Assembly (NCBI RefSeq): GCF_029227915.1
Contig: NC_079880.1
Coordinates: forward strand, 21,762,501 to 21,826,500
Length of the DNA stretch: 64,000 nt
Source: Hydractinia symbiolongicarpus
Lineage: Eukaryota > Cnidaria > Hydrozoa > Anthoathecata > Hydractiniidae
Direction of reading: 5' to 3'
The position numbers were made by a program, and so were the translations under genes. Shown here piece after piece: positions 1-64,000 of the stretch; the stretch's first letter is position 1; the number at the start of each line of letters is the position of its first letter. Below the pieces are notes generated by a model that saw only the letters and a program-made list of their open reading frames with translations, had not been told where the DNA came from and did not search any database.

Positions 1-3000
1 AAAAGAAAAGCGCTTTTTTAAAGCTAAAATTATACTTTCTCAAAAATTCACAACATAATCGATTTATTTGGTTATAATAATATAACAAAAAATGTTCACA
101 AAATAAAACAGCCAGCCTCAGGCAAAATTCTACTCGTTCAGTACGGAAAGTCCATAGCACAATAGGTGAAATAAATTCACTAGAACCCCCTTTGTAAAAC
201 ATTGGCAAAAAATTACAATAAAAAGCCACAGAAATTCAATTTCGCGGTGAAGACTTTTGCAAATTGTAATTTTTGGACAATTTTGTCTTAAAAGTCACTT
301 TATTTGCGCGAATGGCCTTTTCTTTCTTTCTCTTATCATAGTAATAAAAAACCCAGCATCAATTACTGTTTCAAGGAATTGAGATGTCAGAGAAATGTTT
401 GTAGTACCAAAAAAAAAATGATAACACCAAACGTTGTTGTAGTTAATGATTAAAGAAGAAATAAATCACTAACTTTGAGATTTCCTAATTTTTTGATTTT
501 TTTTGTGGTGAACAAACTTTTGCGTCTTATATATCCATGACTATGCGTATAAAAACTTTTTGTGTTTTTGCGCGTGTGCGTCTGTGTGTGTAGATGGAGG
601 GAGGAGTTTTAAAACTATGACTTCAAGATTAAGAATGAGGACAATAGTTCTGCCGACGACAATGAGTCGTAGATCCGCAAACTTTGTTGTGATTTATGCA
701 AAGCGGATTCAATGATGAAACAAGAATACGAGACTAATTTACTTAAAAGGTAAGAAACATCTAGGCTAAAAAATATTATAAAAAAGTAGTGTCAAATTAA
801 TCATTATTTATCTAAAAGAATAACCCTACGCCTTTTTTTCTGTCTCATCACAAAATGTTTGAAATGAAAGGAAAGAAGAGAACATATAATGAGCTTTGGA
901 AGTATTTAAAGGCTAGTGTTTTTGCTCTCCCACGCAGAGTTCCGAGTTCATTCGTTGCCGGTTCTCTGATTGTATTGTTCATTCGCTGCAGGTTGTCTGG
1001 TTGTTTTTATATTGTTCTTTCACTGCTGGTTCTTGAGTCGTTCTATCTTGTTACTTAGGAAACTTTAAACAGAATGTTTAAAGTCGTTAAAGAACTAAAG
1101 TAATCATAATAAAAGGAGAGAGGTATTTTCATCAAATTTTAAACTTAAAATAACAGCCAAAAAAAGTACTGACATAACGTAGTATATAGCCTGGTTTAAT
1201 TCCATTTCAAAAATCCTATCAAAAGTTATGAAGAGGATGAAAACAGCGCCCCTGGTCATAATATATTTTAAATACTCTGGATGGGGTTAAACAAACAATG
1301 ATAATTTCTCGTATTAACCATGTATTATTGTCAATCGAAAGGGCACTAACTTGTGTGTATTCTTTTTTGACTGTGTGGTCAAATGCTACAAAATACTTGA
1401 ATAACTCTCTTCAGGCAAGCAATATCTAGATGTAATCTATTTAATAATTAAAATAAATATTGCTGGACATGCCTTGTGAGCACTCTAACACATCTACTAC
1501 CTATAGATTTACAAAAAGTTAAGAAATGTGTTGAGTGTGTGATTATGGCCCATATCGCATTATCAGACCAAAAACCTCAGTTATACTAAACTTTTTAACT
1601 AAAACTGTTCTGTTTCGCAATTTCAATCTTATTCATAGGACTATGAACAAAGTTGTATGTAAAAATTCATATTATCCTATACTTAAAATTTATTTAAAAC
1701 ATCGCAAACATATTTTAATTCCCATCAAAGAGAAAAAAAATTCTTACAAAATATGTGCATAACTTTTTAAAATTGTTTTGTTGGAGAATGCATCTTATTG
1801 AGTTGAAGAAAATCATACGTATTAGCCTATTCACGTTTAAAGGTAGGAGGTTCTAAAATTTGGTACATTTCTGAAATGCTTTAATACGAACTTACTCTAA
1901 GAGAAAATTTGTAAGTTATAAACTTTTCTATGAGCAAAACTGATCACTTATTTACTTATTTTCTTTTCTTGCTGAAGTCACCATTTTTCGTGTGACATCA
2001 TCAGCAATTTTAAAGATCAGGAAAGTTGAATTTTGAAGGCAATATTTTGCCATTCTATTTTGATTCAATCTTTGTAAAATAAATGGTTCTTCACCCCAAA
2101 CATTGTTTAGCTCCTTAGGACATAACGTCCCAAAAAATGTTTAGTCATTGTTATCTGTGTAAGAGGGTTCAAAACATTAAAATTTCCAAAATATTCATTC
2201 AAATACCACTGGAAGGAGAACTAGCGAAAAAAAACTACATAATGTTTAATTTATTTTTGCATATCAGGAAAACAACGTGGTACAAATTTTTTTAATTTTT
2301 GCATTTTATTATGTCCAAATTTCGTCTCTAAAATGCCATAATTACATTAACCGACGTTGTCAATATTGAACAAAAGCCACTTTGGTTCGTACATATGTTG
2401 TTGATTTGTGATGACACAAATCATACATGGCTTAGCAGGATTTGTGAGGATGCACTCACTTATTGATCTTCCAAGAGAGATTATAAGTTATCGCGAAGTT
2501 CGAGTGATTAAAAAGAAAAGTTAAATGCCAGTAGAACAACATCATCGTAAAAAAAATAATTTACAACAATTTAACAACATTGGAGAAGGTAAACAAAGAA
2601 AAACTTTCAGACTGTTTTTGTTTTGTTTTGCTATTACAAAACCAATTCCACTACACTTTATTGCGCATAATCATTTGAAGTTGTATTTTCAAGTCTAGCA
2701 AGTTAAATGAAGCACCGAAGGTGTCTTTCGAGATGTTTTACACAAAAATAACACAAGAAAAATTGCATAATAAAGTTAAATACACGTTATACTTATGTCT
2801 TTAAACTATAAAACTATATTTCTAACGGTAAAACATCATTTTATTCTGATACTTAATTCAAAATGCAATAAATAAAATTACCTTTGGAAAATCACAGGAG
2901 CCAGAGTTTAGCATTCTTGTTTATCCTGAATGTGCTTGTTTACATCCCCTTGGACTTACGTAGCACAAGTTAATATTTTACTGAACAGAAGGTCCTAATC

Positions 3001-3881
3001 GCCAATGTCATGACCAATATTTGAAGAACTAAACTTTTCTCTTCTACAGAATAACAAAATGGAGGTAAAGATAAGCCACAAAGCCAAAAAAAAATTCATT
3101 TAAATTTGTTTTGTTCTGATTTTATTACAGAGATTTTAGCAATTATCTTTGTATTTAAGAATATATATAACATATCATAACAAATCTTATCTCATTATAT
3201 CAATTTTCAAGTTACAAGACTTTTACTTAAACAAAAAGTAGGCATATTGGTGACACTGAAATAATTGTTGAATGTACGTTAAAATATTAAGAAATTATTT
3301 TAGGATAGTTACTATAATAACTTTTGTTTTTAAAAGTCCAATTATTCTTTCCCGCAATACTTTGTTTTTTAAATCTAATTTAATTTTAAAATTATCCTTT
3401 TTTCTAAGGGCGCTGGATTGCATGAAAATTGAAGACTCAAAGGTCCTTAGAACTTTTAATTGTTGTGGAATGTGCCATAAGGGCGCAATGCACTGCCCCT
3501 TTTGGCATTGAGCATTAAGAAATTAATAAAATACATATTCGACCATAGATCCAGCTCTGTCATTATCCCAAGAATCCTAGTATAAAGATCGAAATTACAA
3601 GTGCCTGTGCACGACTAATACTTTTTGTCGTTGTAGTAAATGAAGATCTTAAGTGAAGTAAACTGTTAATTGCAAAGTACTATGTTGATCCTTCTTTTTT
3701 GGGATAGGATATTCGCAACAATACCAAAACAGTAGTTATTGCACATATCAGCTGCCATATTAGTAACCATATTATAAAAGTTTTTGTTGTCAAAATATAT
3801 AAGAAAATACACAAATATATTCTATAAGTACCATGTTAATTTTTTTTGATTGATAGTTTTTTGAATATAATAAAATCCTAC
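1..3881. other. gene-poor AT-rich sequence at left edge
   Basis: No convincing exon, RNA gene or mobile-element protein is visible. The open frames here are short, AT-driven and without recognisable motifs. The stretch is probably intron or 3' flank of the minus-strand astacin-TSP1 gene, because the TSP1 exon at 3882-4043 ends in a splice donor (phase 1) and must continue to the left. Confidence 0.5.
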
Positions 3882-17383
<13,502 letters not shown>

Positions 17384-18422
17384 CTACAAAATGAAACATA
17401 TTATGATTTAGTAAAAAGTCCTGTTCCATTTTAAATCACTGCGCCAAGTAAAATATCAGGGTTTCAAAAATAAGTAATTGACAGCTAAGTATTTAAAGGG
17501 GCTACTTCAGAGGTTGGTTTTCGACTTCAATGGCTTAGACAGAAGTCGAGCTAGTGGCAGTGAATACGTTTATGATCACTAATGACAAAAACAAATCTTA
17601 AATCATCTTAAATATAATACTAAGTATCTAAATATAACTGAAAATGACAGAAAATTTTTCTACATATATTGGATATCCATATTTATTCGATATAAAAACT
17701 TACCTTGCTTTTAACTCAAGTTTTTTAATAAAACAAATACAAACTTAGTGCACAAAAAGCCGGTCAAAGCTAGCTTTGAATTTTTTTAGAGGTATTAATT
17801 ACCTTCTTAAAGCTGGTAAAATAACATTTTTCAACAAAGAGAATACCGAAGGAAAATTTTTCTTTTTTTTTTGAAAATAAAAATAAAAAAAAGGAGAAAA
17901 TTCATCATAAAACATTAATTATTCATAAAAGGGTGGTCTAGACGTCTGTGTGGTTCTAAGGTGTGTATAATTTCGTCTACATTGACGTTTTAAGTGGTCC
18001 GTTTATTACACGCCATTCTATAGAAATATACTTTCTCTCTAACCCATTCCTCTTAGTATCACTGGTTAATTCATTACTGTATATGTATATTGTTATATAT
18101 ATTATTTGCTATATTGTTTTATTCCATGGATTTAACGACCTGTGAAAACAAATATGGAGTGTTAACAGTTTTTGCGTCGTAGTATAGGGGTACCTACAAT
18201 GCTCCTTTTGTGTCTCAAAAGCTACTACGAAAAATTTAAATATTTGGAGTGTCATTTTAACTACCTTAGGCTAATGTAAGAATTAAGTCTAGTTCTCTCG
18301 ATGAATTTTGAACGACCTTTCACAGAGTCTAATTTCAGATACATAAGAGGAATCAACGACAGAAAGCTCTTATCAATAATGGTCACAAAAGTCTTAAAGA
18401 AAAAGATCGCTGCAAATCACCC

Positions 18423-18530
18423 TTTCGATTAAGCCAAATATTGTTCTTCAAAACAAGTGTAAGATTGCAGAAAGGATTTCGATTAAGCCAAATATTGTTC
18501 TTTAGAACAAGTGTAAGATGGCAGAAAGGA
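18423..18530. repeat. 54-bp tandem duplication
   Basis: Two adjacent copies of a 54-bp unit beginning TTTCGATTAAGCC and ending GCAGAAAGGA, with a few substitutions. Confidence 0.85.
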
Positions 18531-18854
18531 GGTTGACGTAATTGAAGAGACAATTTAAAAGAGACGAGAATAATTTCTACTAGGAAAATATTTATATTAT
18601 TAATTTAATGAAGAAGTTATGTAACGAAATCCGAAGCAAATCTGGAGTGAAAAAACGACCTGGTATGTGTCACGCAGTGTTAAAAGTTAGGATACTAAAA
18701 AAGTAAAAGTTCTCTGAAAATGCACATCAAAATGAAAACCCCTAAACGAAAACATAATTAGTAGGCCAGAATTGATTTCGGGATAAATTCATAGCCTTTA
18801 GCTATAGCGTATATAAAGATAAGGGGTTTGGCCAAGTTTGTGTGGCTAATTCGT

Positions 18855-18880
18855 CAAGTACCTAGGTACCTAGGTACTTG
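18855..18880. repeat. perfect 26-bp palindrome
   Basis: The sequence CAAGTACCTAGGT and its exact reverse complement meet without a spacer, with three overlapping GTAC/CTAGG units. No function is assigned. Confidence 0.85.
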
Positions 18881-19737
18881 TTGTGGCGTGACAGCGACTT
18901 AAACAAGGAAGATACCCATCACAAAATAAGTGTGGTCGTATTTAATACGGCTTCGCCAGCAGTCTGCAATACGCGTAAAAAATATGCATGGACAACTCTG
19001 ATGCATTTGGTAAATATGCCAAAACAAACGGTAAATCAACCTTAGAGTTGCTGTTGAGAGTGTCCCGGTGTGCTAAGCAGGTGAATAGGGCAACTTAGAA
19101 TTTTATTTAACTGTGAAACTTTGACATCATAAAAACGTTATTTGTTTATGCTCTATATATGATCTCTTAGGCTTCGCAGCACCATTTATTTCGAAAGAAA
19201 GGCCAATCATTCAAATAAAATGTCAACGCAAATTGGATTGGGAGGATGCTTTATCCATGAAATAAGAAAAAGATAGACATTTTATCAAATTTACTTAACT
19301 ACCACAAACTTATTGGAGTGCAACGATTTTCCAAATCGAGTTTGTTTTAGAATTATTCTGAATTGTAGTATGCATCACTTTTGACGCTTGCAAGTATGGG
19401 TATAAGTATTATATTTAAGCCAGGTTGAGGAAAATAGACACATTCATTGCAGCTTCATTAACAGAATATAGCCTCTCTCTCAAATATCTGTCAATACACC
19501 TTTCTCGAATTAGTTTTCTTTGTTGTACCACTGTTATTTCTCGACTTTTTTAAACAAAATAAATGTGATTTTTTAAAATTTTGTAATAATTGACTTATGT
19601 TTGAAACCGAGGCTTATTACTACATGTCGAAAATTGAGAAGATTTTGACCGTAACATTAATACCAGTAAAAGAGCATTTTAACATGTCGGATTAAGTTAT
19701 AATATATAAACACACCAATTCAATGATACTGAATACG

Positions 19738-20195
19738 ATCTTAAAGTTTCCTTCCCGCTAAAAATCAAGTTGAGTTTATGTTAAAGATCTTTGAAAGTTG
19801 TCTAGAAATCTTTTTATTTTTTTGAAAAATTTTTAACCGTTCTCGAAATATTTGTCTTAAAAGTAGCGCTAATTATGCGAAATTGTGACATCATGAGTAT
19901 GCATTGAGCATAATTAAACTAAATAAAAAAAATTATGTAAAATGTTCAAAACCCGTCAAAGTGAATGGCCAGAAAACATTTTTAACTCTATATGGCTTTT
20001 CAAAAATGTTAAATTGACTCCCTTGCAGAGCATACTCATAACATCATGCATAATTAGTGAATCTTCTTAGTCCAAATTTTAAAGAACCAATTTTTTAAAA
20101 AATGTTCAAATTCCTAGACAACCTTTCAAGCTCTTTCATATGAGCTCAACTTGATTTTTCACGGGAGGTAACCTCTAAAGTCAGAAACATCAAAA
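19738..20195. repeat. large imperfect foldback repeat
   Basis: Two arms of roughly 210 bp are inverted around a short centre near 19,960. Matching anchors include AAAATCAAGTTGAG, GAAAGTTGTCTAG versus GAAAGGTTGTCTAG, and CTAATTATGC with ATGAGTATGC. No coding capacity; probably a foldback MITE. Confidence 0.6.
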
Positions 20196-20254
20196 TTATA
20201 ATATTATTAAAAACATGTAACTCGGGATACGTGTATTACCTTGTTTAGACTTAC

Positions 20255-20466
20255 CACCGCCGTTGTATTAGTAAAATTAAACTACACGAGAAATCAACTA
20301 CGGTATCAACAATGAGATATGTTGGACCGACATTAGCGAGGTATTTGGTTATATATACAACGATGACAAACAAATTAAAATTATCAACATGATGACAGTC
20401 AATTAATGTTGCAGATGTTGGTGTGTGGATACAAATAAATGTAAAGAAGAACATCACCAGTTTCAT
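20255..20466 (-). CDS. candidate first exon with signal peptide (astacin gene?)
   Basis: The ATG at 20466 opens a 212-nt exon ending at a consensus donor (GTAAGT, 20254). The first 20 residues (MKLVMFFFTFICIHTPTSA) are a good signal peptide, followed by a short propeptide-like stretch ending LLIQRRW. It lies upstream of, and on the same strand as, the astacin exons, which need a signal-bearing exon. The phase (2 nt left over) does not fit the 17383 exon directly, so at least one intervening exon would be required. It could instead belong to another gene. Confidence 0.42.
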
Positions 20467-20469
20467 CAA

Positions 20470-23400
20470 TTAAGTATATTTGACGATTTTCCCCATTATC
20501 AACTCACAAACGCTATTTCGTAAAAGATCATTTTATATACATTACGATCGTACGATGCAATTATTGTACAATATCAACAAATGGGAATAATGGAACAGAT
20601 CGATGTTTCTATTCAAAGCTGGTTTATCCCTTATGGATTAATAAACTATCCTTTAGCTCTAGATCGTAGTCATTCGTAGCAGTGGAGAGTATTGTTGCAA
20701 ATAGAACTCTGGTAATTAGACACACATCGAATTACATTGACCATCGAAGCAAAATCAAACGGATCATGAAGAAATAAAGAATCACGAGGAATTAAAAGTT
20801 ACGACATCAAAGAAATCGATAAACGGTTTTGAGGATCGTATTTGTTATTTTCGCCGCCTTTATTATAGGAAAACAACAACTGAAACGTCCGCTCGTCCGT
20901 CCGTCAGTAAGTTTAAACCTGTGCTTCCATATAGAAATGAATCAAATTGAACGACTTATTTGCACGAAGAATTATTTAATATATATTCTTACGCAGGCTA
21001 ATGGAATTTAATTCGAACGGAACTTCACGTGTTCTCCAAGCATTCGTTGTCAGATATGCGTTGAAGTCACCAACATTATTTCTTTTTGTACCATTATTGA
21101 CGTCGTGCGCTAATGATAATAACAAGAATTACAACAAAAATAACAAAAAATCAGTAACAATGAAAAGGGGGAAAGCCTTCTCTCGATTTACTAAAGAGCT
21201 TTAGTTTAAAATGGCTAGGTATTATAATGAAGCAACACAAGACGAAAATAAATGCTTTTGAATTAATGACAAAAAAGTTGCGATAATATTCTTCAAATTT
21301 GCCTCACAACGATAATTTGATAATTTAGCCATATAAGAAACCACTAAAAAGATGGCGAAACGGTTATCTTTAATTTTCTACCTATCAAGGTTGATATTTT
21401 AAATGAAATAACATTTAATCGAAAGAAACCAAAAAATAACTAAAATATTGTTGCTCTGCCGATTTTAATTAGTGTTTAGTAAAGATAATGTCATGCAAGT
21501 ACACGAGTATGAAACATCTTTCTAGACAGCTAGCAATTTAAGATTTAAGATTATTTTATAAACGGTAAGGCATAATTTGATTAATTCCCTCTAATTATTT
21601 GATGTGGAGCCAAATATAATTTACATATAACGGACTAACCTGCCTGTTGTGAGAAACTCACCAATAACTTCAAAGCCATAAAAATGTAACCTATCATGTT
21701 GGTTTCTTGCATGATAGCTCTTTGGCAAAGCTTGGAGTAAGGTAAGCGTATAATAATTTACTTTCGATTCAATCAGCTGATTTGAGTTTTATTCAGAAAA
21801 AGTGTACATGTTTACACGCTACTCTATGATACGCGATTTCGAGCGAACAGTTAGATACCAGGCCCTTACCTCCTAAACATCGTTTTCTTTTTTTCTCCTG
21901 TGTTTAAATATTTCTCTGACTTTTGGTTTTCTTTATACGGAAAAATAAAAAAAGATACCTCCCACCTAATGCTTTTTTTCTCCTTCCTGTCTAGAGCAAT
22001 TTGTTTTGAATTTTCCAGAAAGGGTCAAAACAATTTTCTTCAAAATAAAGAGAGCAAACGTATACTTTGAAAGGTAAGCTTGTTCGATTAAGCAACTTAA
22101 TCCAAGCTGATTTTATTTTTGGTTCTTTCCGACCTGCAGGTAAATACGTTACACGCGACATATTATTTTAGCATCGCTTTGGTGCAAATTCTCCACCATC
22201 CATATAAACAATCGAAGCCAAAGGCTGCATGCAGTTTTTGTTTAGTTTTTCAGTTTAGTTTAGCTAAGAATGAAATCAAAACGTTTTGATTTTATTCAGC
22301 AAAGGTTTTGCAGAGAGCAAAGAATACCGATCCGATAGTACACGTTGCTCCAAATTTACAAACTTGTACAGAATAATATCATGCTGTTAAATTTCACTTT
22401 CGAATGAATAAGTGAGAATGAATGAAGCTTTGACGTACAAACTCGATTGCCAGGAAAAATAATTGAATAACTCATAGTGTATTTAAACGTAAATTAAAAT
22501 ATTTCTCTGTTACCATATTTAGTAAATAAACGAGAATAACTTATCGTCTAAAATGCCTTTCGTAATATTCTGCAATATTTTTAAATCAAACTGAGTTTGA
22601 ATTAAAAATATTTCAGATGAATTTCTTTTGTTTCAAATCACAAACGTTTAGCAGTTTCATGTTACGACAATATATTGCTGAAATGAATTAATGTTTTATG
22701 AAAAATACAAAATAAAAATTAAAGGTACGAAAATTCAAGAGATTAGTAATAACGCCAACTTGTCTTTTTTACTTGGAACTGTACAAAATATCAGTTTCAT
22801 ACCGAAAATAATGCTGAAGATCTTGGTAATGCCAAAGAAGCGTCATTAAACATGATTTACAATTCTGCAGCGGATGGATTCACATGAAATCATTAAGACC
22901 AAAAGGTTAAAAACAAGAAATTATACCTATAGCAATAATATTGACAGCTTGGTAATGAATAAAACTGTTTAAAAATTCCTTCGTAATGATAAGCAAATAT
23001 ATACATATTATGCATATTTTTTCAGTGTTTTTTTTTAAGCTACGATTTGCAAATTATGTTACATAACAATAAAATCGGGATTTTGTTTTTATAGAAAGCA
23101 AGACAATGCGCAGGACTGTATTTGTTAAAAATGCTATACTTAATAGTCTCAAGAAGGTAGGTAATATCTCTAAAAAGATTTTACAGTCATCGTTTTGTTG
23201 CCGCAACTGGCTCTGTCTATATAATAGTAGGAAACATCCGTATGTCTATCTGTGACTTTTACAAAGTGGATACTATTTTTCATATTTTTTTCGGCAAAAA
23301 CTTTAAAACATCACCTATAAAATTGTTCCGTGATTTACCAATTTTTACGTAGAAACAATATCGACATTAAAGGAAAGTATATTAATCTTAGTAAAACCAT

Positions 23401-23590
23401 TTCACCTCACTTTTAAGTTAAAACACTTGGCAAAGGGCAGAAATGACTGAAGTCATCTTCTGCCCAAGCAGTGACTAGGGACCTGGAGCAAATTCCTAAA
23501 GCTAGGTCAACAAACCCGATTCAGGTTAATGACGTCATTCAAAATTCTCCAAATCTCTTTAATCGTTCCTCAGAAACACATCATACCATA
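20470..23590. other. intergenic AT-rich sequence
   Basis: No recognised gene. Two short plus-strand open frames (20829-21011 and 21001-21204) have no family signature. The stretch probably contains the upstream region of the minus-strand gene starting at 20466. Confidence 0.35.
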
Positions 23591-23671
23591 CATTTTTTTT
23601 TTTGATCCGAATTTCAAACTATACACAATAAAGGGAACAGGTAAACAAATTTCTAAAAAAGTTTTGATACA

Positions 23672-23708
23672 TTTTATTTTATTTATTTATTTATTTATTT
23701 ATTTATTA
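23672..23708. repeat. (TTTA)n microsatellite
   Basis: About nine tandem TTTA units. They lie downstream (minus sense) of the LINE remnant at 23990-24530 and could be the remains of its tail. Confidence 0.85.
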
Positions 23709-23989
23709 TCATTTTGTTTATTTATGCAGGATATTCATTTCAGAATAATTCTACTTTACAAATGTGTCCTGTTAAAAACGTTAAAATATATATGGTGTTA
23801 AAAATTATTAATAGTAGCTGAAAGAATTGTTAAAAGTGGACTAAAAGGTAAAGATAAAATAAATGAAAATACACATAGGTAGCGCACAAAAGGAGATCAA
23901 AAACCAAAACAAAAAAGAAAAAAAAGAAAAAGGTTGAAAATGATAGCGCAAAATTAGTATAATAGCTTTGTTGCCATCTGGGGGTGTAC

Positions 23990-24530
23990 ATATAATGTAC
24001 TATGATAGTTACATCTAATAATTTCTAATTTGACCCTTAAATATTGAATAACTAGGCTCTTTTCTCAAATACAATGGCAGTTTATTATAAATACCAGCAT
24101 CCATATAATAAAAGCCACCTTTTGCCACCTGCAATCTTACTTTGGGCAGTCTCACCATACATTAATTGTTTCTAGTTGCTTGGTCGTGACTTGTTAATGC
24201 AGTTTTAATGGACTAAATAATCGATTATTTGATTATATACTGCTTTTTCTGAAATATTTGAGATGACGGGTAATATTGGAATTGGTCTGTAGTTATTGTA
24301 ATCATCTGTCGATCCTTTTTTAAGTATTTGTGTTATGAGTGCATGTTTTTATTCTCCTCGCACTTTAGGTGTTTCAATAGAAAGGCTGACTATATGACGA
24401 AGTGGTTTTGAAATTTGCGATGCACAGTCTTTGAGTAATCTTGTTGGAAGATCGTTCACGCCAGTGGATTTGTTTCGTTTCAAAATCTTTAATTCTTTTT
24501 CTGTGAAAACGTTTGATACATAGTTAAATT
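23990..24530 (-). mobile_element. CR1/L2-like LINE remnant
   Basis: Minus-strand translation gives the reverse transcriptase entry region (LKILKRNKSTGVNDLPTRLL, then ILKKGSTDDYNNYRPIPILP and an EKAVYNQI helix). It jumps to the LINE C-terminus (KVRLQVAKGGFYYMDAGIYN, then YLRKEPSYSIFKG). Both blocks are hallmarks of the CR1/L2/Rex1 group. The catalytic palm is deleted and stops are present, so the copy is dead. Confidence 0.75.
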
Positions 24531-26388
24531 TAAACTAAGAGGCGGTTTTCAAAACTGCATTTTTGGTTTTTTCCATACGACATGTTTCAGAATTTTTGCT
24601 CAACTTAAACTGTTTTTATCTCCTTAACCGCTGATTAACACCACAGGATCCTATACATTATTTTGATCAGATATTTATACTTAGTACAATGGAAGTAACT
24701 GTGAAACATATTAGTAAAAAAAATTTTGCTGACGTCATAACATTTTAAATGTTGGATTTCTTTCATTGTTCGTCTCCTTCAATGGATTAAACGGGTTTAT
24801 TTACTAATATGCAAAAAAAGCTAGCTAGCTAGGTCAGAAATTTTCAAAGTTTGTTTTGCTAGAAAACTAAACTTTTGCAGCAAGCTAAGCTTTTATATTA
24901 GTAGGCTTCTTCCGTGTTTTTGTCTGGAACAGGCAAGGTGGACGCTTCATTTTTCTTTGGAGTCGCTAAAAAATGTTAAATGATTAAATTTTGATCGAAA
25001 AAAAATTAAACTTCACGATGTCAATAACATTAGCGTAACGTCAATAGCTTAACTTAACCTGGGACCAAGTTGGGTAACTTTTCCAAACCTGCATCTCCAA
25101 ATCCCTCTCAAAATAGACGGGTTAATGTCGTCATTAAAAACATTTTAACTCCAATGTTTCTTTAACTGCTTGTTAAAATCTTACACATTTTCTTGATCAG
25201 CGATCATCGTCTTCTAGATTAAGAAAACAGGTATACAAATACAAATTCCAAAAAAATTACTTGCGCATTAAAATTTAAAAGACTGATCTCTTTCATTTTT
25301 CCTCTACCAAGGTGGATTTTTTCACAGGCTGATAGAGTACTTTTCTGTCGTTTTTAGTCATATTTGTCTGTCACATATAATATACTTGATGATTTAAGAC
25401 GTTGTTTCTGTCCTCGTTGCTCATGAACGTTTCTCCCGCTATACGCTTGACTTTTGTGTAAGTCATTAAAGTCAAAAATAAACAGCTCGTTTGGCAGCTC
25501 TTTTAATGTAGATTTACTATAATGTGCTGCTTTATTTTTTTCTGCATATTTGCTTCATCATTTTGTGGTGTGAACCATAAAGAGTTGATGCAAATACATG
25601 CGTAGCACATTTTATTAATTAGGAAAAACCAAGTACCGGTAAACTGCTTGAGGCTCGGTGATACTTACGTTTCTATATATTGTACAGCTACGTCTGCTGG
25701 AAACTCGGAAAGACAATTGAAATTAAACTTTTAATTGCAGTTGTAGTTATATGAATTTACATGACTTTTTAAAAGAAGGGTCCTGGAAACTGAATCCGCG
25801 CTGTTTCTCCTTTTTTACATTTCCGGGTCTTGAAAGATTTCATCTTTATGTTGCTTATTTCAGGCTTGTTTCAGAACAGACAGATTGATAAGGTCATTAA
25901 AAAACAATTAAACTCCAATATCTGTAAAATGTTTAAGCCCTTATATCTCATCAGGCGTTCGTCATCCTACATTTTCTTGATCAGCGTTTTAAGCTCTACA
26001 CAATAGAGGTAACAAGTAAACAGATTTCTAAAATAATAATTGTTCCATCGTTCTTCTGCCTACGTACATTTTCCCACGGGCCTTATCGACTAGTCCTATA
26101 TTATAATACGCTTGTGTGAGTGACTATGTGAGTCCACAGCACAAAAATCACCGGTCATTTTCTTATAGTTCATGCAGTGTCTCCACAAACCGTGGTTACC
26201 TAATTTAAAAAAAGCGGGGTTACTATTTACAAATTTAATTCTTTTTCTTATTACTTTAAAAATAAAACTCATTTTTTTAATTTTGTTAAAACTAAAAAAT
26301 GTGTTATAATTTTAAAAGTTGTTTTATAATTATGTCTTAAAAGTTCTCATATTTGGCACATGCTTCAGTTATTTAAACTTACAATTAT

Positions 26389-26562
26389 ATGAGAGCTAGT
26401 AGAATCAGCACATATTTTCAAACTGCAAGAGCACTATCACCATTAGAAACAGCAGATAATTGCATTCTAAATGAGCAAAACGACCAACCACATATTGATG
26501 CAGTATGTGGAGACGAAAACATTGCTGAAGCTGCAAGTAGAGTTACTGACACGCACAAATAA
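26389..26562 (+). CDS. small hypothetical ORF (57 aa)
   Basis: An ATG-started frame of 57 codons ends with TAA, and an AATAAA-like signal lies about 70 bp downstream. No family is recognised; chance or transposon residue is possible. The stop upstream in frame shows that the frame is not longer. Confidence 0.2.
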   Translation: MRASRISTYFQTARALSPLETADNCILNEQNDQPHIDAVCGDENIAEAASRVTDTHK

Positions 26563-27016
26563 TGGTGTCCTTGATATTAACAACAAGATATTTGGCTAAT
26601 TTTTTTTTATAAATGATTTTTTTTCAATGACAAATAAAATTAAAAGAATCATAAATACTTTTCCCTCTTTTATTTGGTTACATATTGATATTATGAATTT
26701 ACAGAAACTCCTTTGTGTAAAATGTTTAAATTTGTGACAATTAATTCTAAAAAATTCAGTGTTTGACCTTATTGAAACTTTCTCTTTTTTCCCTAATAAA
26801 GTATTATGTTAATTCACAGTACCAGACCAGATGAGTTGATTCCTGTAGAGAATGAGATGATTATTGCAAGACTGCTGTGGCTTAACACTTATTTAAAATT
26901 GCACGCAGGTGGGTTTTGAAAAGCACTTGTTCAAAATGGAATTTCAGTGCATACGTCATTATAAAAACAATAATAACCAAAAAACCTGTCAACATATAAA
27001 TTGTAATTATTTTCCC

Positions 27017-27054
27017 CACTCGGTTCCGGCACCCTGGCAAGAATCCATATGAGA
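27017..27054 (+). repeat. DIRS left inverted terminal repeat
   Basis: 38 bp (CACTCGGTTCCGG...) whose exact reverse complement is at 31462-31499. A 13-bp outer extension at 27005-27017 also has an inverted partner. Confidence 0.92.
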
Positions 27055-27290
27055 TCGGCCCGGCCCCCCGAATATCCTCTGACCTGTTCTTCCAAAATCC
27101 TACGATAAACAAGCAGCACGCGAAAAAAGAAAAACAGATAAGATAAGTTTTATATTGACTTTTATCTTGGATTTCTGCCCCACAGTTCACTGTGGTTTAT
27201 TTTTTGTAGATTTCTGATATCATCATTTATTTGCAACTCATTGTATTTTGAAAGTTTTGACAGTTTTAGTCCCTGTATACAGCTGAAAGC

Positions 27291-28430
27291 ATGGCTGAAA
27301 ATTCAAATGCAAATGATACTACAGTTACTTCTCCTAATACAACAAATGTCGAAGGCACAGACAACGATATGAGACAAGCAATTATTGCAGATGTACTCAG
27401 TGCAATAAGAAAAGAGTTCTCTCCTTTACTGCATGGACAAAGGAGGAGACCACTGCCTCCATCTGACGATTCCCTGTCTGTCCATGCTGACAAATACCGT
27501 CTTGTTGATGACGAGGATAATATACCAGGAGATACTTCTTCTGAGCATGATAATGACAACAATGATGAAAATAACTTACCAAGGCATTCCCTTGAGAACA
27601 CTATCCCTGGAGATAATATGTCAGATTTATTTACTCCAAATAAACATGGTGGCAAAAGCTACCGTGATTTGAATGTTGCAGAAGACATCCTCTTACAAGT
27701 GGATAATGAAATGCCACAATCATTAGACCTTGGTGAAAAAATCAAAGAAAATGTTGCCACTAGAGTTACGTCTCATTTCCTGGAAAAATGTCTTATTCCA
27801 GAGGTAAAAAAGAAGATAGGGAAAAGGCACTTGCTGCCTGAAAACGGTACTAAAATGGCTGTGCCAAAGATGAACAAATGCATTTTCAATCTCAAAAGTT
27901 TTTCAGAATTTATAAAACGTAATGAGAGAAATTTGTACAACACACAGCAAACACTGTTGAGTGCAACATCAGCCATTATAGAGGTGGTTGAAAAAGTTTT
28001 ACAGTCTGATGAAGGAAAAAAGCCCTTGAATTCGAAGGATGTTGTCATGAATTGTCTTGATGCAATAACATTACTTGGGTCAGTCAATACAGACCTAAAT
28101 AATAAAAGAAAACAAAATGTTCGCACCTCTTTGAACCCTCAATACAGGGATCTATGTAACCCGAGTAGACCATGCAATGAATTTCTGCTTGGGGATGATT
28201 TACAAAAGGGTATGAGAGAAGCCCAGGAAGCCTCAAAGCTTGCCTTGTCCTCATCCAGTACATATAGCTACAACAATAGCAGGAAATATCAATCATATCC
28301 TCATGTTGGAAGGTTTAGTAAAATCCCTAGCTCAACGACAACATTCAGGAAAGATATCCAGAATTTTTTAGAGAAGGGCAAGAAACCACAACAAAGTCAT
28401 CGGAAGCCCTTCAACAGAAGCAGGAAATAA
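27291..28430 (+). CDS. gag: DIRS gag-like ORF1 protein (379 aa)
   Basis: An intact frame begins 237 nt inside the left repeat. An acidic low-complexity N-terminus (about residues 50-115) is followed by a helical region and the motif NPQYRDLCNPSRPCNEFLLG with GDDLQKGMREAQEASK, the pattern seen near the end of DIRS-family ORF1 proteins (LFGDDL...I...). A basic, Ser-rich tail ends FNRSRK. It presumably packages element RNA. Its 3' end overlaps the start of the RT frame in another frame, as is usual for DIRS. No damage is seen. Confidence 0.8.
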   Translation: MAENSNANDTTVTSPNTTNVEGTDNDMRQAIIADVLSAIRKEFSPLLHGQRRRPLPPSDDSLSVHADKYRLVDDEDNIPGDTSSEHDNDNNDENNLPRHSLENTIPGDNMSDLFTPNKHGGKSYRDLNVAEDILLQVDNEMPQSLDLGEKIKENVATRVTSHFLEKCLIPEVKKKIGKRHLLPENGTKMAVPKMNKCIFNLKSFSEFIKRNERNLYNTQQTLLSATSAIIEVVEKVLQSDEGKKPLNSKDVVMNCLDAITLLGSVNTDLNNKRKQNVRTSLNPQYRDLCNPSRPCNEFLLGDDLQKGMREAQEASKLALSSSSTYSYNNSRKYQSYPHVGRFSKIPSSTTTFRKDIQNFLEKGKKPQQSHRKPFNRSRK

Positions 28431-30359
28431 CTGCTGCCCTCAATGTAAGTACCTATATATCAAACCTTAAAACTAAGTTAGCTGAAAATGTTAAAAATTC
28501 TCAGGCAGGTGCTATTTCTAGATATTTGCCTGCATGGAAAGAATTGACATCAGACCATGAGGTGTTGTCAACCGTTTCTGGTCTAACAATAGAATTTGAG
28601 GAACGACCACAACCCGGTAATGCTGAAAGCATGAACTGTTCTTTCTCTGCTGATGAAAACGTATTTATCAAATCAGAGATGACCAGGTTACTTAAAAAAG
28701 GAGTAATCAAACAAAGTTATCATGTAGCTGGAGAGTTTATATCTCCTATTTTTTTCACTCCAAAGCCTGGTGGTTAATTCAGACTTATTTTGAATTTAAA
28801 AAAGCTTAATAGTTATATGCCATATATACATTTTAAAATGGACACAATTTCTTCAGTTTTGAAATTAGTTGCAAAAAACTGCTTTATGGAAAAAATTGAT
28901 ATCAAAGATGCTTACTACTCTGTTCATATAGATGACGAATATCAAAAATTCTTAAAGTTTTATTATGATGGTGTGTTATACCAGTTCACTTGTCTCCCTA
29001 ACGGTTTGTGTTCTGGACCACGAAAATTTACGAAGCTTCTTAAACCACCTCTTGCTGTCTTAAGATCATCCCAGTGCTTGGTTTCAGGTTATATTGATGA
29101 CCTTATTACCATGCACAAATCTGACAATGGCTGCTTTGTAAACATAAAGAGTATTGTATCTTTATTAGAAGAATTAGGATTTTCTGTACATCCTGATAAA
29201 TCACATTTTCTCCCCACTTAAACCTTAGAATACCTTGGTTCAATCATCGATTCAGTTAATATGAGAGTGTATTTAACTGACTCAAAAAAGAAAAGAACCA
29301 AGGAATATTGTCAAAAACTTCTGTCTGCTACTCACAAAGTTAGTCTAAGGGAAATTGTCCAGCTTCTTGGTATCTTCAGCTCTAGTTTTCATGCTGTGTT
29401 ATTTGGAAAACTTCATTATAGAGATTTAGAACGTCTGGAGATAGACTCATTAAGAAACAACTATGGTAATTTTGATTCATACACTACTTTGTCTGCAAAT
29501 GCAATAGCAGATATACAGTGGTGGTGTGACAATATTACCTCATCATACAGTCCTATCTCATTTGGTAACCCCACCATGACTATTTTCACTGATTCTTCTA
29601 AGCTTGGGTGGGGTGCAGTATGTTCTAACTCACAAACTGGTGGCTTATTCTCAGAAGTTGAGTCTGAGCAGCATATAAATGTATTAGAGCTGAAAGCTAT
29701 TCTTTTTGGACTCAGTTTTCAACACCCACATCAAAGTATTGTGTGATAATACAACAGCTGTACATTGCATACACAACATGGGTAGTTGTCGTTCTATTCC
29801 TTGTGACATTGCTGTCAAGCATATTTGGGATTGGGCCATTAGACATGACAATTGGCTTACTATCTCACACATTCCAGGGTTTCCTAATGTAGAAGCTGAT
29901 GCAGAATCTAGGAAGCATGAAATTAAAACAGAATGGAAATTGAGTGAAAAGATCTTTCTGGACATTGTTTCACACTTTCAATTCTTCCCTGATATTGATT
30001 TATTTGCCAGTAGAATCAATACTCAACTGGCTACATTTGTTTCATATAGACCAGACCCTTGTACTACACATGTAAATGCTTTCACTATTAATTGGCATGG
30101 TCAAAAAGTCTATTGCTTTCCGCCTTTCGCCTGTGTAGGTGCAGTTGTTCAAAAAGCAATTCAGGACAAAATTGAAGGCTTGATTGTTGTGCCAAATTGG
30201 CCAAACCAATTATGGTATCCATTACTTCTCCAGGTTTCTGTTACAAATCCTTATGTAATTTTACCTTCTAGGGAGCAGATATTTCTTCCAAATCAACCGT
30301 CGTTACTTCATCCGCTACACAAGAACCTGAAGCTTCTTGCAGTGTTGATTCGAACCTGA
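28430..30359 (+). pseudogene. pol: DIRS reverse transcriptase-RNase H-methyltransferase-like ORF, broken
   Basis: The order is: RT fingers (FIKSEMTRLLKKGVIKQ, ISPIFFTPKPGG); RT palm with IDIKDAYYSV and the catalytic box SGYIDDL; connection domain; RNase H (TIFTDSSKLGWGAVC, HINVLELKAI, CDNTTAVHCI); then the DIRS C-terminal region (DIDLFASRINTQL, FPPFACVGAVVQKA, VVPNWPNQLWYPLL) related to DAM-type methyltransferases. Damage: TAA at about 28775-28777 right after PKPGG, TAA at 29219-29221 after FLPT, and a one-base frameshift near 29720-29745 inside RNase H. All catalytic motifs remain. The frame can be followed back to about 28430, overlapping gag. Confidence 0.88.
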
Positions 30360-31314
30360 TTGTGCAATTTGATGTTTCTGACAAGGTAAAGTCTTTGCTT
30401 ATTAAATCATGGACTTCTGGAACAAGGAAGCAATATGCACCTTATATCAAGAAATGGCTTGAATATTGCAGCACCAAAACCTTGATCCAACCTCAGCTCC
30501 TACGGTTGCAGGTGCAGATTTTTTAGCTGAGTTATTTTACTCCACCAAGTTAGAATACTCTGCTTTGAATACAGCCAGATCTGCTCTATCATCTATACTC
30601 CAACCTGACCATGGGATAACGTTTGGCAACCAACCTATAATCAAACGTTTATTGCGTGACATTTTCAAGGAACGACCAACTCTTCCTCGATATACAATCA
30701 CTTTTGATGTGGATTTCGTGTTGAGGTACCTTGACTCTTTGCCACCACCAGAAGAGTTATCTTTACAATTATTAACGCAACGTTTAGCTGTCTTGATGTG
30801 TGTTCTTAGTGGTCAACGATCACAGACACTCAGTGTTTTATCTTTAGATAGTTTGCATCAGGAAAATGAAAAATGTGTTTTCTTTATTCACAGTTTACTT
30901 AAACAAAGTAGACCGACAAATCACCAGAAACCATTGGAATTTTTTGCATATCCCACTAACAGGAAAGTCTGTGTTGTGCAAAACCTTACAGAATACCTTG
31001 CTAGAACTAATGGTCTACGCAACAATGAGAAAAGGCTTTTCATAAGTTATGTTTCACCCCACAAAGCTGTAACATCTGCAACTATTGCTAGGTGGACCTG
31101 TAAAATGTTGCAAGCTGCAGGGCTGGACACAAATGTTTTTAAGGCACACTCAACTCGTGCTGCTTCTACATCAAAATCAAAACAAACTGGTTTGTCTCTT
31201 TTAGATATTGGAAAAGCGGCTGGTTGGTCCAATGGAAGCACTTTTGCAAGGTTTTACAATAAGCCTGTTACGACCAATTTTGGACAGCATATTTTGATGG
31301 AATCCAACATTTGA
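30250..31314 (+). pseudogene. DIRS tyrosine recombinase, one frameshift
   Basis: The recombinase integrates the circular cDNA in DIRS elements. The N-terminal core-binding part (SGTRKQYAPYIKKWLEYC) is in one frame, overlapping the end of pol. From about 30470 the reading continues in another frame (DFLAELFYSTKLEYSALN onward). The shift lies in a CCAAAACC tract, so a one-base deletion is likely. The catalytic domain keeps the R-H-R-Y set: SGQRSQT, AHSTRAA, and the tyrosine in FARFYNK after GWSNGSTF. The stop is at 31312-31314. Confidence 0.85.
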
Positions 31315-31461
31315 TTAAACTTTATTTATGTGTATGATATAGAGTGGTGGTTTAATTTTTTGTGGTGTACATATATTTTGTGTTATGATATCACCATTTA
31401 GTGAGTCTTGTATATTGTTGTTTTAATATACCCTTTACTGGTATTTAACCTAGCTTTGAAG

Positions 31462-31499
31462 TCTCATATGGATTCTTGCCAGGGTGCCGGAACCGAGTG
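31462..31499 (-). repeat. DIRS right inverted terminal repeat
   Basis: Exact reverse complement of 27017-27054. An outer 13-bp match (31521-31533) is separated by a 21-bp insertion absent on the left. Confidence 0.92.
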
Positions 31500-31539
31500 T
31501 GCAAAGGTGGGGAACCTATAGGGGAAAATAATTCTAATC

Positions 31540-32587
31540 AAACTGCACTGTGCTTGTTTAATTTGGTGAATTAAACTTTAAAAAACACTGCAACATATTA
31601 ATGATTTAAATCCAATCAATCTTTTTTTCAATAAGCTGTTTTACACTGCTTTTAATACTAACCAACTGTTACCAAACACTTGTATTTTAATATGCAAACA
31701 GTTGCAATTTTAAAAGGCTGGCTATGTTGCAAAATAAAAACAGTGCAGACCATTTTCGATTTACTAATATAATGATACAATAACAAAAAATCAATAAAAG
31801 TGCATATATTTTGCCAATAAACAAAATTTTTCTATTGAGAAAAATTAAGAAAAAAAAAAAAAAAAACTACATAATTTAAATTTTCATCTTAAAAATAACA
31901 ATAATCATAACAATATTTCAAACTAACTAAATTAATTTACAGAATCTCCTATTTTAATGATTTCTATGAATTGCAGTGACACAAATTACCTCTCTATTGT
32001 AACAAATAAAATTGTAAATTTGACACTAAATTGTGACATTTTTAGTGTCAACGACATTTTAGTTAATTGCTTAGTACCAAACTGTAGTTTACACTGTCGG
32101 TTGGGATATAAAGTCATTTTAGTACCTATTTCTGCGGCTTACTTAAATTTATTTTATTGTACTTCATAATAAGGGTAGACAAGGCATGCAATTGACTCCC
32201 CCAAGCCTTACAATTGTTTCGTTTTCTTTAAAATCATGGAGTTTTTTTGATGGTTGGAAATGGCTCGTTAGTCCACAAGGTATAACAAAATGGGCATATT
32301 TTGCGTCTGCCACCATATTTAAAGTATAAAAATATGGTTGACATTCTTTAAAATAGCACATCTTCAGACCTTCTTGCAAAGAATTGATGCTTTTCTTCAC
32401 AGAATGAATGTATTTTTTTCCTGAGAATAAATGTAGTTTTCTTGGCAGGATGAATGAACTTTTCTTTCTTAGAATGAATGAACTAGGATGTAGCACATTG
32501 AGCTCTTTTTTACCTTTTCTCAGTAAAAGCAAAAATTAGAAAGCTTGTATAGAAAAAAGTTTTATGCAGATGACATGGCTGATGTAA
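31540..32587. other. intergenic, nothing recognised
   Basis: AT-rich flank of the DIRS element. A minus-strand open frame at 32164-32532 has repetitive LRKKSSFIL-type composition derived from local AGAATGAATGAA repeats, and is probably not coding. Confidence 0.35.
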
Positions 32588-32737
32588 CAAGACTACAACT
32601 GTAAACACTGTGGCGAGACATTCTCTCAGAGACAGAGCAAGTCTAGACATAAAGAACATCGCTTAGCAAAGCAGATTGCTGGGAAAAAACAATTGTGTGG
32701 TTTGTGTCAAAATATATTACCCAGAAAGCGACATTAA
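32588..32737 (+). pseudogene. C2H2 zinc-finger fragment
   Basis: An open stretch contains YNCKHCGETFSQRQSKSRHK, a classical C-x2-C-x12-H-x3-H finger, followed by a second CxxC (LCGLCQN) and a stop. There is no start codon in frame. It looks like one surviving block of a larger decayed gene that may include the HECT-like block 0.5 kb downstream. Confidence 0.5.
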
Positions 32738-33159
32738 CAACCATGTTCTGGGAACTTGCAACAAAACATTTCTAAGAGCATTTCATTTAAATTGAAGCAT
32801 GAAGAAGTTTCATCTAAAATGAAGTTCATTTATAGTCTCCCATGGTGGTATTAAAGCGTCAATTGAAGCAACAAGAACAACCAACTTACACAGATGAACT
32901 AGCTTTTAATGCATGCCACTGTGGATACACCCAAGAAGGAAACTATAAAGGGCAAAGTTTTGTCAGCATGTAGTCAATTAATAATTACTTTAGCTTTCCT
33001 TTATACAGAATTTGTAATTCCAAAAATATTTATGGGATTTGATAAAAGCCCTACCTTATTTTTTTCAATGTTAGGTAAATCCTTCTTAATTAAAAAATAA
33101 TGACACCAACATTAGTATGAAAATCACGATATAGAAGAAAGCTATCTGTATTAGTTAAG

Positions 33160-33390
33160 AATGATACAAGTATATACATGAAGTAATGACACGAGCTTGT
33201 TAACTTCATGCACTTCATAGCAGCAAGTCGTGTGTTACCGAGAAAAACAATCACCATTAAAGTTGATGAAGCTGATGGTGTGTTCGCTTCAACTTGTCTG
33301 TTGCAACTAGTATTACCAAAACAAGCAGATACATTTGAAAAACTTGTGTATTGCTGGCAAGAGATTGCAACTATGTTGTGTAGGATGTAA
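33160..33390 (+). pseudogene. HECT C-lobe-like relic
   Basis: The reading MHFIAASRVLPRKTITIKVD followed by FASTCLLQLVLPK and a closing helix resembles the end of HECT ubiquitin ligase domains (phi-x-S/T-C-x4-L-x-LP, with the catalytic Cys in STC). The frame stops at 33388. It is too short to be sure. Confidence 0.32.
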
Positions 33391-34189
33391 CTAGGATGTA
33401 CATAATGTAAGCTAGCATATGTATAATACAAACTAGGAAGCGTATAGTAAAGGTTAGCATGTATATAAAAAAAGCTAGCATGCAAAAATAATAGCCGTTG
33501 AATATTGCTACATATGAGCAACCATAGTTGTCAGGCTTCGTGTTTCTGACAATGGCAAAATTTAAACCGATCTTGAATCCACTTTAACAGTAATTGTAGT
33601 TACGAAAAGAAAAGTGAAATTTTATAAAGGGTTGTGGAGTTTTGTTGTCAACCATTCCGGGAACTTTATCATCAATACCTGATAGAAAATCCCAATGGGT
33701 ATTTTTCACACCTAGAGACTATTCTGTGTCAGTCACACTACAAGCAAAGATATTGAGATGTGTTATTGTCGACTTCACCTCCATACCCGCTGGTTGATCA
33801 AGTCTTTATTGGAATGTTCGAAAAAGCCAAAAATTAATCTACAAATCCGGAATAACGTGTATTTCTTTGAGCATCTTTACAGTTAGGATTACACACCAAG
33901 TAACAAGCTAACTTGAGAAAAAACGAAGTGTCAATAAAATAAAGTCAAAGATCTTCTTAAAAGCGTAAAGGATGATGTCAAAGTACCTATTAATCATTTT
34001 GAAATGGTGCCAACAGTCCACAAGAAAGGACTCCGGTCCAAACTGAACCAAATATTGAGTTTTTGCTAAATTTCATCGACACAATGCTGCCTAAAATTAT
34101 TCATCAGTTTTTCAAGGAAATAATTAAAAGAATAAAAAAAAAAAAAAAACAGAAAAACCCAACACAACACAAGTATAAAGATGAGCAGA

Positions 34190-35060
34190 ACTTTAATCAA
34201 GCGCATATTTCTGAACCTAAGTACCCTGGATGTCTAGCTGGGTCAGCTCAAAGAGGTCCGCGGACGGTCATCAGCAGAAACTAGACATCCCAATCTTCTA
34301 AAGTAAACTTTAACAGTTTTCTGTCCAACTTTACTAGTCTTTGTTTCTTTTGACTCGGGTATAAAGTGGAGTCGTGTTTACTCCATCTCTTTTAAAAACG
34401 TATGACTCGTGGCTGTTAATAATCCGGTTATCGCAGAAAATTATCTTACCTGTAAACATTTTAGTCGAAGGCTATGGTTGTGTAGCGGCCATTATTTCAC
34501 TTGCCGCAATGGTTATTAATAGCTCTTTATTGAAAATACGACATTTTACTTTTTCATCTACAGTAAAAGGTATGAAAATGGTACCAGGGTAAGCAATAAT
34601 ACGGGAAGAAATTTTCGACACAAGTCCGTTGCTACTGGCGAACGTTTTAGTTGTAAATGAGTTGAGAATGGCACGACACCATCTCCTTTTTAAGTAGAGC
34701 GGTTTGATAAGCCTCATAAACATGGCAAAAGTAGGCATTTGTGTCTAAGAACTTCTTGCTTTCAAAGAAATTATCTAAAGAAGATTGTAACGTAGGGTGC
34801 AGAGAGAATTGGATGAAGCTATAACTTGTGAGGATCTGATATTATTACATGTATCACAAGTGGTGGATGTCTTGATGCCGATAATAAAGGTCTTTCAAGA
34901 AATGGGAAATCCAGTGACAGACCAGGTAGGAGATATTCAAGAACCTCAGGGACGTTATGCTGAGCAAAGATATTAAACATGCTTCCCTTCACGGCTGAGA
35001 TATGATTTTTCAGACAACGCAAAAAATGAAAGGAGTCAACTGGACTCTTCAATATTAAGC
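34190..35060 (-). mobile_element. USP-bearing LINE family, copy A (3' fragment)
   Basis: On the minus strand, a fragment of the ubiquitin-specific protease domain (residues like FNIFAQHNVPEVLEYLLPGL, then SSNGLVSKISSRIIAYPGT) is followed by the family's 3' UTR, with the 63-bp structured motif at 34228-34290. It matches copy B (42.9-45.3 kb) throughout with indels and frameshifts, and stops near 35060, so it is 5'-truncated as expected for LINE insertions. Confidence 0.72.
34228..34290 (-). ncRNA. conserved 63-bp structured 3'-UTR motif, copy A
   Basis: Ten-base arms GGATGTCTAG and CTAGACATCC enclose a centre that can form two further hairpins (AGAGGT-type and GTCCGCGGAC). The same 63 bp recurs at 42979-43041 and 48178-48240, with a partial copy at 60310-60350, always in the 3' UTR of the USP-bearing LINE. 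Possible ribozyme or RT-recognition structure; no known ribozyme core is complete. Confidence 0.5.
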
Positions 35061-35549
35061 GAAAAAAAGTATTTCAATATCTCACAACTTTCACGTAATC
35101 TAGGTTTTTCTTCTTAAATGTCGTGTGTTTTTCCTGTATTAATACTTCTTTTGTCCAAATAAGTAAAAAAAATAACAAACAATAAACCTGATATAACGAT
35201 GCATACTTATTCTATATTTGGTATATGCTTAATTTTATTATTAAATTGTATTGTATAAGATACCAGATCAGGTAATGTTTTACAACAAATATATTGTCAT
35301 TTCGGAGTGTCCTTAACAGCTTAACCTTTTTAACAATCTGATTTTCTATTTTTCTATTTCCTATTTGAGGACACACCAATGAAGAACAGTGTGATGTTGC
35401 AACAATAGTATATTTAGATATTTGTGCAGCTAGGGTACCACTATTGATTACCCTCTTTTGTAGTGTGACCATAGTGTGGACCCTAGCTGCGCCTTTTTTT
35501 CTTTGCTTTAGGTTGTCGCTCCCCCTTTATGGATTTGGCTCAATATAAA

Positions 35550-37365
35550 CAGGCCAGCATTGTATTATATTGTTGAGTTGATGTTAGTTATTATTGATGA
35601 AGGGACATGGTTTCTCTATTATTATATAATGTTTATCCATGTGTTAAACCCTAGCCAACATTTGGTGGGAAGTTCTATATTCAAAATATATGCAAATATA
35701 TAAAGGCTAAGCCGGCAAATATCGCTGATTGTGCTCCTATTGTTCCAATTAAATCAATTCATTATTTAGAACTCATATCCGTTGATTACCTAAAATTAGA
35801 AAAATGTAAAAGAGGGTTATAAGTATGTGTTAATGATATGTCATCATTTCACTCAATTCACTAAGACATTTGGAACAAAGAACAAATCTAGACGCAGATT
35901 ATGATTATTAATGAATTTTTGCTGAAGTTTAGCCGAATTATCTGGCGTAAATCATCTCATGGAACACAGTATCACCCCATGGGTGATGGACAGGTTAAAC
36001 GAATGAACCGCACCTTCATCAGCCTCTTGAAAACTTTTCCATCAAAATCGAAAACAAATCGGAAATTTGATTAAAATTGGTATTTTTATATAACAGTACC
36101 TTCTGCAAATCAACTAGATTGTCACCTTTCTACTTATTATTTTGAACGGCACTCACGTCTACCGATTGATTTGATGTTCAGTATTGATGATGAAGAACTG
36201 TATTTGGAGCTTGTATGGAAATTAAAAGAATCCTACAATTCGCCATCAAGGTAGCGTCCAAGACAGCCAAATCTGGCAAATTTCACTGCGATCAGAGAAC
36301 GCATGGTCGAAGTATCGACAAAAGAGATAGAGTGTTTGTGAGAAACTTAAGTCAGCGTGGAGGAACTGGGAGACTTCGTTCTTATTGGACAGAACATGTG
36401 CAGATTTTTTCTTCAAAATCACCAGGCATACCTGTCTTCGAAATAGTTAGTGAAGATGAACTTTTGAGAAGAATACAAGTGTTTCACAGGAGAGAAAAGT
36501 GATGCCAATGACGATATGGCAGACGATGTACCTGTTCCGGAAGAGGAGGGTGGAGATGAAGATGACGTACAGTTGAAAGCTTCAGTTATAGACGACAAAA
36601 ATGCTAAAATTAGAGGACTTGAAGTTCAAAATCAAAGTGTGGACACTCCTGGGATTGAAGAGGATCAAGCTGATGACAACACAAGAACTCGACGTCAACG
36701 ACGAGCTCTAAGACGGTTGACGTTTGATGATCTTAGTGGCAACATCACAGAAGTACCTTTATGCATCTTATGTATTAACCCTTGCTTTTCAACAGGCAAT
36801 AAAGTCAAAACAACACAGACTGCATCTTGAATCTTCTACATCGAACGATGCATACACACGTGTAATATTTACAAGAAGTAAATTCGTTCATCACGCTACA
36901 TGCACACGTGTAATTTTACAAAGAATTTGTTCACCAATTACTACATGCTACATTAACTAGAAGTGTTACATGGTTCAGCATCTGTGAAAGAAGATACAAT
37001 TCAAGTGGATGATGAAAACTTGACGAACTGTTAAGCTGTAAAGCTTGACATCTGGATCTGACAGACTTGATCATCTATCCATGTCTGATGTTGTAGTATC
37101 AATCCCATATACAATTCCAGATTCGACATACAATCCAGGATTCAACATACGATTTAAGATGTGTCAGTATTAACGTTCTTGGTTGTGCAACAATAACGAT
37201 TCAATACGTTTATTTCTCAAGACTCCATCAGCAATGTTTTAATCTGATAGGCCGAAATTTTTAATGTCTGGCATTGTTAACTTAAAATGAATGCAAACGT
37301 ATAAAGGACACGCCGGTAAATATTGGAAATTGTGCTGGAGCTAAAAACAATGTGATATGGAAAGA
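35550..37365 (+). mobile_element. gypsy/Ty3-type LTR retrotransposon relic
   Basis: A decayed integrase region (35900-36830) is flanked by two stretches with similar AT-rich promoter-like ends: ATGCAAATATATAAAGG...GCCGGCAAATAT near 35690-35735, and ATGCAAACGTATAAAGG...GCCGGTAAATAT near 37290-37335. These may be the last parts of the two LTRs. Gag, protease, RT and RNase H are absent, so a large internal deletion is inferred. Confidence 0.45.
35900..36830 (+). pseudogene. gypsy-type integrase C-terminal region, degenerate
   Basis: The reading includes GTQYHPMGDGQVKRMNRT, the end of the integrase catalytic core, then LPIDLMF and a C-terminal segment (KRDRVFVRNLSQRGGTGRLR, GIPVFEIV) and an acidic tail ending RRALRRLTFDDL. 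Stops occur (for example near 36072), so it is a dead genomic relic. Only the last part of pol is left. Confidence 0.68.
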
Positions 37366-39660
37366 AAACTTGGGTTTGTTTCCGGTACGAAAACTTAGTT
37401 TTTTTAAAAAAACTGACGCAGCAGGATTGTACATGGAAATTTAATTAAAAATAACAAATGACTTTGTGTATTTCTCTGATCTTCAATAACAAACTCGTCC
37501 CCGGTTCATGTCTATTTTCGTTCGCATAATCAAAATAAGAAAAAGAAAAGTTGCGTTCTTAATAATTTATAAAGCCAGAAATTAGAGTTAAAAACTTACG
37601 ACCGGGAGTCCGAAAGTAAAAATATACTTTGTGGTGTTCACTTTTGGATACGCTGTCAAAAAATCACGGAACATCTTTCATTCTTATAAAATTAATCGTT
37701 GAAATGTCTAAGTTGTATCAATTAATCCTAAAAACATTTTAGGTGACGACTAAGGCAACTCTTTAAAAATTAGATCATCATCTAATTGTTAATTCAAAGC
37801 AAATTATAATCTTTCCTTCACGTCACATTTCCAGACAATAGTGAAAAAAAATAAGAAGAACGAGTTGGTCAATGATATTCAATAGCACGTTTCACAACGT
37901 GATATTGAATATCAGTGGAGTGAAACAGTAACAGAAAGGTATGCATAGAGAAAAATTGTGAAACAGAGGTGCTAAAATGAACAAACAAAATTTGTATTCT
38001 TTAAAACAAGTTGAAATATCATATACAAAAAATATCAATATCTTTGTCATCAGCTATGTCTGCTGCAGGAAGATTATTTATTATTTTACATTCGCAGTGA
38101 TTATTCGAGATTAAGCATTAATGCGAGATTTCTTCTTGGAATCTCTTCTAGAAAAAGATAAAAAAAATAAATCTTTATATTATTCATTTTTAGAACATAT
38201 GGTGTACCCGTTTCTTTACGTAACCGGAACAAATTGCGACTGCAGGCTGAGAGTAAGCAGAATGCAATAACACGAACTTCAGACGAGTCGGAAAAAATCA
38301 TAGTATCTGTCATCTGTCTCAAACATATTTCTAGGGTATGAAAAGACTGCATTTACACACTGGTGATCTCTAGCAGTACACATAGGAGCAACAAAATTGT
38401 ATAACTGATGTCAAAAAATATCAAGTGAATTCAAAATAAACTTTACTGGTTTGGAAAAAGACGCTACAATTACAAAAAGTTAACATGGTATGTTAATAAC
38501 ATTTTAGTGTTCTTTTAAAAAAAGTGTACTTGGGCTTATATATATTTTTCCAGTGTTACATCGGCCAATGCTAGGCATATAATGAAAGAATTACTGACGT
38601 TATGTGGTTGCAACATTAACAGATTCCGCTGCTGTGTTACTTCTAATGACATTATTGATAGTTTATCAAGAATTGGAAGGAAAAAACGAAGGTATATCTA
38701 CTTACTAATTGTTTTCTTTTTGACCAAAACTCGTCCCAACATTGCTAATTTTTATGTACAACCTTATCTTCAGGTTGAACGTTTCAAACATCAAAGATTT
38801 GTCGATAACCGTAGAAGCTAATTAAAAGAAGTAAAGTGGAGAGTACAATTCAGGTCACCTCATTGTGCCCCAAAAGTTTGAAAAAATGGTACTTCGAAAC
38901 AATAAAGTTGTTGAAGAAACCTCAGGCGGAAAGATGAAACTGTCAGATACCGAGGTGACATGCTAAGAAAACATAGGCAATATATGAGCCTTCACACCAA
39001 TGAAGAATTGCACGGCATGAAAAAAGAAGAATTACTTGATCTTCTAAAAAGTGTGAATGAGTACAACAAACTGGTCAAATAATGAAGAAATTATTAAAAA
39101 GGTTCAGGAAATATAGATAGAAAAAACACGGCACTTGATGTGCTGGTATGATGGTTAATCTCTAGCCAGCCATAGTAACCTTCTAATGTTAGTTTCATGC
39201 ATGTATGTCCCAGCAGTGTTTAATACCGACGAGGAATAGATGAAAAGGACTGACTAAAAGGTCAACGTTTAAGCTACAGTAAAGAAGCCGATTGGATTTA
39301 CCTGTTAGCTAGGTGTCCTTCTAATGATCAGCAGCTGCTATAGAGTCTTGATAGATTTGAAGATATTTTGAACATAACTTCACCAGTTGATAAAGAATCT
39401 AACGTCACAAAGGTGAGAATATTTACTGTCACGTTTGTGGAATTCATGCTGATTGTGCAAGCAATATGGTCCATTCATGGATTATCTTTCGCTGCACGAT
39501 AGAATCATGACAAGGTGAAAGTATTCTAGAACATAAAGAAAGATCAAATAATTCTCGAGCTTCACCAAAAAAAAATACAATTCTCATGCTCTACAACAAC
39601 TAAAGAGCTGCAATCCCTTTTACTTAAAGTGTTCATGGCATACAACGATTACCAGCAATA
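37366..39660. other. mostly non-coding, scattered unrecognised coding relics
   Basis: Short coding-like pieces occur on the plus strand (38582-38821; a stretch near 38940-39080 with MKKEELLDLLKSVN; 39420-39490 with CHVCGIHADCASNMVHSW) but are separated by stops. They may belong to the same decayed element as 39661-41310. Confidence 0.3.
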
Positions 39661-39930
39661 ATGGTTGAGAACATTAGCAATACACTGGAGGAGGTGAACC
39701 TTGGGAACTATAAAGTGTTAAACAATGAACCATTACACGATATACCCAATTACATTAAAAGCATATACACTGAACTTTCACACCAAATTGAAACAAAGCA
39801 AGAGCTAATACAAACTACTGATAGTTCGTTCAACAACAAAGAAGCTAAAAATTCTAGTGACTATAGAAGAAGCTTATTGATAGTTACCAATTGGATAAGA
39901 TACTTTTGCCTTGAAATGTTGGCAACTTAA
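39661..39930 (+). pseudogene. unrecognised mobile-element coding relic
   Basis: An 89-residue open piece contains NLGNYKVLNNEPLHDIPNY, a motif-like and non-random stretch. It sits just upstream of the Mutator-like relic on the same strand. Family not recognised. Confidence 0.3.
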
Positions 39931-40099
39931 TGTGAAATTAAAATTTTTTTATACCTTCCTGATAAAGAACAAAGCACTCTTTATTACTTTAAAGCCATAT
40001 AAGGGTTAACTTAAATTCTTTATTGTTTCTTTGTATTTACTTGTCTCTTCGTCTTTTTCTGTAACTTATTTCACACCGAGTGATGCCCATAAATTCAAG

Positions 40100-41310
40100 G
40101 GGCTTGAAGACAAGATGGGAATTTTATCAGCAATAGCGAAAAATACTTAGATATTGTTTTAAAGAGTAGCTCTTGTAGAAGGTGCGAAGTCATGGATTGG
40201 AAGAAAAAAAGAGCCGAAGTAGACGCATTGGCATATATACAGTGGTATATACAGCACGAACCTGATTGTTATTTTAACCACGATGAAAGTCCTCAGGTAT
40301 TTATCACAACGCTTTTTTTAATACTGTGATGTAACAACGCCGTTTGTTTAAAATCTCAGGGTATCGATTCTTTTCTTTTACTTTTTACTTAAATAATGAT
40401 CTAAGCGTCATAACAACATTGTTTGTCTGAATGGTTACAATTACACTGTATCTTTGTTTCACACCAAAATAGTTACCAGTTTTTTTTAATGCTCCTTTTT
40501 CAGAAAATGGAGTATGAAGGGATATTAATGATGTTCAAACGATCCGTAGAATTGAATGAAGTGCAATATCGACCTGGCGACAGCTCATCATATTTTATTG
40601 TTGATAAAGCGATGCGGTATGAATCACTCTGTTTCATTGAGATTGCCGAATGCACTAATCATGTGAAGAAAAGAATCGATTCGGGTTTACGATCCATAAT
40701 AACAAACAATAAAAGTAATTGTTATTAGCTTGAAATAATTTTCTACTTGAACACAACAACAATTCTGTTATCATTAGGGAAAAAACTATCCAACGAGAAG
40801 TCTTTGAGCGAAAGAAGAAGAATAACTTGGCAAAGTGTTGTGCGATGCAAGACCTTTATGGGAGAACCATAAGAGACAATAAAGGTGACGCTAAAGCAAT
40901 GTCGAAAGGAACGTGGGCAATATTGCACTATAGTTACCAACGGGATATAACTATAGGAAAGAATGCGCATTAGCCAACATCACATCAATTTACAGACGCA
41001 ATGGTCGAAACAATGATTCCATTGTTTTCAAGGTTGGAGAGTGAATGCTTTCTTGAAAGTGCCAAAGGATATTACACGCAAAACCCCAACGAAGCTTTGA
41101 ATCACGTTATATGGAGTTTAGCCCTAAATGAACAGTTCACCTATCTTCAGAAAACTTCCTTATACATTTACCAAAACGAGTCTGGGGGAGTAATTATCGT
41201 GCGCAGGATAAACGAAAGGAAGTTCGATAAAGGAAAAAAAAGCCTGATGCATTTAAACACGAAAAAAGAGTACACCACCAATCACAACATTTCCATGCAG
41301 ATATGAATAC
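40100..41310 (+). pseudogene. Mutator-like transposase relic
   Basis: Pieces in order on the plus strand: VDALAYIQWYIQHEPDCYFN; MEYEGILMMFKRSVELNEVQ followed by RPGDSSSY (expected position of a catalytic Asp, GDSS); the helix ECTNHVKKRIDSGLRS; a segment with YGRTIRDNKGDAKAMSKGTW; and NPNEALNHVIWSLALNEQF with a catalytic-Glu-like NEALNH. This order matches metazoan Mutator-like transposases. Frameshifts and stops separate the pieces, and the interruption near 40300-40500 may be an insertion or old intron. Confidence 0.6.
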
Positions 41311-41439
41311 TCCACGAGGACAAAGAGCTAGTAGACGAACAACGGGAGGGCGTAGTACTCAATCAAGGGGTCGTTGAAGACGAAGAGCAGCGCAGATAAT
41401 AAACAATGCGTGACATTTTTATTTATAGTGTATATTTTT

Positions 41440-41610
41440 GTTTGGTTCTAAGCAGGAAAAGGAGCTGGGGAAAAGTTTAGAGGCAGACGAAACAAATGGA
41501 TTAAATGTGACATTGGAAACAGTGATTATTGGTTTCATGCCCTCTGTGCAAATGTTAAGATGACAGGTAGGACAAAAGACATACCCTTTACATGCCCAAC
41601 TCATACCGTT
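41440..41610 (+). pseudogene. PHD-finger-like fragment
   Basis: The reading WIKCDIGNSDYWFHALCANV...FTCPTHTV shows the second half of a PHD-type zinc finger (C-x2-D/G...W.H..C...C..C spacing). It lies directly after the Mutator-like relic and is probably an accessory domain of it or of the next relic. Confidence 0.4.
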
Positions 41611-41904
41611 TGAAAAGTTTTTGTTATAAGCGTTGTAAAGTTATACATGTTTGCATTTTTATTATTGTTTTATGTTATTTATGAAAAAGATACAAGATTT
41701 TACTTTCGACATATTTATCAAACGTTTTATTCTTGTCATTTATAAAAAATATACAAGATTGTACATTCGATTATAGCATCTCCACTTTGATAATAACCAT
41801 ATCTTCCAATACGCACAAGTAATTCAACGTAAAGTTGAAAACCGATAACAAATTAAAACACAGGCATTACACGCGAATTCATTATTGCCAAAAATTCAAT
41901 TGGT

Positions 41905-42616
41905 GTGCCACTAACATTTACACAGATATCAGCAATGGAAACTGGCAAAAAAAAATTTAATTCTAATAGAGGCAGCAAATATGTTGTAGGTGTTTGCAAT
42001 GTTAACTTTAAAATGAACGATGTAGTAGACACACCTATAAAGAATAAAAGAAAAAAGCGTTGGAGACTTCATTGCTACAGGCTGTGTGAAAAGGATCAAT
42101 GAAAAACAAGAAAAAAAAACAAGAAAAAAACTTTGAACTCTTCGAGAAAAAATATTCTGCGTGAATGCGTCCTCATTGATACCACAGATACCATCTGCTT
42201 AACATTCTGGGGTAATTTCATCGACAAAATTAAAGAAAAAAACTGGTACCGATTCACATCGCTAGCGATTAAAAATTATCATGGTGTAAAACTATCCACG
42301 ACACATTCCACAACAATTAAATGAGTTAAAGATAGCGCTAGTTTGAATTGGGATGATGATGTGCCCAACTTTCTTCAGCATGAACAAGTGAAGAATAAAA
42401 ATGGAGTCCATTTTGTGCTGCCCAGATATTTTGAAAATATCGGTTGCAATGTTCCTATTATGCACCAAAGATGGATGCAATAACAAAGTAGATGTGGTCT
42501 CTGGAGAAAAATTTGCAAAATCTTTTAAATGCAGCAGAAAAATCCTTCTCAGATCATGTCCCACTGGTTTCCAAGGGAAAATCGAACTCGCAAAAGATGA
42601 TTACGGTGACACATAG
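41905..42616 (+). pseudogene. RPA70-like OB-fold protein relic
   Basis: Segments include MPLTFTQISAMETGKKKFN; an OB-fold-like stretch with ECVLIDTTDTICLTFWGNFI and LAIKNYHGVKLSTTHSTTI; and, in another frame, a zinc-ribbon-like part (CTKDGCNNKVDVVSGEKF). These resemble DNA-binding domains B and C of the large subunit of replication protein A, which some eukaryotic transposons carry. Frameshifts near 42110 and 42450 show decay. Confidence 0.48.
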
Positions 42617-42779
42617 CGTTACTCCTGACATGTTGACCATTATTTTGATTGTTCAGTCGTAGAGAAATACATTAATAATAGCAACAAGCTAGACGACGTT
42701 GTGCTTATAAAAATATAAATCTTACTTACAACAACTTTAAACTTGTCCTAGTAAATAGGAAAATAATTTACAAAGAGCT

Positions 42780-42870
42780 CAACTTGTTAGGTCTTTGGAA
42801 ATAAGCTAGAGGTTGTACTTCTCTAGAGAAAATGCCTCTAAAAGCACAATTCTCCCTTTTTTCAAGGAAT
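42780..42870 (-). repeat. short hairpin-bearing repeat Q, copy 1
   Basis: On the minus strand it begins AGGGAGAATTGTGCTTTTAG and contains a 7-bp stem around AGTACAA (CTAGAGG/CCTCTAG; one change in this copy). Similar copies lie at 46575-46650 and 47960-48055. Two copies follow the LINE tail, and one interrupts the LINE protein. Confidence 0.6.
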
Positions 42871-42978
42871 TAATTAAAAATAAATAAATAAAACGGACAC
42901 AACCCATTTGATAAGATGAACAGAACTTTAATCAAGGGCAGGTAGGTTTCGACCTATATTTCAGAACCTACGTACCCT

Positions 42979-43041
42979 GGATGTCTAGCTGGGTCCCCTC
43001 GAAGAGGTCCGCGGATGGTTATCAGCAGAAACTAGACATCC
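42979..43041 (-). ncRNA. conserved 63-bp structured 3'-UTR motif, copy B
   Basis: Same arms (GGATGTCTAG/CTAGACATCC) and core as the other copies. It lies about 0.2 kb downstream of the USP stop in element sense. Confidence 0.5.
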
Positions 43042-43254
43042 CTATCTCCCTGAAGTAAACTTTAACCGCTTTCTGTTCAACTGTGATATTCCTGCTTTTT
43101 AACTCAGGTAATAAATGGAGTCGTCACTTTCCAAAGACAAGACCTAGTATTTTGACTGGGGTAATAAGTGGAGTCGTCACTCTCCAAAGACAAGACTGAG
43201 TGTAGTCAAGCCCCCTTGCTGACTCATTCCGGTTAAAATATTCTATCTCAGCTC

Positions 43255-44433
43255 TTCTAAAAAGAAAACATATGACTCGTGTCTGTTAATAAGGCGGTCA
43301 TCACAGAAAGTTACTGCTCTATCGTTGCAATGTATCCACCTGTGTACCATTTGGTCGAAGGCTATGGTTGTGTAGTGACCATTGTTTAGCCGCAATGGTT
43401 GATAATAGCCCTTAATTGAAAATTTTTACGAAATTTCACTTCTCCATCTACGGTTAAAGGTATGGAAAGGGTACCAGGGTAAGCAGTAATACGAGAGGCA
43501 ATTTTTGACACAAGGCCGTTGGCGCTGGCAAAACGTTTTAGCTGTAAAATGAGATGGGAACCACACGACACTACTTCTTTTTCAACTAGAGTAGGCATTA
43601 ATGTCTGACAACTCCTCGCTTTCGAAGAAATTATCTAAGGAAGATTGTAACATAGGGTGCACAGAAAGTTGGATGCATGGTGATATAACTTCTGAGGAGC
43701 TGGTAATATGACATGAATTGCAAGTGGTTGATGTCTTGATGCCAATACTAAAAAGACTTCCAAGAAATAGAAAGTCTAATGACAGACCAGGTAGGAGATA
43801 TTCAAGAACCACGGGGACGTCGTGCTGAGCAAAGATATTAAATGCACTTCCCTTCGCAGCTGAGATATGATGTTTCATAGCACGCAAAAAAAGGGAGGGA
43901 TCAACTGGACTTCTAGAAACAGCCAAACTTTGAAGAACACCTACAAATGCTTCGCCTAGCTTTGAGGTTGTTTTGCTGACAGAAATGGCTTCTTTAACTT
44001 TTGGAAGGTTATAAAAACATTGTAAGATGGAGTTTGCATAACATGTGTTTCCCAAGTTTTTTAGACCGCTATTCCTAAAATCAGGGTTAGATGGCAATGC
44101 GACTGTTGTTTTGGAAGACCTTGTAGCAAGTTTTTCGGGAAGTAGACGCAAAACAGAATCGTGGCGAAATGTAAACCGACCCTGTGTAAGAGCAGTTTTG
44201 CAGCCACCTAAGACGTGGGCTGTGGTGCGCACTTGCTTACCGCATAAGAAACAGGAGGTTTCAGTGCACAAAAGCCACCTTTTCAAATTACTTGGTGATG
44301 GGAGAACATCGTAGGTAGCGCCTAAACAAAAAGCAAGCAAGTTTGGGGGCATGCCCAGCAAGAAATTCCAGGAGAGATCGTTTTTATTGTAATTCTCCCA
44401 TCTGGTCCAGTACCCTTGCACTTGCAACTGCAT
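43255..44433 (-). pseudogene. LINE C-terminal CCHC region fused to ubiquitin-specific protease
   Basis: The reading opens with QVQGYWTRWENYNKNDLSW and a CX2CX8HX4C knuckle (CFLCGKQVRTTAHVLGGC), characteristic of LINEs with a restriction-like nuclease. It then passes directly into a USP fold. The Cys box is GLKNLGNTCYANSILQCFYN (catalytic Cys in NTCYAN); a middle region follows, and after a frame change near 43590 a LQLKRF-type segment. After another break comes a His box reading NGHYTTIAFDQ with a CND motif downstream. USPs remove ubiquitin from proteins. In this copy the nuclease domain between knuckle and USP has been deleted. The frame breaks and a stop near 43389 make it a pseudogene, but all USP landmarks are recognisable. 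Confidence 0.75.
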
Positions 44434-44530
44434 AATTTTTTAGATGACTTTCAGAATTGATGGGGCAGCAGGAAGACCGTCTAGATTCGTCAAGGGAACG
44501 TCATAGAACTTATCCTGAACAGCCAAAGAT

Positions 44531-45312
44531 TTATCTTGGTCTAAGGTCTTTGCATTTTGGATCAAGCAAAGCCTTACCAGCTGCAAACGGGTTTGCCCTG
44601 AACGCAAACTGCGCCTTTCTGAACCTAATCTTTTTCATTAACCGTCTCTCTGCATGACGTATCACCTTTATTTTTTCTTGCGTTTCTGCTAGCAGCCCCT
44701 GTAGATCTGACTTCTGGACACGGTCGGACAAAGTTATTACCTGCGTCACAAGACAGTTTTTTAACTGTATTAGTTTAATGGACCGCAAAGTTCTCCTATT
44801 TTTTCCAGAAAGATTTTTAAACTTTTTAGCTTCTGGATGGCCAAATGTTTTTGCACCTTCCTCATATATCGTGTCTTTGATAAGTTTCACCTTAGCTGAT
44901 AATGATTCGCTTAGGTTTAGACAACTACTTAGTCTGTTAAAAACAGCTATGTCCAAGGTAGACCAAAGAGGATCGATCATATTTTACCCCATTTTATTGG
45001 TGTTTTGATTCGCAAATCTTCAAGACATTTCTCATCAATGTGACAGGGATGGTTTGTGTGGTTTTTATCCGGAAACGCATTCGCTGTCTGAAACTTTTCA
45101 GCACCACGTTTTGAGAAGATATCCTGAAGGACGACGCTACACTTTTTCAAGGGAGGAATTTGGTCTGACTGGCAAGAATTAGCAGATCTATTTACCTCAA
45201 AATCAATATCCTTATCGCTGTAGCAGCTTTGAGGTTTTGGGTTGTTTAAACTTAGAACTACAGCGAAAGAATATGCACAGGACAAGGAACCACCCTGCGT
45301 TGCCTGGCGCAC
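44531..45312 (-). pseudogene. LINE ORF region upstream of reverse transcriptase
   Basis: Two adjacent frames (45312-44977 and 44980-44531) form one protein stretch. The N-terminal part has C/H-rich spacing, and the second part is a basic coiled helix (FGHPEAKKFKNLSGKNRRTL, KVIRHAERRLMKKIRF) ending FAFRANPFAAGKALLDPKC, where RT should begin. RT is missing: within about 100 bp the sequence resumes at the CCHC region. Confidence 0.6.
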
Positions 45313-45499
45313 AGGGCAAGGCTATAATTTTCACAGCTTCGCCACGACTGTGAGGATTCGCTAGAGACTAAGAGTGTCACTAGTCTTTCCCAGTGTCAAC
45401 CAGCTACCAAAGCATACTTTTGGATAAAAGATGTGTCCGAGTCACTAGATATGGGGATATTGAGATAAGGATTAGAAGAGGAAAAACTTTCAACAGATT

Positions 45500-46180
45500 T
45501 ATTGTACTAAACGAGATTTTCTCCATCTCTTGCAAACCTTTTCAGGTGCAAGGTTAAAATTTCGCTATTCCTCGTAATCCTTGTTTCCCTAGTGCTCTCT
45601 TGGTGCAGGGAACATTGTGGGCAAAACCATTTATTTTCATTCTCCAGATTTTCAGAAGCTGGAAACATACTAACTGACAATTGTACGCTGGAAGACTGTG
45701 GCAGTGTTAGGATGTCCTGATTTTCAACAGTGACTAAAGAACAGAGACAGGTGTTACAGCTAACTGACACCGATACTTATGTCGAGATGTTCTGAGACGC
45801 AATTACCGAGAACCCTTTCAATTCATCAAAGACAAGAAGTAACATCTCTGCCACATCTTGCTGAGAATTGTATTGGAAAGTTGTATTACCAGAAGAGTGT
45901 ATCTTACGTTCTAGGGCCTTGAGAAAGTTTGAAGGATCAACGGGGGTCAAAGAACGGTTTAACATGGTCATGTTAAGAGCATTCGGCGTCATAATTGGTG
46001 ACAAACGGGATGACTCCGAAGCACTCTGGGACCATAGGGATGGAATAGTACTTAGTGCTTGCAAAATAACATTAGCATAGCACGTATTGCCTTTGTTGAC
46101 AAAACCTGCATTTATAAAAATTGTCTTTATTTTGGCACTAGTTTTGTTACGGTTGATTTTTAGAGAGACCGGAGTGCGTG
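45500..46180 (-). pseudogene. ubiquitin-specific protease domain of LINE copy D
   Basis: The Cys box GFVNKGNTCYANVILQAL (about 46107-46060) is followed by a typical USP helix (FLKALERKIHSSGNTTFQYN with QQDVAEMLL). After a stop near 45780 comes the zinc-ribbon fingers segment (SCNTCLCSLVTVEN, then WFCPQCSLHQEST) and the LTLHLKRFARDGE strand. The C-terminal His box is absent. The USP follows the LINE C-terminus (CVWIARGQQTG) in the same orientation about 0.1 kb downstream. Confidence 0.72.
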
Positions 46181-46285
46181 GACCTGATTACCGACCCTTG
46201 GGCATTTCTTTTACTGAAGCTGGATTACTTTGACGAGATGCAACAGAGTTGGGTGGAAGAGTCTTTCTCGTTCCGGGTGCCTTAA

Positions 46286-47620
46286 TTAAGGAGTCTTGAG
46301 ACCAGTCTGTTGACCCCGAGCAATCCATACACAGAAAGAAGGTGTAATACAGATTTTACCAAGGTTTTTTGCAGTGGAATATGCCATTTTGTTGGAAAAA
46401 CCCAGCCTTTTCAGACACGCCGTGGTTGTTCTTGCGCAATAACCTCTTGCCTCTACTTCTACAGCAAAGAAATCAACTTGCCAACCACTGGACAGAATTA
46501 CGTCAACCAAGCAGGAATATTTAGTGACTTGGTGGAGGGCCAATAGTTTGCATTTTCCTGGCAAGGGCAAGTAAAGAAAATAAGGAAACAAGCTAGAGGT
46601 TGTACTCCTCTAGAGAATATGCCTCTAAAAGCACAATTCTCCCTTTTTAATTATAACTCGTTTAAGCTTATTTGAAAATATAACTATATCAGGTCTTAGT
46701 TGTGACACAGCAATGTGGCCTGGAATAACAAAGTTTTGACTAGTGTCGGCAACAACTATCCAACCGTTGGTGAGATGCAATATAGCTGTAACCTTTGTCT
46801 TTGATTTGGGAATAACATAAGCACCTGCCTTAACAAAATTCATAGAAATACATTTCCTAGAGATGGTAGGTGGAAGTGCTGACAGGAATTGTTTTAAAGT
46901 GTCAACCAAGTGCACTAGCACCGGATCGTGCCTAAACGTATATCTTCCCTGAACTAGAGCTATTTTACATGCACCCAAAATGTGAGCAGAGGTGCAGATT
47001 TCTTTGTGGCACAAAAAACAAGATGATTCAGTAATTATCTTCCAACGTTTTAGATTGTTTGGGGATGGTAAGACATCATATGTAGACTGGAGACAGAAAG
47101 ATAAAAGGTTTGGCGGGGTAGCTAGTATGTCTTTCCAGGAAAGATCGAATTTAACATAGTTCTCCCACCTAGTCCACTGACCTTGGACTTGAAGCTGCAA
47201 TGCTCTGGAAAGGTAACTTTCTTCTTCAATTTTCTTTGATGTTTCGGAAACCAATTTCCTATACCCATAGGTGTCTTTGGGTGGTATAACGTCTCTTTTT
47301 GTAACTCCAATTCCGGCCTTTCCATATTGGATGGGACCTCTCATCGCTTTGTAATTTAATTCACTTACAACCGTGCCCACTGCCTCGTTCGCTCGCCAGG
47401 TACCAGCCTTTACAGTGGGATTAAGTGCAGACAGAATGGGATCTTTCGAATGGCGCAATAGTAGGTGACCGCTGATTTTTGCAGATTTTAATATGGAAGT
47501 GAGACTTTTTATGGGTAAAGGACGTGGGGATGGTTCGGCATTTAAGCTTATGTTGGTAATGGAGTGGTGCAAATTTAACCATTTTCTAAAACTTGAGACT
47601 TTTTTGTTCAATGCGGGCAA
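46286..47620 (-). pseudogene. LINE CCHC and restriction-like endonuclease C-terminal region
   Basis: A 331-residue frame (47620-46625) contains QGQWTRWENYVKFDLSWKDI, a CX2CX8HX4C knuckle (CFLCHKEICTSAHILGAC), GRYTFRHDPVL, and a nuclease-like motif GHIAVSQLRPDIVIF...RVII, the first part of the PD-(D/E)XK site in early-branching LINEs of the R2/NeSL type. There it is broken by repeat Q (46575-46650). The reading resumes with TCPCQENANYW and, after a frameshift, CLVDVILSSGWQVDFFAVEV...CLKRLGF, the typical domain end. These LINEs cut target DNA with this nuclease and prime on the nick. Confidence 0.75.
46575..46650 (-). repeat. repeat Q inserted in LINE nuclease domain
   Basis: The reading frame jumps from KRVII to TCPCQENANYW across about 75 bp that match the Q copies at 42780-42870 and 47960-48055 (AGGGAGAATTGTGCTTTTAG and the CTAGAGG/CCTCTAG stem). 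The interruption is therefore an insertion of a short element. Confidence 0.6.
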
Positions 47621-47959
47621 GAATTTTGTTTTATCATCACTGTGCCAAATATAACAATCACAAAGATATTATAATAAAAACTTTGGTTAAAAGTAATCAA
47701 CAGTTGGCAAGTAAAGTGAAAATACTTAACAACAAAATGAAAAAGTTGGAAAAAGATTGTACGTGTAATGCTCCTATCGATCAAAAAATTTTAACATCAG
47801 ATAAAAATGTACTTTTTCTTACTGGTTTAAAATCAAAAAACTTGTTTGACAAGCTATTCAATTACATCAAACCAAACGTCCGGCGAAAGTAGAGAGGGGC
47901 TTCTGTCAACACAGCCATTGTTCGTAAATACGAAAATAATTTACAAAGAGGTGGCAAGC

Positions 47960-48240
47960 CACCACAATGATGAACTCAACCTGTTAGGTCTTTGGAAATA
48001 AGCTAGAGGTTGTACTCCTCTAGAGAAAATGCCTCTAAAAGCACAATTCTCCCTTTCACAAGGATTTAATTAAAAAATATAAAAAAATAAAAAGGACACA
48101 GCACATTTGAAAAGATGAACAGAATTTTAACCAAGGCCAGGTAGGTTTCGACCCATATTTCTGAACCTAAGTACCCTGGATGTCTAGCTGGGTCACCTCG
48201 AAGAGGTCCGCGGACGGTCATCAGCAGAAACTAGACATCC
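47960..48240 (-). mobile_element. USP-LINE 3' end (copy C) followed by repeat Q
   Basis: Minus-sense order is: the 63-bp structured motif (48178-48240), GTCGAAACCTACCTGG, an A/T-rich tail, then Q (47960-48055). This matches copy B's 3' end nearly base for base. No coding part of copy C remains, so it is an extreme 5' trunc­ation or a solo 3' end. Confidence 0.68.
48178..48240 (-). ncRNA. conserved 63-bp structured 3'-UTR motif, copy C
   Basis: Same 10-bp closing arms as the other copies. The inner hairpin ACCTC-GAA-GAGGT (plus strand) is perfect here. Confidence 0.5.
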
Positions 48241-48333
48241 CTATCTTCCTAAAGTAAACTTTGACCATTTTCTGTTTAATCACCAAAAAAAATTGGTCCA
48301 CAGTCAAAGCTGTCTGCAGGAGAAGAATTTTTA

Positions 48334-49028
48334 ATGTGTCTATTAAAAATTAGGCTTGGACTTTTAGATGCAGATCTTGCAAATCAATTTAATGTGTATT
48401 TGACATTATGTGGCAGAATTTTTTCCACTTGGATCAAAGCTATTCCAGCAGCTTTATGTTTTGTATTTGTTCCTGACATGGGTCACATCACTGCTTCACG
48501 ACCCAATAAGTTTAAAAATTTTCCAAAGTTGCATACTATCGCTGATGCAAGAGAGATATACATCCAAACACCCAAAAACCACCAAGCTCAACGTATAACC
48601 ATAATACCGTCAAAGTACTTATAGCCATAACACCAAATGGGTTTATAGCATTCACTTCAGAAGCTTATGGTGGTATTGTGTCAGATAAGGCAATCTCGTT
48701 AGCATCAGGTTACTTAGATTCAATCGAGCCCTATACTGAAATCATGGTTGATAAGGGATTTAACATCATTGAAGAATGCGCAGCATGATTTATTCATGTT
48801 CTTGTTTCTCCTGGAAAGTGTGGACAATCTCAAATGTTGACAAAAGACGTAAAGAAAACAAATGAAGTAGCGAAACTACACATATTAGTCGAACAAGTAA
48901 TACAACGTTTTAAAACATTTCATATCATTGGAAAAGAAATGACTATCAACCTTACTCATCATATTGATGACCTTATTATCATATGTGCTGTCCTAACAAA
49001 CTTACAACTTCCAATATATAAAACATAG
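48334..49028 (+). pseudogene. ISL2EU/IS4EU-type DDE transposase fragment
   Basis: The reading contains KLHTIADAREIYIQTPKNHQ, an ITPNGFIAFTSEAYGGIVSD segment, the second catalytic region EIMVDKGFNII and, after an in-frame TGA near 48786, the C-terminal block with VAKLHILVEQVIQRFKTFHI and LTNLQLPIY. This is the DDE_Tnp_4 pattern of Harbinger-related ISL2EU/IS4EU transposons. The N-terminal half is missing and one frameshift (near 48600) is present. Confidence 0.72.
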
Positions 49029-49032
49029 TTAT

Positions 49033-49460
49033 TTAAGTGTGTATTATTGTATAGGTGATATATATACTTGTGATGTTTCGGCACCATTCACAAATCCATC
49101 GATCGAAATTGCTGTATCTGTAACATTTTCCCTGTTTATAATCACTTTGCAGTCTCTTAATGAAGTCTGGTTGAGTTAATACTATGTAATGTGCAATATC
49201 GACATAATCAACAGATGGCCAACTTAAAATCCCGTCCTCTGTGTCGCTACACTTTTCCTTCACCCAATTATCTTTTAGCGCAAGAGGATCCGAGATGACT
49301 TTGTCTTTTACAATTATTTTTTGTAGTGTATTCCTCTAATACGGACCTTTCGCGGGTTTCCAGTACGGGGTCGACTTCAACTTGTTCACAATAAGCTGCG
49401 TAAGCCCTGTATGTAGTAGAGACATAAGATATAGGAACATTGTAAAGCAATGAACTTTTT
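49033..49460 (-). pseudogene. unrecognised coding relic
   Basis: Two minus-strand pieces (49450-49268 and 49263-49033) read as one protein across frame changes: NVPISYVSTTYRAYAAYCEQ, RSVLEEYTTKN, and SWPSVDYVDIAHYIVLTQPD. Composition and continuity look like genuine protein, and it resembles N-terminal parts of multi-domain transposon proteins seen in cnidarians. No family is assigned. Confidence 0.32.
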
Positions 49461-49499
49461 TAAAACTCTTTAACAAATGTATACTTTGCTGCTAAATCA

Positions 49500-50340
49500 T
49501 CAATTCCACCCTCAGTAATCTTTCCCAGGATGTGTAAAAAGGTTTTCAGAGCATTGACACTCCACATTTTAAATTTTTCAAATGACATTTCCTTAAGTAT
49601 GTTATTATTTTCATCCAGGGTAAAAACATGTGTTGCCCCAGATATGTTTATTTACAATTTGCGACGCACGCGTCGTCCGTGGGATTTAAATTGCAGAATA
49701 TACATAAACAAGACTGAATATTTAATTTGCTTCCATATGTTCTGGCATTTATACTATTAGTTCTTATAAACACAGATGGCAGCGAAGCTTGAGAGCGCAA
49801 TCGGTTCCAAGTTTGTTTTGATTTGTTTATATAAGAAGGATTTATTTAGAGTAAGATAATAAAAACTAATAGCTTTAATTCTATTTTTTCTTTAAATACC
49901 TTTTTAATGATATAATACATATCAATTCCCCTCATAAACGGCTATTTACGGTTTTAGTTTGTTTACCTGCCAAAACCGCCATTTTGAAAATATGACCCTT
50001 TAAATATTGTCTGTTTAAAATGCGCGCGCATTACTTTTTCGAAATCGGCACAAGGTGTATGATATTAGAAACAAGCTTTCGATAAGCATAAGTGCCTTTT
50101 GGTGGTATATTTTTGTGGTCTAAGAGCCCTAAGCCAGCTCAACCAGTCTGGATGTGAGTCTCTAAACGTTTTGTGATTAGGCGCCCTACCAAAGTTACAC
50201 CACTTGACGGTACTAATAAGCTCTGCGTAGCTTAAAATGAGCTCTAGGACTCTCCATCTCAGCCATGGCCCCTCCTGGTAATGATAGACAGGGTACATCC
50301 CTCGATATTTGTGAGGCTAGCCATGTAAAATATGCACATC
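49500..50340. other. intergenic, nothing recognised
   Basis: An open frame at 50065-50298 (minus) has no family signature. No other support. Confidence 0.3.
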
Positions 50341-50373
50341 TACCTAATGGCTGTTTTTGCGGAGAGAAGAGGA

Positions 50374-50406
50374 GGGCGCGTCAGCGCCCGGAGCGTAGCG
50401 GAGCCC
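50374..50406. repeat. GC-rich double hairpin
   Basis: GGGCGC-GTCA-GCGCCC (50374-50389) is followed by GGAGC-GTA-GCGGAGCCC, which can pair imperfectly with itself or with the first stem. It is strikingly GC-rich in an AT-rich window. Confidence 0.6.
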
Positions 50407-50899
50407 ATTTCCTCATTAAATAAGCCAAATATAAAAGAAAAAGGAAGTACGGTGGAGAGTATATAGGATTTCTATACGATTTCCGCGCCTCGTCCCCCTA
50501 TACATTAAAAATATCCAAAATTCGGCCGTTTTTGAGTCAGTTTCCCAGCGATTTAATATGGTCATTCTTAATTACATTTTTTAGTAAGCGAGACAATATG
50601 TTTTCAGCACGGCGATGGAGTTTTTGTTGTTTTTTAACCAAGCGTAAATAGTGCTGTTTCCAGTTGAGATTAAGTTTGCCTACAATTTTTAGCCACGTGA
50701 TACACATATTAATTTCACTAATATCACATGACTTTTTTCTCGGACACATAGCGCCTCAAACTCAAACTTTCGTTAATCTAAACTATATCGCAACTGACGG
50801 AAGGGCTTGTTCAAGAAAACGAAGAAAGGGTATGTTTTTAGCTAGCTAGTATATCACTATTCCTTTACATGTAATGAACTCTTTCTTATTCTCACTCAC

Positions 50900-51090
50900 A
50901 CTTAAGGCTAGCTAGCATAAAACTACTGACTGAGCTGGCTGGCATAAAATAGAGCAATAGAACAAACATATAACATATACAGCTAGCATAAAAAACTGGC
51001 TACAGAGCTAGCATAAATTTAACTACTTAGCTGGCATAAAATTAGCTAATTAGGCTAGCATAAAATTATCTACATAGCTAGCATAGAAAA
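50900..51090. repeat. degenerate GCTAGCATAAAA tandem repeat
   Basis: At least seven copies of GCTAGCATAAA or GCTGGCATAAA occur at irregular spacing of about 20-40 bp, separated by AACTAC/TTAGCTA-like linkers. The palindromic core is GCTAGC. A shorter relative occurs at 33400-33480. Confidence 0.65.
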
Positions 51091-51618
51091 ATTCTTTTGG
51101 ACAGATTTTCAATGAGATAGGCCACCTAGCTTATACTTATGACACAGTATATAAGTGATATAATTCTACTCTGATTAGGAATGTCCCATTACATAGCTTG
51201 TTCTAGCGACAATCCACAATGGTCCAATTTTAGACCAAAGTTCAAGGGCAAAAAATGTTTAGCGAAATCAGCAAAAGTACATACCTATATATAATTCTAC
51301 AGATACTTCCCTTTCCACTTACGAGGTCAAGTTGGGTATTTTATAACATTGAATTTTATAGAGGGGGTGAGAGCCATATGTTCAGCTAGATATTTTGCAG
51401 ATAGTAAATTATATACAGGTATGTCACGTGTAATTGTTTACGTTGCTTAGCCACAAATTGGCAGTTCTTAACATTAAGGGGGAATAGAGAGCTATATTTT
51501 CGTGGACGGTTGTAGCTAGCTATATATATATATTGTACACACGTCAGGAAATAAACTTTTTTAACCCTGCCGCTGAGCATACATCAGTGCGGCTTAAGTT
51601 GCAGAAGCGAAAATTATT

Positions 51619-51667
51619 TCAATATATATATATAAATAGATAGATAGATGTAGATGTAGATAGATAT
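51619..51667. repeat. (AT)n/(GATA)n microsatellite
   Basis: An AT run passes into GATA and GATGTA units. Confidence 0.8.
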
Positions 51668-52069
51668 CTCGTTCAATCGTCAACATGTATTGAAAATCTC
51701 CAAGTGTATTCATTATTTTTTACCTAATTTCACGATATGTATGCAAATAATGTCCCAATAATTTCTGTTTTTGTAACTTGACCCGATCCTTACACATGTG
51801 GCTCTAATGATGTTTTTGTTCAGTCTGGAATAAGAGATTTTTATCCTACTGTCATAAAAACTTGTTTGCAAACAAAACATATACTGCTATTTGATTTTTA
51901 GCTACACAGGCTAACAACAGGCTGTTTCCGCTGTGTTTTTTTAAACCGAAGTTGCAGTAAAGGTTTTTTTAAAAATGTATTACGGCTGTTCGATTTTATG
52001 ATTAATTTTTGATCTAGCACAAACTTTTCCCATAAAATATTGCAGGATTCTTTAGGAGCATAAAAACAG

Positions 52070-52679
52070 GTTTTAAGCAGTGTTTTTATTTTTAAATGTT
52101 ACAAAAACTTTTCCGCAAAATAAAAGTGCTGCATGATTGTTTTAGCTGTGTAGGATAACAACAGGGTGTTTACTGTCTGTTTATTTGAACCAAAGTTTTT
52201 CGGATGTGCCCCACAGTATATTTGTACTAATCACTCAGCCTAGTGTTAACGACAAGCTATTACCTGTGTTTCTAATTAACAGAAGTTGTGCTAAAGTTTT
52301 TTTGAAAGGGTTTGTTTACCTATACTAATGGCGCACCACAGATTAAAGTACATATATCTTTTACGTTTTACTGGGAACATTTTGTAAAACAGTTTTCGCT
52401 ATGACATGGCACAATATGTAAATTGTGTTTCTATTCAAGCTAAAGTTGAAGGAAATATATATTTTGTGAATCTGAAAAATATAATTACACACCCGACACA
52501 CCTTAAATGTTGTGTGTTTCACTCGATTTATGATTGTGTGGTACAGTTTAAAATTTGTATTAATTGTTCCATCAAGCGTTTAACGCCAGGTAACACAGTT
52601 ACTTGTGGCTTAACCAGCGTAAATTCCTAAGTGTATATAATACTCACCTGTAAAGTTTTGTATATATATTTATGTTTAT
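52070..52679 (+). repeat. dispersed repeat family R600, copy 3
   Basis: It follows 13780-14420 nearly throughout: the GTTTACTGTCTGTTTATTTGAA, AGAAGTTGTGCTAAAGTTTT and AACACAGTTACTTGTGGCTT anchors and the closing CCTAAGTGTATATAA with a TA-rich tail. A tRNA-like sequence abuts its right end. Confidence 0.5.
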
Positions 52680-52748
52680 GCCCTGCTGGTCTAATGGCTA
52701 TCACACTCATGCAAATGAGAGATCCAGGTTCAAATCCTGGACAGGGCT
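52680..52748 (+). tRNA. tRNA-like sequence (pseudogene or SINE head)
   Basis: An acceptor-like stem GCCCTG/CAGGGC closes a 68-69-nt unit with a perfect T arm (CCAGG-TTCAAAT-CCTGG), an exact B box and a good A box (TGGTCTAATGG). The anticodon arm is about 3 nt too short: the best fold is CTCAT-GCAA-ATGAG with a 4-nt loop, so no anticodon can be read. Probably a tRNA-derived pseudogene or SINE head rather than a working tRNA. Confidence 0.5.
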
Positions 52749-53034
52749 AGGAAAACATAATTATCTTGCACCTACAACAACCAGGTTTTCATATAATAGG
52801 TAATCTTTAAGTAAGACTTCTCTGATTATTTCTATATCTTGACTTTTTAATGTTGTTGTCATTGGAACCAAGTTAATCTCAGATTTATCAAAAAATGATA
52901 TGTCGTTATGACCGATTGTTTAAATACTTGTAATGGCTATGATTCACTGTATATTGACCTGAGATAAATTTGATAATATTGAGTATACGCAATCTTTGAG
53001 TTGTAAGGTGGAGATTTTCTATTAAAGTCATGCA

Positions 53035-53250
53035 CCCCTGCCTTGCCGTTCCATTGCCTTGCCAGCACTGACCGTGCCTTTCTTTGCCTACCCTTCCTAT
53101 GCCTTTTCTGGTGCCTGCCTACTATGTCCTTGCCTGTGGCTCCCATGCCTTGCCTACCCCTGCCTTCCTGATTCCTCTTCCTATTTCCTTGCCTGCCTTT
53201 GCCCTTTCCTTGCCGTGCTTAATGCCTTTGCCTTGGCAACCTCTCCGCAA
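53035..53250. repeat. degenerate (TGCCT)n minisatellite
   Basis: About 200 bp are built from TGCCT, TTGCC and CCTTTGCC units with extreme C/T strand bias. Open frames through it on the plus strand are repeat artefacts. Confidence 0.75.
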
Positions 53251-53520
53251 CACTTTCTATATTGATTTCTTGGTTTAATAGTTTGTCTACTTGGGAGTTT
53301 TGAATAAAGGAAAAGAACCTCTACCTACATGCAAGTCTGAACAGGTGGAGTATGTCACTGTGTCTGTGGCATTTTGTCAACTTTTTTCCTATTTATGCTC
53401 TGCGCGACAAAGGCCTTTGGGGTGTTTTAGGGATAAAAAATTTCTCCGTCTTGCTACACGATTTTACCTATTTTAACTTAGCCGGCGCTCCGTTAAAAGC
53501 TGGGCGCGAACATTAAGAGG

Positions 53521-53727
53521 TCAGATGGCCCATTTAGCAACACCTACACAGTCTAAATAGATGACTTGCTCAGGCAAATTTTCGTAAATTGTTGTTTTGA
53601 TTGTGCTGCGCGTGCGCGAATTTTCAGCAGGCAAAAACCATTGTTGCGCCAGCGATAGTTCTTTAGCCACAAAGCTTTGTACAGTATCAACGTCATTGAG
53701 ATGAAATTTTCTACTTATTACGAACAC
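53521..53727 (-). CDS. unrecognised ORF beside the RAG1-like transposon
   Basis: An ATG-started 68-residue frame with protein-like composition (SFVAKELSLAQQWFLPAENS, YENLPEQVIYLDCVGVAKWA). The family is not recognised. It ends about 220 bp outside the left transposon terminus, so it is not part of that element. It could be an exon of a host gene or another relic. Confidence 0.3.
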   Translation of the reverse strand: MFVISRKFHLNDVDTVQSFVAKELSLAQQWFLPAENSRTRSTIKTTIYENLPEQVIYLDCVGVAKWAI

Positions 53728-53943
53728 TTGGATAAAGATGATACGATTAAGTATAAATCATACCTGACTTTAACTAATGGATCAAAAATGCCAGACCCCG
53801 CAGCAAGTTTACAATACCACCTACTAAATAAACGTTAGAATCGTTTCGACCAACGACGAAATGATTATAAAAAAAATATAATTGCATGACCAACGACCAA
53901 CTACGAAATTTGTTTGCAAATGACCATCCGATTTAAGTAACTC

Positions 53944-53947
53944 TTCT
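53944..53947 (+). repeat. candidate 4-bp target-site duplication (left)
   Basis: TTCT directly precedes CACGGT. The same TTCT directly follows ACCGTG at 59226-59229. Confidence 0.6.
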
Positions 53948-53987
53948 CACGGTAATCCACGGAGGGAAAAAAAGTGTGCGCATGCGC
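53948..53987 (+). repeat. left terminal inverted repeat of RAG1-like element
   Basis: CACGGTA heptamer-like start, 10-bp spacer, then GGAAAAAAA and the GCGCATGCGC palindrome. The inner 23 bp are an exact inverted match to 59176-59198. Confidence 0.72.
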
Positions 53988-54527
53988 CAGCTCGCGGGCA
54001 ATTTTTTTCTCCGCGTGGTCAATTCATGATGGCGGCGACGAACTTAAGGGTTTTATTGTGCCAAAAAAACTCTTTTTTAAGCCTCTGCGATAGAGATCTC
54101 TGTCAGAATACATTTTATTTTAGTAGGGTAGGCCCTCGACCATTTACAAAATCAAAATTGATTTGTTCGATCGCATGCTTTCTTCTTGCATAGCAGCCAA
54201 CATATGAGGGTGTGTTTTGACTATATGGAATTGGGTGCTAATTAAAGAAGACGATTTCTCCTTCTGTACGCAAAGTTATGCTTCAAAAATTACCTTTTCT
54301 TAAAGGGGATTGATTGTTGGACCAGACTGCATTTAAGGTTTGTAGCTGCCACTTTTTTTGTAACGAGAATCGACTTTTAAATTTGAACTTTCTGAGACGT
54401 CAAAAATGGTACCATTTTTTCATTAATTAATGATAATGGAAACTGCCTTTATACAACAGTACCTTTAAATTAGCACTATATAGACTATATATAAACAGTA
54501 TAGATTTACACAACAACATCACTTTTA

Positions 54528-57500
54528 TTATTCCTCATGTTTCCTCTTTCTTATTATAGGACGTAGTTTCTGGGCATTGGGGTTAATCCTTGTGAGGTGC
54601 TCTCGAAGCATGGCCTCGACACGTCTGCTTGCTGGCTTCATGTGTTGGTATGTGCTCATTAACTTGTTAAACATAGGGTGTATGCTCTCAGCACCCTGCT
54701 CACCATAAAATCCAAAGCCAGTACCCCACTTTCTCATAAAATCTACGGCATGGTCCTCTAGCATGTGTAGCTTTGGCGTTATCGTAACATCTGGCCAATT
54801 AGTACGCAGGAAAGCCATCAGTTTGTCAATAGATTGCTCTATACATAAATTTTAAAAAATTAGCTCTTTGATGCAGTGATGTGACAAACAGTCAGAAAAA
54901 ATCAATAATTAACAGTACTAGCCAGTTATTGTTAAAAATATTTTTAACTGTACCTAATTCAGAAATTAACTGTGGGCCAAAATCGTTTCTACTGTTTATC
55001 AAATTGTGACATTTTGCGTAACAGGAGAACAGTTGCTTGTACTTTCTGCAAACTTCAACAGACTCCATGTGAATTTCATTCCCCTGATGTCCCATGTCAT
55101 ACACTAGCTTTGGGATGGAATTGCATATCTGTATTATGTTACCATCCTACAAAAATATAAGTTGATATATGTTGAACATATTCCTTTTTTATTGTCATAA
55201 GCATTTTTTTATTATAGATCATGTTTTGTTGTGTAGCTGGCAATAAACAAGCATCTAACAGGTATATGTACGTTATCTCTACTTTATAGAAAAAACTTGA
55301 TTTCTTTGACTTGCGACATTCAAAGTATATACCTTCAACATTTTATGGACATGGTTGCCAACAAAACTTTTTCCATGGTAGGCTTGTCGTTCAACGTTTA
55401 ATTTTTTTAATATCTCGTCAAGTTTTTCAACACATGGCCCACTTGCCTGCATTAGATTGTGTTCTTTTCGTAGTCCTTCTGCTTCAGATGTCTAATATAA
55501 AAAATACAGAAAAATAGTCATCAAGAGTTACTGACACAACTTATTGCACAGAAGGATATGCACATTATAAAGGTCTCTGAATGCTTTGACTTGCATTAAA
55601 TTGTGTACTCACTTTTTCAGTCATTTTTCTTTGTAGAAAGTCAATGCGTGGTTCATAAATATCTTTAATATGCTGCTCGGTTTCAGGTTTTTTCAGGATA
55701 TTGAGTGCAATTGCTTCGTGAATAAGGCCAATTTTTTCTTCACAATCTTTCGCAGTTTTCTCACAATCCTTGATCTTATTGCAAATGGCAATAGAGTCGT
55801 TAAAGCTTAAAATCTTGTTCTTGCTTTTCGAAACAGCAGTACTGGCAGCTAATTTGATGTCGAGATTCATACATTCTGATTCCAACATGTTGAAAAATTT
55901 CAGAAATGTACCAAGGGAAATATGTAAGGCAGGCAATGCTATCTAAAAATTAAAATGCACATTAGAAAGGGTAACTAAATGTATATATCAGGTTTTCAGC
56001 CTTATAAATTGATCAACTAAAATGTACCTGATCAATAGAAACATTGAACAATCTCTTGCATATAACCTTGTTAAACTCCTTTGCCCTCTTAATATCGCCA
56101 CCAGCCTCATTAAATCTCTGGAGGTCATTAGATAATGATTCCAATGTACGCGGTGCTATACTAAATCTTTCTTGTCGAGGAATTTTCATTTCTTGTGATG
56201 TTATATGGCAAAACAAGCAGTTATGTCTTCCTGTATAATAATAAGTATCAGTAACTTTCACAGAAATAAATCTCCACACATGACAAATTTGCAGAGATTG
56301 GTATTAAAATAGCAGTCATTGTTTAAAATAAGATGAAAGAGTAAAAACAAAAATTAGTCACAAAAAATATAGAAATAAGAATAAATTAGTTGCATACCAT
56401 TTGCTCCTGTGATTCCATATATAGATTCCATATATTCCATATATATATTCCATAATCGCCACTAATAAATACACGTACTTTTCTTCCCCTGATAATTAAA
56501 TAATCATTTGTTAAAACTTTTAGCAGACATGTACTTAACTTTTTAGGAAAACATACCTCCACTCCATCAATTGCAGATCATCAACTTGTGCGGTAAATCT
56601 TGATAACGCTAGCACTAAATTTGGTCGATAATCCTTTGCTTCAAACATGGAAAATACCACAGTGTTGTCCTTGCTATTTGGTTTTGCTGTGTTGCATAGC
56701 TGGTAGTTCATTTTGAATGATTTGCCACCATGGTCCCCACCCAACTTGATGTGGATTTCATTTTTTAAAAAGGGATGATCAACCATTAAATCGTTACTGT
56801 GAAAATAGAGAGTAATAAATGATATATGTAGATATTATTTCTGTCTTTTATACAGATATTATGTATATTTTACACATGTGTAGTCTTATGTAGTTTGTGT
56901 TGTACTTTGTATGTTACTTACTCCTTCAGAGTGTCAAGATGGTTGAAAATTTGATAAGGAAGTGACTTTAGGTACCCCCATGGAGCTGCTTGAATAACAT
57001 ACGAGCCCTTTACTTCTTTGTTGGGAAAAGTAAATGGGACCTCTTCAACCACCAAATCTTCAGTGCACCATGTTTTAGCAATTGTTCTTTGCTGATTAAA
57101 TGCTGCAGGCATGACATTAAAAGTTTTCAGCCATCTATTATATAATTTTATTATTTAAATACTGCAGTATGACAATTTATACACACTAATTAGCCAGAAA
57201 ATTTGGTGCTGTGTCAGGGATCAGTTGTGCTTATTCTGTTTTTAAATATAATGTTTTTGTATTCAGTAGGAATTTCTAATTTTGTGTACTTTTGTACTTA
57301 ATTTTATATTCTAAGTGTATAGCCTCACATACCTGGCCATTGTTTTCAGCTTTTCCCAAGGGATCCCCATGTCTACCTTCATTGCAACCAGCGATTCGGC
57401 GGTAATCTCAGCATTTGGAATGTTTGCCTGTTTAATTATGTTTTTTCTTTGTTGCACATCAAATCCCTGCAATAGTTTGCCTGTTTGTTTTGCAAGTGCA

Positions 57501-58760
57501 TCCACAGAGTTGCCTGATGTAGTTTGTAGTTGTTGTTTTATAAACTTTGTCCTGTTTGAGATGGTCTTTGAGCATACATCAGTACTGCTTTTATTTGACT
57601 TCGGTGTGGGAGTCATGACTAATGGCTGAAAAATCATCAATCTTACAGTAATATTGACAGAAAATTCTTTTATTGCTTAGGTGCAAAATACACACGTTTT
57701 TATGTAAGAAACATGCTTTTGGGTTATGCTGGATGTTTCTTAACTTTTTGAGAATGCTTTTCAGCATAGCATGTTCTTAAAACCTAGTTTCTTATAATAA
57801 AAAGTTAATTGAGTATTTTGTTATTTAACTCACCCTGCCGCATGTCTTGAATAAAATACTACGATTGGGAAGAGTTGACTGCTCCATTTTTGTCCGAATT
57901 ACATGCAAAACTGCATCATTAATATCTGACGTGACTTCACTTTTCGTGTCAATGTTCATTACTTCGGAAAGCATTTTCTCATTTTTTTGCGGGCCAGTAC
58001 AACAAGACAAGTGTTTAACCTTTCTTATTTCTTCTGACACCCTGAATGGAATTTTGCACTTACTGCATTCGGTTGTCAGGTTTTCACTCAGCCGTTGAAA
58101 TTTAATCGAGGGGTGAACATTTTCAAATCTTGCAGAGATTCTACACTCCGGACATTTAAAATCATTCTCCTTTACACCCTCGACCCAACTTACAAAGCAT
58201 TTGTAGCAAAATGTGTGTTCGCAGGGAACAACGTTCAAAGGTCTTCTCAATATGTTACGGCACAGACCACACGTGAACAGTTCAATAGATGGGTTAAGTT
58301 TAAAGTCCTCAATATTATACTGCTGTGGAATTATATCATCAGGCGTTTTATTATCTATCTCTTCAGATATTTTTTTTGTCCACACTGGATTGTTCAAAGA
58401 TGGTTTGCCTGACTTGTTTTTTTGTGGCCTGGAACGTCCTTGTGCTTTTTTAAGGCCTAAGCTACACGTGTCACAATGTTCTGTGCCCCCTTCTTTGTGT
58501 GGTTTCCACGTTTTTATTTTTATTGAAGATGTAGTTCCCCTTTTTTCAACATTTTTCATTAAGGAGTAGCATCTGAGGCAAAATTTTGGTGGGTGTACAT
58601 CTTCTATATCTCTAGTTACATCCTGGTAGAAACATTTTTCTATTCGTGAGGCAAACTTTAGGACTGGAAATTTGTTTCTTTCGACCTTTCCTGTATGTTC
58701 TCCACATACTCGACATAACTTGGACAGTAAAACGTTATGTTTGTTTTGGTCGTCAGCCAT
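54528..58760 (-). CDS. RAG1L: RAG1-like transposase, 10 exons, about 986 aa (one exon out of frame)
   Basis: Exons: 58760-57834, 57625-57333, 57134-56922, 56796-56557, 56488-56398, 56230-56028, 55942-55613, 55491-55333, 55146-54954, 54838-54528; introns of 68-208 bp, all GT-AG. N-terminus: C16/C19 with C61/C64 (LCRVCGE, KFCLRCYS), WKPH...HCDTC (residues 85-99), C3HC4 RING (C164, C167, C180, H182, C185, C188, C203, C206), then a C232/C235/H250/C253 finger, the order of the RAG1 zinc and RING region. Core: IKLGGDHGG (D499, cf. RAG1 D600), ISGDY (D569, cf. D708), CLFC (C593/C596, cf. C727/C730), HMLEDH (H908/H913, cf. H937/H942) and GEQGAESIH (E934, cf. E962). Residue numbers after 570 are within one or two. 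RAG1 family proteins cut and join DNA at CAC-ended signals in the nucleus. Exon 5 is 91 nt where 89 or 92 is needed. Other phases all agree. Confidence 0.88.
56398..56488 (-). CDS. RAG1-like exon 5 with frame-breaking repeat expansion
   Basis: The exon opens RGRKVRVFISGDY in frame. It then enters four near-copies of ATATATGGAAT, after which the frame leading to YGITGAN and the next exon (GRHNCLFC) is one base out. It lies between the second catalytic Asp and the CxxC zinc pair, so this copy would lose its core unless the reading is an assembly or slippage error. Confidence 0.7.
57834..58760 (-). CDS. RAG1-like exon 1: N-terminal zinc region and RING
   Basis: 309 codons from ATG 58760 to a consensus donor (GTGAGT at 57833). 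It contains the whole RAG1 N-terminal zinc array and RING (ubiquitin ligase type). The start is the first ATG of the frame (MADDQNKHN). Encoding this in one exon and the RNase H-like core in nine short exons is notable. Confidence 0.88.
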
Positions 58761-59185
58761 TTTTATTTTCTAATCGAAGCTGGTTTGTGTGCTTCTCAAA
58801 AATTTAAATTTATGTTCTTTAACAAAGTGGCAGCTACTGTGTATTACCACAGGAGTCTAGTTTAAGGGTTTATCTAACTTTGTAAAATTATGTTTTTGGC
58901 AAATCTTGCGTTAAAAAGTCAGAGAGAGGTGATCAAAACCCTCAAATTTGTGAAGTGGCGCTCTCGACTTTAATCGGCTATCCTGTTTGTTTATAAAATG
59001 CTAGGCAGCAAGTACGAAAATAATTAGCATCCTTGGTCATCCTTTCTCAAATTAAGTCGGAAAAAGTAGTGAATGTTTCCTTATTTTGGTAATAAATACA
59101 GTATTTAGTGGGTTAGGTCAATGTTGATGACGTCATAATTTTAGTCGGAGAAATTTATTTTGCTTAAGATTTTTAGCGCATGCGC

Positions 59186-59225
59186 ACACTTTTTTTCCGC
59201 AAAATCGCGGTTTTGAACGACCGTG
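59186..59225 (-). repeat. right terminal inverted repeat of RAG1-like element
   Basis: Read inward on the minus strand: CACGGTC, 20-bp spacer, GGAAAAAAA (59198-59190) and on into the GCGCATGCGC palindrome (to 59176). The spacer is twice the length of the left one. Confidence 0.7.
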
Positions 59226-59559
59226 TTCTGTGTATGTTTTTTTTTTCTCAGCCACGAAGCGTTTGGACGTATGTTCCGAGTTGGCTGATTAAGTTAAAAA
59301 CACAATGGTGATTTTTTTTCAATCTGATTTTTATTTTTATTTATTTTTATTATCTACTTTTAATTTTTATTATCTACTTTTAATTTTTAATACTACATGA
59401 CATACTGCAAAAAAAATATATGTGAAAATGTATAGGTAGGGAAGGTATAGAAGTATTCAATACACTCTTTTAAGAGGTTAAGTATGTTTTTATATAAATT
59501 CTCAAAGTTTGAAACTCACCAGAATGAATATCATGCATTTTCATTAAATGCGGTGCATC

Positions 59560-60000
59560 TGCAAAAAAACTAGATATACCTGTGGGGTGCAAAAACATTT
59601 AATGATCGATGAACAACATCGCAATCCAATTTTTCATCCATAGCACTATGCATCCTATAGAATTTTCGATTTGGAGATGCGCCATCTGACACAGCAGCTA
59701 TAACTAAAAGCTTACACAGGTCAATTCTAAGATGGATACTGCTTCCCAGAATGTTGGCATAAGTTGGTAGGATGTGATACCTTTTGTACCAAAGTAGGCA
59801 AATGCAAACTTGAGATCAAATGCTAAACCTCTTACATAAAACACTAAAGCATGTGTCGACAATTGATCTGTGGTGTCAAAAGTAGAGAAGTTAGGTTCCG
59901 GATCACCAAGATCAACGGTAACAAATAAGTTCTCCAGAATGCTTATCAAAAACCCGGTTTTCCTAAATTTTTATTTCGTCAAAAGATAGCACTATATATC
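59560..60000 (-). pseudogene. P-element (THAP9-like) transposase relic
   Basis: The minus-strand reading contains TDQLSTHALVFYVRGLAFDL, FAFAYFGTKGITSYQLMP, FWEAVSILEL, then VIAAVSDGASPNRKFYRMH and a VFAPHRYI-FFADAPHLMK-like end. These are the RNase H-like core motifs of P-element transposases (Asp in VSDGASPN and in ADAPHL). Stops and a frameshift near 59700 and 59580 break it, and the N-terminal THAP domain is absent. The USP-LINE 3' fragment sits immediately upstream. Confidence 0.6.
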
Positions 60001-60061
60001 TTTGATATCCAGTGAATAGTTGAACTGTTTTGATTAATTCTTGCACAACATCAGATGAGGT

Positions 60062-60460
60062 AAGAATATTTTAACCAGAATGAGTCAGCAAGGGGGTTTG
60101 ATCATACTAGGTCTTGTCTTTGGAGAGTGACGACTCCACTTATTACTCCAGTTATAAAAAAAATAAATAAAAAATATAATATTAGCAGGGGGGTTTGATC
60201 ACACATGATCTTGTCTTTGGAGAGTAACTACTCCACTTATTACCTGAGTTAAAAACAAAGAATAGCAAAGTTGAACAGAAAGTGGTCAAAGTTTACTTTA
60301 GGAAGGTAGGGATGTCTAGTTTCTGCTGATGACCGTCCGCGGACCTCTTCTTGTCTTTGGAGAGTAACAACTCCACTTATTACCTGAGTTAAAAACAAAG
60401 AATAGCAAAGTTGAACAGAAAGTGGTCAAAGTTTACTTTAGGAAGGTAGGGATGTCATTA
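60062..60460 (+). mobile_element. USP-LINE 3'-UTR fragment with tandem duplication (copy E)
   Basis: Plus-strand sequence matches copy B's 3' UTR from AGAATATTTTAACC through the tandem CTTGTCTTTGGAGAGTGACG hairpins and half of the 63-bp motif (60310-60350). A unit of about 140 bp then repeats up to a second truncated arm (GGATGTC near 60447). It lies between the P-element relic and the ISL2EU-like relic. Confidence 0.7.
60310..60350 (+). ncRNA. partial 63-bp structured motif, copy E
   Basis: The left arm and core (GGATGTCTAG, CTGCTGATGACCGTCCGCGG) are present. The right arm is lost where the tandem repeat begins. Confidence 0.45.
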
Positions 60461-60560
60461 GACAAGAAATATCATTACAGCTAGCTGTTTTGTCACCTCA
60501 TCATAAATTATTTCAGCAGTCATATTCACCTGTGTTATAGGGATTATGGATGACAGGATC

Positions 60561-60989
60561 TTACGTGCTGTTTAGCTGTGTTTTACCCCTAGTAAATGTA
60601 GGTATACGTAACACAGCACCACGGGTTGCAAGCTCCTCTTCAACTAAAAAACCTCTATCTGCAAGTACACAATCTCCATGCGTAACTAAGTTCAAAAATC
60701 TGAAATTGATTGTCATAGTCTTGTCAGATGGACGACCGCCCCATCCTGCTGATCGAAAACTGACTGTAACAGTTGGGGTTATTCCAATCAAGTATTTTAT
60801 TGTGTTGTGGTTTTTGTAGTTGGAGTAGGTCTGTGCATGTGCGGTTAAGTTTATTGGTCTTTCTATAAAAAATTCTGTGCAGTCGTTAATGGAAATGCAG
60901 TTCTTAAAACTTTTAAATGAAGGTGGTAAATTTGAGGGCATTGCATCGTTATCTGGCCAAACTTTGAAACTTCTAAGCTTTAAGACCAA
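60561..60989 (-). pseudogene. ISL2EU/IS4EU-type DDE transposase fragment
   Basis: A 142-residue open frame holds CISINDCTEFFIERPINLTA (first Asp), the HAQTYSNYKNHNTIKYLIGI and WGGRPSDK motifs, then DCVLADRGFLVEEELA (second Asp) and IPTFTRGKTQL. This is the central part of a DDE_Tnp_4 transposase; the C-terminal Glu region is missing after 60561. It is closely related in type to 48334-49028 but a different subfamily (QTYSNYKNHN vs AREIYIQTPKNH). Confidence 0.78.
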
Positions 60990-61136
60990 GGGTTGTATCT
61001 AATTGCGAAATATTTTAGAAATATTCCATTCACTGATTCCAAATCTTAAGCTTATGTCACGGTTCATTAACCCAAGGTTAAGTTTCATTAGGACTATCAT
61101 CAGGTGTTCTTCATAACTAAGATTTCAATATTCTCC

Positions 61137-63470
61137 TTAATCAAGTTTTCTGGTAATCCTTTTGCCATATGATTTTGGATTTTCTTTAAATTTAGAATAA
61201 AAAGAGAGAAGACTTTGTATTGCATCACTTCTTCCATAACCAATGAAGTGTTTTGGAGTAAGTAGCTGCTTAACTTTGTTTTTCCGGATATCAACATGTC
61301 TTTGCTTGATGTGAGGATTGAGATCTTTGTTGAAATCCTTTATGCTCCCTTCCAGCAGATGCATTTGTTGACGATTCATGCCAGCATTACGTAAAAACTG
61401 GATAAAGAAACCTAACGATGTAAATCTGGATCGCAGAGTACTAGCTTGCACGCCAGATGTTTTACCAATCATTTTAAGCGATGGATAGTGGTAAAAATCG
61501 CGAAATAAATGGATGTTCGTAAAGGTATGGCTTGGGAACATTTTCATATCTTCAGAAAAGACATGCCACATCGCAGCAACCTGATTTCTATGTTGTTGCG
61601 CTACATTTTTGTTATCTGTGTCTGGTCCCATTGAACAAGCCATGCTCTCCTGAAAGGCATTGAGCAAATCGTCAGAGTTTTCATAAAAGATCAAAAAATA
61701 ATCTTCTTCCTTAATTTTCCACTTATCACGCTCATTTTGTGATAACCGAATAGCATTAGGTGGAAGGTAGCTCTGATCGATTGTCCTTAATGGCTTTAAT
61801 TTCTCAGGGGCCGATCTGCGCACAAATTCCTCTGTCTCTCCTTCTCTTGTGTCTTCGTTGACCTTCTCTTTACCCTTTTCTTGGTTTCCTGAATGATCAA
61901 CTTCTGCCATCGAAGATTTGAAGCTAACTTTCCAACATGCTGCCCGTGATTCGCTTAAATTGCGTTTTCGCTCTTTTTCACTTAAGTTTCGATGTCTTTT
62001 GTGATGTTCTAGGTGATGATCGAAACGCAAAAACCACTCTGAGCACTCATCACAACGTAAAGGTAAAGGTGCCTTATGCTTATCCGATCTGCACCAAAGA
62101 AAAAAAAACTCTAAGTTCGCTTTGCTTTAATTTTGCATCGGTTATGCTAGACTTGTGCTTCATGATTAAATGTCTACTAAGCTTGTCCTTTATAAATATT
62201 TTACATTCAGGACATTTGTACACATAACTTCTCCGCTCGCCACAAGTGACTTTCCTCCACCACGTCGATACCACCCAAAAATTCCTTCATTAAATCTTTA
62301 ACCTTTTTTTCCTTTTTCTCAACACTTCTTTGCAGTCTCAATTTAGTAACAGACGATTTGATTTTTTTAAAACGTTTTTTAAAATTTTCTTGTGTTTTTC
62401 TTTGTTTTTTTACCACCGAAAATCCTCTTTCTGCTGCCATTTCAGCTTTTCGCATCATCCCTTCATTTTTAAACGAAGCCTGTAGGGAAAATTGCAATAC
62501 GATCTAAAAAACTTGACAACGATTTTAAACCCTATTTGCTATGAGTAACTTAAGTGAATTAGGTCAGGAAAATCGTAAACTTCAATCAACTTTAATTTAG
62601 AAAACGTTTTATAATCTGGCTAATCGAATTCTTAACAAAATGTCTTTCCTTAAGGAAGGGTTAACGCAAAAAACACTTCTTACATTCTCGTCAAAGGTGT
62701 TTCCTGCATTATACCAGTCCAAGTCTTCTTCATCAGACGATTCTTCATCTGGTACACAGTCCTTTTCCGGTACATATCGTCGCTTTTGAGCACGGGCGTA
62801 ATTCCATGCATCTCTTGCCGAAACATATCCCCTTTTTAGATTCTTCTTCTAGATAAAAAAAGCAATTTTGGCGTCGTTGTACAACATGGACAGTAAATTT
62901 TGTTTAACATTTACCTATGGACAAAACACTTTTTTTAACTTTTACCTTATTCAATGTTTGGCCGTCAACCTTACTTGCATCGTCATCATTTTCAGATTGT
63001 ACAACATTGTCACTCAAGTCAGATTGCTGTAAGTAAATTTGTATTGATACATATAAAAAGAATCAATATAAAAAAGTAACTTTGGATCAAATTTTCTTAA
63101 CAGTTTAAAAGGCAGCTGAAAAAGTCACAAATTAAGAATATCAAGAACAAGAGCGATGATAAAAAAATAAAATAAAAATAAAAGAAAATATGCATACTTC
63201 AATGTCAATAGAATTTTCTTTTGCAACCATCGTGTCTTTCGCCGCAACTTCATGTTCCTGTTTAGGCGGCTATAATTGCGAAGCATGAAAATTATAGTCC
63301 GGAGTTTATAAGTATTAAGTTACCAAGTCTAAATCAGCCCCTCCTTACAGTTTTAATGGAGGAAGTACTGAATAGAGAAATAAGGCTACCTTAAAGATAA
63401 TAAATGGAAAATTAGAACCTACCCATTGTTTGAAAAATCCAGGCTCAGTAATATCTAAAATGTTTTTACA
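61137..63470 (-). CDS. multi-exon zinc-finger protein, possibly recombinase-related (partial)
   Basis: Minus-strand exons joining in phase 0: about 63467-63423 (EPGFFKQW), 63270-63199 (PPKQEHEVAAKD), 63026-62946 (QSDLSDNVVQSENDDD), 62848-62684 (ending NAGNTFDEN) and from 62479 (ASFKNEGMMRKAEMAAERGF). Then come two C2H2 fingers (YKCPECKIFIKDKLSRHLIM...H and RCDECSEWFLRFDHHLEHH) and a 290-residue C-terminal part (62030-61137) with SGVQASTLRSRFTSLGFFIQ. This last helix pattern recalls the core-binding domain of tyrosine recombinases; no catalytic R-H-R-Y part follows. One frame change lies near 62260 and an intron near 62100. More coding-like exons (63688-63566, 63803-63751, right edge to 63859) suggest that it continues out of the window, but their phases do not all fit. 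Confidence 0.5.
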
Positions 63471-64000
63471 TACTTAAGCTTTGGGCAAAACTATTTTATA
63501 ATAGGGACCAAAACGTATAGAAAAATACTAGAGGCATACATTACATACCCTACATACATACATACCCATGTCTAAAATACTGCAACAGTTTTTCTCCGAA
63601 GGAGTATACTCTTTCTCCCAAACAGGATCCTTTTCTATCTCAAGTGAACATAACTTGCTTAAATTCCTCAATTGTACAAAACGTGACCCTGTTTAAATCG
63701 AAATAAAAGTAAAAAGAATCTTGTAAATTTTAAATTAAATAAATCTTCACCTTTCTCTATATTTGTAATTGCATCCATGTAGACAAGATAAGTTTTGAAA
63801 AATCTGTTTGGGAAAGACCATATAGTAAGCATAACTTTTCTCCTAAAATATCACTTACATTCCTGTGGAAAGGGTTCCTCTAGTTTGGAAAATTTCATTA
63901 TAAGAGATTTATCTTTTAAACAACCATAACCGTCTTCTACTTTGATGAAAAATAGATTTTTGATCAATATAATGTCACCAATAAAAATTTCGGCCAAGAT

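What the first reader, a model, noticed from the sequence alone, without database searches (positions are those of the whole stretch)
53948..59225. Complete RAG1-like transposon in a probable cnidarian genome
One gene spliced from ten GT-AG exons reads through the RAG1 N-terminal zinc region and RING and the whole RAG1 core: three acidic catalytic positions (D499, D569, E934) and both zinc pairs (C593/C596 and H908/H913) in RAG1 order and comparable spacing, inside defined termini. Transib elements lack the RAG1 N-terminus. Having N-terminus plus core in one mobile unit outside deuterostomes bears directly on how RAG1 was assembled. RAG1-like sequences in invertebrates are known; whether this lineage is described cannot be decided here.
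Basis: partly seen in the sequence, partly recalled or inferred. Interest (0 to 1): 0.95.

Follow-up and report, generated by a model that had tools for sequence, protein, structure and literature searches.

The report
Broken Chapaev transposon with RAG1-like parts
This is an inactive copy of a known kind of animal jumping gene (a Chapaev transposon) whose enzyme carries the same front-end zinc domains as RAG1, the enzyme that shuffles antibody genes, and whose two ends are spaced unequally by about one turn of the DNA helix, somewhat like the signals that RAG1 cuts.

Summary
The feature is real. Window 53948-59225 is a 5,278-bp DNA transposon with CACGGT...ACCGTG ends and a 4-bp target duplication, holding one spliced minus-strand gene. 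Two corrections. First, with GT-AG introns it does not read through: exon 5 is out of phase (0 of 1,615 routes tested stay open). Second, it is not a RAG1/RAGL or Transib element: the core misses the RAG1 Pfam model, the duplication is 4 bp rather than 5, and no RAG2L was seen. It fits Chapaev, whose Chapa-RING-core architecture was in print by 2015. The core is distantly homologous to RAG1 by profile comparison. One feature I found in no paper of the held library: in 6 of 6 Chapaev families examined here (33-47% protein identity) the ends are bipartite and unequal, the inner block starting at base 18 downstream of the gene and base 28 or 29 upstream, an offset close to that of RAG's 12/23 signals (family A is the weakest case).

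The parts
53948..59225 (-). whole element, 5,278 bp, gene on the minus strand
   Evidence: ends and TSD; genome has 83 ends of this type
53944..53947 (.). target site duplication TTCT, left
59226..59229 (.). target site duplication TTCT, right
53948..53987 (+). 3' end (downstream of the gene), short type: outer block bases 1-10, inner block GGAAAAAAAGTGTGCGCATGCGC at bases 18-40 (53965-53987)
59176..59225 (-). 5' end (upstream of the gene), long type: outer block bases 1-10, same inner block at bases 28-50 (59198-59176)
57834..58760 (-). exon 1, N-terminal zinc region and RING
58389..58643 (-). RAG1 N-terminal zinc region (Pfam RAG1_imp_bd, aa 40-124; taken to be the 'Chapa' domain of Kapitonov and Koonin)
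   Evidence: E 7.4e-10; profile of 15 relatives vs mouse RAG1 102-463, E 4e-21
58143..58271 (-). RING finger (PF00097, aa 164-206)
   Evidence: E 2.6e-8
57333..57625 (-). exon 2
56922..57134 (-). exon 3
56557..56796 (-). exon 4, GGDHGG with first catalytic D (D499)
   Evidence: aligned to the RAG1 D600 region
56398..56488 (-). exon 5, 91 nt, holds GDY (second catalytic D, D569) and is out of phase: frameshift
   Evidence: 77 nt in the C13 copy
56028..56230 (-). exon 6, CLFC zinc pair (C593/C596)
55613..55942 (-). exon 7
55333..55491 (-). exon 8
54954..55146 (-). exon 9
54528..54838 (-). exon 10 with H908/H913 and the last catalytic acid E934 (codon 54689-54687)

Best explanation
A degenerate copy of a RING-bearing Chapaev cut-and-paste DNA transposon in a large, perhaps hydrozoan, genome. 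The transposase (when intact) would bind two unequal bipartite ends, cut at the CAC terminus with a DDE/RNase H-like core held together by the C(2)C/H(4)H zinc site, and insert with a 4-bp staggered cut. SHOWN by sequence: ends, TSD length, exon structure, domains, motif order, frame break, end geometry in six families. INFERRED: RNase H fold, catalysis, the inner block as a binding site, and that the roughly one-turn offset makes the enzyme pair one 5' end with one 3' end, as the 12/23 rule does for RAG.
For: 4-bp TSD in 26 of 30 fetched W-type elements, the other 4 being copies of one duplicated locus with 5 bp; the 30 represent 23 distinct flank pairs. 8 of 9 copies of other families also show 4 bp. 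Chapaev hallmarks are 3-4 bp TSD, CAC/GTG ends, C(2)C and H(4)H (PMC4079192, passages). DUF1280 (PF06918) matches the window, P0001, P0011 and P0013 and is precomputed in 13 of 15 relatives; the 10 named relatives are from Hydra, Asterias and Branchiostoma. No PF12940 match at E<=1 for the window and 3 of 3 relatives scanned, while 2 of 2 RAG1-like controls hit. Chapa plus RING in Chapaevs is in print. Further transposase matches in the same genome: 70 rows from 47 scored of 677 candidates.
Against: No Repbase Chapaev sequence was available, so the name rests on published hallmarks rather than a direct match. One duplicated W-type locus has a 5-bp repeat and one family A copy has no 4-bp repeat. 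RAG1_imp_bd is absent from the list for P0011 and below cut-off in P0013, so not all relatives show it. Core homology to RAG1 is weak (probability 83%, 15% identity) and a block-shuffled control reached 42.3 against 55.1. No fold was predicted.
Confidence: 0.92

Rival explanations
1. A true RAG1L/RAGL transposon (ProtoRAG kind), with the RAG1 core, 5-bp duplications and RAG2L, that has lost RAG2L.
For: The N-terminal region and RING match RAG1 at E 4e-21 as a profile; RAGL pairs are known in cnidarians (PMC7204232, passages).
Against: PF12940 not matched; 4-bp TSD; no other frame over 124 aa in the element, and 8 of the other frames scanned with Pfam gave no kelch or PHD; the protein is 22-46% identical to its 15 relatives by BLASTP but its core is 15% identical to RAG1 in profile alignment.
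Confidence: 0.03
2. A chimera or assembly artefact: a RAG1-like N-terminus next to an unrelated transposase.
For: Exon 5 is out of phase here.
Against: Relatives with RAG1-type N-terminus or RING and the PF06918 region in one protein come from other sources (P0001, P0004, P0011); a 97.4% copy lies on another contig; the introns are all GT-AG.
Confidence: 0.02
3. A domesticated host gene derived from a Chapaev.
For: Long spliced gene with conserved motifs.
Against: Both ends and the TSD are present, the frame is broken at exon 5, and a second broken copy exists.
Confidence: 0.03
4. The unequal ends are a neutral relic copied by descent, with no role in pairing.
For: The 30 of 30 paired W-type elements derive from few sources, so copies are not independent; family A's inner block is irregular; six families of one genome share ancestry.
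Against: Six families at 33-47% protein identity keep base 18 against base 28 or 29, while the spacer between blocks is less conserved (3' ends 0.40 vs 0.66 in both blocks; 5' ends 0.35 vs 0.72 and 0.58).
Confidence: 0.35

Closest known systems
Chapaev transposons with Chapa and RING (Kapitonov and Koonin 2015, PMC4411706, passages; it cites Kapitonov and Jurka 2007, not seen)
   Same: N-terminal zinc domain, RING, DDE core; CAC/GTG ends, 3-4 bp TSD, C(2)C and H(4)H (PMC4079192, passages); found in sea anemone and lancelet
   Different: This copy is broken; unequal end spacing of Chapaev is not mentioned in the passages I read
RAG1 of jawed vertebrates
   Same: N-terminal zinc region and RING homologous; core colinear; CAC-type bipartite sites with unequal spacers
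   Different: Core too distant for Pfam; 4-bp rather than 5-bp duplication; no RAG2; inner block at 18 and 28/29 rather than nonamer at 20 and 31; nonamer-binding domain homology not supported
RAGL transposons (ProtoRAG; AanRAGL)
   Same: bipartite unequal ends: ProtoRAG 27/31 (PMC8289069, passages), AanRAGL 4/13 (PMC9435367, passages)
   Different: 5-bp TSD, RAG2L, PF12940 core; offsets of 4 and 9 rather than 10-11
Transib
   Same: CAC ends, related core (recalled and PMC12730594, passages); Subgroup I has unequal ends
   Different: 5-bp TSD; no N-terminal region (PMC8355894, passages); most families have symmetric ends according to PMC8289069
N-RAG-TP of Aplysia
   Same: mobile RAG1-like N-terminus
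   Different: described as composed entirely of the N-terminal-like sequence (PMC8355894, passages); here it is joined to a core

Membership tests
Chapaev | 5'-CAC / GTG-3' termini | tested here: met
   window and six families; one family C copy has CAT at one end
Chapaev | 3-4 bp TSD | tested here: met
   26 of 30 W-type elements 4 bp, 4 of 30 (one duplicated locus) 5 bp; 8 of 9 other-family copies 4 bp, L061 not
Chapaev | DDE with C(2)C and H(4)H | tested here: met
   motif positions by sequence, the second D lying in the out-of-phase exon; fold not tested
Chapaev | Chapa domain, RING in two subgroups | tested here: met
   RAG1_imp_bd and RING by Pfam; that RAG1_imp_bd is the Chapa domain is inferred
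Chapaev | match to a reference Chapaev transposase | not testable with these tools
   no Repbase; PF06918 carries no Chapaev name
Chapaev3 | 3-bp TWA TSD | tested here: not met
   4-bp, varied
RAG1 / RAGL | RAG1 core (PF12940) | tested here: not met
   no match at E<=1 (filters drop most matches above 0.1); distant profile homology only
RAG1 / RAGL | 5-bp TSD | tested here: not met
RAG1 / RAGL | RAG2-like partner gene | tested here: not met
   no other frame over 124 aa in the element; 8 frames scanned with Pfam, no kelch or PHD; a finely split gene is not excluded
RAG1 / RAGL | N-terminal zinc region and RING | tested here: met
RAG1 / RAGL | nonamer-binding domain | tested here: inconclusive
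   hhalign of the region alone scored 11.7, P 0.32
Transib | 5-bp TSD | tested here: not met
Transib | no RAG1 N-terminus | tested here: not met
   N-terminus present

The most novel reading that the evidence does not exclude
Chapaev transposons obey a one-helical-turn pairing rule (one end with the inner block at base 18, the other at 28-29), and this rule is homologous to the RAG 12/23 rule. The common ancestor of Chapaev, Transib and RAG would then already have had both the Chapa-RING-core transposase and unequal signal ends, and V(D)J recombination inherited its 12/23 restriction from transposon end architecture.
Probability: 0.2. Interest if true: 0.85.

Novelty: new member of a known kind. 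Interest (0 to 1): 0.5.

Why it matters
The element itself adds one more example of an architecture already used to argue how RAG1 was put together. The end geometry may matter more. If unequal signals about one turn apart are the rule in Chapaev too, the origin of the 12/23 rule can be tested in living transposons outside the RAG/Transib lineage, in a genome where one Chapaev family has 12 equal-scoring open matches.

Tried and rejected
RAG1 Pfam search of the genome: no match, but the control genomes rang nowhere, so it shows little. The single window protein against solved structures had a TRIM5 RING as best hit (9e-7), just ahead of RAG1 (1.6e-6); only the profile put RAG1 clearly first. 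hhalign of the N-terminal part against my RAG1 alignment found only the RING stretch (score 42.8, 82 columns); most rows of that alignment lack the N-terminus. Nonamer-binding domain homology through the GG.RP motif: the alignment failed. Scan of viral contigs for relatives: 11 pattern hits, 0 confirmed. An exact 12/22 heptamer-nonamer reading (A-tract as nonamer) fits the W-type ends only; across families the safe statement is block start 18 vs 28/29, the start being set by the GGAA/CGAA/GGAC motif (the best ungapped stretch itself starts at 16-18 where it has that offset). Family A is less regular: offsets 4 and 10 score equally and 66 of 1,000 shuffles reach the score. Family E is a 99% copy of B and is not counted as independent. 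The genome-wide test of the pattern CACGN{24,44}GCGCATGCGC did not complete.
Full report
WHAT IS THERE. The window carries a 5,278-bp element at 53948-59225 with ends CACGGT...ACCGTG flanked by TTCT on both sides. On the minus strand one gene runs from an ATG at 58760 to a stop at 54528 in ten exons, all nine introns being GT-AG. For searches I used a 954-aa join that leaves out exon 5 and moves the exon 6 acceptor by four bases. Pfam gives RAG1_imp_bd (E 7e-10), RING (E 3e-8) and DUF1280/PF06918 (E 6e-13) and lists no RAG1 core up to E 1.

THE FRAME IS BROKEN. With exon 5 the GT-AG join is 2,960 nt, and its first stop is at codon 598 of 986. None of 1,615 GT-AG combinations around exons 4-6 gives an open protein with both GDY and HNCLFC. 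A 97.4% identical copy on contig C13 (L063) has a 77-nt exon 5 that is in phase and reads GDYEFLCSIYGITGANGRHNC, but it has two stops elsewhere, and its alignment to the window element begins about 460 bases in from the left end. So neither copy of this family that I found is whole.

RELATIVES. A search of 5.8 billion proteins gave 15 relatives at E<=0.001: 6 are named Hydra vulgaris, 2 Asterias amurensis, 2 Branchiostoma, 5 have no name. PF06918 is precomputed in 13 of 15. In the alignment of the 15 the G-D-Y motif and the CxxC pair are invariant. Three relatives scanned with Pfam show no PF12940 at E<=1, while a brittle star and a sea star RAG1-like protein hit it at 1.5e-137 and 5.1e-67. 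RAG1_imp_bd passes its cut-off in P0001, is below it in P0013 and is not listed for P0011. Against solved structures the profile of the 15 finds mouse RAG1 residues 102-463 at E 4e-21 and no core among the 60 rows shown (alignment); the single window protein finds a TRIM5 RING first and RAG1 second.

DISTANT CORE HOMOLOGY. Profile-profile alignment of the core (13 relatives plus the window) with a RAG1/RAG1L core alignment (12 proteins, rows under 30% of the length to be dropped by the script) gives score 55.1 over 471 colinear columns, aligning GGDHGG with the D600 region, the PNS motif, CxxC with C727/C730, and GEQGGE with the E962 region. Controls: 30 column shuffles reach at most 27.7, 30 shuffles of 30-column blocks at most 42.3, the reversed alignment 22.1. 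The reported probability is 83% and identity 15%. A nonamer-binding domain was not supported.

COPIES AND TARGET DUPLICATION. A pattern for the ends occurs 83 times in the 480.9-Mb genome against 0 for the reversed pattern. The distance between the outer CACGGT and the inner GTGTGCGCATGCGC is N20 in 40, N30 in 37, N29 in 4, N19 in 1, N31 in 1; all 30 of 30 convergent neighbouring pairs under 10 kb are N20 with N30. Of these 30 (L060 is the window element), 26 have a 4-bp duplication and 4, copies of one duplicated locus, have 5 bp; they represent 23 distinct flank pairs. The 29 others hold no transposase match and share only terminal stretches of 120-204 bp with the window element at 69-81% identity, so they are non-autonomous relatives.

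END GEOMETRY IN OTHER FAMILIES. A search with P0001 gave 70 matches from 47 scored of 677 candidates. I fetched loci for some of them, choosing matches with several copies or a long frame, and resolved both ends for each of the five extra families fetched: A, B (with E, a 99% copy), C, D, G. With the window family W that is six families at 33-47% pairwise transposase identity. Of nine copies outside W with both ends, 8 have a 4-bp duplication and L061 (family A) has none; one family C copy has CAT instead of CAC at one end. In 6 of 6 families the inner block, marked by its GGAA, CGAA or GGAC start, begins at base 18 of the end downstream of the gene and at base 28 (W, A, G) or 29 (B, C, D) of the end upstream. 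The best offset beats 1,000 of 1,000 shuffles in W, B, C, D, E and G; in A 66 of 1,000 reach the score and offsets 4 and 10 tie. Between families the blocks are more alike than the spacer: 3' ends 0.66 and 0.66 against 0.40, 5' ends 0.72 and 0.58 against 0.35. A rough tree groups W, A and G (with the sea star, lancelet and one unnamed protein) apart from B, C, D with support 0.998, which fits a one-base change in offset; it is unrooted, built on sequences projected onto W, and the nodes placing B and joining C with D are weak (0.31, 0.48).

WHAT IS KNOWN. Chapaev hallmarks are 3-4 bp duplications, CAC/GTG ends, C(2)C and H(4)H (PMC4079192, passages). [quoted passage not shown] RAGL, RAG and Transib insertions have 5-bp duplications (PMC7204232, passages). 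Unequal bipartite ends are known for ProtoRAG (27/31; PMC8289069, passages), AanRAGL (4/13) and Transib Subgroup I (PMC9435367, passages); PMC8289069 says most Transib families have symmetric ends. I found no paper on unequal Chapaev ends in searches, of an open-access library only and read from listings and passages; Kapitonov and Jurka 2005 was not held, and Repbase Reports were not looked for.

MECHANISM. Most likely: cut-and-paste by a DDE transposase, with the CAC end as cleavage site and the inner block as a second contact, and with the offset favouring pairing of unlike ends. Only the anatomy is shown; binding, cleavage and pairing are inferred from RAG, ProtoRAG and Transib. Against homology with the 12/23 rule stand the missing nonamer-binding domain match, the different offsets in ProtoRAG and AanRAGL, and the symmetric ends of most Transibs.

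VERDICT. Ordinary as a class, inactive as a copy, and a good lead for its ends. 

Noticed in passing
L001-L060, e.g. L040-L043 (contig C5, 11.70-11.72 Mb): A non-autonomous family (most copies 1.3-3.7 kb) with the same unequal ends; one copy with a 5-bp repeat (ACCTT) sits in a locus present four times in a row.
   Followed up: partly
G000 contigs, top rows: 12 places with the same score and an open 279-aa frame (family A; the aligned parts of L061 and L062 are 99.96-100% identical): a recently amplified Chapaev, possibly still active.
   Followed up: partly
53978-53987 and 59176-59185, and the other families: The inner block contains GCGCATGCGC or a close variant, which resembles the NRF1 binding site (recalled); ProtoRAG ends interact with a host factor, YY1 (PMC7481187, start of abstract in a listing only).
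   Followed up: no
27270-31314: Frames with a weak tyrosine-recombinase match (PF00589, E 6e-6, below the cut-off) next to frames that look reverse-transcriptase-like by eye: perhaps a DIRS-type retroelement.
   Followed up: partly
43582-44439: One stop-to-stop frame joins a weak reverse-transcriptase zinc match to a ubiquitin hydrolase domain (PF00443, E 2.5e-13).
   Followed up: partly
52680-52747: A stretch that looks like a tRNA-derived repeat by eye, though ARAGORN finds no tRNA in the window.
   Followed up: partly
L066, L067 and flanks: Family C copies lie inside arrays of a roughly 200-bp tandem repeat on two contigs.
   Followed up: no
L053: A 7.1-kb W-type element with a 540-aa frame that looks like a pogo-type transposase by eye: perhaps a nested insertion.
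   Followed up: no
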